Assembly (NCBI RefSeq): GCF_051622035.1
Contig: NC_135365.1
Coordinates: 8,908,001 to 8,972,000, forward strand
Direction: 5' to 3'
DNA: 64,000 nt
Source: Arctopsyche grandis
Taxonomy: Eukaryota > Arthropoda > Insecta > Trichoptera > Hydropsychidae
Position numbers and translations under genes: made by a program. The notes beneath the pieces are model-generated. The model had not been told where the DNA came from and did not search any database. It was given only the letters and a program-made list of their open reading frames with translations. Below, piece by piece: positions 1 to 64,000 of the stretch; within the stretch, counting starts at the first letter, position 1, and each line of letters opens with the position of its first letter.

Positions 1-3000
1 TATAAATATATATGTAGAGTTTAAAGTATACATAAGGCGAAAGTAGTCCGGAAAAGCAGTTAAAAATTATGTATACGGCTCGCGAAGCAGTTTTAAAGTT
101 TTCTTGCTGCTCCCCCTCTCTTTTCTTATCCGTGAAAAGTTTCATTCTATGTACGATTGCTGAAAAACTTCTGAATATTTTATATACGAATTTACTTTTG
201 TGCCGAAATGAAGTTTCGCTCCCCTCGCATTCACTGCAAATATGTACTTTTATTATAACGTTTTAATCGAAAATTTCGAACGAAACGCTTTGACGGATTG
301 TCGAAATTCTTTGAGACTTTGGGTAAACATAATCTGCGGTTTAGTTTCAAAAGGAACTTATTGATTTATATCTGTATTAAATATGCTTTCATTCTATTAA
401 AATTTCATTTTGAAATTGTATCCAATTGTCATTCAATACTAACGGAGAAATCACATAAAGTATGTAACGAGTTTTCATCGACACCATTTCCATAAAGTCA
501 AAACTCAAATAGCACTAATCGGAATATAATTTATTCGTCCTAAATATAGTCATTATTAAAGTATATTGAAAAAAAATGGAGTGATTCATTTTGGTCCGTT
601 AGTATTCCTATCAAGCTTCTCGAAAAATAATTTATGCTTTGGTTCTTTTATATAGAACCAAGACCGGTATTAAAATGATGGTAAATCAACTGAGCTTTGT
701 GATTATTCGAAAGAATCAAATTTAGTTTGATAGGTGCCTTGCGGATAGATATAAAAAAAAGGTTCAGAGATAAGATCTGTTAACCAAACTGCGGTCTAAT
801 TCAAAAAAAACTTCTAGATTGCATCCACGTTTCGAATTATTTGCGGTCTACTTCACATTTTGAGGTCTCGTAAATCGTAATGATATTTTTAAAAGCTCCG
901 TCTTCCACTCATAGAGCTTTTATTGTGTGGACGAACTTAAATGGAACGAAAACGAAAAAAAAAATTGCAAAAGTGGTTTTAGGTTTTTTTTGCTCCCATA
1001 CTTTTAACCCTAGAATTTATCTTGCGTAAACACTTGGATAAAAGTTGGGACCGTTTTTGTGATTTGTAAAAATATCCCTGGGGATATATCAATTATGGGG
1101 CGTGACGTTCCAAACTGTACGTCGAACACGTGTCGTCTCGTTCCGAATATTTATATATTTATTCGTTCAAAATGGTCGAATCCATACACGCAATGTGAAA
1201 ATGGGTATAATTTGCAACACTGTACTGAAATAGGAAGGTAAATTAGCCGCTAGAGATACACGAAAGGTCGATTTTAATTTGCAACGAACCCAAGTCTGGT
1301 TTTAGATTTGAATTTATTCTGCGATAAAAGATCAAATGTCAAAAGTATGTATGCAATTCTAAGCAATTGAGAACTCAATGTTTGCAGGTTCATATATAAT
1401 TATTGTATTTAATAAGCATGAGATATTCAATGAATACACTAATTCGTGATATTCTCACCCGGTTGGAAACAAACTTCACCCAACATATTTAAACTTATAT
1501 ATGTAAATGTAAATTTTGGATTTGTCACGATATACCCAATGGAAAACTTTTGTAGTATCAAGGGAACGTTAAATAAAAACTTTCATCGGTTTTAAACAAT
1601 GTCCTGTGCCTCCAACCAATCCTGAAAAGTGGGTTTTGCCTTACAAACTGGTACAGTTTAATCTTTGGATAGATTCGTTTGATTTGTTTGATACTTGCAT
1701 ACATAAAGCTTCATCATTATATTTAAAAGACAGGAAAGATTGAAAATAAATATCTAAATCGTCCGATTTCAAAAGCCGATATCTTTACTTATCATTTTAA
1801 AATAAAAATATTATAGTTTTTGCACATATTTTATATGCTCATTATTATTTTAATATATTATGTCTAATATGATCATATTTTGAAAGAAAAACAACAGTTT
1901 AAGTAAATTACAAGTATGTACAAAATCTCCAAATACTCATAATGCGATTATCGACTTTTGAAATTATGTAGATATGTTTTTTTTTTAATTATATTCTCAG
2001 TTCTCCTTTTTTATTTACAAGGTTTTTATTAGTTTCTCTTCGTTCGTTAGGATGGACAAACTTCCTTCACTCTTCCGATCGCTTTGAAACTTTACCATTT
2101 TGCGAGGTTTGCCCGCCGATTGAGATTTCAATTGAGTCCGATAAGTCGATGGGGAAATATTATCGTAATAAACACGTATAAGAATTGATTTTGGAGACGG
2201 TGACAGCTAATCCATTGCCAATAGCCAGTAGTCTTGTTTGTTTGACTTTCCGTCCCCCACGCATCTTGTCAGATTTTAACTGTTTAAACGTCTATAACTT
2301 TATCATTTTCACACTATATCTTATAAAATTTGCATTATAGACTCTCATTATCTCTCATATATATTTTTAATAGAATAAACACCTAACAATCAACTATTGC
2401 AATTTAATTGGGTTTATGATGATTACTACTATTGCAATTTAAAACTAATCATTGATTAGTTTTAACTGATTAATGGGAATCAGTTAAAACGAATCACTAT
2501 TTTGCCAGAAACTTCCATACAAAACGTGTCACATTCACAACGGCCATAGCGAAAGCGGCCTTTTCAGAAAATCATATGTTTTATGTTCCCATCATTACTT
2601 TGGATATAAAAGTTGTTAAAAGCCTCTTTAGGTATCTGTATTTATATCAAACACAAAAACATGCGAAAAAAAACATCAATTTTATGAAATATAAAGGGGC
2701 CAAAATGTCAGTGATCATTAATGGTTTTGTGATATTTTAACTATTCCCGTAAGTATTAGATCAAATTTGATTAATCCTTTTGGAAGACTCTGGAATTTAA
2801 TAATATACAGATTATTGCTACTTGTTTGTATTCATTGAATCAATTTTTTAAATCTCCAAAATTTAAGTCCAAGGCTACAAAATACTTGGTCCACTTTTAA
2901 TTAAGCTGTGTTTCAAAAGCCAAGCCGTGTAAAAGATTAGCGCGAGGATAAATCGCAGAATCAGTTGTGCCAGGGTTGAACATAGCAGGTGGGTCTCCCA

Positions 3001-3780
3001 AACCCCCTCGGCAGTGATTAATCCGCTCAAAGGCGAGCCGGTTGTAAGGGGGTTTAATGACCCTAGAGGCGGCCCTGTATTCAGTAGTTAAATAGAACAT
3101 TTCGCGGATGGGTAATGAGCCTCGGCGCATGCGCCATTCGCCATTTTTTTGTAATGGCTCATTTAATTTTATGCGGGATCGTTTCCCCGTTTTTACGTAC
3201 GAATCGAAAGTTTACTATGTGTAGGCAATTTCGACACTTGCAACGCGTCGGTGCTTCCAAACTTTCATGTTCCATCGATCACGTTCGAAATTATTACATA
3301 ATCCATTTTGGAATATTGGAATTTCAGGAACATCGAGCCGTAACTTAGGTATGCGACATTTCAGTCGTTTCGAATTTTGTATCATCTGGGTATTATTCAA
3401 AATTTCAACAAATATGTTGTGAAAAAATCAACCTACATATTTTTATATTAATTTTGGATTTTCAGAATGCCGACATATATTTGGGTATTTGATTATTTAT
3501 ACTTCCAAATCATGAGTACTACATAGTGTAACTGTAAAAATAAAGTTTGTTCCTAAGTTACAGTATATGAGTTTGTACATAAGACTGAAGTGTATGTATA
3601 TCTTTTCAGCATATTTTGGTTTAAATTAGGAGTCCCCGAACTTTATAAAAAGGAATATTTTAAATTTAATATTTTCAGATATACCATTTATGATTTTTAT
3701 AGCGATCCTTGTGATTTGAGATTCGTTAGTAGGCTATAATCTAAATTAAACGCATAGTTTGAGGACCCTTTATTCAAAGA
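1..3780. other. AT-rich non-coding DNA, no gene seen
   Basis: No open frame here has recognisable domains, and the longest candidates are low-complexity or lack a plausible start. A GC-richer island at about 2930-3260 stands out from its surroundings but has no convincing reading frame. It could be conserved or regulatory DNA, which single-sequence inspection cannot prove. Confidence 0.6.
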
Positions 3781-3784
3781 ATTT

Positions 3785-4290
3785 CAACATGATGATTGAA
3801 GGAATTTCTATCTGTCTGGAATTTGTCATAACGAAATTTCAGCTGATCAAGATATTGACTTACCCAAATATGCAAACATTGTTTATTTAAATATTAAATT
3901 TTTGGAAAAATTGGAAAAAAAATAAGAAGAGGTTTGTAAAAATGAGCCGTACCATGCACAGATTCATTGAATGCCCGGCACGCCCCGCCCCAAAATGACC
4001 CTCTGGACCTTTTTCGGTAAAATTGTATGCTTGTATTTATCCTTGCTTGACGGTGATCGATAACGGTGTATCTCATATATGAAGAAATGGAAGAGACCAC
4101 CCACAACGAGGAGCCATGCACACGATGTGCCGTTCACCGCTGTGTGCTTTAGCCCTTAAGCTACATAGTTCTTAATTATATTTTAAACTTTAAGAATTTA
4201 GTTACAATATAATTTCTATTTGTCTGGAATTTGTCTAAACGAAATTCAAGATCAAGATGTTGACTTACTTAAATATGTTGTTTGGTTTTC
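3785..4290. repeat. Direct repeats flanking a dispersed repeat
   Basis: About 75 bp around 3800-3880 recurs, diverged, at about 4208-4280 (both contain GTCTGGAATTTGTC and a TTGACTTAC block). Between them, about 3915-4110 carries a segment related to copies at 49360-49490 and, inverted, 58320-58440 and 58615-58720. Shared features are a CACCCCCT-type or equivalent block, a TTATCCTTG motif and a GTGATCGAT motif. This looks like a local duplication with a dispersed repeat between the arms. The element class is not recognised. Confidence 0.4.
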
Positions 4291-5719
4291 GATTTTGAAT
4301 TGTTGGTATCTGTAAGAATCGGTGTTCCATACATTGAAAAGCACCATGTATTCGTAATAAATATAAAAAAAATTAACTAGTTCGAAATTTTATTGCGATA
4401 TTTAATCGGAGGCAATAATTTACAAATTTCAAACAAATGTTCATTCCACGTGAAGGGACATTTGTTTGAAATTTGCGTTTTTGAAATTTAGCTCTGTTAT
4501 TGAATCACTGAATACCACAAATCCTATCGAAATGGCGTTCGCCAAAATTTACGCCGTACATTTTAGCAATGATAGATAGATTTGTCATTCGCCACAATGG
4601 CATCCACGAAAACACATTAGAGCATGAGCAAATTCAATGCAATTCGGGTCTATGTAAATTTTGACACGCAACACGCTCGGAATGAACGGTGTGGGCTGGT
4701 CGTCGATTCATCGACTTGCGCCATTTCGTAGATTACTAATGACGTGTTTAAAACTTTAATAATAAAAACCTTGTAAAAAGAATGTGACTAGAAGACTTAT
4801 TGGATTAGATTATAATTTTCGTGGCAGATGACACGTGGAGTCTTTATTAATTGTATAAATTAGACGAAGCTGTTGACTCACACTGTACAGTATAAAGTTT
4901 GATAACCAAATGGATTCTGTGGGATGTATTATCTAAACTATAAATCTACGGTTTATTAACGGTGTGAAACATTTTATCGAAATTTAATGGTTTCAAAATT
5001 ACAACTCGGATGTTTAGTATTCCGAAATTATTACCAATCAATGTCTATGAAGAAGTTATAAATAAGTAGTTTTTTTATCCAATTTATATATTTGTTTGAA
5101 AAATCAAAAAATATACATATATAATAGTCGTATTGAAAAATGATAATAAGTAGTATTTTTGATTATTCGCTCATTTATTCATTTACTTACATATTTAACA
5201 TTTTTAATTGTGACCATTTAATCATTTCTTGGTTTTGTGTTGTGCTAAGATCTGTATTGAATTGGATTTTAGGAATTTATAACTCTTAATATTGTATCAC
5301 ATCTCAACACTCAATATTTCAATACTATACATATTTATTTTAAATATATTATCTGTGCATATATCGGATTTGAAAAAATTGGATTGTACTTTTTGATATT
5401 TTAACAGTCCAAAATTTTGCTGTAGGTATTTGAATCTTAGTCTCTGTAGACTTCTGTGTATTTAAAGTTTGAATTTTCAGAATTGTATTGGAATTTAAAC
5501 TTATCGGAGTTGTGTTGTATTGAAATTTGTATTAGTAATTATTTATACCATACAGGATTGTACTGTCACTCTACTGAAAACTCCAAAGAATTTCACAGGA
5601 TCTCGACATTTGAACAATGGTTGATTAATCATATCATTTACCATAAATACATTTGAATCAATGCGACTGAAGAATGTGGAATATTTTTTTCTACTGATTA
5701 CTGATTTGATCATATAGAG
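4291..5719. other. Non-coding, nothing recognised
   Basis: AT-rich sequence without a supportable reading frame, RNA gene or clear terminal repeats. Confidence 0.6.
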
Positions 5720-6345
5720 CAGCGTTCCTCAACCAGTGATCCGCGGACCCTATGGGGTCCGTGGGTTTTTTCTCAGAGGTCCGCGAGATGTCTCGCCTTA
5801 TCGAAATATACAAACAGAGATGAAAGAAGAAGTCTTCGAAAGAGAAGAAATCAACTTTAGATGATTTTTTTGAGAATGCTGATTAGGAAGCCAATCTCAA
5901 TATCTCAAAGATGTATTTTCCAATATGAATCATCTCAATCTTTCTCTACATGGTCCACGAAGTAACGTATTTTCAACGAATGACAAAATTACTGCTTTTA
6001 AGAATACACTAAGGATTCGGTCTGAAAGGTTAAATAAAGGCATTTACGAAATGTTTAATATAAAAGAGTAAAAAGGAAAGGACAAAAATTTCATTTTTGA
6101 TTAAAAAAAAAGACATTATCTAAGAAATTGATCATTGTAAATAGGTTTTTGAGCTATTTTTCCTATTATGCTGAACATAAACATTAGAATAATAAAATAC
6201 GATGATTACTAACAAAATTAAATTAAAATTGTAAAATAGAAAATGATCAGTAGATCAGTAGCTATTAAAATAGATATAAGATGTATTGTGAACATAATTT
6301 AGTAATAATAAAAAGCATTTAAAAATCAAAATCAAATCAAGAAAA
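5720..6345 (+). pseudogene. hAT transposase relic with 5' terminal repeat
   Basis: The left end begins CAGCGTTCCTCAACC, a typical hAT-style terminus, followed by a GGGGTCCG/GGTCCGCG block common in such elements. From about 5886 to 6060 one frame reads a recognisable stretch (SQYLKDVFSNMN, then LNLSLHG and NDKITAFK) matching the middle of ZBED5/FAM200-type hAT transposases. Stops and loss of the rest show it is dead. The AT-rich distal part (6140-6345) recurs at 28675-28860 in the same orientation and at 38840-39030 inverted, so a non-autonomous derivative has spread. The right terminus was not located. Confidence 0.65.
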
Positions 6346-6386
6346 AAGAAACCACATGTATACGATCTCTACTGATTAGTGATTAC

Positions 6387-6488
6387 TAGAGGTAGGATAG
6401 TCACAGTGCTATCCATTGTTCGGCAAACCTTTAACAATGCATTTACAACCTTTGAACAATACACGGCCCCCTCAGGCTCCGGTGACTA
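6387..6488. mobile_element. hAT-type MITE, family A copy 1
   Basis: A 102-bp copy flanked by perfect 8-bp duplications GTGATTAC (6379-6386 and 6489-6496). It starts TAGAGGTAGG and ends CCGGTGACTA. The interior has the family's GGCAAACCTTTAACAATGC block and is shorter than other copies because much of the left arm is missing. Confidence 0.75.
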
Positions 6489-6496
6489 GTGATTAC

Positions 6497-7769
6497 TCCT
6501 GGAGCTATGTACTCCTAATATGAATCATTAATTCTTAGCCACACTGTCAACGTGTCTAAACCTTACATTAAAAGACAAATTAGAACGATAGTTTCATTGG
6601 TAGTGAATATCTTTCATGAACAAACAATCTTAATTCAAATATTCAACCACCATTATACTATTCCTTCTTCTCTTTAAGCTACAGGCTTTAGAAGTAAGAA
6701 ACCTTAATCTTGATATACATGTCACTAACAGCACTATCTAACCATTGCTCATTCTCTACTATTCCATTCTACATACAAATATACATATACATATACATAC
6801 ACTAAAAAAACATCTCGCAAAGCAATCCACATAAAAGACAAGAGTCAGTGCGGCAGAAGTTAACCGTCCGTTTCGAAACGAATCTGACAGTCACGAATGG
6901 CATTTGTAAACCCAGTGTCTCTTAATTAATATCCCAAACAGCACTCGAGAGCCCATCTCCTTGCAAGGCGATCGTCTCTTCGTCCTACCCTAACCCGCGC
7001 CTTGAATATCAAACGCTACACGGAATGCGTCCTGCAGCTTGGAGTCAGATTCCGCGAAATTTCCTTACTTGAATCAAGTTTAAAGTAAAGTGGGGGCATT
7101 ATTATGGCTATTTATGGCACACGAGGTCGATAGGCGAAATTGAATACGTAATGCACGAATGATTTATAAGTGGCCGGTCGTCGTAAATAAGAGTCTGACA
7201 ATGGCCCGTCGAGATATATACGATTCGTAATAATACGCCAATGGGTGGGTGTGGTATCTACTCGTATTCTCTCTCAGTGGGGGTTTCAGGTACCTTCGAA
7301 TTACCTGGCTTGCAATTAGAAGAATGCCTCGTTAAGTGTGTGTGCGCGATTTTATGGTAGGTTTCTCTGTGGCGAATTTGCCTTTGAGTTTGGAGTGGGC
7401 TTTTGAAAGCTCTTTCGTCCGAAGCTCGAGTGTCCATAGTAACAGTAGTGTGCTAAAGAATCGTGTGTGCTAGCTATGTAGACTTTTAGCTACTAGAAAT
7501 GTCGACCTAAATATCGTAAGCTTCTCGCCAAGAAAGTATGCTGACTAAATAGGCCAGTGGGTGGTGGACTGGACGTGATTTCAGCTTGAAGATTGCGGCT
7601 CTTTCTGGTATACACCAAATGTAACCATTCGTTCGGCTAATCTTTTAATGGACGGTCTGTCGAACTAGAAAATTGCTGATTTTGATATTTTGTAGTGAAA
7701 AGCTGTAATTTGACTGATCGAAACGTGTTGGTTAAATCTTGATGCCCAACTCTTAAGGCTTAATCTGTA
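6497..7769. other. Non-coding, includes GC-richer island
   Basis: No supportable gene. The segment at about 6840-7440 is clearly less AT-rich than its flanks, with low-repeat sequence but no long frame. It may be regulatory or conserved non-coding DNA. Confidence 0.45.
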
Positions 7770-8090
7770 ATAGGAGCACTTTTGGTTCGAAAATGATCCA
7801 TATTATATCGGATAGAGTGAAGAGATTGAAATGGAAATGAAAAACGGAAGAAAGTGCACAAAATAAGTGTTAAAATGGTACCCAAAGATGATGCAAAATT
7901 ATAAAAGGAAGACTGCAGGGATGATTGGTAGACTAGATTAGGAAAGTGTGTGGGGTGAGATGGATGAAAGTTGCGCAAAACAGAAACGAGTGGAAGCGTG
8001 TTGGCCAGACCTTAATCCAGCTGTGGATGGTAATTAGCTGTAGATGATGATGATATATAGCTGTAAATGATGATGATATATCTCTCAATT
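7770..8090 (+). pseudogene. Relic of RTE-type non-LTR retrotransposon 3' end
   Basis: Degenerate C-terminal coding sequence of an endonuclease/reverse-transcriptase LINE. It is recognised by alignment to the better copy at 56575-56810: a TGGTACCC block, then TGTGTGGGG, GATGGATGAAAG, ACGAGTGGAAGCGTGTTGG and a GATGATGAT-rich 3' tail. Many stops. The trinucleotide tail is typical of RTE-like elements. Confidence 0.6.
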
Positions 8091-10410
8091 TCAATTATTA
8101 GATTGGTGATTTCGTATTCTAGATAGATTTAATACAGTTTCTTAGGTTAAAAAAGACTTATCGTTAATAGATCAACCAGGAAGTTTGAAAACAAACCGAT
8201 AAGAAGATTTAATAAAATCCTCGTGGATTTTAAAGGAAAACTACAAAGTTCGTTCCATTTGTCAACGGCCGACCCCCACTCCTCATAAAAGCAATGGTCA
8301 GTACACGATTCTAACGTGCGCATCTTTTTGTGTGGAGTGGGGGCGGGTCTTTAGTTTTTACTATTGTTCACGAAAATGATCTATGTATAGGTACTATGAT
8401 AATACTCAACCGTATGAATATTATTTGTTGAAAGTTTAATGGAACAGAAGTTACAGAATTTTGGCATGAAAAAACTGTATTTTTTTGCAAGTTTCATTTC
8501 TATCATGCATGGTCTCACACACGTCTAGTTTTTTTCTACATTTACAAAAGTAAATTTTTATTGTAATGAAAAGATGACCGACAGTAAAGGTGCAATATTG
8601 CATTCAACACTGATTTACGACTTTGCCATAAAAGATCATACCTGCAAACTTAACGACCAAATAATACATATAATACATTTTACAAACCTCCACAATTCAG
8701 TCAAATAAATAACGTACGAAAGCTACTAAATAAAATCTCCATACAAATTTTCGTTTTAAATTAAATCTGTGGAGAAGAAACAAGTATCATAGGACGTATC
8801 GAAACGAGCTCGCTCCAGTGGCAGCTCGCCGCACAATATAATAAATATAAATAATAGATAATATCCCCAGAGGGTCTATCGGTATGTGTGTGCGAGCGTT
8901 TCTTTTGCATTTTTCGATTAAGAATTCTCGATGGTAACGCGCCCTGAATGACGGGAACCACAAAGAGCATACAAATGATCCGAGCAATTATCTTTTGAAT
9001 GGGTATTGTGAGCAACACAATGGGGAGTACCTCTGCCGAATCGTTAAAGGGCAAATCCATATATATTTGAAGACGGGGAGGGTGTTTCAGAAAACGCCTG
9101 ACCGGTAAATGTACCTTCGAGACATTCACCGGACACTGACACACATATGTACATATAAGACCATAGCTTCGGTTCCAAAAGGACCAATGACGCGATGATT
9201 CGAACAATCTCGGCGTCTCTATGGTACTCTTGTGGATTGTGACCGATAAAATAGTTGAGTCTTTAGATATAAATTGAATTGTAATACTAGCTAGTGTGGG
9301 TTTAAATCTTTATTCGATGTAATTTTAGAAATCTTTTGTTGATTTTGTATGATTATTGTCAAAGTAACAGTCGCGATGATGGTTAGATACGAATCATTGC
9401 AGAGCTGGATGACAAGAAGAAGCAAGAGAAAAATAATCAGTAATTAAATGGTACCTTTTATGAATGCGATGAGTAATTAGATGTTTACCAAGTCCAAGTC
9501 ATCATTGATGAACAGGGTAATCTTCTTGTAAATTTTCATGCAGCGAAGATCCTGAAAATTTATAAATGTTATAAAAGTTCTGCTTTTGATAGACGCGACT
9601 TAACATGAAATATTGACAGGTGGTTAGAAAATAATGAATTGCTAAAAGGGTGGACCTTTCGATAAACACTGCTGGATAAGAAGAAGACCTTTATACGAAT
9701 ATATGTATATCCCATACTATTTTTGGTTATTCGAGCATACATTGAAATCAAATTCAACATATTCTAGTTATTTCTAATAGTTGTGCATTCTTTGCAACAT
9801 TTTCTACCACGTTGGCCTTTTTTTCATTCAGTTTCCATCTTATCGTATTTCAAAACTGTACGCATCCATTATAAAGTGCGGAAAATTCACTTTTGAAGAT
9901 CGCATTTCCGAACAGACCCGCTTAGAACTTTGTCCTTTTGATATTCAATACTAGCGTTTCCGTTATATTGTATTGTAGTGAATTTTGTTGGTTCATTACT
10001 ACGTCATGGAAATAAGATCCAATATTCAAAACACACACAAGTGTATTTATGTGTGTATACAATTCAGTACTATGAATAATTAAATTAATAATGGACAATT
10101 CTTTTACTTTTATCTTTTATTTTTAAATATGTATATGTGTAGTTCTCTTCTAAAGGTTTTCATATATCGTGTGTTGTTAGAAATTCGTATTACTATAAAA
10201 CGTGTTCAAGGACGGAAATAGAAATAATAACATTAGCAGATGAGGTACATATGTGTGAAGACGAACTCCGGAAAGGGACCAAAAATGCATTCCCGAGGGA
10301 ATCCAGATCAGATCATGACAACTACCACAATAGCTCAAATCACAATAAAGTCATCTTGTACAATTTCCACTGATCTTTAGATCCAATCAGATGTGGTAAA
10401 TGTATTAATG
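8091..10410. other. Non-coding, no convincing gene
   Basis: An open stretch of 148 codons lies on the minus strand at 8761-9207, in a locally less AT-rich patch, but its translation shows no family, no clear exon boundaries and mixed low-complexity character. Nothing else here supports a gene. Confidence 0.5.
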
Positions 10411-10590
10411 ATAATATTGTAAAAAAAATGCCAACTTATGTAACATTTACCTTACTGTGCTAAAAAATTCGCTAGCCAGTGTGCTGGACGCCAAGCATCC
10501 CATTAAAAATATGTGTTTTAGGTTAAAATAATATATTAATTATTGTAAGTAGCTATAAAAATCATTTAAGTAAGTTTAAGTGCAAAAAAA
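10411..10590. repeat. Dispersed repeat, unknown class
   Basis: A block with TGCCAACTT, an ACTGTGCTAAAAAA motif and AAAAATGTGTTT is shared, diverged, with 55335-55450. Class and ends are not determined. Confidence 0.35.
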
Positions 10591-10776
10591 GAAGAAAAAA
10601 ACCGCCTGAAGCAGAGCCGTCATTCCAAGGTGAATATCACTCTCATACTGGCTCTTGAACGTGGCACGTACTGAATTTCTCCTTTCTCTCGTATCTGTAC
10701 GGCAGGTTTATAAGGGACTTCCCGCGAAAATCACTATTTCTGTTAATATTGATCAATGTTTTTATTTCGTAATGAC

Positions 10777-11815
10777 ATTTATTTATTTATTTAATAGTTT
10801 TGGACCATTGTGGCATTACAGGAAGAACCTAATGCGCCACAATGGCCTACATTTGAAAAATATATAAAAACATGATATAAAAACAAGTAAACTGTAAATA
10901 AAGGAAAAAAGCAAAAGCAGAAAACATGGTAAAATAAAATAATAAAAAAAAGTAACAAAAGGAAAATAATACATCATTCAGAGAGAAAAAAAATAACAAA
11001 AGTGTAAAAATTAAAAATAAAATCCATAAATCCCATTCTTTGTTTACACTGAACAAAATTAAAATAGTATATAAAAATATACAAAGGAGAAAGAAAAAGT
11101 AAAATAAAATAAAACAAAATATGAATAAAAAATAAAATCACAGCGAGGCCCAAATGGAAGATAGTAGATTAAGATTCCACTCATTCATCACATTCAAATT
11201 AAGAAAGTAATGATGAGCGCAGGTTACCAGATAAATATGTTAAGATAATATCCAATAATCTTCGCTCCCCAAGGTGGAAAATATCACATTCAGGGACAGC
11301 AGCAACGATTTCATTGAGAAGTCGAATAGCTCTTGGAATAGGAGCCATTCGAAAAAGAACTGTGCGAGCAGCAGGTACAACCATCAAATGATGATGTCTA
11401 CCACGCACATAATTATTAGGGACATAAAGTCCCAACTGTTCCAGCAACAACGGGCATGACGTATTACCACGCAATAGCTGGAGAACGAAACGAATTAACG
11501 AGAAGTTTCTCCGAAGTTCAAGGGAATTATACCCAAGCATGCCCAAAAGGAAAGGAGTAGGATAGAGATATGGGTAGTACCCATACTCTTTCTTATAAAG
11601 AAAACGAAGAAATGCTTTTTGCACTTTTTCTATAATAAGAGAGTAGTTTGCTTCATGCGGATTCCACACAATTGCATTATACTCTAGCTTACTTCTAACA
11701 AGCGAGTTGAAAAGCAAGCGAGAAGACAAGGGGTTGGAGAATAATCTAGCATATCTCAAGACAAATCCAAGTATTATATATGACATAATTCGAATCATAC
11801 AGGTTGTGACGAGGA
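10777..11815 (-). mobile_element. Jockey-like LINE, 5'-truncated
   Basis: Read on the minus strand, this has the end of a reverse-transcriptase frame, an AT-rich 3' UTR and a 3' tail of AAAT units at 10777-10795. The 3' UTR (a GACCATTGTGGCAT block and a GGCCCAAATGGAAGA block) is shared with the shorter copy at 49992-50430, which confirms a transposed unit. The 5' end is lost at about 11815 inside the reverse-transcriptase C-terminal region. Confidence 0.75.
11199..11798 (-). pseudogene. C-terminal reverse-transcriptase fragment (jockey-like)
   Basis: About 199 codons stay open. The sequence corresponds to the region after the RT palm/thumb of jockey-clade proteins: LGFVLRYARLF, then LVRSKLEYNAIVWNP, then IEKVQKAFLRFLY and LGYNSLELRR. 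The same blocks occur in the fragments at 52.7 kb (FVRSHLEFASIIWSP) and 61.7 kb (IERVQRRFLRYTY, NNSLEFR). The catalytic YxDD motif and the endonuclease domain are absent, so this is a truncated, non-functional copy despite its open frame. The first methionine is probably not a true start because the frame continues upstream. Confidence 0.8.
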
Positions 11816-12624
11816 AAATATGAACACCTTGTATTCGGTATATTTGGAGGAATAAAATAGAATATAAGTCCTGGTCACTCGCTATCCATCACGTGCGGCA
11901 AGTGTTAAAAAAGTTTCTAAGAAAAATAAATATATTCCACTAATTCAAAGGTATTGAAACTTGGTTTTTGTTTACACGTATTTTATCCACCGTATCAACA
12001 ATATGCTCCTTAATCGTGTACTACATAAACAGGATGACTCGTGAAAGAGAATACCATTTTTGAGATTTTTTTGTAGGCTCGCTTGGACATCTGTCCTTTT
12101 AGAACCAAGTCACAAGAGAGCAACAAAAATCGTATGTAATTCCCAAAAAAATAGAATTTAATTTACGATTCTCGTTCAGTGTGTGACAATACAATGACAC
12201 GTATCTTATTTCCGTTGGTCGTACAGTTCGTCGATACGTACGCAATTTTACGAGCGTTTATCTCTTCGTCCGCGTGACGTACATTTGATCGATAAAGCGT
12301 ACAGTCTCACTCGCTATTAAACTTTAGCTGGCTTTTGATAGCTACGTGTGCACGACTGTACGTTCTAAATCGAAACGAAGCGGGTCTTATCGCTGTGATG
12401 TCAGAACAGGGGTTTGAAACTGGCGGACTGTGTCATTATATATAAAATAAATACTCCCTATAATGCCCCGCCTACGTATAAAATCTGACAAAAATGATAA
12501 AAGTTTTAATGGAAACGTTGAAAATTTTCTCAATTATTTTTTTAAATACGATAAATATATTTTTAAATTTTTGTTATTTTTTTTAATAAAGTATAGTATA
12601 TAATTAAGGTTATCAAAAGGCTTA
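11816..12624. other. Non-coding, includes GC-richer patch
   Basis: No gene seen. About 12160-12460 is richer in CG dinucleotides (CGTACG-type motifs) than its flanks. It has no long frame. Confidence 0.45.
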
Positions 12625-12922
12625 TAGTCGATCCGATGTAGCGTGAGACTTACGATAACCGAGTATGCTGTCGTAAAATAATTTCTTTTAATTTTTTTTA
12701 ATTATTTCTTATTTAACTATATAATATTATTACAATATTATAATATAATATAAATACCATTGCAAGGTCTTTAATAATATTACTGTAAGTTTTGATGTAA
12801 ATATTGACCAAAATGCAATGCGAAACTGAAACGAAATGTGATTGGCCATCGCGGGTCAAATGGGAGGTGAATGCGATATCATGTTCATTTTACGTAAGTC
12901 TCGTGCTAGATCGGTTCGACTA
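12625..12922. mobile_element. TIR element with TA target duplication
   Basis: Imperfect terminal inverted repeats of about 30 bp bound a 298-bp AT-rich interior. The left end has TAGTCGATCC and GTGAGACTTACG. The right end has CGTAAGTCTCGTGC and GGTTCGACTA. TA flanks both ends, which suggests a Tc1/mariner-type MITE. A related end (GATGTAGCGTGAGACTTA) occurs near 42503-42520. No coding capacity. Confidence 0.6.
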
Positions 12923-13374
12923 TAGCAATGAAATTAATTTTATTTATTTAAAATTTAATTTTTTTTAATATATGCCTCACTTGAAAAGAACGAAAATAAT
13001 CGGAAACAATGGCCAAAGTAAGAACTTTAGTAGACAAAGTAAGTTTAACTTAATTTTGTGACGATAGTAAAATCGGCATCCCCCCCCCCCCCTTTCTCGT
13101 ATATAAATTCGCCTAAGAAAAAAATTTATGATTGTTGCAAGCAATACATTTTCTTGGTGTTTGTAATTAATGTATGTACTTATACCTACATACATTGTAT
13201 AAGCTAGGGTGTCAAATGCAAAGTAAAAGTGGGCTTAAAAAGCCTACAAAAGCTACATCGTGTTTATATTTGTTTGTAAATTCTTACCTAGTGTTTCTTC
13301 TCGAGAATTTTCTAGATTTCTCGATTTTTTATTACTAAATATTTTATTTTTACCAAGTTTTGCAAACACAGCCA

Positions 13375-13915
13375 TTTCTATGCCGTTGCATAATAAATGG
13401 CGGATTTGTGTCTAATGTTTGAAAATATCCATACTTCTTGGAAGATTAAAGGGGTTTGTACATTGATGTATAATACACTAGATGGGCCCAGACGTGTTAT
13501 TTTGGTCGGAGATCTCGTCTTCACTAACTGAGGGGTGCGGGGGGTTTAACTACCGGGGAAGTTGGTTTTTTTCCCTACGACGCAGCGGTACCTATCTACC
13601 TACCTACTAAGAGAAACTGTGCATGCGCCAAAAGGGAGACAAGTATAACACGTGAGGGCGGATCTAGTGTATTATACATCAATGGGTTTGTATGTAGTAT
13701 TTGTTTATAAAATACTAGCACTCGCATCTTTGCTTTTTAAAAACCTCCATTACGTTTCACTTACGATTATTCTATGCCGTTAGATAAGATATGGCGGGTT
13801 TGTGTCTAATGTTTGAAAATATCCATACTTCTTGGAAGATTTAAGGGTTTGTATGCAGTCTTTTGCAAATTTGTTTACAAAATATCTAGCACTCACATCT
13901 TTGCTTGGGTAATAA
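13375..13915. repeat. Direct duplication, first copy holding a MITE
   Basis: The sequence at about 13375-13460 plus 13693-13735 recurs as an uninterrupted copy at about 13772-13907. It has a CTATGCCGTT start, a GTGTCTAATGTTTGAAAATA block and an AGCACTC(G/A)CATCTTTGCTT end. The second copy acts as a natural empty site for the element in the first. Confidence 0.7.
13461..13684. mobile_element. MITE family B with 8-bp duplication
   Basis: A 224-bp element beginning CATTGATGTATAATACAC and ending with the inverse, flanked by GGTTTGTA at 13453-13460 and 13685-13692. The empty duplicate nearby has this 8-mer once. The interior includes GC-rich blocks (GGGGTGCGGGG, GCATGCGCC). A second copy lies inverted at 20725-20973. 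The 8-bp duplication and CA..TG ends allow a hAT or P-like origin. No coding frame. Confidence 0.75.
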
Positions 13916-14699
13916 AAGAACCACTCAGACTAAAAAAGGTTTGTGTCAGATTATTGAAAATATGCATACTTTTTGTTAGGTCGAAAGTATTCGAATGGCA
14001 AATAATTGTTAATGGTTTTCTATTACTCTATCCGACGATTTTTTTTATATTGTTCGTGTAAAGCAGAACAGCTCAGTCAGGTATACATACGAGCTCATTT
14101 GCGAGTTTCTTGAACTATTAAAAATTAAAATGAAATTGTGGTGATTTGCCGCTTAATATTTCACTATTGAAAATTATAGCAAATTCCAAAGTAATGCCAA
14201 TCAAAATGTAATATGGCGAGTTGTGGTTAGCAGTCCAATGTATTCAAAGCTATCTGCAATACTACATGTAATTTAATATTATTAAATACATACACTTTTT
14301 CGTTCATCAAAATTTCTCGTAATTTCTCGAGAAAATTGAGATGAATTCTCATTTCTTGAGAAATGAAAATCATCGAGATATCAGAATGACTATTCTCACC
14401 ATTAAGGCGAGTGATTGTTAATGCTCTATGAAATAAAATAAAAACAGATTAAAATATATACAAATTACATACATATACAAAAAAAATTGCATAGTGAAAT
14501 ACGAGATTAACATTAACTATTGAAAAATACAGTTGTAGTTGATTCTCAAACGTTTTTAAATATTGTGAGCAATCATTAATTTATTTGAGTAGTTTTATTT
14601 TATTTAAATTTATTTGAATATTCATTGGTTTGTCTACGAACCAAAAATAGTTACATACAATGTCTCTTTCGAAATTATATATTAGATATTACATACATG
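13916..14699. other. Non-coding, Helitron-like 5' motif on minus strand
   Basis: No gene. Near 14650-14690 the minus strand carries a motif (ATATATAATTTCGAAAGAGAC) also found at the start of the Helitron-like unit at 55.63 kb, suggesting a further decayed Helitron end. Confidence 0.35.
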
Positions 14700-14705
14700 T
14701 AGGTA

Positions 14706-14962
14706 TATGTCACAGTGAAAATATATTTTAAGTGAAAATATATTTTCACTGACTCTTCAGTGAAATCAAAACCAGTTACATTTTCAGGGTTGGTTTTATT
14801 CATTTGAGATTAGATTGTTAGGGTTGCCATTATTTAAGGGTTAGGATAGGTTATGTTAAGTAAGGGTTGGCCCTATTCATTTATGATTGAGTTGTTAGGG
14901 TCTCATTCTCACTGCTTGAATTGGTGAAAATATATTTTCACTTGAAATATGCTTTCACCGTA
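14706..14962. repeat. Inverted-repeat element, probable MITE
   Basis: The outer arms contain GTGAAAATATATTTT at the left and GGTGAAAATATATTTTCAC at the right. The interior has two TTAGGGT blocks. The two arms face each other over about 250 bp. Exact ends and target duplication are not resolved. Confidence 0.45.
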
Positions 14963-15512
14963 ACACAAAAACAACATGCTTGTACACAATATACAAACTC
15001 GTGCTCAAGTAGACGAAAATTTTAGCAAATGAGTCTCGAGAAATTACAAGTCGGTAGAACGGAGCGCACCACAGTTCGACATACCATTTTTCATTTTAAA
15101 ATTGTCATTTATTTAGGACCATTTTTAAAAAGATTTAATGTCAATCAACTGTAAATCTTCAACATTGATTCAGAACAAATGGGGTTTATCGATCGATGGT
15201 AAAAATTTCGTCAAGACGGTCTGGTTCTAGCATGTTCCTTGGTTGTTTGCGTTGTTCGTACATCATTCGTTTGACCCCTCCCTTTCTTCCGATAGTTTTT
15301 CTAAATGAAAACATTATTTTCAGCAATAAAAACCCAAAAACAATTACAACTACAAATTTAGACGCTCTAATATAATGGCTGTATGTAATAGTAGCAGGTT
15401 ATAGACCCCTGGCTGACCGTTCGTTTTGCGCACGTACACTAAGCGGCCATTTCGGCGCGTACCGTCGTGTCGTACGTAAGTCCGGTTTGCGTTGATTTTG
15501 ACAGCGAAAAAA

Positions 15513-15981
15513 ATGTCAGAAAACTCGGAAAGACGCAAAATGCGTAGCGGCCTCAAGAGACAGAAGATTTCCATGGCCATGAAGATGGCCATCATCAGAA
15601 AAGTTGAAAGCGGAGAGCGAGAAGCACACGTGGGCAGAGCGTTCGGTTTGAGTCGCTCCACTATAAACTCAGTGCACAAGGACAAGCAGAGAATCCTGCA
15701 GTACGCCAGGACTGGCATGTCCATGAGAATTAGCAAAAGGCGAGGTCCCGTCATGGGAGTCATGGAAACGCTGCTGATGGACTGGATCAGAGAACAGCAT
15801 AAGCTCAATATGCCCGTGAATCATACGACGGTCCATCAGCAAGCCAAGGTTCTGTTCGATCAGGTCAAGGCAGAGCACGAAGGAAGCCAGGAAACATTTT
15901 GCGCAAGCTACGGCTGGAGACGCAGGTTCAGGGGACGTTTTAATCTGCACCATCAAACCTATACGGAAATGGATCCTGGTC
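15513..15981 (+). CDS. Alternative first exon A: CENP-B/pogo-type double HTH
   Basis: 156 complete codons plus one base. The start is the ATG at 15513, in an A-rich context; the same frame is open a little upstream but without an ATG. Residues about 10-62 form the psq/CENP-B N-terminal HTH (KISMAMKMAIIRKVESGE, then GLSRSTINSV). Residues about 85-145 form the CENP-B-type second HTH (LLMDWIREQHK, then ASYGWRRRFRGRFNL). Such modules bind DNA in pogo/Tigger transposases and in domesticated jerky-like proteins. The donor GTAAGT at 15982 falls just after this module, where full transposases continue into the DDE domain; none follows, and the frame stops at 16010. Base composition is richer in GC than the surroundings. 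Probably nuclear when joined to the BESS exon. Confidence 0.75.
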
Positions 15982-16010
15982 GTAAGTATATTTTTGATCA
16001 GAGTAAATAA

Positions 16011-17308
16011 ATAGGACTCGAAAAATTATTTCGACTTGCCCATAATAGGGCAGAATTCGCACGGGCCAAAAACGATGCTTGATTCGGCATTAGAAGTAGA
16101 ATAAATAAATAGGATTTTATCAGACATTTTAAATCCGAGTAAAATAAATTGTTGTTGAATTTTATAGTTTTTCTATACCAATCCATTACGACATCATACT
16201 TTCTGATTTTTTGGGCTTTTGAAATTAGGAGCTCATAAAATTTGGAAACTTTCGAGCTTTTCATACCGGGAGCTTTCGAGCTTTTGAAATTGAGAGCTTT
16301 AAAAACAGGCCATACGTTATTTATACCGGAAATTCCAGCATTATCGCCTTGAACTTGATGTGCAAATACCGCATTACTTTTATTACAAAATATCGCAGAC
16401 AATAATAAAATACAGTAGGGCTTATGTGCGCACGTACGCATTTCCGAAATACATTAAGCACCGCTTATGTATTAATTTGGTGAACGGTAGAAAATTTTGA
16501 AGACGATTGAAAATCATACCTAGTTGAATATCAGTCTAAATGGGTCATTCGTTGTGAAAGTTTTTGAAAGGTTGCGTATTTTCTATCATAATACTATGTT
16601 CTAATGATGCCTATTTTCCACAACATTAAACCAAATTACCAAACGAAACCAATTATTGGAGCCATTCTCAGGATGAGAGCGGCCTTCGTATATTTTTATC
16701 GCCTAATTGTCTTCTTGCTGCTGCATCTTCTCATTTGCATTCTTCATTGTATGTTCGATGGATGAAACTACTCCACCGACCGCCTAAAATAGATATTAAA
16801 TTATTATTATTATTATTATTTATTATTATTATTTATTATTATTATTTATTATTATTATTTATTATTATTATTTATTATTATTACTTATTATTATCATTTA
16901 TTATTTTTTTTTTCCGAAACTTATAACAATATAATCATAAAATAAACATACTTATCATAAGAAACGCAACATAAGCCAATGTCGGCACTATTATTTACTT
17001 TTACAGCCCAGTTCAGAAAGGACATAAAAGTTTTCAAATTGCATCGAATGTGATAATGCACCCAACAAAGTAATCACAATGCGATAAATGCCTGCAAATG
17101 ATGCAACTTTACAATGCATTGGCATTTGAACAATGCCATCATAATGCACGCGACTACGTACTACTCGCCTGATGATCGGTCGAGCGTACTAGAACGTGTA
17201 AATGCAGATGAACGCTCTCGACCAAATTCAATATCTACTTCAGGCGTTTGTACGTATACGCGTCTCTTTCACACCTATTGCGCGTATGGCCAGAGTGACA
17301 GAGACAGA
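16011..17308. other. Intron/spacer, includes TTA-repeat tract
   Basis: No DDE transposase sequence or further exon is seen after head A. A (TTA)n/(TTTATTA)n simple repeat lies at 16799-16905. A minus-strand open stretch at 15998-16441 has no recognisable domain. Confidence 0.55.
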
Positions 17309-17400
17309 TACAGTACATTATAACGGACCCCACTTTAACGGATATCGCTTTTAACGGACATAATTCCACGGACTATCGTGGAGAGTGGTACTTTTCCGTA
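17309..17400 (+). repeat. Pogo/Tigger-like 5' terminal repeat fossil
   Basis: After a TA dinucleotide (17309-17310) the sequence begins CAGTACATTATAACGG and shows four AACGGA/CACGGA units between 17321 and 17375. CAGT starts with repeated TTAACGGA-type motifs are characteristic of pogo/Tigger termini. It sits 136 bp upstream of head B, itself a pogo-type DNA-binding domain, in the order expected for the left half of such a transposon. No matching right terminus was found downstream. Confidence 0.5.
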
Positions 17401-17405
17401 CAGTG

Positions 17406-17411
17406 TCAGTT
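17406..17411 (+). promoter_or_regulatory. Candidate initiator for exon B
   Basis: TCAGTT matches the arthropod initiator consensus TCAKTY. It lies 36 nt before the exon B ATG. It is only a short motif and could be chance. Confidence 0.25.
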
Positions 17412-17446
17412 ATAATATATAGGTATAGTCTTGCTTTAGAACAAAG

Positions 17447-17870
17447 ATGGCTAGCCTTAAGAAAAGAACCCGAGTGCACTTGAATGTGAGGCAAAAATTG
17501 GAATTGATCGAAAGAGTGGAGTCTGGGATTCCGATTTCGCGTGTCTGTGAGGAGTACGGTATCAAAAAGCAGACTGTTTCTGACATTCGTAAGTTGAAAG
17601 AAGAGTTGAAGAAATTTGTTTCAACGTGCGATCTGAATTCCCCAAATAAGCCCAGGAAGAATATAAAGATGTCAAAGGAACCTTCTGTAGAGGAGGCCGT
17701 GTATAAGTGGTATAAACAGGAACGTTCTCGCGGTGTTGATATACAAACAGCCGATTTGAAATCGGCAGCGGAAAGATTGGCAAATCAGATGAAGATAGAT
17801 TTCCAGCCGAACGATTGCTGGATTTGGCGATTTCGTAAACGTCATGGAATTGTAATGAAGAAAAAATCCG
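17447..17870 (+). CDS. Alternative first exon B: CENP-B/pogo-type double HTH
   Basis: 141 codons plus one base, from an ATG with A-rich context (ACAAAGATGG). Residues about 8-55 form the N-terminal HTH (NVRQKLELIERVESG, then EEYGIKKQTVSDIRK). A basic linker follows, then a CENP-B second HTH at about 70-135 (EEAVYKWYKQERSRG, then CWIWRFRKRHGI). The donor GTGAGT at 17871 follows KKKSG, the point where pogo-family proteins normally continue with GEA before the catalytic domain; here the unspliced frame stops at once. It differs strongly in sequence from head A, so the two are not a recent tandem duplication. A Tigger-like terminal repeat lies just upstream. Predicted to bind DNA and, with the BESS tail, act as a nuclear regulator. 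Confidence 0.75.
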
Positions 17871-17989
17871 GTGAGTGATTTTGTTTGCTCCACTTGATTA
17901 ATATCGCATACAAAATTATATAACCTAAAGAGATCTATTATTATATAAAAGGACGAGTGATCGTACGTTCAATATTTTGTAGTTTTTTA

Positions 17990-18540
17990 TTTATGAAAAC
18001 ATATATGAACCGAATAGCTGGAAGAACAGGCGATTAATATATGAAAGAAGTGCTCGAATGGTACCCGAGACAGGGCTCGAAATGGACGGGAGCGCATGGG
18101 AACGCCACTCCCTTTCGTAAAATCTAGAAACGTGGCGTTCCCTATTGGGAAACATGATATACATACGTATGAAAACTTTTGAAGATACTCTTCTTCGAAC
18201 AATGGCCCATGTAGGTCATATTCTACAACAGGATTTCTCAAACATTTGAAAAAACTTTCGCCTGCGGTGCATCATTATTTGTAATATAAAATATTAAATA
18301 AGAATAATATTTTATTTCTGCTTAAGAAAATAAAAAAATAATCACTTGGAAACGCAAAATGTCTAATACAACCTCTGATATATGTATATGCATATAATGC
18401 ATTATAATAGGTACAATAAAAAAAAATCAAAATCATGAAATTATCGAGCGCTCCCTTTCGTGAAAATTTTCATTTCGAGCCCTGACTAGAGATACTATAA
18501 AATGGTACAAGGAAGGCCCCAGGGGAGATAGGCGGATAAA
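17990..18540 (+). pseudogene. RTE-type LINE relic split by a hAT element
   Basis: The block GAAAGAAGTGCTCGAATGG at about 18040 and the block TGGTACAAGGAAGG at about 18500 are adjacent in intact copies (compare 56635-56690). Here they are separated by the 414-bp element at 18071-18484. The remainder is decayed coding sequence of the LINE C-terminus. Confidence 0.55.
18071..18484. mobile_element. Non-autonomous hAT element
   Basis: 14-bp perfect terminal inverted repeats CAGGGCTCGAAATG. Flanking 8-mers ACCCGAGA (18063-18070) and ACTAGAGA (18485-18492) match at six of eight positions, an aged target duplication. Removing the element rejoins the RTE relic. No coding capacity. Confidence 0.7.
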
Positions 18541-18542
18541 AT

Positions 18543-19037
18543 CCAGGGCTGTGGAGTCGGAGAATTTCAAGCGGTGTCGGAGTCGTAAAAAATTAAACCG
18601 ACCCCGACTTCTTTTTTATTTTTTTTTAATTAATAGTATTGCGGTATGTGTCAACCAGAGGTCTCCAATTTTATTGAAGTAAATCCACGAATGAATTAAT
18701 ATTTAATAATTTCTTTATAGAAATCACTTACCTTTGTATAATCTTTTCTGAACTATCTATATCTACTTCCTAATTGGATTGTCTATATACAAATGAACCA
18801 AAGTATTTTAATTTCAATAGCCTTTGAAGTAAGAACATAAATCCTTTTGGTCGAAAAGCTTTGTCGACATATGTATGTACATATGTACCTGCAAATACCT
18901 TAACCTGCTTTTATTCATTTCATCAAGTTTAAATTCTTTGTTATGCATTAAGACCCACCCTGCCCCCATTTTAATATTCTCTAGAAAATTTTTTTAAATG
19001 TCATTTTGATTCAAATTTTTAAATGTGGCAACCCTAT
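18543..19037. mobile_element. Solo hAT-like ends
   Basis: CAGGGCTGTGGAGTCGG at 18543 resembles a common hAT terminus with alternating GACTCCGAC/GGTGTCGG content. At 19022-19037 an inverse TAGGGTTGCCAC-type terminus occurs, similar to the element at 61826. They do not match each other, so two different truncated elements are likely. Confidence 0.35.
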
Positions 19038-19074
19038 TAAATGCGATAACAACCGGCCCGCGGGCCACACTGGT

Positions 19075-19080
19075 TCAGTT
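19075..19080 (+). promoter_or_regulatory. Candidate initiator for exon C
   Basis: TCAGTT, an initiator-consensus match, lies about 120 nt before the exon C ATG in a short GC-richer segment. Weak evidence by itself. Confidence 0.2.
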
Positions 19081-19197
19081 CGAGAACGCTCGTTGAAACG
19101 AGCGGGTGTACATTTGTTTTTGTTCTCGTAACCGATGTGAAATATTTTGTGAAGTCAAACCAAACAAACCACAACTGTCATCAAATTGAAATCCCCA

Positions 19198-19462
19198 ATG
19201 GCAACAACGTTGAATAAAAGAAAAATCGACCGTGAGAGAAGGACATTTAAGGAAAGATGGACAGTGGATTACTTTTTTATCAACAAATATGGGAATCCAT
19301 TCTGTCTCATATGTCGAGAATCCTTATCCGTTTTAAAAGAATATAACGTTAGACGTCACTACGAAACTAAACACAAAGAGAAATTTGACAGCTTTAACGG
19401 CAGTTTAAGACTAAGTAAAATATGCGAGCTCATAACATCGCTTACAATACAAAATATAGAAA
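19198..19462 (+). CDS. Alternative first exon C: SPINDOC/hAT-type zinc finger
   Basis: 88 codons plus one base from the ATG at 19198. The protein has a basic start (NKRKIDRERR), then FKERWTVDYFFINKYGNPFC and a C2H2-type finger with FCLIC as the cysteine pair and RRHYETKH as the histidine pair (residues about 40-65). A trailing helix (LRLSKICELITSL) follows. This layout is that of the SPINDOC-like finger at the N-terminus of GTF2IRD2/SCAND3-type hAT-derived proteins, where it acts in DNA or protein recognition. The donor GTATGT at 19463 ends the exon, and the unspliced frame stops at 19488. No hAT catalytic core follows. It joins the BESS exon in frame. It is the shortest of the four heads. 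Confidence 0.75.
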
Positions 19463-19574
19463 GTATGTATTTTTTTTATTTTATTTAATTTTTAAAATAT
19501 CGACACTTATATGTACATATGTATATAAATATGATAAGCTTATATGTACATACATATGTATATAAATATGAAAT

Positions 19575-19820
19575 TATATTCAGACAGTAGTGACAAATAG
19601 TGAGGGTAGGTAGTCAATTCGCGAGGAACCATTTCAACAATAAAATCAGACAAATTGGTAAACTCAGATAAGAAATAATCAACTTGGAGTCACATATGTA
19701 TATCCAAATATAACCAAAAATACTTCAAATCATACAATGTATGATTCTTTTCAATTGAGGTCTGACAACGGTTCAAACTCGGGACCTTAAGGTTGCTAGA
19801 AACATACGCTAATCACTGAT
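19575..19820 (-). repeat. tRNA-derived SINE copy, degraded
   Basis: Minus-strand copy of the SINE seen at 25.4-25.9 kb. A degraded B box (complement of GGTTCAAACTCGGGACC) and an A-box region near ACGCTAATCACTGAT are visible, with a shared body (ATTTCAACAATAAAATCAGA; GGAGTCACA). Confidence 0.5.
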
Positions 19821-20174
19821 ATATACTATTAATTATTTATTTTTAATAATTTATTGTTTATTTAAAAGTTCTTTTAAAAAATAAAATTACGATCTCTTGA
19901 TAGTCCATGAATGAGTTTATGAACTTATCCTGATACTGCTTAAATTGCTATTAATGAAACAAACTTGTTTAGTATTGAGAAATTAAAATAGCGGTCACGG
20001 AAAGGTGTTCACCCCCTCAAATTCGGACAATAGCAGGTAGAATTTTTTTTCGAACGCTCTCCCTTTGAACAAAAGGATATTTAAAAAAAAGTATAGGGTC
20101 TCCTCCAACTATTTCGACAGTTATCCACTGGTTTCCGAAGTGTAAACATCTTTCAAAGCGATTTTGCATTCAAC

Positions 20175-20508
20175 ATGCCAAAAATACCACAGTTGACCCC
20201 GTTGAAAAAAACCCAAATATTGACCCTAGCTTCGCGAAATTCGAGCAGTCGTTCAATCGCGCGCGAAGTGGGATGCAGCCCAACAGCTGTGAGGAACTGC
20301 ATTAAAAAATATCAGAATTCCGAATGTTTAGAACGGAAACAAGGCTCGGGATCAAAAAGAAAGACGACTTCCGCAGAAGATCGTCTTTTAAAACGGATTT
20401 GTTTACAAAACCGATTCAAAAGTGCCGTCGATGTTCGAACGGAGTATATTGCAGGCGGTGGAAGTGAAATCAGCGTCGAAACTATACGTCGTCGACTTCG
20501 AGAGTGCG
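20175..20508 (+). CDS. Alternative first exon D: Tc1/paired-type double HTH
   Basis: 111 codons plus one base from the ATG at 20175. Residues about 8-48 form the first HTH (TPLKKTQILTLASRN, then IAREVGCSPTAVRNCIKKY). A hinge with KQGSGSKRKTT stands where Tc1-family proteins have a GRPR-like hook. Residues about 65-111 form the second HTH, ending SVETIRRRLREC. This is the bipartite DNA-binding domain of Tc1/Tc3 transposases, related to the paired domain. The best phase-1 donor is GTTTGT at 20509, a weaker site than those of heads A-C. The frame then runs into unrelated residues and stops at 20609, with no DDE domain. The domain boundary fits the other heads, but this join is the least certain. 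Confidence 0.68.
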
Positions 20509-20724
20509 GTTTGTTTCCTACATACATACATATATCCTACATATTAAAGTATTTGTTGATTTTCAAAACCATTTTTAATTTTATATCACACATTTTTCGT
20601 AAATTTTGAAGAATTTATTGCTTTAAATTAAAAATATTGTACTGCATAAATCCTGTCACTTTCAATGCTGAGCTAGAATCTGTTGTTTTCGTGCTATGCT
20701 GATATTTTATAAAATAGCTCCGTC

Positions 20725-20973
20725 CATTGATGTATAATACACTAGATCCGCCCTCACGCTTTATACTGGTCTCCCTTTTGGCGCATGCAAAATACATAGC
20801 GCATGCACAGTTTCTCTCAGTAGGTAGGTAGGTACCACTGCGTCGTAGGGAAAAAACCTTTTTTTTTCCAACTTCCCCGCTAGTTAAACCCCCCGCACCC
20901 CTCAGTTAGTGAAGACAAGATCTCCGACCAAAATCACACGTCAGGGCCCATCTATGTGTATTATATATCTATG
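20725..20973. mobile_element. MITE family B, second copy
   Basis: Inverted relative to the copy at 13461-13684, with the same ends (CATTGATGTATAATACAC at left, degraded at right) and the same GC-rich interior. Flanking 8-mers GCTCCGTC (20717-20724) and GCTATGTC (20974-20981) match at six positions, supporting 8-bp duplications. It lies in the intron between head D and the BESS exon. Confidence 0.7.
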
Positions 20974-20981
20974 GCTATGTC

Positions 20982-21825
20982 TCACAAATGTTTTGACAGT
21001 GTGGGGGTCTAGACAGTTCTTGGAAAGCGCGTCTACCTGCACCTTGCATAAAGCACGCTATACATTACCTATATTTATTCCAAGGGCAGTCCAGGTTGTA
21101 GATGTGTAGCGGAAAGTCAAGTAGATATGTAAGTCAATTCGTAAAGTGATAAATCCAAGGACGGTCCAGGTCGTAGTTATATACATACGTAGCAGTTGGT
21201 TCAATAGTTAGGAGTCGCGAATTGATAAAAAAAACAGACCGGATAAATGTGAAAACGGATGAATGTCTCAAACGAAAGTTGAGCTAAGACTGAATGTACT
21301 TTTCCTATGGTATTACATGATATTTTCCAGGAATCGACTCACCATTATCGAGTAAGCAGGTAAATCGAAAAAAAATTGGCATTTTTACATATAAAGTGCT
21401 ATATAGCATCATATTTAGATCACCCATTAGACGTTTTAGTATATTCACTTACATTTACAATTAGCATCAATTTGGTGAGTAATATTTACTAAACTTTTTG
21501 TATAAAAAAAAATAATCACCAAAACATCTATATTTTTTGAATAATGTAAAAAAAAATATAACATTATATAAAATTGAGTGTATAGAGACTTTAAGGCGAA
21601 AAAATGGAATGCTTCCCGCGTTACTACAGCAAGTGATTTTTGATCACGACAGGCAAGTAATTTTGATCAAGCAAGTGATTTTGTGATCACGACAGGCGAG
21701 TCGTTAGCACCCAACGGGTTAATTGTTTTATTAAATTTTCACAGATTTAAATTCAAATGTTAATGATTATAAAATAGACGCTGAATGTATACCTGAACAA
21801 TAATATTATGGGATAGCGAAGATTA
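20982..21825. other. Intronic, no feature recognised
   Basis: Contains short local repeats (two related CAAGTGATTTT/GATCACGACAGGC blocks near 21630-21705), but no exon-like frame with splice signals was seen. Confidence 0.5.
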
Positions 21826-22205
21826 ATATACTTTAGTTTAGTTATGTAATGTGCTATTTAATCATATTATAGCTTTCATTCCTTTCCATTTCATTTGTTT
21901 ATTTTGTATTTACCTTTTTCATTTGTTTTTTATATTTGTAAATTTCAATTTCTTCTTATATTCTATCTTATAACCTTTTCCAAATATTTTAATACTATAG
22001 TTTAATTATGCAATGTACTACATATTTTGTCATGCCTTTATTCTTTACTTTTTAATTTGTTTTCCTTATATTTATCTTTTTCATTTTTGTAAAAATCTAT
22101 TATTGGACTCGGGTGTTACATATATTATTTATTTACTTTTTGTGTTTTTTATACCTATCTCTGTACATCCTGTCTGTTGATTTTTCAATTAATAAAATAA
22201 AATAA
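21826..22205 (+). mobile_element. 3' UTR fragment of LINE family 2
   Basis: Near-identical over about 380 bp to 53240-53630, the 3' UTR and tail of the LINE at 51.8-53.6 kb (a TTTAGTTTAGTTATGTAATG start, an ACTCGGGTGTTACATAT block and a tail of AATAAAATAAAA). A classic 5'-truncated insertion, recent judging by the high identity, within the intron of the BESS locus. Confidence 0.85.
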
Positions 22206-22280
22206 AAAAAATAAAATTAAACAATTCTAGTAAATATTTACAAAACTTATGTTTAAGAGACGGATACTCGTTATGAGTCT

Positions 22281-22331
22281 ATTGTTATTTACGTAAGAGT
22301 CATAACTTATGACTCTTACGTAAATAACAAT
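22281..22331. repeat. Perfect 25-bp hairpin
   Basis: Arms 22281-22305 and 22307-22331 are perfect inverse complements around a single C at 22306. Each arm contains TTATTTACGTAAGAGTC or its complement. It lies in the intron just left of another inverted-repeat element. It may be a young palindromic duplication or a MITE end. Confidence 0.8.
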
Positions 22332-22335
22332 ATAC

Positions 22336-22512
22336 GTTCCAACAGTGTTGAATGTAAGAAAGCAAGGAAAAGGTTTTTCTACAAAGTTAATAAGAGTCAA
22401 ATGAATAGACTTGGGCTAGGGATCGGGGCAGAGAGCTTTTCTATTGTTAATTTTTTTTTGAAAACTCATTTTTTACAGGCTTTTTTGCTCTCTTGCTTTG
22501 AACACTGTTGGA
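22336..22512. mobile_element. TIR element, unclassified
   Basis: Left end GTTCCAACAGTGTTGAA and right end TTGAACACTGTTGGAAC are inverse. Further inside, GAAAGCAAGG faces CTCTTGCTTT. About 177 bp, with no frame. A clear target duplication was not found. Confidence 0.55.
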
Positions 22513-23110
22513 ACAGTCTGTTTGTATTGCCCCGACGGCTATTCGATGTTTATTAATGACCATCCGCTGTCTACTTATGATTAATTTGATATATCCAAAA
22601 CTTGAAACATTTATCTAGCTAATGCAGGATTCACAGCATCCGATTTTCTCACGCCAACCGAATCGGTCCAGCAAGTTGCACGGTGGGATTCCCGCATAAC
22701 ATCCAACCGATAGGCAATCTTGGCGAGCATTTCACCATGGCACAATTTATTAGATAATTTCATAAAGCTATCCGAGCACAAGGTTTAGAGCCAGCTCGGC
22801 GACAAATGCCGTTAACAGTTACTTTTCAGCCATGTTGTATTATCGGTCGTTTCATTGCAACGTTAATAATTTTCCGCATCACGAAATCGTAGCTTTGGCG
22901 AACTTTTATGACTTCAATTATGGTTTTATTTCCTTAGTTTTTAAGACGTGCCGGCAACACACAAATATACATGCATAAAAGCGTTTTTATTAACGACCTA
23001 TATAAAACTTGGTCAGCGGCGAACTACAATTTAACAGTCTAAAGAGAAACTTTTCCTAATAAAATTCACAATTTATTATACTCACGCATTTCGTTTTGTA
23101 ATTGTTTCAG
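22513..23110 (+). other. Intron end with branch site and acceptor
   Basis: Unique-looking sequence leads into TATACTCAC (a plausible branch point, about 23078-23086), a T-rich run and TTGTTTCAG at 23102-23110. It forms the 3' splice site of the BESS exon. Confidence 0.6.
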
Positions 23111-23517
23111 AGGCCGAATTGCCGCGACCGGCTGAAAACAATCATGAAGAAGAAGTTGCCGAAGAAACGGTCGATAAAATAAAGGAGGAAATCATGGACG
23201 AAGAAGACGAGGCGAATGAATACTCGCAAGACATCGACATCGACGAAAAGCCGTATCCGCAATTTATGCGTGAAATCGAACATGTTGATATCGCTCATTT
23301 ACCTAGCACAAGTTCAAATACAAGTACAGATTTCCCGAATAAACAAAACAGTCTGATTGAAGTCGTTTTAAAGCCGAAAACTATAGAATTGGACGATGAT
23401 TATTATTTTTTGATGAGCCTCCTACCTCATTTTCAAACAATGGCCATCAAGAAAAAGATGATGTTTAGAATGAAAATAAAAGAATTAATGTTTGGTGTCA
23501 TGTTTGACGAACAATAA
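23111..23517 (+). CDS. Shared 3' exon: acidic linker and BESS domain
   Basis: The exon opens with AG completing a split codon, then GCC GAA TTG, giving 134 residues to a TAA stop at 23515. Residues 1-50 are very acidic (EEEVAEETVDKIKEE, DEEDEANEY). A Ser/Thr-rich stretch follows (LPSTSSNTSTD). Residues about 94-134 match the BESS motif: DDDYYFLMSLLPHF then helices KKKMMFRMKIKELMF. BESS domains mediate protein-protein interaction, typically self-association, in Adf-1/Dip3/Stwl-type MADF-BESS regulators. Here no MADF exon is seen; instead four other DNA-binding exons lie upstream. There is no ATG near the exon start and the acceptor is strong, so it must be spliced to an upstream exon. Confidence 0.85.
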
Positions 23518-23651
23518 CAACGTTGTGAAATCAGTTAAAGTTTTTTGTTAAAATTTAGATTAAAATTGATCAATTTTTTATAGTTTTCTATTAAAAATTT
23601 ATCGTCGGCTGTGTATTTAGGTTAAGTATAGCTATATTATTGAATTATAAA

Positions 23652-23657
23652 AATAAA
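23652..23657 (+). terminator. Polyadenylation signal of BESS exon
   Basis: AATAAA lies 135 nt after the stop codon in AT-rich 3' UTR sequence. It is the first canonical signal after the stop. Confidence 0.55.
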
Positions 23658-23930
23658 TTTAATTTTCATACGAATTACACGTTTTTTATTATAATGTGCA
23701 TATTTATGTATTTTATTATAATGTGTATATTGTGAGAATATGCTAATAAGAGAAAAAGTCTATAGAAATATGTATGTTTTTAATACACTAAAAATCAAAA
23801 CACACATATACATCATATGTGTGTGTGTGTCCTAACTCTCGCCGATAACTACGTCCTAACACTTTATATATATGATGTACAGATCAAGAAATACCAATAA
23901 TAAATACATAATAACAATACATTTTTACAT
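23658..23930. other. Non-coding, TG-rich simple repeats
   Basis: Short CA/TG repeats near 23800-23830. Nothing else is seen. Confidence 0.5.
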
Positions 23931-23934
23931 TAAT

Positions 23935-24300
23935 CACGACACATGTATATGTTCAAACATTGTACAGAAGCAGTGTAAACATTATACAAGGCAAATACGA
24001 TCAACATTCACAGAGACATCTATGGAGAAATTTGGAGTATTTAAACAAACCAGTGAAAAATCAAGATACTGGACAACTCGAAATTTACAAGAGAAATAGG
24101 ACAGGGATGCAAATGTTCAGGAACCGTTTCAATGAAAATCAGATAATTTGGCAAACTCTGATAGGTAACGATTGACCGGGAGTCATAAACAAAGGTCTGG
24201 CCAGCAGCAACCAGTGAGAATCGAACTCATGACCACTTTGTTTGAAAGGATTATATGTTCACCACTAATCGACGCTGCTGCTGCTGCGATAAAAATACAC
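23935..24300 (-). repeat. tRNA-derived SINE copy
   Basis: On the minus strand there is a tRNA-like head (complement of CCAGTGAGAATCGAACTCATGAC as B box, near 24207-24229) and a conserved body (GATAATTTGGCAAACTCTGATAG; GGAGTCATAAAC; GGTCTGGCCAGCAGC). Related to the copies at 25.4-26.3 kb and 56.3-56.5 kb. Confidence 0.65.
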
Positions 24301-25395
24301 GACCAACATTTTGCTTCAAAAAATTATTTGAATTGAAAATGCTATTTTTTGCCAAGTTCCAATTTATTTTGATACTTGAATATATTAAAACAGTACATGA
24401 AGAATTGCGGTTGTGCGTCGATACAATGTTGTGGCATAGAAGTAGTCACGTAACATGAGGATCGAAATAAAGTGACACAGGAAACCACTCCCCATCGCTA
24501 TAGATTAAATTTATTTCTGACCAATAATAATACGATACTATTTCTTGCATCAATCAGAAAAATCGATATCATATATGTACATATGTATATAATATATACA
24601 CAACAAGAATTCCAAGAAAATAAAATAAAACCACATAGATAAGAATCGACTTTGATAGAAACTTCACATCGAAGTCACGGAAGAATCGATTTACTCAGTA
24701 GCGGAGCATGAGCAAATTTGCTTTTGGCATGTGTGCAAAACTTTATTTGATATTTCGTCGAGGAGAATTCAGTACATGGCTCTCTTCAGTTACGGCTTGC
24801 GACTTTAGAAGTCGCAGCTGCCGATTAATCAAAAGCTTATCTTCCCCAGCGACCGTGGAAAAGGACGACGAAATCATTAATAAAAGCGTCTCATCCGAGC
24901 AGAGTAACGTTGCGAGTATGAAGCGTGACATTTTATAACTTCGTAAATATGTATAGTATTATATTTTAATTTAATTTTCGAACGTTTTACATAAATCGTC
25001 TCATCCAGTATATACATACAAATTTAATACATACATATGTACATAAATAAAGGTCGGCGAGTTTCAAAAATCAAACTCGCTTGCAAGAAACTCCACAGCT
25101 GGAAAATGTGGTGTCAGGCATAAACTAACTTTATTAATAAATAGTCTGAACAATATTGCGCAGAAAATATGTATGTATGTAAATATATCATCAAAAAGCT
25201 AAGGGTTTATTTGGTATCAAAATATTTTTATATCAGATGCTTCCAAGTGATTGCTAATTATTTTTTTATTTTATTTTTACGTACATATATACCAGGAAGG
25301 CCTAACAGGCAGTGCGCCTTTCTGGCCAATTAAAAACATCGATATACAATTTTTAATATAATTTTAACAAAGCATCATAGAGACATACATCTATG
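24301..25395. other. Non-coding, one doubtful small frame
   Basis: A 76-codon ATG frame at 24708-24938 sits in a less AT-rich patch. It shows no family (SKFAFGMCAKLYLIFRRGEF start) and the opposite strand is also open there. It is not called as a gene. Confidence 0.4.
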
Positions 25396-25406
25396 GATAA
25401 ACTATG

Positions 25407-25875
25407 ACAAATTTTTGACAAACTTACATTTTCTTAGCATTTTTATATAAATCGTCACATTCCGAGATGCTGAAAATTTGCGAGACATTTAGGGACAAAT
25501 TTGCAGTATTTTTATACAATCAGCGAAAATGTGAGAAATGGGAAAAGTCTGATAGGAAACGACCGACCAGGAGTCACAAACCAAGGTCTGGCCAACAGGA
25601 ACAAATTTTTGACAAACTTACATTTTCTTAGCATATTTTTATAAATCGTCACATTCCGAGATGCTGAAAATTTGCGAGACATTTAGGGACAAATTTGCAG
25701 TATTTTTATACAATCAGCGAAATTGTGAGAAATGGGAAAAGTCTGATAGGAAACGACCGACCAGGAGTCACAAACCAAGGTTTGGCCAGCAGGAACCGGT
25801 GGGACTCGAACCCGTGACCACTATGTACGAAAGCATATATGCTAACCACTAGTCCACGCTGCTGGTTTATATATG
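25407..25875 (-). repeat. SINE with tandem-duplicated body
   Basis: A 194-bp unit at 25407-25600 is repeated immediately at 25601-25794 with few changes. Only the second is followed by the tRNA-like head. On the minus strand the head has TGGTTAGCATATATGC (A box) and GGGTTCGAGTCCC (B box), ending at a GCAGCGTGGACTAG start. This is a dimeric-body pol III SINE. Confidence 0.75.
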
Positions 25876-25989
25876 CAGATAGGTATACACTCATTTTTAT
25901 TTTATTAGCACGACATCTATGGTCAACATTGTATATTTGTAAGTATTATTCAAGGTCAATTACAAACATCTATCATCAAACATTACAAT

Positions 25990-26265
25990 CATCATAATGG
26001 CATCTATGGACAACCTTTTTGGAGTATTTTTAAATATCAACGAATTATGAGATGCTGTTAACTCGAATTTTACGAGAAATAGAACAGGATTTCCAATTTT
26101 ATGGAATCGTTTCCAATGAAATCAGATAAACTGGCAAACTCTGATAGAAAACGATTGACATTGGAGTCAAATATTCAAGATCTGGCCAGCAACAAAGGAA
26201 TAAAACCCGTGACCACACAATCGAAAGCATCACATGCTAACCACTGATCTACAAAGCAGTAGTAA
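25990..26265 (-). repeat. tRNA-derived SINE copy
   Basis: Same family: body with CAGATAAACTGGCAAACTCTG and GATCTGGCCAGCA, and a minus-strand A box near ACATGCTAACCACTGATC. The B box is eroded. Confidence 0.6.
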
Positions 26266-26360
26266 TTGACAATAATGAAGCATTTTTGTGGGTAAAACCA
26301 ACTTGGCCGCCGGTTTTGAATCTCTAAATACTAATCTGCAATTCCTATTGGTTAGAATAT

Positions 26361-26713
26361 TGTTGCGTAGGGGTGGGTTCAGGATCTAAATCAAAGGCCC
26401 AAGTCGCTTCACAGCATTTATTCAACGATTCGAGAGATCCACACGGATCCACCGTTCACTCCAGAATAATCTGATCTACCGTGTGTACCTCCTTATAAAG
26501 GACAAGTTGCACACCACAGCTTCCCTGATCCATTTATATATCTATTGTCTAGGCACGTAAAAGTCTACCGTGCTGTCTATAATTCTGTGAGAACTCCAGC
26601 GTATTCTTTGTTCGGGCACTTACTGAGTCCCGTTAGCCTAAGCCAGGGTCTCTATTGTTCACCCACGAATGCACTTAGACAGTGCGTAGTCTCTCTCATG
26701 TTCCCACGTTACA
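26361..26713. mobile_element. Solo LTR, probably Gypsy-type
   Basis: A 353-bp unit begins TGTTGCGTAGGGG and ends CACGTTACA, flanked by ATAT on both sides (26357-26360 and 26714-26717). TG..CA ends with a 4-bp duplication are typical of LTR retrotransposons. A TATAAAGG promoter-like box lies near 26494. No internal region is present, which suggests LTR-LTR recombination. Confidence 0.65.
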
Positions 26714-26717
26714 ATAT

Positions 26718-28055
26718 CTTAGCTGACTAATAAGAATCGCTTATTTTTTTCCTACTGCAAACAGCCGTACAGAATAATGTCTTCTTAGATTCTAATTAGA
26801 ATTTAATTTTTTCTCCTCTTCAAATTAGATACAATTAATGTATTACTTTATATTTCAAGTTTTGTGCACGTAGCACTCGTAACAAAATAAAACGAAATGG
26901 TTTGAAGCCTCTGCTATTGTATACGTGTATTTCCTTAGACGGAAAAGTTTCACAATGCGAGCTACCGGTTTGAGTTGCAGTTGCATCTGCAATATCGCTT
27001 GAAAGCCCCCCGGGAAAACTTTTACAATTGCAACTTCTTAAATAAATTGAAGCTCGAGGGAATTTGACATTCTTGCATATGAAAATATGCCCTGGGGGGC
27101 TAAAGTGTTAATATTCTTTTGATCGATCAGCACAAATAGACGACACCATTACGGGTAGAATTTCAAGGAGGGCGACTTATAAGTTTGCACACATTCTAAA
27201 CCAACATTCAAATATTAAAACAAAAAATTGTCTACTTTGAACACAATCATAATAAACATTTGAAGATAAAAAACATATTATATAAAGGGATGAATGTGTT
27301 GGAAAAAATTCTAAATGAAAAATAGCATTTTTAATGTTTAAACTTTAGTAAATGATTGCATATATTTATTTTACTCTTGTTAAATATAACAAAATCAAGG
27401 ATAAAACACTTGACTATAAATTCGGATTTTTATTTCGACTGTAAGCTAGCTAGATTTCTTGAAATAGACGGAACACCCGAAAAAAAGGGCAAGATGCATT
27501 TGTAAGCTCGCTTACGGTGAAAGATCGTCATCGGAGAAGTTCAACAGAGCCAAAGTCGACTTTCCGCAGCGTCCAAAGTAAGACGAATAGCCCTTAAATC
27601 GAAAAGCCCTCTGAAATATTATTCGAGAGGGCCGTTCTGAGGGCCCGCTGATTTATATCGGCCCTCGCTATTATTCACTTTTGCGCTCGGGACACTTCCG
27701 CGCGCGTGCAATGTGGGAAAATTCGCCGAACACAACAATTCGGTACACATTTGTCATTCTGATGAATTATGCATTTACATTGTACACGTTTTTGTATTGT
27801 GCTGTGCCGTACTTGGCTTGATACTCGTTAGGAGATAAAACCGTATTTACGCCAATTGCATTTCCGGTTCGGTACATTTCCGCAACCGTGTTATTCGATT
27901 CGTTAGAACGATGTCGACAAAATATCTCCACGCGACATTCTAGCCCACAATCCAAATGTACGGGGGATTGTTTGGAAAGTAATGCAACCCATGGTGGTGG
28001 TACTTTGAGAAAATTTCACGTCGTCGATTCCGGAAAGCATAGTGAATTTGAACAT
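26718..28055. other. Non-coding with GC-richer island
   Basis: No gene. About 27480-27760 is clearly richer in GC (GGGCCCGCTG, CGCGCGTGC). It may be regulatory. Small frames here show no family. Confidence 0.45.
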
Positions 28056-28059
28056 TTCT

Positions 28060-28320
28060 CTTTACAATAGTGATGTACAATTTAAATGTAATCATGATTT
28101 ACAACCTTCCATAAGCTCTGTTCTGGCTAACATCAAATCTCATTTATTTTTCAAACATCATTCATTCATCTCGCTTTGGTTTTCTTTGCACTCTTCTAGG
28201 TATTATTCGAGCCTTCTTTCATCCATTCTTCTAAGAATTTGATCTGCCAATTACTTCTTACCTTCTAGTATGTCAGCTTGTTTTGTCATACTTCACACCC
28301 ATGTGAACCGTTTCCTATCT
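28060..28320 (-). pseudogene. Highly degraded RTE-type LINE relic
   Basis: On the minus strand the order of blocks resembles the RTE-type 3' coding end (complement of TTTGCACTCTTCTAGGTATTATTCGAGCC and CATCCATTCTTC). It is the most eroded copy in the window. Confidence 0.4.
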
Positions 28321-28674
28321 CTTCTCGGTATACTAGTGTTTCACCCGTTGACATATACACAGTTTCGGAAAGGAATTGATATGAATTTTGGAGTAAAAGT
28401 AAAAAAATTTATACAACGAATTGTAACATTTCCATAAATTATGTAGTCGACGTTATTTTAAAAAACATCAGTATAATTTTATTATGAAAATAGGAAAAAA
28501 ACAGATTGATCAAATCATCATTGTGGTATAAAGATGTGATCATTTCTTTCATAACATACCATTGAAACCTATTTTTTGAATGAAAAAGTTTCGTTTTCCA
28601 TTCAATTTCGTTTTTGCAAATTTTTATACCGCGATTTTGCGTATTTCATATCATAGCTGTTAACTTCATAAATT

Positions 28675-28860
28675 CAAATATAGTTTTTTTGAACTCTTTT
28701 TCCTATTATGCTGTACATTAGAATAACATAATAACTAAATTAAATTAAAATTGTAAATTATAAAATAATCAGTAGATCGGTAGCTATTAAAATATATATA
28801 AGATGTATTGTGAACATAATTTAGTAATGATAAAAAGCATCTAAAAATCAAAATCATAAA
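28675..28860 (+). repeat. Distal part of hAT-relic family
   Basis: Close match to 6140-6345: a TTTTTCCTATTATGCTG start, then ATCAGTAGATCGGTAGC and AGATGTATTGTGAACATAA. Confidence 0.65.
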
Positions 28861-30429
28861 TGCACATTGAAGCCTGTAAATTGATATCATTGCTTATTTG
28901 CGAACGATATTAACGAATGAAACTTTGATAATGAAACAGTTATCTCTCGGCCACTCTTATTATTTTTTTGTATAGTCCTTTCTTAGAAATATTATATAAA
29001 ATAAATTGCTTTTATAAAAATAACTAAAAACATAACAAATTTATTATCCTTTGTGCTATGATTACAATGCAACCAAAGCAACGCCTGGCAATACTTTTAT
29101 ACATAACTATATAATGAAAGAGTCGTGTGTTGGCCACTACAAATACTTTTCTGTCTATTATACCATATAATAATATTATATATCAATATTGTTACGTTAC
29201 TTAAATAAATAAATAAAAAATAAATATTTTCTATCGTTGACTTAAGTACAGTAGGTATAAATCCAACATTGTTCCCAGTTTAATTATTATTTTTTATATT
29301 TTCCACTATTTCATAATGTATTAGAGACTATGCTGTGCCAATCTAAAAATTGTACAATTCACAAAAATCGTTTGAAGATTCCGAAACGATACACCGTCTC
29401 ATTTTGAAATTGTTTTACAACAACCGGCAACATTTTATAAATTGAATCTTTTACCAAGAAAACTTCGATTGTTAGCCACTTTTACAATTTATTTTTCGTA
29501 ATGTCCACTTGCAGAATGCATAATTGAGATTCAATTTGTACCGGAACATTTGAAAGAAGAAAAAAAAAGCGTTTGAAGTCACCGAACCGACACTAGAAAA
29601 TTATCGTCCATTTTGAAATTGTTTTAGTACGGCGAGGTTTTCACAACTGAAAACGTATTTAAAAGCTTTCAAAAATCTAGGAATTTATTCAGCCATTATC
29701 GAGAGCGAAACAATAGACACCGATCGACGTCTTTCTAAATTTTTTTCCCCGAAGCTAATGGTCAAAATACATACAATGGGGTTTCGAAATAGGCGGGCCG
29801 TAGTAATTTAGGTTTTGGGACGAGCCGTGCCGCGTTTATGGACGCCATAGAAAATTGTATGGGGGTATTTTTCCACCGGGGGTTTCAGCAAAGATGGGTC
29901 CCTTCTTTTGTGAATGAAATAAATCACCTAATTTATAAGCACTTTTATCTTCGCTAGGGGCTTTTTTCCTTTTTTTTTTTGGTCCGCGAAGACCGTGACT
30001 GGGCGTACAAGAAGACTCGTCGAAAATATATCCATTTACGCTTCAACGAAACGGTCATACATTTTTATTGTATTATTTATAACACGGTACCGAAAAGCGT
30101 ATTTTGTTCGACCTATTTATATCCACTCGGAAAGAAATGACATTTAACGTGAGTAGCGTGAAGTCGTTATTCGACAAAATAAATTCCAAAGTGGTCATAA
30201 TAAAATTACATTTCGAAGTTTAATGTAATCCTGTCCTGATTCCGGCTCAAAGTAATTTCGTCGCGTGAAAATTTATATAATTTTAATTAATCTTAAGCAG
30301 AAAATAAATGTAATCATATTATGTATGCTAAAACTTACTTAAAGGATTTTACCAAAAAAACCCAAGTTGATATTTTATAAAGATTTATTTATATCACCTT
30401 TTTTTTTTAGATTTGCATATTTTTACTAA
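28861..30429. other. Non-coding; partial internal duplication
   Basis: Two related blocks (about 29365-29420 and 29570-29635) share CGTTTGAAG and CATTTTGAAATTGTTTTA. The patch at 29750-30010 is less AT-rich with no frame. No gene seen. Confidence 0.45.
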
Positions 30430-30437
30430 CTTATTAT

Positions 30438-30570
30438 TAAAGAGCGGACCCAGAGCGCGCTTTTCATTGTTCACATGTTGTAAATGCATTGTTAAAGGTT
30501 TGGCGAACCTTTTTTACAAAGCATTTACAATAATGGAACAATAGACGGCGCGCTTCCGGTCCTACCTCTA
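30438..30570. mobile_element. hAT-type MITE family A, copy 2
   Basis: 133 bp with 8-bp duplications CTTATTAT (30430-30437, 30571-30578). The outer ends hold AGCGGACCCAGAGCGCGC and inverse GCGCGCTTCCGGTCC. The core is an inverted repeat of TGTAAATGCATTGTTAAAGG. Confidence 0.75.
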
Positions 30571-30581
30571 CTTATTATTAG

Positions 30582-30723
30582 TAGAGGTCGGAATCTGAAG
30601 GGGCCGGAAACGTGCCGCCTATTGTTCCATTGTTGTAAATCCTTTAAAAAAGGTTCGGCAAACCTTTAACAATGCATTTACAATCTTTGAACAATAAACA
30701 GCCCCTTCAGATTCCGGGCTCTA
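30582..30723. mobile_element. hAT-type MITE family A, copy 3
   Basis: 142 bp with duplications ATTATTAG (30574-30581, 30724-30731), the left one overlapping the duplication of copy 2. It starts TAGAGGTCGG and ends CCGGGCTCTA. Confidence 0.75.
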
Positions 30724-31047
30724 ATTATTAGACTTAGACCCGGGCCACACCGGATAACCTTGTCGGCCGACTAGTTGCGCGTCCAGAAAAAATGTATGGA
30801 AATGTGAGCGACCAAGAAGTTGACGGGTGAGGCACGCTCCATCTAACTGCATACATATGGTCTGGTCGCCCTCAGCTAAATCGCTCGCAAGTCGCATGGT
30901 GTGACTCGGCTCTTAGGCGTTGGCTTGGTGCTTTTTAAATAACAAAAGACCACTCCATTAACGTACAAATCACGAGAGCAAAAAAGCATGTTTGACAATA
31001 GTAAACCATTTTTTGTGCAAAAAGCATCGTCCCAACGCCGATATTTG
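30724..31047. repeat. Spacer with further inverted repeat
   Basis: GGCGTTGG and GGTGCTTTTT near 30915-30938 face AAAAAGCATCGTCCCAACGCC at 31017-31038, giving a hairpin of about 130 bp related in style to family A. The rest is unassigned. Confidence 0.45.
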
Positions 31048-32195
31048 GTTATGATTAGAGGTAGGATAGTCACAATGCTATCCATTGTTCCATTGTTGTA
31101 AATCCTTTGTAAAAAAGGTTCGGCAAACCTTTAACAATGCATTTACAACATTTGAACAATACGCGGCACCTTCTGGGTCCGGTGACTAGTTATCACTAGT
31201 GGCCGGATCCACAGAGCTCCGTTTATTGTTCAATTGTTATAAATGCTTTGTTAAAGGTTCACCGAACCCTTTTTTTGTACTCTAGCTTTGTAAATAGAGC
31301 CAAACCGCCCCGATTCCTGGAAAAAGCACGGTCTGTATCCGCAGTTTAGTCATCACTAAGGAAAGGCGATCAGGATGATTTTGCTCAAAAAAAAGTCTAT
31401 TGTCACTATTGTCAACCTTTTATTTTTGCTCTCTAGCTTTGTAGGACAATAGACAATAGTTTACAAGCATAGAAGTAGAATGCATAGAATCGCTCTCAGC
31501 CTCCAAAAATGTAGCTACAAAAACAATGCGCGGCAGAGTTTGTTCATTGTTTGCTAAACTTCGTCTCTCTCTCTCTCTCTCTCTCTCTCTTGTCTCTCTC
31601 CTGACTTTCCGTCTCTCTCTTCGATGGCTCGCTTTTAGACGGCACTTTTGTTAACAATGACCATTCTATTCATTCTACTTCTATGTTTACAAGTAATTGA
31701 CAATAGCTAACCCATTTTCTTGGGAAATGGAAACTGCACCGTTGAAGACTAGTCATAACTAGAGGTAGGATAGTCACAGTGCTATCCATTGTTCCATTGT
31801 TGTAAATCCTTTGTAAAAATGGTTCGGCAAACCTTTAACAATGCATTTACAACCTTTGAACAATACGCGGCACCTTCTGGGTCCGGTGACTAGTCATAAC
31901 TGCGGATAGACACCGTGCTTTTTCCAGGAATCGGGGCGGTTTAGCTCTATTTACAAAGCTAGAGTCCAAATAAAACGTTCGGCGAACCTTTATCAATGCA
32001 TTTACAACAATTGAACAATATGCGGCACCCTCTGGGTCCGAACTTTAGTCATAACTAGTGAACGGATCAGAAGCGTGCCGTTCATTGTTAGTTGTTCGTC
32101 GTGCTTTGTTAAAGGTTCGCCAAACCTTTGTTTTTGCACTCTAGCTTTGTAAATAGACCCAAAACGCCCTGATTCATGGAAAAAGCACTGTTATT
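31048..32195. mobile_element. Head-to-tail array of family A MITEs
   Basis: Successive units at 31056-31188, 31197-31348, 31357-31751, 31760-31892, 31901-32047 and 32056 to about 32195 are separated by single 8-mers of one type: GTTATGAT, GTTATCAC, GTCATCAC, GTCATAAC, GTCATAAC, GTCATAAC. Two unit types alternate: short hairpins with GGTTCGGCAAACC centres, and longer ones with a CTCTAGCTTTGTAAATAG block. The 395-bp unit has arms of about 40 bp (GCATAGAAGTAGAATGCATAG and inverse) and a (CT)n tract at 31562-31620. No coding frame. Confidence 0.7.
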
Positions 32196-32274
32196 GGATA
32201 AATAAACATATTTGTATTCCGTAGAAGAAGATTATCAAATTTCAAGCATAATATGAGTACTAAAATGTTATTAT

Positions 32275-32407
32275 TAGTCACCGGATAGTCACAGTGCTAT
32301 CCACTGTTCCATTGTTGTAAATCCTTTGTAAAAATGGTTCGGCAAACCTTTAACAATGCATTTACAACCTTTGAACAATACGCGGCACCTTCTGGGTCCG
32401 GTGACTA
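32275..32407. mobile_element. hAT-type MITE family A, right-most of cluster
   Basis: 133 bp with perfect duplications GTTATTAT (32267-32274, 32408-32415) and perfect terminal repeats TAGTCACCGGA. The best-preserved copy. Confidence 0.8.
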
Positions 32408-32415
32408 GTTATTAT

Positions 32416-33370
32416 GATACAAATTTTCAGGAGGGGCTACTTAAAGCGTAGAAAAGTTTAATAAAAAAATAATTAATGCTTTCAAGACGACCCTCAAAAG
32501 TTTCCAAACAAGCCAAACACTGAAGTCCTTCCCAAAGAGCGTCTCAGAATAATAAAAACCTACTTTGAAAGTGTGCGAAATTCAACGAACCCATTTGCAC
32601 GTCGCCTGCTGCTTGCTCTCTTTACAAGCGCATACTTGTACAAAGTTGTGTGTGATTTTTTTTTCAATATTGGGAACCGAATTAACCCATTGGCGTCTCT
32701 CAACCCATTCTGCCACTTATCGGCGCACTTTTACAATGGGCCCATTGTTCGCGCTAATGAAACATGCCACGAGAGCGAAACGCACGAAATGCATCCGAGC
32801 TCGGGATGCAGCTGGTGCACTTTTGCACACGAGTACGTGTACTATGTGTATGATAATGTGTGCACGTATAGTATGCAGTTGCACTCTCCCGGTCCCGATG
32901 CATGCATACACGCCCGCATAATATATTATATTATATCTCGGAGAACCTGGCCAGGTGTCGTCAAAGGTATGCGCGTCGACAATAACAACAGATGTGCAAG
33001 TGTTGCACTTTTCTTGATTGGCGATGGTGTGTGTGTGTGCGAGTTCATTTGAAACGTTCGTACGTGCTTTTTATCGTGTGAAAAACTTGTAAGGTTTCGA
33101 CACTTTTGACCAGGTCGAAATCACGTTGAAACTTTTTGCATGGATGTTTCATCAATCAAGCGTGTTTAAGATTTTTTCCTGGACAGGATTGATTGCATTA
33201 GTTGATTAGTTAGAAATTTATATGTATGGGGCCTTGCACATAGCCTGTACTATAAGCTAAATGTTTTTTTAGCAAGACCAATTTTTTGTTGTACTTTTAA
33301 GTTATTTTTTCCGTAACCAGCGTGTAAATTCATGTCGGTATATACATATGTTAGAGATGGTGTGTATCTA
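32416..33370. other. Non-coding, GC-richer patch
   Basis: Two overlapping open stretches (about 118 and 159 codons) span 32565-33052 in different frames but show no protein family. The longer lacks an ATG at its start. Compositional bias is the likelier cause. Confidence 0.45.
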
Positions 33371-33374
33371 TCTT

Positions 33375-33960
33375 CTAGTTGTATATATTTTGACTAATTG
33401 GAATATATTCCATTCAACAGGTACCAACTACTGTTATAGTTGAAGTGTATTTTCAGTTGTAATATATTTGACCAGTTGAAATATATTTCGTCTAATCCAC
33501 GTAAGTTGATTCATATGGCGAATTATATTTCAACTGATCAAAATATAATACAACTGAAAATACAGTTCAACTACACGTTAGTACCAGGTTAGATGGAGAG
33601 GTTTGGTTTTCGTGAAAATTTCACTCGACTAGTAAAGTGAGTTGGAAGGTCATATTTTTTTTGTTTTGAACACATTCTTAGAGATATCGTAATACGGTAT
33701 TCATTATCATTATTCGTAAAACTTAGTAAATATTAACGCACTATTGAATTTTAAAGTATTCGTAAAAACGTCAGAGCTGTAAAATCTCAACGCTTATATA
33801 CAACTGGCGTACAATGTTGAAAGTTTATTTGCGCTTATAGACATAAAATTTACTATTTGCATTGTATTCGAATATGATAAGCCCAAAACACCAGTTGGTA
33901 TATATTACAACTGAAAATACACTTCGACTGTAACATATATGTACTAAATGGGTGTATACA
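33375..33960. repeat. Inverted-repeat elements with CAACTGAAAATACA arms
   Basis: The arm at 33421-33490 (GGTACCAACTAC..AGTTGAAGTG..TTTTCAGTTGTAATATAT) is inverted at about 33520-33589. A third partial arm lies at 33888-33945 and a fragment at 33375-33420. This is a MITE-like palindrome with GGTAC ends. Confidence 0.55.
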
Positions 33961-34239
33961 TATGTATGTTTGAGGTAAAAAATAATTCACCAAATGTAAT
34001 AAAAGCGGTGGGTAAAATAATTCTACGGAAAATATAACATTGTGAAGGAACAAATAATCAAAATTGGTTAAGTAAATCTTCTACTTAGAAAAAATCGATT
34101 TCGTATTATCAAACTCATAGAACTGAACAATTCTTACATATATAATATGTTTATTATGTATTTAAGTACATACATATATGTTTTAAGAATTGATAAAAGA
34201 CATTGATATAATTTAAATCCAAACATCTAAAATTCGAAC

Positions 34240-34760
34240 TGATTTTTCGTATTTTGCAATGATTTGTACAGATTAAAGTTACATCGCTTTTATTAAAATA
34301 CAACTTTGATTAATCGAGATTGTAATTGAAAGCTTTAGTCTTTATATTACATCAATGTGGTTATTTTAATTCAATTAATTAATTAATTTTAATGCGGTAA
34401 TTTTATTTGAACTAATTGAACTTTATTCAAATGAAAAAATTGGGTCAAATTTGAATTGGATCAATACAGGAATGCTATAATTGAAACAAAAGCATTCAAT
34501 CAATAACTTTTCTTCATAAAATGATTTGATCGAATCTTACAACGATTTATACAGATTATAGTTTTTAAACTACAACTTTGACGAGTTAAGCTATAATTGA
34601 AAGCTCGAGACGTCGGATCGATAACTTAAACTCGATTTACATATATTACCGCTATGTAAACTTTGTTCAACAAATATTCTACGAACGAAAATATTGGGTC
34701 AAATTTGAATTGGATCAATACGGGAATGTTGTAATAATGTAATATCGTATCATAATATTA
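34240..34760. repeat. Two-copy local tandem repeat
   Basis: GGGTCAAATTTGAATTGG occurs at about 34442 and 34697. ATTTGTACAGATTAAAGTT and ATTTATACAGATTATAGTT occur at about 34262 and 34544. The implied unit is about 255-282 bp, diverged. Confidence 0.55.
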
Positions 34761-35670
34761 ATTTAAGTTTTTAGTATAAATTCTAATTTTATATACTATG
34801 TACCTTCAATTAGAATTTCAACCATATCCATTTCGTCATATTTTTTTGCAATTACGCTCTTATTTATTTTTACATTTAAACTTCAACATATACACATGCA
34901 TATAATACACACAATACAAAGCGAAAAAAAAATAAAAAAGGATAATTTATGCACATTATTTAATACGAAACCTTTTTTTCGGCCGTGTTAAAAATGCACC
35001 GCTCCTTCCTAATCGCCCGTAAACGCTAGCTACTTAAAGCATTCGTTTAAATTCTTCCTACTTGAATTTTTTTGCATTGTTATTTTAGAAATGCACTTTC
35101 TTGTGTGGAAAGGTAATTTAACTTTTGCGATTTGGTACACGGTAGGTACGCATTTCCTTTGATTACATTCTATGCAAGTAGTTGTGGGACGAAAGAGAGA
35201 GAAGGTTTCGCATGGCCGACGGCGAAAATAATTTACGATCCTTTTAAAAATATAAATGCGAATTGTATTCTAGAGGTGGACCGTAATACACAATCTCTCT
35301 GCAGGGGTCTTCAAACCAAAGGCCCGCTTCCCCCATCTTTATATATTCGGATCTTTTCTTATCTGCGACACTGCGGCCATTCACTCAATTTATTGATCCG
35401 TACTTTCGTTTCTATTCTCCAATGCTTGCCATATATCTTATCGGTTTCGAAATCATATTAAATACAGCCCGGTCTGTCTTTGATGACTGCACTTTAATAT
35501 TCATCCCAAGTAAGCTGTAAGATAATAAAAAAATCCAAACTAATATACAGGCATACAAATAATAATACGTTTTATGTTTGAATGAATTTTATATTGAACT
35601 AAATAAAATTATCGATTCATTTAAATTGTACAATTACATATAAACCATAATTGGCGTGTATACATCGCTA
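34761..35670. other. Non-coding, nothing recognised
   Basis: A 109-codon frame at 35132-35461 starts with GTG-type context rather than ATG and has no family. It is not called. Confidence 0.45.
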
Positions 35671-35835
35671 TAAGTGTGTATGAAAGAAGTGATCGAATGG
35701 TGCCCGAGAGAATATAATAGGATGCAAGAAAGGTCACAATCAAAATGTGTGGGATGAGATGGATGAAAGATGGAAAGGACTTCATCTAGTGTGGTTGAGG
35801 AATGGCTGTAGATTTTTATGATGTTTCAAAAATGA
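35670..35835 (+). pseudogene. RTE-type LINE relic
   Basis: Shares GAAAGAAGTGATCGAATGGT, then GTGTGGGATGAGATGGATGAAAG and a TTTATGATG tail with the family's other copies. Internally deleted. Confidence 0.55.
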
Positions 35836-36432
35836 TTGAAATGAAAAGGATGCATTTTTTTTCTTTTACTGATAATATTGTAAAACATTGTATGTCAATG
35901 TCATCTTTAGAAGCATTGAATTTTTGCCTTACAATTTCATTAGTCTATTGTTGAATCATTTTTTTAGTTTTTTCATAAAATCTATGTTTCTATGTGATGA
36001 AATTATTCACATCTATGTAAATTAAAATTTAGATGTATTTTTATGTTGATTTTAAATACATTTATTTTTAATAATCAAGTACATATTTATTATAAGATTA
36101 AATTTTAATATTAAAATATGTTAAATAAAAAAATGTATTGGAATATTGTAATAGCTGGAAAATACACATTTATTTTGATTAAATTAATAATTCAATATCC
36201 AATATTAGACATGCATGGTAGTGAAATTTCGTTTTTCTTTTCAGAAAAAAGTCTTTCAATAGAAAAAAAGTTGTTTTTTAAATATTAAATCATATACATA
36301 TATATATTTTTATCAATTGTTAGGTCGTCTTTTTAAAAAGGACATATTCAAAATATTAAATAGTAACCTTAAAAGGTACCGATAATTTATCTTCTATCTA
36401 CTCACTTTTTACTTTAACTATCCTATATCATC
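35836..36432. other. AT-rich non-coding DNA
   Basis: No features beyond low complexity. Confidence 0.5.
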
Positions 36433-36440
36433 ATCATCAC

Positions 36441-36566
36441 TAGAAATCGGCGGCCGAGGATGCTTTTATGCACAAAATATGGCTCATTGTTTTGCCCTCT
36501 TGCTTTGTAGGGTAATGGAGAGGTCTATTGTTATTTTCTGGCGGCATCCTCGGCTGCCAAAATCTG
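36441..36566. mobile_element. hAT-type MITE, family C
   Basis: 126 bp with perfect 8-bp duplications ATCATCAC (36433-36440, 36567-36574). The ends TAGAAATCGGCGGCCGAGG and inverse CCTCGGCTGCCAAAATCTG are imperfect repeats. It differs from family A but uses the same target pattern and sits in the trinucleotide tail of the neighbouring RTE relic. Confidence 0.7.
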
Positions 36567-36770
36567 ATCATCACTTACATCCATTCACCACTCTTCTCTG
36601 GATGAAAGCCTCTCCATCATGCTTCCATTCGTCTTTGTTTTGAGCATCTTCACATTTTCATTTTTGCCTTCCTTGCACCCTTTTACATTCTCTTGGGTAC
36701 CATTCGAGCACTTCTTTCACTTATTTCCTAACTATTTCAATCTCTTACTTTATATACATATATACGAAGT
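36567..36770 (-). pseudogene. RTE-type LINE relic, minus strand
   Basis: On the minus strand: a CATCATCAC-derived tail, CTTCCATTCGTCTTTGTTTTG and GGGTACCATTCGAGCACTTC, the complements of the conserved 3' coding blocks. Confidence 0.6.
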
Positions 36771-38720
36771 ATAAATATACGTATTAAGTTTGGTGATCAC
36801 GAGAAAATTTACTTTTTTTACGCAGTCATATTTCCTTCGCCCAAAACTCAACATGAATCCTTTCAAATTCCCAACCCACAGAATCATTATATCGATTCTT
36901 GTCCCGACCAATAATATTCACAACCCGTATAAAATTTAGTAATAAATCTCAGCTTCGGCCAGGGCTAAACACTCGAACGCTCAGCGCAAATAAATATGTA
37001 TGAGTTTATTGCGAGGCCAGAGTCGAGTCGAGTCGAATCGTTCCCCTATTTACTGTTATCAGGATCCTGCGCCTAATCTGGCATACCCTTTTCAGACTTA
37101 AGTAATAATACCCTTCTGGGTGGGTTGTCGAGGCCCTTTGGCGTCGTTGGCCAACGACTAAACACAGGGTCTGCCCAGGATATTCTCATTAAAAATCACA
37201 CGGAACGCGATCGAGCGGACATAAATAAGCGGCTCCGTGGGCCAACCGGCTCGACGCATTCATTATCGGCTTCACCGATATACCCTCATTTATTTTTTTA
37301 CATACACATAATGAACTCAATACGCATTCGTATTCGATACGCGATGATTATGTGTGCATGATTGATTTGATACAATGTATGGTACTACAAATTCAGAATC
37401 ATGTAAGTGTATTATCGGCTGTAATTTGAAAGAATCTTAATCTAGTGGATTTTATGATGGCAGTTCAATTCAAATCTTATCCTTTTATTGTTCAATTTAA
37501 AAATTGTACGTATTCAAAATAAGGTGATTAATTTTGGCCCACCTGAGCATGCTTACGATCTGTGAACACGTTCGATCTCATTTCACACAGTTTTATTTTT
37601 ATTTTTATTGAACGATGTCAAATTCACCACTCTGTTGGAAATTATCAATCTGCATACAATGCATTTTAATTGCTGATAATAGAAATTTGCATTGTGTACA
37701 CCGGTTTTTTTTAATGTTATCGAAAATCTTTTTTGTATAATACACACATACGGTTTTTGAATTGACGTATACGTACATAATAAATAAAATTTATTATATA
37801 TTTATTTATAAATAATATATTTCAAATGAAATTTTATGAATAGTTTCAATAATGCAATTAGAATAAATTTTATTAAAAAAAAAAAATCAAAATGTAATAA
37901 GGTGATTAACCAAAATTACTAATTTGCAATAAATGTGCGATTATAATTGGCAAATAATTTTACTCCACAATTTAATAGTTTTAAATTATACGGAAACAAA
38001 TTTAGATGAAGTATTTTTGCGCCATACGTTTACCAAACGCTCACTTTCATTTCCGGCAGATTTAAATTCATATAAACTACGTTAAAGTTTATATATTATT
38101 ATATATTATAAATCTACATTATATATACTGCTATAATCGATTAATAAATTAAATATATGTTCAATGTTTTTCTAGTTGTGTTAAAACAAAATGCAATGAT
38201 ACATTTTGGCCCACCTACACAGCAGAATTCACTTCCATTGTGATATTATTATACAATGTCTAATTGGACACTGTGAACAATACCACGCTCTTAAAGATGC
38301 CAAAAATAAATTCACAAATATTTTTCGGCAAATCCTTCTGACAATTTGTGTGACAGTACACAGAGAATACAGATAGGCAGACATCTGCTGTGTACACATT
38401 TCTCAGGATTGGGTCCAAGTTGTCCCCGCCTATCGGTAATCCATCAGATCTCGCCTAATACCCCACAGCCACATTGTGAAAGCGAGAGAAATAATATTTT
38501 TCGACACAACATGACCAAAAGGAAGGGAGAATAATAGCGAAGAGGCAAGCCCTTCCTCCCTCTCCCCCGGGGTGGGTTTTGGGCAAACACGAAAACAAGT
38601 TTCGACGCTACTTAATAAGTTTCACGGGCCAACAAAGCTTCAAATATACTCATATATGTATGTACATACACATATACTTGCTCGGCTATATGTTTATTAT
38701 AAAACGTGTAATTATTATTA
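36771..38720. other. Non-coding, GC-richer at left
   Basis: About 36960-37300 is less AT-rich (GAGTCGAGTCGAGTCG repeat near 37021). Small frames lack families. The rest is AT-rich. Confidence 0.45.
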
Positions 38721-38724
38721 CCTG

Positions 38725-39035
38725 GGGAGGTTCTCACAGGGGGGTACTTCGCGGAAAAATGTTCAGGAACCGCTGATTGGCTGCATTTTACTGCATACAA
38801 TAGTGATCATCGAGACTCGAGCTTACTTCTATTATAAATTTTTGAATTTGATTTTTATTGTTCATAAATTATATTTACAATACATCTTAGTTCTATTCTA
38901 ATAGCTACTGATTCAATGATCATTATCTATTTTACAGACTATTTTTGTTGTTAGTATTTATAGTGTTATTTAATTTTAATGTTGCTGTAAACAACACAAT
39001 AGGAAAAAAAGCTCAATTATAAATTCTTAATTAAT
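38725..39035 (-). repeat. hAT-relic family, inverted copy
   Basis: TCAGGAACCGCTG at 38763-38775 is the inverse of a CAGCGTTCCTCA-type hAT end. The following AT-rich block, read on the minus strand, resembles 6140-6345 (AATAGGAAAAAAAGCTCA; ATTCAATGATCATT). Confidence 0.45.
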
Positions 39036-40255
39036 TTTTAACATACATTATTTTTAACTCAATACTATTTAGAGTCGACGATCTAAAAGCGTTATCAAAA
39101 TTTTATATTTTTCAAAATGCTTTCAAAAAGAAACAGCTTTAAAGATCATATTCCTTCTCTCGATTATTGAGAAAATATTCATTAATACTTTTGTAACGTA
39201 TTGTTTTCGGCATTTATTGTATTCAAATTAAAGGTATATGTACATCGACTTTGAATTCTCGTTAATCAGTCAAACGGTTGTTATAAATCAACCCTATTAT
39301 ATTGCAATATTGACGACGCTGATATGATGACCGATACTGTACATAGAATGGCGTGTCCGCACACATTTCCGTTTTTTGCAAGGCGCAGTGTGTAAAATGG
39401 TAGATTTATGAATCGCAAATCTCCTTGCCAGTTCGGAATTTGACATGGTTTCTCTTCGGTAGTTTGTCCCCTTTTTTTTAAAGCTAGAGGGAGATAGAGA
39501 TTGATGAGCTGCGCACGAAATGCAAACACGCCATTGTATTATTCTATTGATAAATCTTTCTGTTATTCAGCCTTTATTATTATTTAAAAGTATCGGAGAA
39601 TCTTTCTAAATTACATACAACGAAAAAATAAGTTCGCAGAATGTACATAATATACGAGAGATAAAATCTTATTCAGATTGGTCTATTGTATTTATCACTA
39701 TCAATACATCATATCCTGAAATTAATCCAGTCAGTGTAAAATTAAACCCATCTAAAATGAAACGCAATATAATCAATGTACATACATACATGTATGTACG
39801 TATATCTGATATTATAATAATTCTAAGTATGTATTACTAATTTGCTAAACATGTTGTTAATTTGCAATTCAATGAATCGATAATCGCAAATCAATTGAAA
39901 AAACTTTCGTCTAATCAATAAATAAAGGAATGTTGTATTCGTTATCATACATCTAGTATAAATTAACAAGTTTCAAGTCTAGATAAGTAACACAAAAGTT
40001 ATTTATGACGTCAATAGCTAAAACAGCAAGCCAATGAAAACAGCATCTGCCTATTGTTATCTATTATTCTACGTGCCTGTTTTAATTAATAGTCATTAGT
40101 CGGTTCCAAATTAAACCTAATCGCAAACATCGTGTGAAAATTCTGAAATTTCCTATCTCAACATTGTCCTGAAATTGATGGCCAATGACGTAAACATAAG
40201 CATAAATAATGAACCAATATCAATACAGGTGTTTTAATATAAATTTGTAATTCTT
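39036..40255. other. Non-coding, nothing recognised
   Basis: No gene or clear terminal repeats. Only AT-rich sequence and ATGTA-type simple motifs. Confidence 0.5.
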
Positions 40256-40259
40256 CAGA

Positions 40260-41480
40260 TATTGATTAACCGGTCAATGTCAATAATATGTCATCAAGTA
40301 TTCATATACGTCGCATACCCGTTATTATCATCAATGAATATAAAATAAAATAAAAGTTGGTGTGGTCAATGCCGTTATATACTAAAATGTTGCTCGATTG
40401 TCGAAAACAGTCATTTAGTATTATGATCAGCTTAAACTCAATTAAAAATGATTTTTAATTTCGTTTTCAATTTCTCAATTAAAAACGAAGAAGATTTTAG
40501 ATTTACTCAAAATTAAAGTTCGTTATACGATTGATTGCGTCAAACATGATTGATAAAATACCAAGTAACCTAAAATTTGATTTAAAACAGTTTTGAAATC
40601 GGTTAATGATGCTAACAACTGTTCAATTTTGTAATATTTTCAATGAACAACATAATTCTGTATTAAAATATCGGTTGTTTATCAAAAATCGTTTAGTATC
40701 ATCATTGGCCGTTAGTCGCTTTATCAATTTCTCATTTATAGATGAATTAAGATTTAGATGAAGCTGAAATAAGGTATCGTTACATAATTAATAACACACA
40801 TCTTTAGGCCCCGATCAAATATATGTAACTTATCCTGACATCGAACGGAAGAACGAATAAACAATTCTGCAATCGGCCAATGATGATGACAACAATCATG
40901 CTGTTCCGAAATATTGCTTTATTGTATTGTCATTGGCAGTCGACTGCTATATCAATTTCCGGTCTCCGTGACGAGCCAGAATGTTAAATTACAGAAAACA
41001 CAAATATCGGAAGGCAAAGATCGAAAATCGAAAGATCACAAAAAAAGGGTGCATGGTAAACGGTACATACTCACGTACATACTCACTTAATTTGCGCGAG
41101 CAGGATACAACAGGAACAAGAGGAACAGGCTTTTCCTCCCGTATTAATGTGCGCGCGCAGAATGGATTTATTCAGTAATTAATTAATAGTTAATTTCGTG
41201 TTCTACTCATCTCGAAATTCAGCGATTTATGTAATAAAAAATGCTGCAATTTTTTTAATTGGCTAGGCAGGCGCATTGGGGCTTACCTGTTATATGTAAA
41301 TATGCCTACCTGTTATATATCTATGTAAATAAAAATAAAATATCATGGGAAAATATAATTAAAAAAAAGATAAATAACAAACTTAAAATTGGTTAATCAT
41401 GTCAACAGCCGGTCAATGTCGTTATATATGCACAATACATACTCAAAATGTATAACAATTGATTTTCAACCGTCATACAA
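40260..41480. repeat. Degenerate tandem repeats of about 240-275 bp
   Basis: Related anchors GGTCAATGCCGTTATAT, CGGTTAATGATGCTAACAA, CGGCCAATGATGATGACAA and CGGTCAATGTCGTTATAT occur near 40364, 40599, 40874 and 41407. Each of the first three is followed by a TGTTCGA/TTGTTC block and a TTAGTAT or TCATTGGC block. This is an old satellite-like local array. Confidence 0.45.
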
Positions 41481-42265
41481 GTCATACGGTGTGTAAATTT
41501 TGAGCAAGCGATCGTTCGCTGCACTGGCAAGGTAATTTATAATACAAAATCCCTTTCCGCTCGGTTCGTTTCGCGTATACTTTTTCACGATTCTAAATTA
41601 GATTTGTCACACGAAGGACGCCAGCTGTCATTCGGTACGTGTGTAATTTTTTTTCATAATTTTTTCCATATCGTCAGCCGTTAATCATCATCCTTTTTCG
41701 CTAGCGCGTAACGAGGCCCGGGTAATGAGACGGTGCCCATGAGAAATTGCCAATTTGTACCCGGTCGGGGCCTTAACTGCCCTGCATTAAGCCTCACACA
41801 TGTTGCCTACTATGTTCAAGTATCAAAATAAAATTAAACGAAGCAGGAGAAGTGCATTGAAATTCGCCGGGGCTTTTTCGGGAGGGCGATGCTATCTGAA
41901 TCATTTCTACCGACATAATGGAGACGGGACTCGTTTATTTATTTGTCGGGAAAAGGGGGGGCGGTCGTTTCTAATGGGGATACATGAGCTCGTCTGGGAT
42001 CTGGGACCGAAATCGCCATTGCCATTGTGTCCGAACAGTCCAAAGATGGATCAAAAGGAAGCGACAGGAGTGTGGTGGAGAATGGTGGGGCTTATTTCGA
42101 GTCTTATCTCGGCGGACGAGTCTGGCCAAAGTACCCAAAGTGATTCTGCTAATTAAACTCGACGAATAAAATTCGCAGATCTTTATCTCTATATATGTAT
42201 ATGTATACGGATGAAGAGGAAAAGTGGACCAAATCCGATGTTTAGCTCTATAATTATTCAATTTG
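41481..42265. other. GC-richer non-coding island, uncertain ORF
   Basis: A 118-codon ATG frame at 41800-42156 is open, but a 110-codon frame is also open on the opposite strand. The translation (KIKRSRRSALKFAGAFSGG) matches no family known to me. The raised GC itself favours long chance frames. Confidence 0.4.
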
Positions 42266-42267
42266 TA

Positions 42268-42490
42268 CATGTACACGCTTCCATTCGTCCCTGTTTTGAG
42301 CAACTCTCATTCATCTCATTCCACACATTTATCTAATTTCATCCACTCATCTTCCTTGTAGCCTTCTTTGCACCCTTTTACATTCTTTTGGGTACTGTTT
42401 GAACACAATTTTAGTCCATTCTTCTACATAGCTATGAAACCTGCCCATTGCCAATTTAATCACTTCAATCTCTCCACTATATCAACTACT
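42268..42490 (-). pseudogene. RTE-type LINE relic, minus strand
   Basis: Complement blocks CTTCCATTCGTCCCTGTTTTG, CATTTTAC-like CCTTTTACATTCTTTTGGG and ACCTGCCCATTGCCA identify the same 3' coding region. Confidence 0.6.
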
Positions 42491-42528
42491 CTTGTCGATC
42501 TGATGTAGCGTGAGACTTATTCTCAGTT

Positions 42529-42673
42529 GTTGTGACTCAATGTTGAAAGTAGACGCTGGGTATAAATATTTGGCGGATCTGTTCCGTGCTTCATTCGTAG
42601 ATGGCAGGCTGACGGATCAAGAACAATAAACTACCTCTAACGTTTTTACTCCAATCTCGGAAACCCTTCTACA
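42529..42673 (+). mobile_element. Possible short solo LTR
   Basis: TGTTGTGACTCAATG start, TATAAATA near 42560, AATAAA near 42626 and an end at CCTTCTACA: the TG..CA ends and the promoter-then-polyA order fit an LTR. No target duplication is visible, so the call is weak. A fragment of the TIR element of 12.6 kb abuts its left side. Confidence 0.35.
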
Positions 42674-44637
42674 CGCCCACTCTACTAATATTATGAATGT
42701 GTTGTTGTAAATCAAAAACTTTTCATTATTTTTTCTTAAATAACGAAATGTTTATTAAAAGTATCCAAACATTCTGATTCCTTCGACAAACACAAGTTTG
42801 TTAACCTTTCGGGGCTGTGAATAAAATATATTAAATTGAGCGAGGCGTACATTTTATATGACTGACTGTACACGAAAGAGCTTTCAATTCCATCACAAAG
42901 GAATCAAAATACAAAAGAATCTGATTTTTCGTCACTTCGATTTTTAGTCATTTTTTTTTATACATCAAACATAATATACATTGTATAGAATTTCAGCTTG
43001 AAATTTGTAGGTACATAGTTTGAGAGACCTCGGCCGTTCGTTTATTATGTAAATACGCTCTCCGTATATTTTTGCCCGCTCAGTCGAAATTGACTTATTT
43101 ATTTTCCCACTCTCCCAAATCGCTCTATAAAATTGCGGTTTCAAAATTAAAATTGCGGTGAGGTTCCCCTCCTCGTAAACTCGTAAAGGAAGCTCAACAA
43201 AATACGTACCCCTCCTTGTTATTTGTTGTTGTGGTCGTGCCACATTTTGCGGTCGCAAGTCAATGCCAAAAATCTCCACTGCTCGCTCAACAACATGTGG
43301 AATAATAAAATTGCATTCAGTGGTGCCTCGTTAAAGTTTCTATTTAAAAATTCAGGTTTGAGTGCACTAAAACGTGAAATGGAAAAAAGTTTCAAACCAC
43401 TGACTGCATTGTAGCTGCGTGCTATTGTAGTGCACGCCAAACTTCAATGTGACGGTTTATAAGATTTTAAAATTGCTTAAAATTTAAATTTATCATTTTT
43501 TATTGAATAAAAAATATTTTGATACAGATATGATCCTATTGAACGTTTTGAAATAATAAATGTGCCCAAACTATTTACAGCAATAGCTAGAAAAAAATAT
43601 TAAAATATCTAAGGCATAAGTTTTAGGACTGATTGTTGGTTTAGCTCAATAGCATTTATTTATATAAATTTAAATTCTATTAAAAAACAATATTATTGAA
43701 AAGACGTAATCATAGCTAATGCTTTAAAATAAGAAACAAGCCGAAATAGTTTGTAAACATAGTGAAAGAGGTGATTAATCAAATCAAGGTATCGATTTAA
43801 AATACTCATACACGGTGCTAAGTTGTTTTGTTTCAAATATAAATTCAACATTGCTAAAATATTCATTTAAAAATAAAAGCATAAATATACAATCCCATTG
43901 AAAATTTAAAGATAATAAACAAGCCCAATAAATCTATAAAAATGTTTGGAAAAAAATATAAAACAAAAACGTACATTTTTCGCCTTTGAAACGTGCTCGA
44001 CGATTAATTAAAAGTATTTTGAAAGTTGTAAAGTGATTTAATCAAAGGAAAAAACATCTAACTATACATTCCGAGACTCATTTTAAGCGCAATATTACTA
44101 AATTTTAGGTTAAAGACAGCTCAATGTCAAAAAACGTGAAAAATTACTCGCACACTCGTGCTCGTATTTAGCAGACTAGGACTAGTGAAGATTGATGGCT
44201 CATAGCCGAGTCACTTTTTATAATAGTTTTCGTCTACTATTTAAACGTTTCGAATTGGAAAAGTATCTTGGCGTTCACGCAGAATATTTCAAATACATTG
44301 TACAATGTGTTACAAATTATTTATCATTGAAATTATTTATTGCAATATCGCAAAGTCAATATACATATGTACATAATACATATGTAAATGCAGTAGTGCG
44401 TGCAAAGATCGTCATGAACGTTTTGCCAACTTCTTAGCACACTTCTCAGACCTTTTCAAACTGTACTATGAATATGATATAAATTAATTTAATTTATTCA
44501 ATTCCTACGAATTGCACAAAAGAGCGTCAGATGACTTCGCACTTCATTGTTCAATACGACGACGCAATTAGCGTCTTCTCTTTAGAAGAAGTTTCTCAAT
44601 TGAACGAGCCGAAGACGACGAAGAGATAATAACATCT
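42674..44637. other. Non-coding, no gene recognised
   Basis: Overlapping frames at 42965-43440 on both strands show no family. Confidence 0.45.
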
Positions 44638-45036
44638 TTAATTATACGCCTCCTTATAATAAATAACCTTTGCGTGAATTATTTGTATGCATGCGAGTTT
44701 CGACAAAAAAAGAAGTATGGAAACGGGACCATTTATCATACTCGTGTGATTTCTATTCTGTTGTGTCGAATATATGAGTTTTTTTGAAACTGAGAGAGGA
44801 AACCTTTTCAAGAGTTCCAAATTGTCCTGCAACTCGCTCTGCAGGTTTTGCTTTTCATTATCAACCAGCGGGTACTTCTTTTTTCTTCTTTTTGGTACGA
44901 GTTGTAGTTGTTGTGTCACTGACAATAATCGCTTTTGAATGGCATCGAACGAATGGTTCGTTCGTGATCTTCTCATTTCACCTTCGTCTTCTTTTCTTCT
45001 TCTATTTCTTTTTGCGCCACACCCCGATTTTTCCAT
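44638..45036 (-). CDS. Hypothetical basic protein frame
   Basis: An ATG in very good context (CCCAAATGG) opens 132 codons on the minus strand. The first 80 or so residues are strongly charged and helix-prone: KRNRRRKEDEGEMRRSR, then PKRRKKKYP and LQSELQDNLELLKR. The last 45 look random, and a possible donor (AAAAG then GTTTCC) near 44805 would end the coding part sooner. I recognise no family. Purine-rich strand bias can make such frames by chance. If real, it would be a 5' exon of a minus-strand gene running leftward, but no partner exon was found. Confidence 0.22.
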   Translation of the reverse strand: MEKSGCGAKRNRRRKEDEGEMRRSRTNHSFDAIQKRLLSVTQQLQLVPKRRKKKYPLVDNEKQNLQSELQDNLELLKRFPLSVSKKLIYSTQQNRNHTSMINGPVSILLFLSKLACIQIIHAKVIYYKEAYN

Positions 45037-46034
45037 TTGGGTCGTTTGACGGTTGGCACTTTGATGTTTCGGTAATTATGCCATTCAAAAGAACTACATT
45101 TCTCATTTTGAAATTTGAAGCTAAATAAATGTGTATTTTTACTAAATTTTTAGCGATCCAAATAATTTGATACATAATTTTTAGCAAATAGCATACATGC
45201 GTGTAATCATTTAATAATTTGATCAAAGTTAAATGTGAGTCAACGGCATTGATTTTAATCAAAGTTAGATGTCAAATGTCAAATCTAATCAATTTTTAAT
45301 GCAATTAGCATTAGTTGTAATTAATATTTAACGCAATCACAACAATTATATAATCATCAATTCCATTGAAATATCATCAAAATAAAGCTCAATACTATCA
45401 ATGATTATAATTACTAATCATATTCAATTACAAATACAACTCAACGTATGCAAAATGTTTATGTAAAATGTGACGGCCAATTTTATAATCAAATTTTTAA
45501 AAATAATCAGCATCAATCAATACGTAATTATTATTAATATATTCAATACGATTTGTAACCCTGAAGTAGTTGTTTTTTTTTCAGTACCGAGCCACAGATT
45601 TGCAATCGTCGCTTCAAGGCGGCTCTCAATACAGATATTCACAGATAAATCGAGCAATTAACCGGAATGAATCGTTAGTTTTGAGAACAGCTGCAAGCTA
45701 TGTACGTACGTAATAAACACCAAATAAAAATAAATTAAAAGGGGTTCGAGTTTCTGCGTGATTACAATCCGTATGCAGGTTTTCGGTAAAAAAATAATCA
45801 AATGAGAACATGTTTTATGGGGAGGCCAACAATGAACGGTTAATGAACGATACCGTCGAATATAGCACACGTCAAATGTCACGTTTACGACGGAAATTGA
45901 AATCAAATTGACGGTAGGTGTATTTGTATGTAATCTGAATTCATAATATTTGACTATTAGTATAAAAAAATATGCATATGTACAAAATAAAAATCATATT
46001 TTCAGTTGACAGTAGCAAGTTGACGTATGTATTA
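45037..46034. other. AT-rich non-coding DNA
   Basis: No gene. Short ATCAAATCTAATCAA-type local redundancy near 45220-45440. Confidence 0.45.
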
Positions 46035-46039
46035 TACTT

Positions 46040-46082
46040 GTACCATAGATATAGAATAATTATATTTATTCTATATCTATGA
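46040..46082. repeat. Hairpin of about 17-bp arms
   Basis: ATAGATATAGAATAA at left faces TTATTCTATATCTAT at right across a 7-8-base AT loop. Confidence 0.6.
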
Positions 46083-46499
46083 CTGGTACAGTTTATTATT
46101 AAAAAAATATTATGAAATTATTAACTCCTTGCTGCAATATTGGATTGTGTTGAAGCCGGTCATAAAATCTGACGACGACCATATAGAGTGCACACTATCG
46201 GTTGAAAATCAACGATATTATTATTATATATACCTATATGATTATACATAACCCTCAAGGAGTGTTATTATTACACGGACATTGAGAGTATGGGGGGGAG
46301 GTGGGTTAATACCCCGTCAAGATAAACCATTGTGTGACCGCTTTTACGACGAATCAGATGGTGGCGCTACCAAATCGTGCACACGATTTCATTTTATTTC
46401 AGATGGATATCGTAACCAAAATTCTTTCTTTTATGCTTTAATCTTTTTGCATGATAAAAATGTGCCTCGCTTGTCTATTGTGTGGTGCTAAAGTTTACT

Positions 46500-48060
46500 A
46501 TCGCTTTGGACCGATCTGTGTTGGACTTCAATGGCGATATTAGCGTCACTCTTCCGCATAGTGATTGATCCATCTATGTCTACACGTCTACTCAATCGTC
46601 ATTACAATTTCGTCTTGAAAGATCCATAACGATCTCTCGAGTAATCAAGAGAGCAAAAAGAAAAAGTTGACAATAGTGAATCATATTTTGTGGGCAAAGA
46701 AACTTGTCCGCGGATCTCTGATAATCAGTTGGGCGATTTGTCGCAACTTAATGATATGTAGTATTTACCAGTTAGGTGGTCTTTCAAAATTTAAAAATAT
46801 AGTTTGTACAATAGATCATTGCGATTCCGTCTTAAAAGGTCCATAGCGACCTGTAGAGCAATAGGCTGGCTGATTTATCGCAAAAATTGCGACCATTTGT
46901 CGCAAATTAAAGCTAGTGGGTCTATCAAAGTCTACTATAAAAATATAATTAAAACAGATTTAGTTTTTTTATTGTAAAACAAAAAAAAAATACAAATCGA
47001 TTGTACTTCAATAGTGATATTAACTCAACTGACCCATCTACATACATATGTATGTCTACATGTTTACGCATGAAATTTAATTTTACAAATTATATATTCA
47101 TAGCCACTATTTAAACTTATCCATAGCCATTGCAAATCCGTCTTAAACGGTCCATAACGATCTTTCGAGCAATCAGCTGGGCGATTTATTACAAAAAATT
47201 GCGACGATTTGTCGTACCGTAAAGCTAGTAAGTACTCGTAGCTGGGCTTTCAAATTCTCGAAATATAATTCAACAGTATACGATTTAGCTTTATTAAAGT
47301 TAAATAAAATTTCAAATTGATTGGACTTCAATAGCCATATAAGTGCCACTCTTTCGTAGTGATTTATCCTTTTATGTCTACACCTCTACGCCTGAAATTC
47401 AATATTGTAAATTTTATATCCATTGCCATTTCGATTTGGTCTTGAAAGGTCCATAATGATGTATCGAGCAATATGTTGGTTGATTTATCGCAGTGACAAG
47501 GTAAGTAGTAGGCAGTTGGTATTTTAAGGACTCGAAGTATAATTTAACAATGTGCCTTACCATTTAGATATATGTATTAAGGTTTAACAAAATAATAAAT
47601 CGATTGGACTTCGCCACGCTTTTGTATAGTGATTGATCCATCTATGTTTACACCTCTATGCCTGAAATTCAATATTTGCAAATTGTACATCCATAGCCAT
47701 TGCAATTTGGTCTTAAAAGGTCCATAATGATCTGTCGGGCAATCAGTTGTGTGATTTGTCGCAGTCAAAATTGCGACGATTTGTTGCAATATAATTCTAG
47801 TTAGTAGTAGGTTGTTGGTCTTTCGAAGTCTCGAAATATAATTTAAACAATGGACCATACTATTAAGGTTAAGCAAGATTACACTAATGAAACGTCTATG
47901 TACATCTGAAATTCTCAAATTTGCACCTTTTTATATCCACTGCCATTTCAAATTGGTCTTTAACATAATGATCTGTCGGGCAATCAGTTGGGCGATTTAT
48001 CGCAACGAAAATTGCAACGATTTATCGGAGCATAAAGCTAGTAAGTAGTAGGTAGCTATT
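46500..48060. repeat. Degenerate tandem array, unit about 240-310 bp
   Basis: The anchor (G/T)NGATTTRTCGCA recurs near 46733, 46872, 47181, 47481, 47751 and 47992. Each is preceded by a GGTCCATAACGATCT-like block and mostly followed by AAAGCTAGTAAGTA. A TTGGACTTCAAT block starts most units. Copies are well diverged and no frame persists. This is an old local satellite. Confidence 0.7.
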
Positions 48061-49355
48061 AAAATAAAGTACGGGTATGTGATGTACATAAATATGCGGC
48101 TTAAAAAAGTCCATGTTGGAATTCTCGCAATTATATAATAGAACTATTTTAAGTACTTCTCCAAGAATTTGATATTCTTAAGAAGATAATATATAGGCGA
48201 TTAAGCATAATTTGAAACTTTGAATGTACCTACACATTATGTTTGAAATATGCGCCATATTTGGTATATGAAATAAGATTTATTATATGTAGAGGTATTA
48301 CATCATTTAAGTCAAAATGTGATAATGGCTTGCGTTATCCACTCTAGCAATGCAATAGAAATGCCATAAGCACCATCTTATCGCTAGGAATGTCTCCGAA
48401 GACCGAACGAGAGAATGCAATGTGAAGTATTGCAAGTGTGTTGCAGTTGCAAGTGTCGACACAATTATTTATCACTTGCACTTCGAGAATTTATTAGTTA
48501 AAAATAAACATATTTAGATAAGACGGGGCGCGCAAATAACGCAATTTATCGAGGACTCGGCTTTGTTTTTACGGTTTTTACGCCATTCTGTGGCAATATA
48601 GGGTTATAAAAACATCGTAGTCGATGATTATTATTGACAAAGTGTGTACCATTTGGTTGTTTGAACTCAATGTGACCCATTTGAAGCAAGCGTGCTTTGG
48701 TTGGATACTATTATATGTGTGAAGTGAAATGATCTCTGGCAATTGTGACCAATTGGAATTGAACGTGCGAGTACAATATTTGTTTTGAACACATATTTGA
48801 GGTGGGTTTGAGCAGAAAGTTCAAGAATTTGTGCATTTTTATGTAGTTTTGGCACTATTAGACGGATAGCTGCAGTTTGATATGAACGGGAGATTTGTCT
48901 CTCGTCGAGTTTCTACTATGCTTTGACGTTTGTTCGTAGTTAGACATACATGAGATAAATAAAATGCACGCATTTTGACGCAACGGATTTGCAAAATATC
49001 AGACCTCTCCTCAATTTGACCTAGACATGAGAAAAAGACATATTATATATAGAAACACTGTTACTCACATCTGCATACATTGGGTATTGGTGAGTTACTG
49101 TTAGTTCGTAATTCAATGTCATGTGTATTATTTAAGTAAAAAAGTAAATGAGATTTAAACGTGTAATCTTTGAAAATACCAGCCAAAAGACATGACTCTA
49201 CGACTCCTACTCCGACTCCATAGACTTGGTTAAAAGGCGAGTTGAGAAAGCACCATGTTAGACAAATCGGAAGAGACTTATTTGGCGATAAGTTTGCTTA
49301 GGTACAGATACACAGTTGTTTTTAGATAGTTGTGCACATGCAAAAAAAAGCTTGC
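48061..49355. other. Non-coding, nothing recognised
   Basis: A GACTCCTACTCCGACTCC motif near 49201 may be a solo hAT-like end. Otherwise no feature. Confidence 0.45.
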
Positions 49356-49359
49356 ATGC

Positions 49360-49490
49360 CTAGTATGTGCCGTCTTGATCCTTTCTAAATTTCACCCCCT
49401 TGAAGGGTTTTCGGCGATATTTTATCCTTGCATTGACATATGTAGGTTTGACAGTGATCGATCACGGTGATTCCCATATTTGAATAAATG
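49360..49490. repeat. Dispersed repeat, related to 3.9 and 58.4 kb
   Basis: TTTCACCCCCTTGAAGGG, GATATTTTATCCTTG and CAGTGATCGATCACGGTG match the family at 3915-4110 and, inverted, 58320-58440. Confidence 0.5.
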
Positions 49491-49887
49491 TACGAGAAAC
49501 TTGTCTAAACAATAAGATCTTACAAATTAATAATGACACTAAGACACGCCTATCACAGCTGGAGTCAACTTAGACACTTTTGAGTGTATTCTTGCCATAA
49601 AACTTTTCCTTTCACTTTTTAACGCTTCTTTAATGAAAAAACTGTGCCATTGCAAAAATACAATGGATCAGGGAATAAGGGAATACTTGCAGTACGACAC
49701 GACGAAGTTTCACTAAAAGTGAAAAAGGAGAACACAGATGAAACAATTTATCGCCGATTGTTTGATTTTTAGCTAGCAACTAGTCCCAATTGATAATGAT
49801 TTTATTCAAAACACAATATAATCGGTCAGATTAAATACCTAGGTCTCAGCTGGTCACTTTTTATATACATATATGTATCATCATCAT

Positions 49888-50457
49888 TAGAGGTAGGACC
49901 GGAAGCGTGCCGTTTATTGTTCAATTGTTGTAAATGCTTTGTAAAAAAGGTTCGGCAAACCTTTAACAATGCATTTACAATATTTGAACAATGTATTTAT
50001 TTATTTATTTTATTCTAAACAGACCATTGTGGCATAACAGGAATTCCTAAAGCGCCACAATGGTCAAAAAATATAACACAAAAAAACAAAATAACAATTA
50101 AACATAAATTAATACATAACGAAAATAATATACTCATCAATTATACATAAAAAAAATACATTTGAACATAAACATAAATACATCCATACATAAACATAAA
50201 AAATAGCATTTAATAATAACAGATAAAGTAAAAATATATATAGCATAAGGAATGCCTTGCACCTACAGCCAGTTTCAAGAAATATGTAAGAAACAACTAC
50301 AAATACAAAACATCCCTGTAAGGCCCAAATGGAAGAGAGTTAATCAAAATTTCACTCATAAATCACAATCAATCATGAAAACAATGATGAGCGTAGACTA
50401 CCAGATAAATGGGTTAGAGTAATAACAATAAACGGCCCCCTCAGGGTCCGGGCTTTA
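49888..50457. mobile_element. Family A MITE interrupted by a LINE
   Basis: Perfect 8-bp duplications ATCATCAT (49880-49887, 50458-50465) bound the MITE. Its left part ends at TTTGAACAAT and the right resumes ACAATAAACGGCC, TCAGGGTCCGGGCTTTA. The interruption is the LINE fragment at 49992-50430. Confidence 0.75.
49992..50430 (-). mobile_element. Jockey-like LINE 3' fragment inside MITE
   Basis: Minus-strand copy of the 10.8-11.2 kb 3' UTR: a tail of AAAT units at its left end, CCATTGTGGCATAACAGGAA, and GGCCCAAATGGAAGA near 50320. AACAAT occurs at both junctions, a plausible 6-bp duplication. Confidence 0.7.
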
Positions 50458-50720
50458 ATCATCATCATCACCATTCACAACCATTCGCCAACCACCGCTA
50501 CATGAAGGCCTTTCGAACACACTTCCATTCGCCTTTGTGATTTCATCCACCCATCTCCCCTGTGACCATTCTTGCATCCATTTACATTCTCTCGTGTACC
50601 ATTCGAACACTTCTTTCTTCCATTTATCGTCCGTTGTTCTAACTGCGTGACCTGCCCATTGCTATTTCAATTCGATTATATCAACCACCTTTGTCATACT
50701 TCTAAAGATTATTTGTTTGG
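50458..50720 (-). pseudogene. RTE-type LINE relic, minus strand
   Basis: A CATCATCATCACC tail followed by complement blocks (ACTTCCATTCGCCTTTG, TCATCCACCCATCTCCCC, GTACCATTCGAACACTTC, TGACCTGCCCATTGC). The MITE at 49888 is inserted in its tail. Confidence 0.65.
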
Positions 50721-51590
50721 TAAATCACTTGTAGGATTGTTCGCTACGATAATGACCGTAGCATGAAATTTGCTGAGCGGCTTATCGTTCGATAAATTGC
50801 CTTGTTTGTGGTCTCCTTCGAGATGCGTTCAAAAAGAGGCAAATTGTTGCAGAAACTGCAGAGATTGTTTAAAAGTGTCGATTTTGCGATTTTCTCACAT
50901 GAATCATGTATAAAATGGGTGCGGTTCTGAAACTTTTGAAGTATCCAAGTGCCAAGTTTGGGACGTTAATTAAAGTACGTACGTCGATCGGCTTTCGATT
51001 GCAGCCGAGCGTGATGATAGGTGCAGACACGTAGCGGATGGGTCAAAATGGTGGGGCTATGGGGGGACAGAGGGGGAGGGTAGAGTACAAAAGTCCAGGT
51101 CCACATAAAGGAGCGTAATAACGCGCATTAAGGACTCTAGCGGCGAGGCCATTATCCAAATAACACACATACGTGAGGACGTCTTCGTCGGCGGGTTATT
51201 ATCAGAGGGAAGGGGAGGAAGGTGAAACCCCCCCCCCCTCCTTTCATTCTCCCCCTCGATATACTGACGGAGCTTTCGGTTACAAGTCTGCTCCTGTCAG
51301 GATAGGAGTGGCTATAATTAGTACGGCGCTGAGGCCGTTTGTACAATTTTGATGCCGACCCTAGCTGTACGTTCTAAGAATTTCACCGGATTTTGAATTT
51401 TATATGATAACTAGCGTTATGCCCGATGAAATATCATCGCATGGGTTATGGCATATTAAGTTATTAAATAGAAAAAAATTAAAAGAAATCTGTCGGTGCT
51501 GTGTTCGACCCCCAAGAGGTCGTATTTTTTTCAAATACCTTTTCAATGTGTTTAGTTTAATATGAAAAAAAAATGGTAAAAACTACCTAC
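50721..51590. other. Non-coding, GC-richer island
   Basis: About 50990-51360 is less AT-rich with purine- and C-runs (C9 at 51230) but no gene. At 51411 the minus strand ends GCATAACGCTAG after a CGATGATATTTCATCG hairpin, a Helitron-like 3' end. Confidence 0.4.
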
Positions 51591-51597
51591 CTACCTA

Positions 51598-51800
51598 TCT
51601 ATATATATAAAATTGAATGTTTGTCTGTCTGTGTGTCTCGAATAGGCTCCTTATACGATGGAACTTTCAGGATTTGTTGTATGCATGTCCGGGAAGATTA
51701 CTGTGGAAAAAACGGGAAAAACCTCTTAATTATTATATTCGTGATTACGATTTTATCGACGCGAAAATATGAAGCGCCAGTGTGTAGTTAAGTAAATGTG
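51598..51800 (+). mobile_element. Helitron-like 5' end fragment
   Basis: TCTATATATATAAAATTG followed by TTTGTCTGTCTGTGTGTCTC and AATAGGCTCC is a widespread insect Helitron 5' start. It is cut off by the LINE that follows. Confidence 0.55.
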
Positions 51801-51803
51801 TAA

Positions 51804-53195
51804 CTTGCGCGCACCCTTACATTACTTACCAATCATACCAACCTTACGATACGTACCACTCATAACAATCCTACATTAGGTGATAAGAATCTTATTGAGA
51901 ATTACCGTCCTATATCTAAACTATCTGTCATTAGTAAAATCTTTGAAAAAATTATCTATAATTTCCTTTTCTCCAATTTCAAAAACTACATTATACCTGA
52001 ACAACATGGTTTTTTTAAGGGGAGATCGGTAGAGACTAACCTGCTTAATTTCACTAGTACTCTCACATCTTATATGGACAAACGAATCCAAATAGACGTC
52101 GTTTATACGGATTTCTCTAAAGCTTTTGATAAAATCAATCACAACCTTTTACTCAATAAACTTTGGTCCCTCGGAATCCGAGGAAATTTATTTCGTTGGA
52201 TCTCTTCGTATATACTAAATCGTCACCAAATCATAATTCTCAATGGTTTTAGATCATCACTTAGACATATTCCTTCCGGTGTCCCACAAGGGTCGCATTT
52301 AGGTCCCTTATTCTTTTTACTCTATATTAATGATATCTCATACATCTTCAAACATTCCTTTATACTTCTTTACGCTGATGATTTAAAAATTTACAAACCT
52401 ATATACACCATAGACGATTGTCATAAGATACAAGAAGATCTAGATAGATTCTCTATATATTGTTTAAATAATGATCTTTTTATTAATCTAGAAAAATGCT
52501 CTATTTTAAATTTCACTAGAAATAAGTCAATTATTACTAATCAATATCAATTAAATCATTCAATCCTTAACACGTCATCTTCTATTAAGGATCTTGGTGT
52601 AATACTCAATGATAAACTAGATTTCTCTGAACATATTTCTTTTATTACCAACAAAGCATTTAAATCTCTTGGATTCCTACTCCGCTCAACAAAACCCTTT
52701 AATGATCCTTACGTACTAAAATTACTTTATTTTTCCTTTGTAAGGTCTCACCTTGAATTTGCCTCAATTATCTGGTCACCTTTTTATTTATCCCATATTA
52801 ATTGTATTGAGAAAGTTCAACTTAAATTTATTAAATCCTTACGCTACCTTTTTCCTACCTATACCCATTCTACTGTTTCCGACATTTTAAAAATCCTTTC
52901 TTTTAACAATCTTTCTGTCAGGCGACGACATTCTGATGCTATATTCTTCTTTAAGCTCATAAATGGTTTCCTTGATTGTTCTGATTTACTGAATAAGGTT
53001 AATTTCAGAATCCCAGTTCGATACCCTAGACGCGTTGCACTCTTTTCACTTGATCCTTTCAATACTAATTCCCAAAAATATTTTTATCTGCAGCGCGTTT
53101 ATCGTATGTTTAACGGAGAGCTGAATGAGGTTGATCTGTTTGGTATTTCCCTACATCAATTCAGGTCTAACATCAAGAGAATCTTGACCGATTGA
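51804..53195 (+). pseudogene. Reverse transcriptase, C-terminal two thirds
   Basis: 464 in-frame triplets to the stop, homologous from about 51864. Motifs in order: ENYRPIS (51897), PEQHGFFKGRS (near 51987), the first catalytic block YTDFSKAFD (52104), PSGVPQGSHLGPL (52275), the active-site LLYADDL (52365), then FVRSHLEFASIIWSP (52737) and VRRRHSDAIFF in the C-terminal region. RT thus keeps its catalytic aspartates and could look intact, but the apurinic endonuclease and the N-terminus are missing and there is no proper start codon. The first ATG (52074) is inside the RT domain. It acts, in intact relatives, in target-primed reverse transcription. Confidence 0.85.
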
Positions 53196-53630
53196 TTCAT
53201 TTTTTCTTCTATTCTATTTTTCCAATATTTCCATTATTTTTATACTTTAGTTTAGTTATGTAATGTGCTATTTAATCATATTATAGCTTTCATTCCTTTC
53301 CATTTCATTTGTTTATTTTGTATTTACCTTTTTCATTTGTTTTTTATATTTGTAAATTTCAATTTCTTCTTATATTCTATCTTATAACCTTTTCCAATTA
53401 TTTTAATACTATAGTTTAATTATGCAATGTACTACATATTTTGTCATGCCTTTATTCTTTACTTTTTAATTTGTTTTCCTTATATTTATCTTTTTCATTT
53501 TTGTAAAAATCTATTATTGGACTCGGGTGTTACATATATTATTTATTTACTTTTTGTGTTTTTTATACCTATCTCTGTACATCCTGTCTGTTGATTTTTC
53601 AATTAATAAAATAAAATAAAATAAAATAAA
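51804..53630 (+). mobile_element. Jockey-clade-like LINE, 5'-truncated
   Basis: Contains an RT open frame, a 3' UTR of about 430 bp and an AAAAT-rich tail. The same 3' UTR occurs at 21826-22205. The element lacks its 5' half (endonuclease, ORF1). The open frame and close match between copies indicate fairly recent activity. Confidence 0.8.
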
Positions 53631-53790
53631 ATATATATAAAAATCAATGTTTGTCTGTCCGTCACGTCACGTATGCGTTCCTATACTTTACGAGAACGAG
53701 AACGGGAACGGGAACGGGAACGGGAACGGGAACGGGAACGGGAATCGCATGCGTTATTGTGGCATTGCAACGCATGCCGGGTTCAGCTAG
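53627..53790 (+). mobile_element. Short Helitron-like element with hexamer repeat
   Basis: ATATATATAAAAATCAATG with TTTGTCTGTCCGTC start, about eight GGGAAC-type hexamers (53690-53748), then a hairpin GCATGCGTT..AACGCATGC and terminal CAGCTAG followed by T, as in Helitron 3' ends. No coding. Confidence 0.6.
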
Positions 53791-54012
53791 TGTACATATA
53801 AACAATATAAAACACCTATAGAAAAATTAATTAATTAAATAAATTTTCAATAGATGGCACTAAATGCTCAGAGACTAATTTTACTAGAAGGAATTGGTAG
53901 CAAACAGTATATATAGAAGTTTTTTTATTTCGTTATTATATTCGTACATTTTGTTGGCAGTGTGTTAACTGTGACGTATATATGTACATATGTATGTCGA
54001 ATCAAAACGACT
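53791..54012. other. AT-rich spacer
   Basis: Nothing recognised. Confidence 0.4.
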
Positions 54013-54020
54013 ATTATAAG

Positions 54021-54153
54021 TAGAGTGCGGACCCAAAGCGCGCCACTCATTGTTCAATTGTTGTAAATGCTTTGTAAAAAAGTTTCGGCAAACCTTTAAC
54101 AATGCATTTACAACATTTGAACACTGAACGGCGCGCTCTGGGTCCGGGCTTTA
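54021..54153. mobile_element. hAT-type MITE family A
   Basis: 133 bp with perfect duplications ATTATAAG (54013-54020, 54154-54161). Ends TAGAGTGCGGACCC and GGGTCCGGGCTTTA. The interior is a long hairpin with GTTGTAAATGC arms. Confidence 0.8.
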
Positions 54154-54161
54154 ATTATAAG

Positions 54162-54235
54162 TACGGCGAGCGTTATCGCAGATACACAGCCACACAGACA
54201 CACAGACTGAATTGCGATTTTATATATATATGATA
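54162..54235 (-). mobile_element. Helitron-like 5' end, minus strand
   Basis: On the minus strand: ATATATATAAAATCGCAATTC then TCTGTGTGTCTGTGTGG, the same style as the 51.6 kb start. It may pair with the 3' end at 51411, enclosing the nested elements between. Confidence 0.4.
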
Positions 54236-55335
54236 TTTCTGGGTTGAATAAAAATTGTGACGCTTAAATTATTAAATTGTAAAATTAATTAAATTAAAAA
54301 CTTTGCCTATGACTTTGGCTCATTACGGATGAGCCACGTTCGTAGGTGCGTACAAAAAGTATTTAATTATTTATTTTTTGTATTTAAATTTGTATGATAA
54401 AATTTCAAATATTTCGCAATATCCGTCAATCTCGACGAAATCTTACATCAGTTTGGACGTTAAATCGCTTAATAAATAACCCCGTCGAAAATCTTTAATC
54501 TTTTATTAAAACATTTATAATTCGATTCAGCCTTGTATTAACCGCGTCGTAAATATTAGACGGAATTGAAATCATACACAAATAAATATACATATACGAA
54601 AGTTTTCGCCGTATTGTATGCATAAGCAATTCGATCGGCAAAACAAGTCTTTTGTCCAATTTTTACAATATCCGCTTCTTTCTTTTCCTTGGCCCGGGCG
54701 TATTACGTATTACCATATGAATAAATTTTCATATATGTTTTATGTATCGTATCGATATTCATCATATCGCAATAAAATTTATGGATATTATACATTTTCC
54801 GATTTCGAAAAATGCCCGTCGGAATTGTCGATCGTTAGCGGAATTGACTTTTTTTCTTCGACTGTCGATATCCGATGCCAAATTGTCGAAACGCACTTTT
54901 CGATATAAAAAGAATTGCGATTTTTTTTACGACTTTTTGTTCTTTTGTTTGACGAGCTTTATTTATTTTCGTGCGAAAAGAATGTTTTCGCTTTATCGTT
55001 CGCTGTGCGCAGTTAAAAACATAATAAAAAAAGTAAAAATTATTTCGTTAACACAAAGGTGTGGAAACGTCGGCGAGCGATAACGGCTCAAATCCGACGA
55101 ATGTCAAACGTTGACGCAATAATTATTGTAATTAAATTAACATAAGATTACGGATTGCATGTGATTAATATTCATTTTACTTATAAAATTTTTTATCGAA
55201 AATTATCTTTTATACTTTTGAATGCGTTGAATAAAATACGTATGTTTATACTTTTCATTGCTTAAATAACTTATGTATATGTACACTTGTCCGCTTTTTG
55301 CTCATCCCTATATGTACATATGTATATGTATGTAT
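54236..55335. other. Non-coding, no convincing gene
   Basis: Two overlapping open stretches (96 and 113 codons, 54618-55083) have no family and biased composition. Confidence 0.45.
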
Positions 55336-55450
55336 ATAACATTTCCTTTAAAACTTGCCATACTGTGCTAAAAAAAATCCGCTATGTAATACGCCATTTA
55401 AAAATGTGTTTAAAGATAAAATAATGAAAAATCTTCGAGGATAATTATTA
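55336..55450. repeat. Dispersed repeat related to 10.4 kb
   Basis: Shares AACTTGCCATACTGTGCTAAAAAA-like and AAAAATGTGTTTAAAG blocks with 10430-10520. Confidence 0.35.
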
Positions 55451-55494
55451 TAGTTAGATATAAATATCATTTTATCACGAAGCCGTGTTTTTTT

Positions 55495-55600
55495 TCATCT
55501 TAAATGAAAAAAAAGTTGCACAAAACAGAGACGAATGGAAGCGTGTTGGAGAGACTTTCATCCAGTAGTGTACGGCGAATGGTGAATAAATTTGAATTAT
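55495..55600 (+). pseudogene. RTE-type LINE 3' fragment
   Basis: GTTGCACAAAACAGAGACG, AATGGAAGCGTGTTGGAGAG and GGCGAATGGT match the 56.7 kb copy. Confidence 0.6.
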
Positions 55601-55632
55601 ATATATTATATACATGTACATATATTAACATC

Positions 55633-55848
55633 TCATCTGATATATAATTTCGAAAGAGACTTTGTATGTACATATGTTTGTTTTTTTCGTAGAATCCGTG
55701 ATGTCATCTAACAAATCAAAGATGAATATAATTTTTTTTCGATTCAAATAAATTTAATAAAAAAAAAAAAATTTTTTACTATTAGATTAGCCATTTGCTT
55801 AAGCAGTTTATATTACAAACACTGAGCGAAGCCGGGTAAGACCACTAG
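55633..55848 (+). mobile_element. Helitron-like element
   Basis: Starts TCATCTGATATATAATTTCG with GAAAGAGACTTTGTATG. Ends GAGCGAAGCCGGGTAAGACC then ACTAG followed by T, a strong Helitron-type 3' end. 216 bp, no coding. Confidence 0.6.
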
Positions 55849-56229
55849 TATACTATAATTTAATAATATCGATCAATCGCTTGACTCTCTTTATATCCTT
55901 ATCTCTATTTGTCTATGCGTTATCTCACACACATTTCTAAATCCACTTTTACTTTTATGTACAACCTTCCTTCGCTTACCTATCTTATCTTATTTTATCT
56001 CCATTTCCTTTTTTTCAACATTTACTCTACTGTATTTATAATAAAATATATCCATATCTCTCAAAATTCAAAGTCGAGTAAGATATCTAAACACAACGTA
56101 TGAGGTAAGTCAATCAATGAACCATTATGTTTATCAAAACTTCATTTCTTAGATCCACTTTTGTTTTTGTTTTATATTTCTTTATAGGAAGTATTAAACA
56201 CTATGCTTGGCATAACAAACAGAGATAGA
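55849..56229. other. AT-rich spacer
   Basis: Nothing recognised. Confidence 0.4.
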
Positions 56230-56234
56230 AAACA

Positions 56235-56530
56235 GGTAAAACCCAATGCGCCTTCAATAAACAATTTATAGAGCATAATAGACATCTAAGGATAAATTTG
56301 ACAAGCATTTTCGCATATTTGCAGCATTTTATAAATCAGCAAATATGAGATACAAATATAGATTGAAATTTGCGATAAATATGACAATGTTGCCAATTTG
56401 CCAACCTTTTCAATAAGTATAGACCTGGAGTCACAAACCCAAAATCTAGCCAGTAGCACTGGTCCAGGGATTGAATCCGTGGCCACTCAGCTGAAAGCAT
56501 TACACGCTAACCACTGATCTATTCTGATGG
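56235..56530 (-). repeat. tRNA-derived SINE copy
   Basis: Body blocks (TTTATAAATCAGCAAATATGAG; GGAGTCACAAACCCAAAATC) and a minus-strand tRNA-like head with complement of ACACGCTAACCACTGATC (A box) and GGATTGAATCCGTGGCCAC (B box). Confidence 0.65.
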
Positions 56531-56574
56531 TTATATGATGAAGAGAGTAGACTTAAATGGTAATAGAGTAGATT

Positions 56575-56812
56575 TAAATGGCAATGGCCCAATGGGCAGG
56601 TCACGTAGCTAGAAAAACAGACGATATGTGGACAAAAGAAGTCCTTGAATGGTACCCGAAAGTGTTGAAAAGGGTATAAGGAAGGCCATAGAGAAAATGG
56701 GTGGATGAAATTAGAAAAATGTGTGGGATGAAAGTTGCCCAAAACAGAGACGAATGGAAGGGTGTTGGAGATACTTCAATCTAACAGTGGAAGGCGAATG
56801 GTTGTAATTGAT
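56575..56812 (+). pseudogene. RTE-type LINE C-terminus, best copy
   Basis: Reads MAQWAGHVARKTDD, EVLEWYPK, then after small frame breaks RKWVDEIRKMCG and AQNRDEWKGVGDT, ending NGCN. WAGHVAR..RW.DEI is the hallmark C-terminal signature of endonuclease-reverse transcriptase LINEs of the RTE type. Stops interrupt the frame twice. A TTGATGAT tail follows. Confidence 0.75.
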
Positions 56813-56873
56813 GATATCTTCATAAACTTTATATGTATTCGTTTATATTATATTAAACTTTATATTTCGTTAC

Positions 56874-56878
<5 letters not shown>

Positions 56879-56958
<80 letters not shown>
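56879..56958. repeat. (AT)n microsatellite
   Basis: About 80 bp of uninterrupted AT dinucleotides. Confidence 0.95.
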
Positions 56959-56962
<4 letters not shown>

Positions 56963-58289
56963 TATATAATGTGCTCGACTGAATTATGTACAATAACATG
57001 TGTACTCGTTTAAAGAGCACGTGTACAGGTGCGGCATAAAAACGGGCGACTTGTCAAATCCCAACAACTTTTGACATAATCACAGCACTTTTGACATATA
57101 CATCAACAGCATCTAATCAAACAAATGATGCATAGCGTATTTTTCCATCAATTATCTCAATCACAACGTCAACATATCGATGCACGACATGACACATTTG
57201 TACTTGGTACGCGTCGCATCCGAAATTTACGGCACTCTGTCACTGTTAGAGATATATTTGAACACATCGTCGATTGTAATAAAAACGACAGAATTTTTTA
57301 ATTTAATCGATTGCGCTTATCGTGTTCTCGAGCTACACGTTTAAAAAAATATCTAAATTTTAAAATCGACCGTCACTTTGCCGCACCCTATTTTTTTTTT
57401 TAAATATAATTTACATTTAAAAAGTAAACGTGGGCGTCTTAAATTTTATAACGGCGTTATTGACGTGCTCGTTAAATGCCGGCAATTAAGCCTGTCTACC
57501 TGTCCGAGGTCTTTAATCGATATTTCGGCCACGTTTTAGTAATAAGCGCATCCATCTGTAGCTGCGGCCTACTACATATCTCCGGATGTTATGGAGATAT
57601 TTATGTGGTTCAAATGAATCCGCTTTATTGCGGGTGTTATCAACGGACGGACAGACAGACGGTTGAGAAGGCTCTCCCCAGTCGAAATGTTGCGTTAATT
57701 AAAAAATATATAAGCTCACCCTAGGGGAGATTGCGAGAGCAAAAAAAAAAACAGAAATTACCCTAGAGTGAGAGATTTAATTACAGGGCAAAACGATTTC
57801 GACCTTTGCGTCGTGATAATGCTGTAAAATGTGTATATACTTGTTTAATAATATAGTAAAAATATAACACAGTGGGCATTGATGACAGCGCCCGTCCAAT
57901 ATATACAAACATACATATGTACATACTCGTATATGCAGTATGGTCATTGTTACAAAATTTATCACTTAAATATTTTTAAAAGAATATTGCAGCATTGCTC
58001 AAATCTTTTTTCATATTTTTTTTTATATAAAGACTCCAATTTCGAATCCATTTCCGAAATCATTTGCGGTCTACATAAGTTAAAGTACCATGAGTTAATA
58101 TTATATTCAAAAAAATTTCCCGGATCTAAATTGAAAACTGCAGATTTTCGTAGTGGACAAACTTGCCTCGTTTTCATGGTAAGGACACTGGAAATTGTGG
58201 CATGGGACAGCATCGTGGTTTCCAGCTGTGATGGGCGTATCTTCATGTCACTGTCAATTCGTTCGATAAGTTTCTACTACAATTAATCA
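56959..58289. other. Non-coding, no convincing gene
   Basis: A patch at 57460-57700 is less AT-rich with an 82-codon ATG frame (57476-57724; MPAIKPVYLSEVFNRYFGH) without a family. A 135-codon frame at 57879-58286 is also open on the other strand. None is called. Confidence 0.4.
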
Positions 58290-58725
58290 AATATGGGAAT
58301 CATCTTTATTGATCACTGTCAATACAAGGATAAAATATCAACAAAAACACTCCAAGGGGGTGAGTTTTAGAAAGAATCGCGATGGTAAGGAATAGGCATG
58401 CCAGCGGTTTTGTATCTAAAAAACGTAAAAGAGGTTTGTAAAAATCACGTTTGCCCCTTTAATTACATAAAAAAATACCCTATGAGACCTGTCTGCTGAC
58501 AAATCTCAAAAGCTCGTAGGGTGTGTGGTATCATCTCTAGCTACGATAAATATCATACATAGCCAGAGAGATCTTGCGAGAGAATATAATTTCGACAAAT
58601 CCAGTACTTCAAGGATAAAATATCACCAAAAATACTCCAGGGGGTGAATTTTCCTAGGGATCACGATATATATTAGGCGTGCTACCGTTTATTTTGCATG
58701 TTTAAAATATGTAATCTAAAAAAAA
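58290..58725 (-). repeat. Two linked copies of dispersed repeat
   Basis: CAAGGATAAAATATCA followed by A..CACTCCAAGGGGGTGA (58324-58365) recurs at 58610-58650 as CAAGGATAAAATATCACC..ACTCCAGGGGGTGA. Inverted relative to the 3.9 and 49.4 kb copies. Spacing about 285 bp. Confidence 0.55.
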
Positions 58726-58834
58726 GTATGTAAAATATGCGCTATGTGCCACTTTGTGTGTCTGCACCTTTAGTAGAATTGTCTAACGTTTTTCGGGCAA
58801 ACAAAAGTCAAAATAGCTAGAAATTAAACTTTTT

Positions 58835-59060
58835 CAGCAAGTCTGAAACACGCTTTCATTCGTCTCTGTTGTGGGCAGCTCTCATCCCTTTAAACCCACA
58901 CATTTTTCTAATTTCATCTACCCATATCCCCTGAGGCCTTGCACTCTTTTACAATCTCTCGGGTACCATTTGAGCACTTCTTTCGTCCACCTATCGTCCG
59001 TCGCCTAGCTACATAGCCCTTGCATTATCATTTCAATCCTCTTTAAATACTCCTTTCGAA
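58835..59060 (-). pseudogene. RTE-type LINE relic, minus strand
   Basis: Complement blocks CACGCTTTCATTCGTCTCTGTT, CCACACATTTTTCTAATTTC, CTCTCGGGTACCATTTGAGC and CACTTCTTTCGTCCACC. Confidence 0.65.
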
Positions 59061-60980
59061 AGCTGTCTACGGTCTTAGTTATTGTACCATAAGATAGTAC
59101 ATCGAGTTGGTAAGTGCCACGGGATTAGAGAACGAACTGCGGCATCTAATATTAAAAAATTATTAAAAAGTGAACTTTTTATTAGTATAAAGATTTGTTT
59201 CTATGTTCTACGACATGACGACATGATGTTGCACTATAAATCTTCTAGAGTTTACGGAGCATTTTTATACAGCCATCATTTTTTGCACTACGAGTGATGC
59301 GACAATACCACGGAATCGTATAAGATACTATCTTTAGTATTATCTACTATCAACTGAACGGTTACATATCCGTTATCCAGTATTAAATCTTATGATTACA
59401 ATTCCAATAATTTATCGTTGTCTTTTTCAACGATAAACCACTGGAAATCCTAAGCTTAGTGCTAAAGAGGAAACGCTTCTAGTCAAACCATAACTAAAGA
59501 TCACTTGGAAAATAATAAGTCTTGTTCTTGAAACATCTTATCTTTACGTATTTCGACTTCAACACCGGCTTTGAGGTATATGTATTATACACGCCAGAAA
59601 TATATTTGAATTATTATATCGGAAAGGAACTATTTATTTCTCACAACAATTTGTTGATTTAACTAAGTACTGAATCGATGTCCTTTCTTTTTTTTTTTTT
59701 TGAATTCCACCGCTTTTGAATGAGTACTAAATATATGAATATATGTATTTCTATAATATATGTACGTATGATAAATAGTAAAAAGTTTCCATGTTGAAAT
59801 TAAACATATTCACACAAGCTACATAGGAAACTGTCGCGCAACATCTAGTGACACATATATATGTCGATATTCGATTTTTAGAGATTAATTTATGCTGAAA
59901 CGGTACGTCATACCCACTAGACTGGTTGAGTGTTTCTCGAACACATTATGTACGAGGACGAAGTAGTTTGTTCAAGTTGTAGCACTCAACCTCATTTGTG
60001 CATCCGTTGCACGTGAAGATGAAGTTTCTCGCTAACAGTTTAATACAAATTGTTGCCGTCGGCAACATCTCCTGTTTCGGAGATATCGATCCAACTTAAG
60101 CGGGGCTATCGTTCGCATGAGCGACGGCTTCAAACTGCATATATTTGTATATCTTGTGTAGGTATGGAAGATTGGACAATGACGTCATTGGCAAATTTCA
60201 CCTCGTTGCCAAGCCACACCTCACAGTTTGAAAGCTCGCGTTAAATAGACGCAACTTTCAACTATCGACAGCATCGCCGGGAGTTGCTGTGGCGTGTATC
60301 AACTTTTCGGAGCAATTTCTTCCGAGCTAATATCGGCTCGGAATACATAAATATGTTTTATACGAGTTATTGTCGCACGGCGCAAAGTTATGAATCGATT
60401 GCGCCATTATTGTGAAGTTTTACTTCTAGCAATACATATTTTTATAGGATAAAGTAAGCGCGCAATATTCCGGAAAGTTTCCGGCATCTCTATCGCCATT
60501 TTTTTTTCTTTCAATCGACGATAAAAATACGAATCCCGGAACGCGAAAGTTTCACAACGCCAGATCGAATTTATGAAATATCTGCGTTTATTTCGAACGA
60601 AACGGAATATAAGTATAAATGGGGTGATTTCCTTTTATTTCAGCGGGGGACCGGTGGTGGTGGGGTGGTTCGAAGTGGGTGGATGAGAGGGAGGTTGAAG
60701 CGTTTGTTTCTTTTGTGCTAGACGAAAGGGAAGGAAAGAAAAAGAAGGAAAAAAAGTTCGAGTGTTCTATTATATACATATACAGATATATAGGTATATA
60801 CACGAGAATATTCAAACAAAACTCAGATACGATCGAACATCTTCCGATTGTTTTTAATAGGCAGCTTTAAGTACCCGGCTTCGCCCACGATACGATCGTG
60901 AAGAAATTTAGATTGCGTGCAATGAGCGAACTAAATATCGACTTTAAATCACTGAAACGTGCAACAAACTTTCGAAGTGA
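59061..60980. other. Non-coding, nothing convincing
   Basis: AT-rich with less biased patches around 59900-60300 and 60540-60720. Open stretches are short and without families. At about 60872-60886 a CCCGGCTTCGCCC motif is the inverse of a Helitron-like 3' end. Confidence 0.4.
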
Positions 60981-60984
60981 AGTT

Positions 60985-61650
60985 GAGTGCAAATGTTGAT
61001 TGTTGTAGTTGCCAGTCAACTAACACTCGGTCGTTGCTGTTGCCAATCAACTTATATAATAGATACTTTGATTACTGTTCGTTTCTAGTCAATAAGCAAG
61101 TTGCTTTAAAACAACCAAGCTTCAGTTGTAGCCATTACTAGTCAATCGAGACTATTATTGCTGTTGCTAGTCAACCAAGGCTATTATTGTTAGTGCTAGT
61201 CAACCAAGCTATTATGAAATTATTAACAATGGCTTTGTTAATTACTTAATTAATTACTAGTCAACCAAGCCATTATTAAGGCTATTATTGCTGTTGCTAT
61301 TATCAGTCAACCAAGCCTCAGCTGTTGCTATTACAAGCCGAGCACTATTCAATTTCTGATTTTGTTAACCAACTTAAACTCAGTTGTTGCTAGTCAACGA
61401 GACTTCGTTATTGATGTTCCTAAACAATCAAGACTTCAGCGCATTTGTTGTTAATCAACTAAGACTCAATTTTCGCTAGTCAACCAAGATTATTATAGCT
61501 GTTGATAGTCGACTAATCCTCGATTAATGATATTGCCAATGAACTTAAACTCAGTTGTTGCTAGTCAGTCAAGACTCTACTAGTCAAACAATGCTAATTG
61601 CTATTGCTAGTCAACCAATATTCGATTATTGATATTGTTAATCAACTAGA
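60985..61650. repeat. Degenerate tandem repeat with CTAGTCAACCAAG
   Basis: More than ten imperfect units of GTTGCTAGTCAACCAAG alternating with CTATTATTGCTGTTGCTA or ACTCAGTTGTTGC, spaced roughly 30-65 bp. The array resumes at 62996-63330 after the nested insertions. Confidence 0.7.
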
Positions 61651-61825
61651 CGAAATTTTAGTTTTCTTCTATTATATGGAGCCCTAGTGATAGGGTCCAT
61701 TGCTTGAGAATTGAGAGAGTACAGAGGAGGTTTCTCAGATATACCTACATTGATGAATTGATGATAGTTCACCTCTATCCTAGTGCTTATCTGCTAGTAG
61801 CACTAGGTAATAATTCCCTTGAGTT

Positions 61826-62478
61826 TAGGGTTGCCAGATGGTATCCAAAAGGAGGACATGTCCTCCTTTTCCATATTTTGTCCTCCCGTCCTCCCTTACC
61901 TAATGTAAGTCCTCCTTTTTGCTAAACATCGGGCGGGACTGGCGGGAGGCGAAAAAGGGTGTAGAGATTGACGATGTTAAGCTACACGATCAATTTTGTA
62001 ACTTGGTTTCATTTCTTAAATCAAAATCAGATGAAGATGAAGCATATTATGATTTGAAGTTGCACGAGCAGTGGACAACCTACTTCAAAAGTGTTAAAAA
62101 CATTGAATGTTTCTCAGAACTGAGTTTTATTTTTGTATAAGCGCACATAACGCAAATTTGGAAACAGTTTTTTCACTGATTAATACTCAGTGGAGCAAAG
62201 AGAGGAATAGACTAAGTGTGCAGTCAGTTAAATCTTTAATTCTTATTCAATACAACTTCAAAAACATGACATGTGAAGATTTTTATAATTATTTGTTAAA
62301 AAAACAAGAACTTCTTTCCAAAATTGGCAGCTCAGCTAAATATGATTAAAATAAAGTAAAATAATATAAAAAATTCGTTTAATTTCTGAATGTCCTCCTT
62401 TTTTACAGAAAATCCTCCTTTTTAGACCCATCCTTTTTAGAAAATCCTCCTTTATCAAATTATCATCTGGCAACCCTA
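61826..62478 (+). mobile_element. hAT deletion derivative
   Basis: 653 bp with perfect 15-bp terminal repeats TAGGGTTGCCAGATG and perfect 8-bp target duplications CTTGAGTT (61818-61825, 62479-62486). Inside each end are repeated TCCTCCTTTT motifs. It retains only the 3' part of a transposase gene. Confidence 0.9.
61919..62349 (+). pseudogene. hAT transposase C-terminus, frameshifted
   Basis: A first frame (to about 62120) reads DQFCNLVSFLKSK, LHEQWTTYFKSVKN. A shift to a second frame gives ISAHNANLETVFSLIN, WSKERNRLSVQSVKSL and a stop at 62347. The latter is the hAT C-terminal dimerisation region (NANLETVFS.., ERNRL). The catalytic core and DNA-binding finger are deleted, so it cannot be autonomous. 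Confidence 0.85.
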
Positions 62479-62722
62479 CTTGAGTTAAGGCGTACAGTAT
62501 ATTTGAGGAAACCTTTCTCTAAATCACTCGTTGGTTTGGTGAGAAGTCCTCAAATTCTTGCAGAATTCAGCTTCAATGTTCGCAGCCAATTAAGGTACAT
62601 TAGATGACGTAGTTTGTTCTCTTCTCCTGGGGCACGTACCGATTTGGTGATTTCGTCGCCTGTTGTTAAGGACATCAAGCTCCTCAACCAGATGTCTGTT
62701 ACAAAATACCTTGTATTATTTC

Positions 62723-62828
62723 TAGAGGTAGGACCGGAAGCGTGCCGTTTATTGTTCAATTGTTGTAAATGCTTTGTAAAAAAGGTTCGGCAAACCTTTA
62801 ACAATGCATTTACAACATTTGAACAATA
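62723..62828. mobile_element. Family A MITE, right end missing
   Basis: TAGAGGTAGGACCGG start, full hairpin core and TTTGAACAATAA. The terminal part of the right arm is absent. It sits in the LINE 3' region. Confidence 0.65.
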
Positions 62829-62995
62829 AATATGCTGGTCTGGTCGAGGGATTGTTTATTTTGAGATCGCTACGTGTTCTATTATTGTATTCGTTTGTTT
62901 TATTTTATTTTCTTATTATTGTATTTTTTTAGTTTTACCACAGTAACGACTGAGAACTACACTTCACTATGGCAAAATTGTAAAATAAATAAATG

Positions 62996-63330
62996 AACTA
63001 AGATTCAGTTGTTGCTAGTCGACTAGACTTACATACATATGTATTAAGTAGTTGATGTTTTTGCATGATGCAATGCATTTGTTGACTCAATTGTTGCAAG
63101 TCGAGCAAGACTATTATTGCTGCTGCTAATCAACCAATAATCAAATGTTGCTATTACTAGTTAACAAATACTTTATTACTGATATTGTAAATAACTCTGT
63201 TGTTTCTAGTCAACTAGACATGCATATGTATGTATGTATTAATTGATGATGAAAAACGACTAAGACTTCATTGTAGTTGTCAATCAACTAAGGCTCAATT
63301 CTTGCTAGTCAATCATGGCTATTATTGCTA
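62996..63330. repeat. Continuation of CTAGTCAACC tandem repeat
   Basis: Units such as GTTGCTAGTCGACTAGAC and ATTATTGCTGCTGCTAATCAACCAA continue the array seen left of the LINE. Confidence 0.65.
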
Positions 63331-64000
63331 TCGCATATTATATAATATATTGTCGATTTTTTTGAAACATTGAAAGCACAATTTGTCGCCTCCATATGTT
63401 CAAATTTGAAACAATCTAGCAACTTTATTATAGCGAACACCCGTTATTATAAAAACGTTGCACGTGTTGCGTCAACAAATAAACACGAAACGTAATACGT
63501 AAAGTACAATTCAACACGCGTGCAAATAATGCACTTCAAAAGCATCTAGATAATACATCCTCGTTATCTCCACCGTACACAAATGTTGTGTCTGCGAACG
63601 TTTTTACAACAACAAAAACGCAATTTATTAATGAATGACACGTCGATTTCCTTTTACACTCCATCGTAAATTAAATTGGATTGAATCGAAACGATCGATA
63701 TCGTCATACACGTATCGGACGAACATCAATAACACTCGAGACGACTCTTAATTAAATTATAATATCGCATAACCACACATGTATGTATGTATGTATGCAT
63801 GTATCGACGTAAAGCGATCCGCACACGCTTCAATTTCGAAAAGCGTAATTTTATACGTTTCGCATTTATGAATTCGTTCTCCGAGACATTCATTATTTTT
63901 GATTGATCGTCATCGTCTTCTTTCACCCGGTACACGTTTATATGCATGCACATAAATATTATGTATATTTTTCTCGTAATTCGACCATTTATGATGTTGC
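63331..64000. other. Non-coding, nothing recognised
   Basis: No gene, only ATGTATGT-type simple motifs and short frames. Confidence 0.5.

Follow-up and report, generated by a model that had tools for sequence, protein, structure and literature searches.

Alternative DNA-binding heads on one BESS tail are known from BEAF-32A/B of Drosophila: two N-terminal DNA-binding fingers of ~80 aa each, both BED, alternate on one common BESS tail, and BESS-BESS association has been demonstrated (PMC5021357, PMC13025758). MADF-BESS regulators such as Stonewall and CP60 also carry a C-terminal BESS on a DNA-binding protein and have an N-terminal MADF. In the BTB genes lola and mod(mdg4), one common interaction domain is combined with many interchangeable DNA-binding ends, the common part being N-terminal and the variable fingers C-terminal. 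KRABINER, SETMAR and CSB-PGBD3 are single captures of transposase sequence. The same three are named among the host-transposase fusion genes, in which transposase DNA-binding is joined to a host domain and for which exonisation is the proposed route (PMC12062965).

Here, we describe a locus of the caddisfly Arctopsyche grandis, within a stretch of 64,000 nucleotides (the window), in which four proposed heads, H1 to H4, are followed by a BESS exon, all in a row on one strand (Table 1). As in BEAF, there is one C-terminal BESS part (PF02944, E 1.2e-8, over cut-off, in 23111-23517), and the layout nearest to BEAF is that of H3 plus tail, with 223 aa, one finger, an acidic middle and BESS. BEAF, however, has two heads of one kind, whereas the three heads of the caddisfly locus fall into two unrelated kinds, H1 and H2 being CENP-B-like, and Pfam lists no zf-BED in H1, H2, H3, H4 or the tail. 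The joining of at least two heads to the tail, as in BEAF, is annotated here for H3 only, H1 and H2 being phase-compatible and conserved. The sequence-only reading knew this architecture from no described BESS gene; alternative heads on a BESS tail are already known from BEAF, and what is new is the presence of unrelated heads of two transposase kinds. In contrast to the MADF-BESS family, no MADF is listed here in the + frames of window 1-30000. The locus, with its common part at the C-terminus, is the mirror image of lola and mod(mdg4), and in contrast to the single captures of the fusion genes, three captures would here share one host exon.

Results

The length of every head leaves a remainder of 1 on division by 3, and the tail starts in the phase that fits this (phase 1), so that all four virtual splices are open to the tail stop. 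The four ATG-started heads with GT donors that had been read from the sequence hold in position throughout, but the donor of H4 is weak and not comparable with the others; likewise, the domain types assigned to H1, H2 and H3 were recovered by Pfam over cut-off, whereas the Tc1-type HTH of H4 remained below it.

Table 1. Features of the locus in window coordinates. The first position of each head is that of its ATG and the last that of its last exon base; the tail begins at its acceptor.
Feature	Description	Position	Strand	Evidence
H1	Head exon, CENP-B_N + HTH_Tnp_Tc5	15513..15981	+	Pfam, 1hlv, relative P0002
H2	Head exon, CENP-B_N + HTH_Tnp_Tc5	17447..17870	+	Pfam, 1hlv, relative P0005
H3	Head exon, SPIN-DOC zinc finger (hAT-related)	19198..19462	+	Pfam, NCBI protein P0001
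H4	Proposed head, N-terminal part of Tc1-type transposase, probably truncated copy	20175..20508	+	Match to P0003
Tail	Common tail exon: acidic linker, BESS motif, stop	23111..23517	+	Pfam, composition
Introns/spacers	Sequence separating heads and tail, containing repeat debris	15982..23110	+	

H1 comprises 156 codons plus 1 nt and ends at the donor GTC/GTAAGTAT, and H2 comprises 141 codons plus 1 nt and ends at CCG/GTGAGTGA (the slash marks the exon end). Their CENP-B_N and HTH_Tnp_Tc5 matches are all over cut-off (E 1.5e-11 and 2.4e-8 in H1, 1.1e-14 and 2.8e-6 in H2), and both heads span the CENP-B DNA-binding domain (chain 1hlv), residues 13-142 of H1 aligning with 2-129 of the 131-residue chain and H2 matching it at E 4.8e-8. 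Both are single-copy in the genome, the next best places by score reaching 32-35% for H1 and 35% for H2 among the 107 of 254 H1-H3 candidates that were scored. An old duplication could link the two heads, which are 20% identical.

Relatives of both heads were found in other proteins. P0002 agrees with H1 at 69% over 153 aa without gaps, and the likeness stops ~5 residues past the donor; P0005 agrees with H2 at 78% over 139 aa, also gap-free, and ends with the same donor read-through, GE. The contigs of P0002 and P0005 both measure 2,094 bases, the corresponding A. grandis stretch being longer at ~2.34 kb, and this equal figure is the one indication that the two probably lie on one contig of another species; H1 and H2 up to their donors are conserved in what is probably another species. 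A further protein, P0010, is 48% identical to H2 and carries a DDE_1 domain. In six of seven more distant relatives, the Gly-Glu at the H2 donor GGTGAG is kept and read through as coding, as expected if the donor arose within captured coding sequence. Searches of the protein collection returned no A. grandis protein with H1 (147-467 aa) or H2 (126-400 aa).

H3 (88 codons plus 1 nt, donor AAA/GTATGTAT) matches the Spin-doc finger PF18658 over cut-off (E 1.1e-10) and is also single-copy, with the next best place by score at 54% among the same scored candidates. The NCBI protein LOC143918990 (P0001), whose name has no isoform label, is identical letter for letter to H3 plus tail and uses exactly the junction 19462 to 23111 that had been predicted; it comes from a contig of 30,775,590 bases, which is also the length of C11, the contig of the window. 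This protein joins a transposase-derived DNA-binding domain to BESS with no catalytic domain, as host-transposase fusions do. A relative, P0014, has Spin-doc plus a weak DUF4371 match.

We scanned the three + frames of window 1-30000 with Pfam, reading stops as X and allowing E up to 0.01. Neither a catalytic (DDE) domain nor MADF is listed there, in agreement with the earlier statement that no catalytic domain follows the heads, and neither is listed in two of three - strand frames of 15001-30000; within this range, we reject a MADF or DDE exon concealed close to the locus.

The reading frame of H4 stays open over 111 codons, and the GT of its weak donor, GCG/GTTTGT, is correctly phased. Its Tc1-type match, HTH_Tnp_Tc3_2, does not reach the cut-off, which is passed by the generic HTH_29, HTH_28 and CENP-B_N alone. 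It is 95.6% identical over 114 aa to P0003, and this match reaches 20516, past the proposed donor, P0003 going on for 151 residues beyond it. In the open frame of H4, the second HTH (HTH_Tnp_Tc3_2) stops at model position 44 of 72, compared with 72 of 72 in P0003, which is named transposase by its source and has no DDE domain from Pfam at E up to 0.01. The match past a weak donor and the break within the second HTH make H4 probably a truncated Tc1-type transposon copy and not an exon, and its closeness (95.6%) to a transposase from a different contig points to a young copy. No clear pair of terminal inverted repeats was seen in 19900-23110, and a copy truncated at one end would show none. No second close copy of H4 turned up in the genome (next best 68%, with 150 of 1021 candidates scored), and Tc1-like places are plentiful, as the 1021 first-look candidates indicate.

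The BESS motif of the tail lies at ~23392-23478, behind an acidic linker, the first 70 residues of the tail including 23 D/E and 5 K/R. These parts of the downstream exon had been described correctly, whereas its acceptor, called strong, is ordinary, with 70% pyrimidine over 20 nt. Between 15982 and 45000 there are nine candidates that combine a phase-1 acceptor with an open frame, and this exon is the longest. Leucines stand in heptad spacing at residues 86, 93 and 100, the last within BESS; a leucine zipper beside the BESS, one of the points compared with BEAF, is doubtful. No relative of the tail in other species appeared among proteins of ~160-509 aa, a search that a lone tail frame would escape.

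The heads were also set against chance. Of the window's + frames with a length of 100 aa or more, 4 of 15 carry a phase-1 GTRWGT donor within their last 45 nt (H1, H2 and H3, and a fourth frame that has no domain), and none of the 16 such frames of the - strand does; the counts are 4/33 vs 0/36 at a limit of 80 aa and 6/109 vs 3/110 at 60 aa. In the genome, two Tc5-type heads lie on the strand of a BESS exon and no more than 10 kb upstream of it, both of them here, where 0.094 would be expected, and one H3-type finger lies within 10 kb upstream of this BESS exon, where 0.024 would be expected; these expectations assume even placement. Even when the same-strand range is extended to 30 kb upstream, this is the only one of 61 BESS exons over cut-off to have Tc5-type heads; none was found at the other 60 among the heads scored, and a second alternative-head BESS locus in the genome is to that extent rejected. 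The Tc5-type list (PF03221; 150 of 228 candidates scored, 147 over cut-off used) and the lists for H1-H3 and H4 are lower bounds.

Discussion

On balance, we consider it probable that in LOC143918990 three exapted exons (H1, H2 and H3) supply interchangeable DNA-binding domains to one BESS tail. The gene would encode BESS-domain regulators and have three or more alternative exons at its 5' coding end. Each of these would hold an entire DNA-binding domain taken from a transposase of its own, from two Tigger/CENP-B-like lineages in H1 and H2 and as a hAT-like SPIN-DOC finger in H3, severed from the catalytic domain and closing in a phase-1 splice donor. We infer that only one donor at a time is spliced to the tail, at its one phase-1 acceptor, which would yield proteins of 291, 276 and 223 aa with different DNA targets, a common acidic linker and a common BESS motif, whose self-association is predicted by analogy with BEAF. 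The common tail may let the isoforms homo- and hetero-oligomerise and bridge sites of unlike sequence, as BEAF-32A/B, and H4 would lie outside the set as a young, 3'-truncated Tc1 copy within the last intron. The idea of one BESS tail behind several exapted transposase heads of compatible splice phase survives, but not for H4, which most likely is Tc1 debris and not an equal of the other three.

What else could account for this arrangement? Three such heads before one BESS exon are far above chance and every head is in phase with that exon, which argues against a reading in which only H3 is part of the BESS gene and H1 and H2 are the opening exons of a distinct domesticated CENP-B-like gene, or of two. 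Their own 3' exons would be short or domainless; apart from the BESS exon, the longest of the nine candidates, four lie in the Pfam-scanned part and are domainless, and the remaining four lie beyond the scanned 1-30000. We regard separate genes as rather unlikely, even though the only NCBI protein found for the locus is H3 plus tail, unlabelled as an isoform, and H1 and H2 seem paired on a short contig elsewhere on which a link to the tail is not visible. In addition, a CENP-B-type frame resembling the heads lies elsewhere in the genome, at C3:3285568, and stops at a phase-0 GTAAGT donor, so that heads of this type can also be parts of other genes.

That transposon debris happens to stand in front of a BESS gene is likely for H4, and the abundance of Tc1-like places and the repeats in the intervening DNA are in keeping with it. 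Extended to all heads, this reading becomes extremely improbable, being contradicted already at H3, part of an annotated protein; H1, H2 and H3 are open and single-copy with no close genome copy among the candidates scored, and H1 and H2 are conserved gap-free in another source. That all four heads are working alternatives is scarcely more credible: the open frame of H4, its right-phase GT and the lack of a closer copy than 68% among those scored would fit, yet its donor is weak, the transposase match runs through it, the second HTH is incomplete and the high identity to a transposase elsewhere suggests youth. We also reject a serial arrangement, with several heads in a single transcript, since an H1-to-H2 splice at 17440, worked out by hand from the sequence, would be out of frame, and alternative use is preferred.

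With H1, H2 and H3 as alternatives on one tail, a head could be chosen by promoter or by splicing. Acceptor-like YAG sites stand right before the ATGs of H1 (15502-15504) and H2 (17437-17439), so H1 and H2 need not have promoters of their own but could be internal, preceded by a 5' UTR exon; an acceptor-like site also precedes the H4 ATG. TCAGT occurs 41 nt ahead of the H2 ATG and 123 nt ahead of that of H3, and is absent within 400 nt upstream of those of H1 and H4.

If the three-head gene is real, domains of at least two transposase kinds are interchangeable on one interaction surface within one gene, which would be an independent parallel to BEAF and would suggest that the plan of alternative heads on BESS arises repeatedly. 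It would also offer a natural series from transposase domain to exon, settled in H1 and H2, annotated in H3 and possibly raw in H4. A bolder extension, which we think doubtful, is that this hydropsychid locus keeps capturing transposase DNA-binding domains as interchangeable first exons, giving hetero-oligomerising regulators or insulators that would recognise and bridge the ends of several transposon superfamilies at once, with H4 as a recent candidate insertion not yet exonised.

By eye, the MADF-BESS kind is common in the A. grandis genome: 29 of the 60 other BESS loci were read out, and 13 of these have a MADF-like half in the same frame. At three loci without a same-frame MADF, scanning 10 kb upstream gave nothing at one and MADF pieces at two, one piece below cut-off and one above. 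An H3-type match lies 26.9 kb upstream of the BESS exon C1:16721022. The BESS exons clustered in tandem on C9 look, by eye, like the MADF-bearing frame L026; five C9 stretches served as background for the repeat comparison at our locus, in which 21827-22217 and 53241-53632 of the window are 99.5% identical.

Results

In the 475.7-Mb genome of the caddisfly Arctopsyche grandis (Trichoptera, Hydropsychidae), the window corresponds to positions 8908001–8972000 of contig C11 (30,775,590 bases). The sequence-only reading described four DNA-binding head exons (H1–H4) in front of one tail exon with a BESS domain, an anatomy that is real and mostly right, with one head too many (H4). It also held that no head is followed by a catalytic domain, and indeed Pfam lists neither a MADF nor a catalytic domain (E ≤ 0.01) in the three forward frames of positions 1–30000. 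The first 70 residues of the tail contain 23 D/E versus 5 K/R.

Proposed head exons and tail exon, in window coordinates
Feature	Position	Strand	Domain
H1	15513–15981	+	CENP-B_N and HTH_Tnp_Tc5 (Pfam)
H2	17447–17870	+	CENP-B_N and HTH_Tnp_Tc5 (Pfam)
H3	19198–19462	+	Spin-doc finger (Pfam)
H4	20175–20508	+	Tc1-type HTH
Tail	23111–23517	+	BESS (Pfam) behind an acidic stretch

A query with the tail alone, covering proteins of about 160–509 residues, has a single match, the NCBI protein LOC143918990 (P0001). This 223-residue protein is H3 plus tail, joined from 19462 to 23111, and the window encodes it letter for letter in two pieces. Of the junctions claimed for 23111, that of H3 is therefore annotated, and those of H1 and H2 are plausible but unproved. 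The NCBI name carries no isoform label, and neither the H1+H4 nor the H2+H3 protein query brought up an A. grandis protein containing H1 or H2. This absence speaks against H1, H2 and H3 being joined alternatively to the tail, or at the least implies that the current annotation omits such products.

Every head ends in phase 1, matching the phase in which the tail frame begins. The donor sequences are GTC/GTAAGTAT in H1, CCG/GTGAGTGA in H2, AAA/GTATGTAT in H3 and GCG/GTTTGTTT in H4 (slash, exon end). A phase-1 GTRWGT donor within the last 45 nt occurs in four of 15 forward frames of at least 100 aa, including H1, H2 and H3, and in none of 16 reverse frames; the counts are 4/33 and 0/36 for frames of at least 80 aa, and 6/109 and 3/110 for at least 60 aa. 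A forward frame of 191 codons at 32477–33049, lacking a Pfam domain, also has such a donor near its end. In 15982–45000, nine acceptor-like sites lead into phase-1 frames of 45 codons or more, the longest of which belongs to the BESS exon. Four of the remaining eight frames fall within the Pfam-scanned part and show no domain; the other four are beyond it.

The genome contains 74 BESS matches, 61 of them over the cut-off; visual inspection of 29 other BESS loci that were read out shows a MADF-like half sharing the reading frame in 13. Among the matches listed, exactly two of the at least 147 Tc5-type places over the cut-off have a BESS exon downstream on their own strand, whether within 10, 15 or 30 kb, and both are the heads H1 and H2; even placement over the genome predicts 0.094, 0.141 and 0.283, respectively. 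H3-type places number at least 38, with one (H3 itself) within 10 kb upstream of a BESS exon and two, among the matches listed, within 30 kb (0.024 and 0.073 expected on the same assumption). The second, C1:16694076, is 26.9 kb upstream of the BESS exon at C1:16721022 on the same strand.

Elsewhere, four near-identical BESS exons (frames of 68–73 codons) lie inside 200 kb at C9:3105091–3300411, where a BESS gene apparently expanded recently. Two open CENP-B-type frames, C3:3285568–3285966 (L056) and C3:3304328–3304753 (L057), lie 19 kb apart on one strand; since L056 ends at a phase-0 donor, ACA/GTAAGTAC, heads of this kind may serve as first exons for a different gene that has a different tail.

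Discussion

H1 and H2 align to nearly all of the 131-residue CENP-B chain 1hlv (E 1.1e-7 and 4.8e-8, respectively), which we take to be the DNA-bound domain of CENP-B. Each is single-copy, the next best genome places among the matches listed being 32–35% identical. Two relatives from protein searches match without gaps, P0002 to H1 (69% over 153 aa) and P0005 to H2 (78% over 139 aa). Their source contigs, whose code lgn presumably stands for Logan, are both 2,094 bases long, the simplest reading being that a single contig from a related species carries both heads, in which case the head spacing would be shorter than in the window. Beyond the H1 donor, P0002 remains similar for another five residues or so, of which the donor sequence itself encodes the first three; thereafter the two sequences differ. 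P0005 terminates in the same Gly-Glu read-through of the H2 donor. This Gly-Glu is kept and read through in six of seven more distant relatives (P0009 has Asp-Glu), so the H2 donor probably originated inside codons captured from a transposase. H1 shares only 20% identity with H2, and P0010, a relative bearing a DDE_1 domain, is far nearer to H2 (48%) than to H1 (34% over 61 aa), which suggests that the two were captured separately.

H3 is hAT-related. In its relative P0014 (50% identical over 80 aa), Spin-doc is accompanied by a weak DUF4371 match that falls short of the cut-off. The 37 other H3-type places among the matches listed reach 54% identity by best score, and 17 of them contain stops; one 37-residue H3-type match in the genome is 63% identical.

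The fourth proposed head is probably transposon debris, and we have dropped it. H4 is 95.6% identical over 114 aa to P0003, named a transposase by its source, and the match passes the proposed donor by 8 bases, to 20516, where a CATA-rich simple repeat begins. P0003 continues for 151 residues past the match, and the HTH_Tnp_Tc3_2 match ends at model position 44 of 72 in the H4 frame versus 72 of 72 in P0003. As Pfam lists no DDE domain in P0003 (E ≤ 0.01), we refrain from calling it intact. With 150 of 1021 candidate places scored, no second close copy of H4 turned up in the genome (the next best is 68% identical), so H4 looks like a young, low-copy arrival; this lack of a close copy is also the one point in favour of H4 being exapted rather than debris.

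How would a head be chosen? Each transcript would most likely carry a single head spliced to the common tail, and the choice may lie with the head's own promoter or with splicing that starts from a 5′ UTR exon further upstream. A TCAGT initiator-like site lies within 400 nt upstream of H2 and H3, and none within that distance of H1 or H4; acceptor-like sites precede the ATG of H1, H2 and H4. By analogy with BEAF, for which PMC5021357 describes BESS–BESS association demonstrated by two-hybrid and co-precipitation, the tail should permit mixed oligomers.

The sequence-only reading matched the architecture to no described BESS gene. However, according to PMC13025758, alternative promoters of BEAF give proteins in which a BED finger of 81 or 80 residues precedes a shared C-terminus of 202 residues with BESS, so the plan proposed here is already known. 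The difference lies in the heads, which are BED fingers in BEAF, whereas this locus has CENP-B-type and Spin-doc heads; in the literature searched, which included few subscription papers, we found CENP-B-type heads on a BESS tail described nowhere.

Finally, a 463-codon reverse-transcriptase frame (RVT_1) lies at 51804–53192 of the window. The segment just after it, 53241–53632, is 99.5% identical to 21827–22217 in the last intron, which suggests that the latter is a recent truncated retroelement copy. The same intron contains a near-perfect inverted repeat at 22277–22335, with 29-base arms that are 97% complementary and separated by 1 base.
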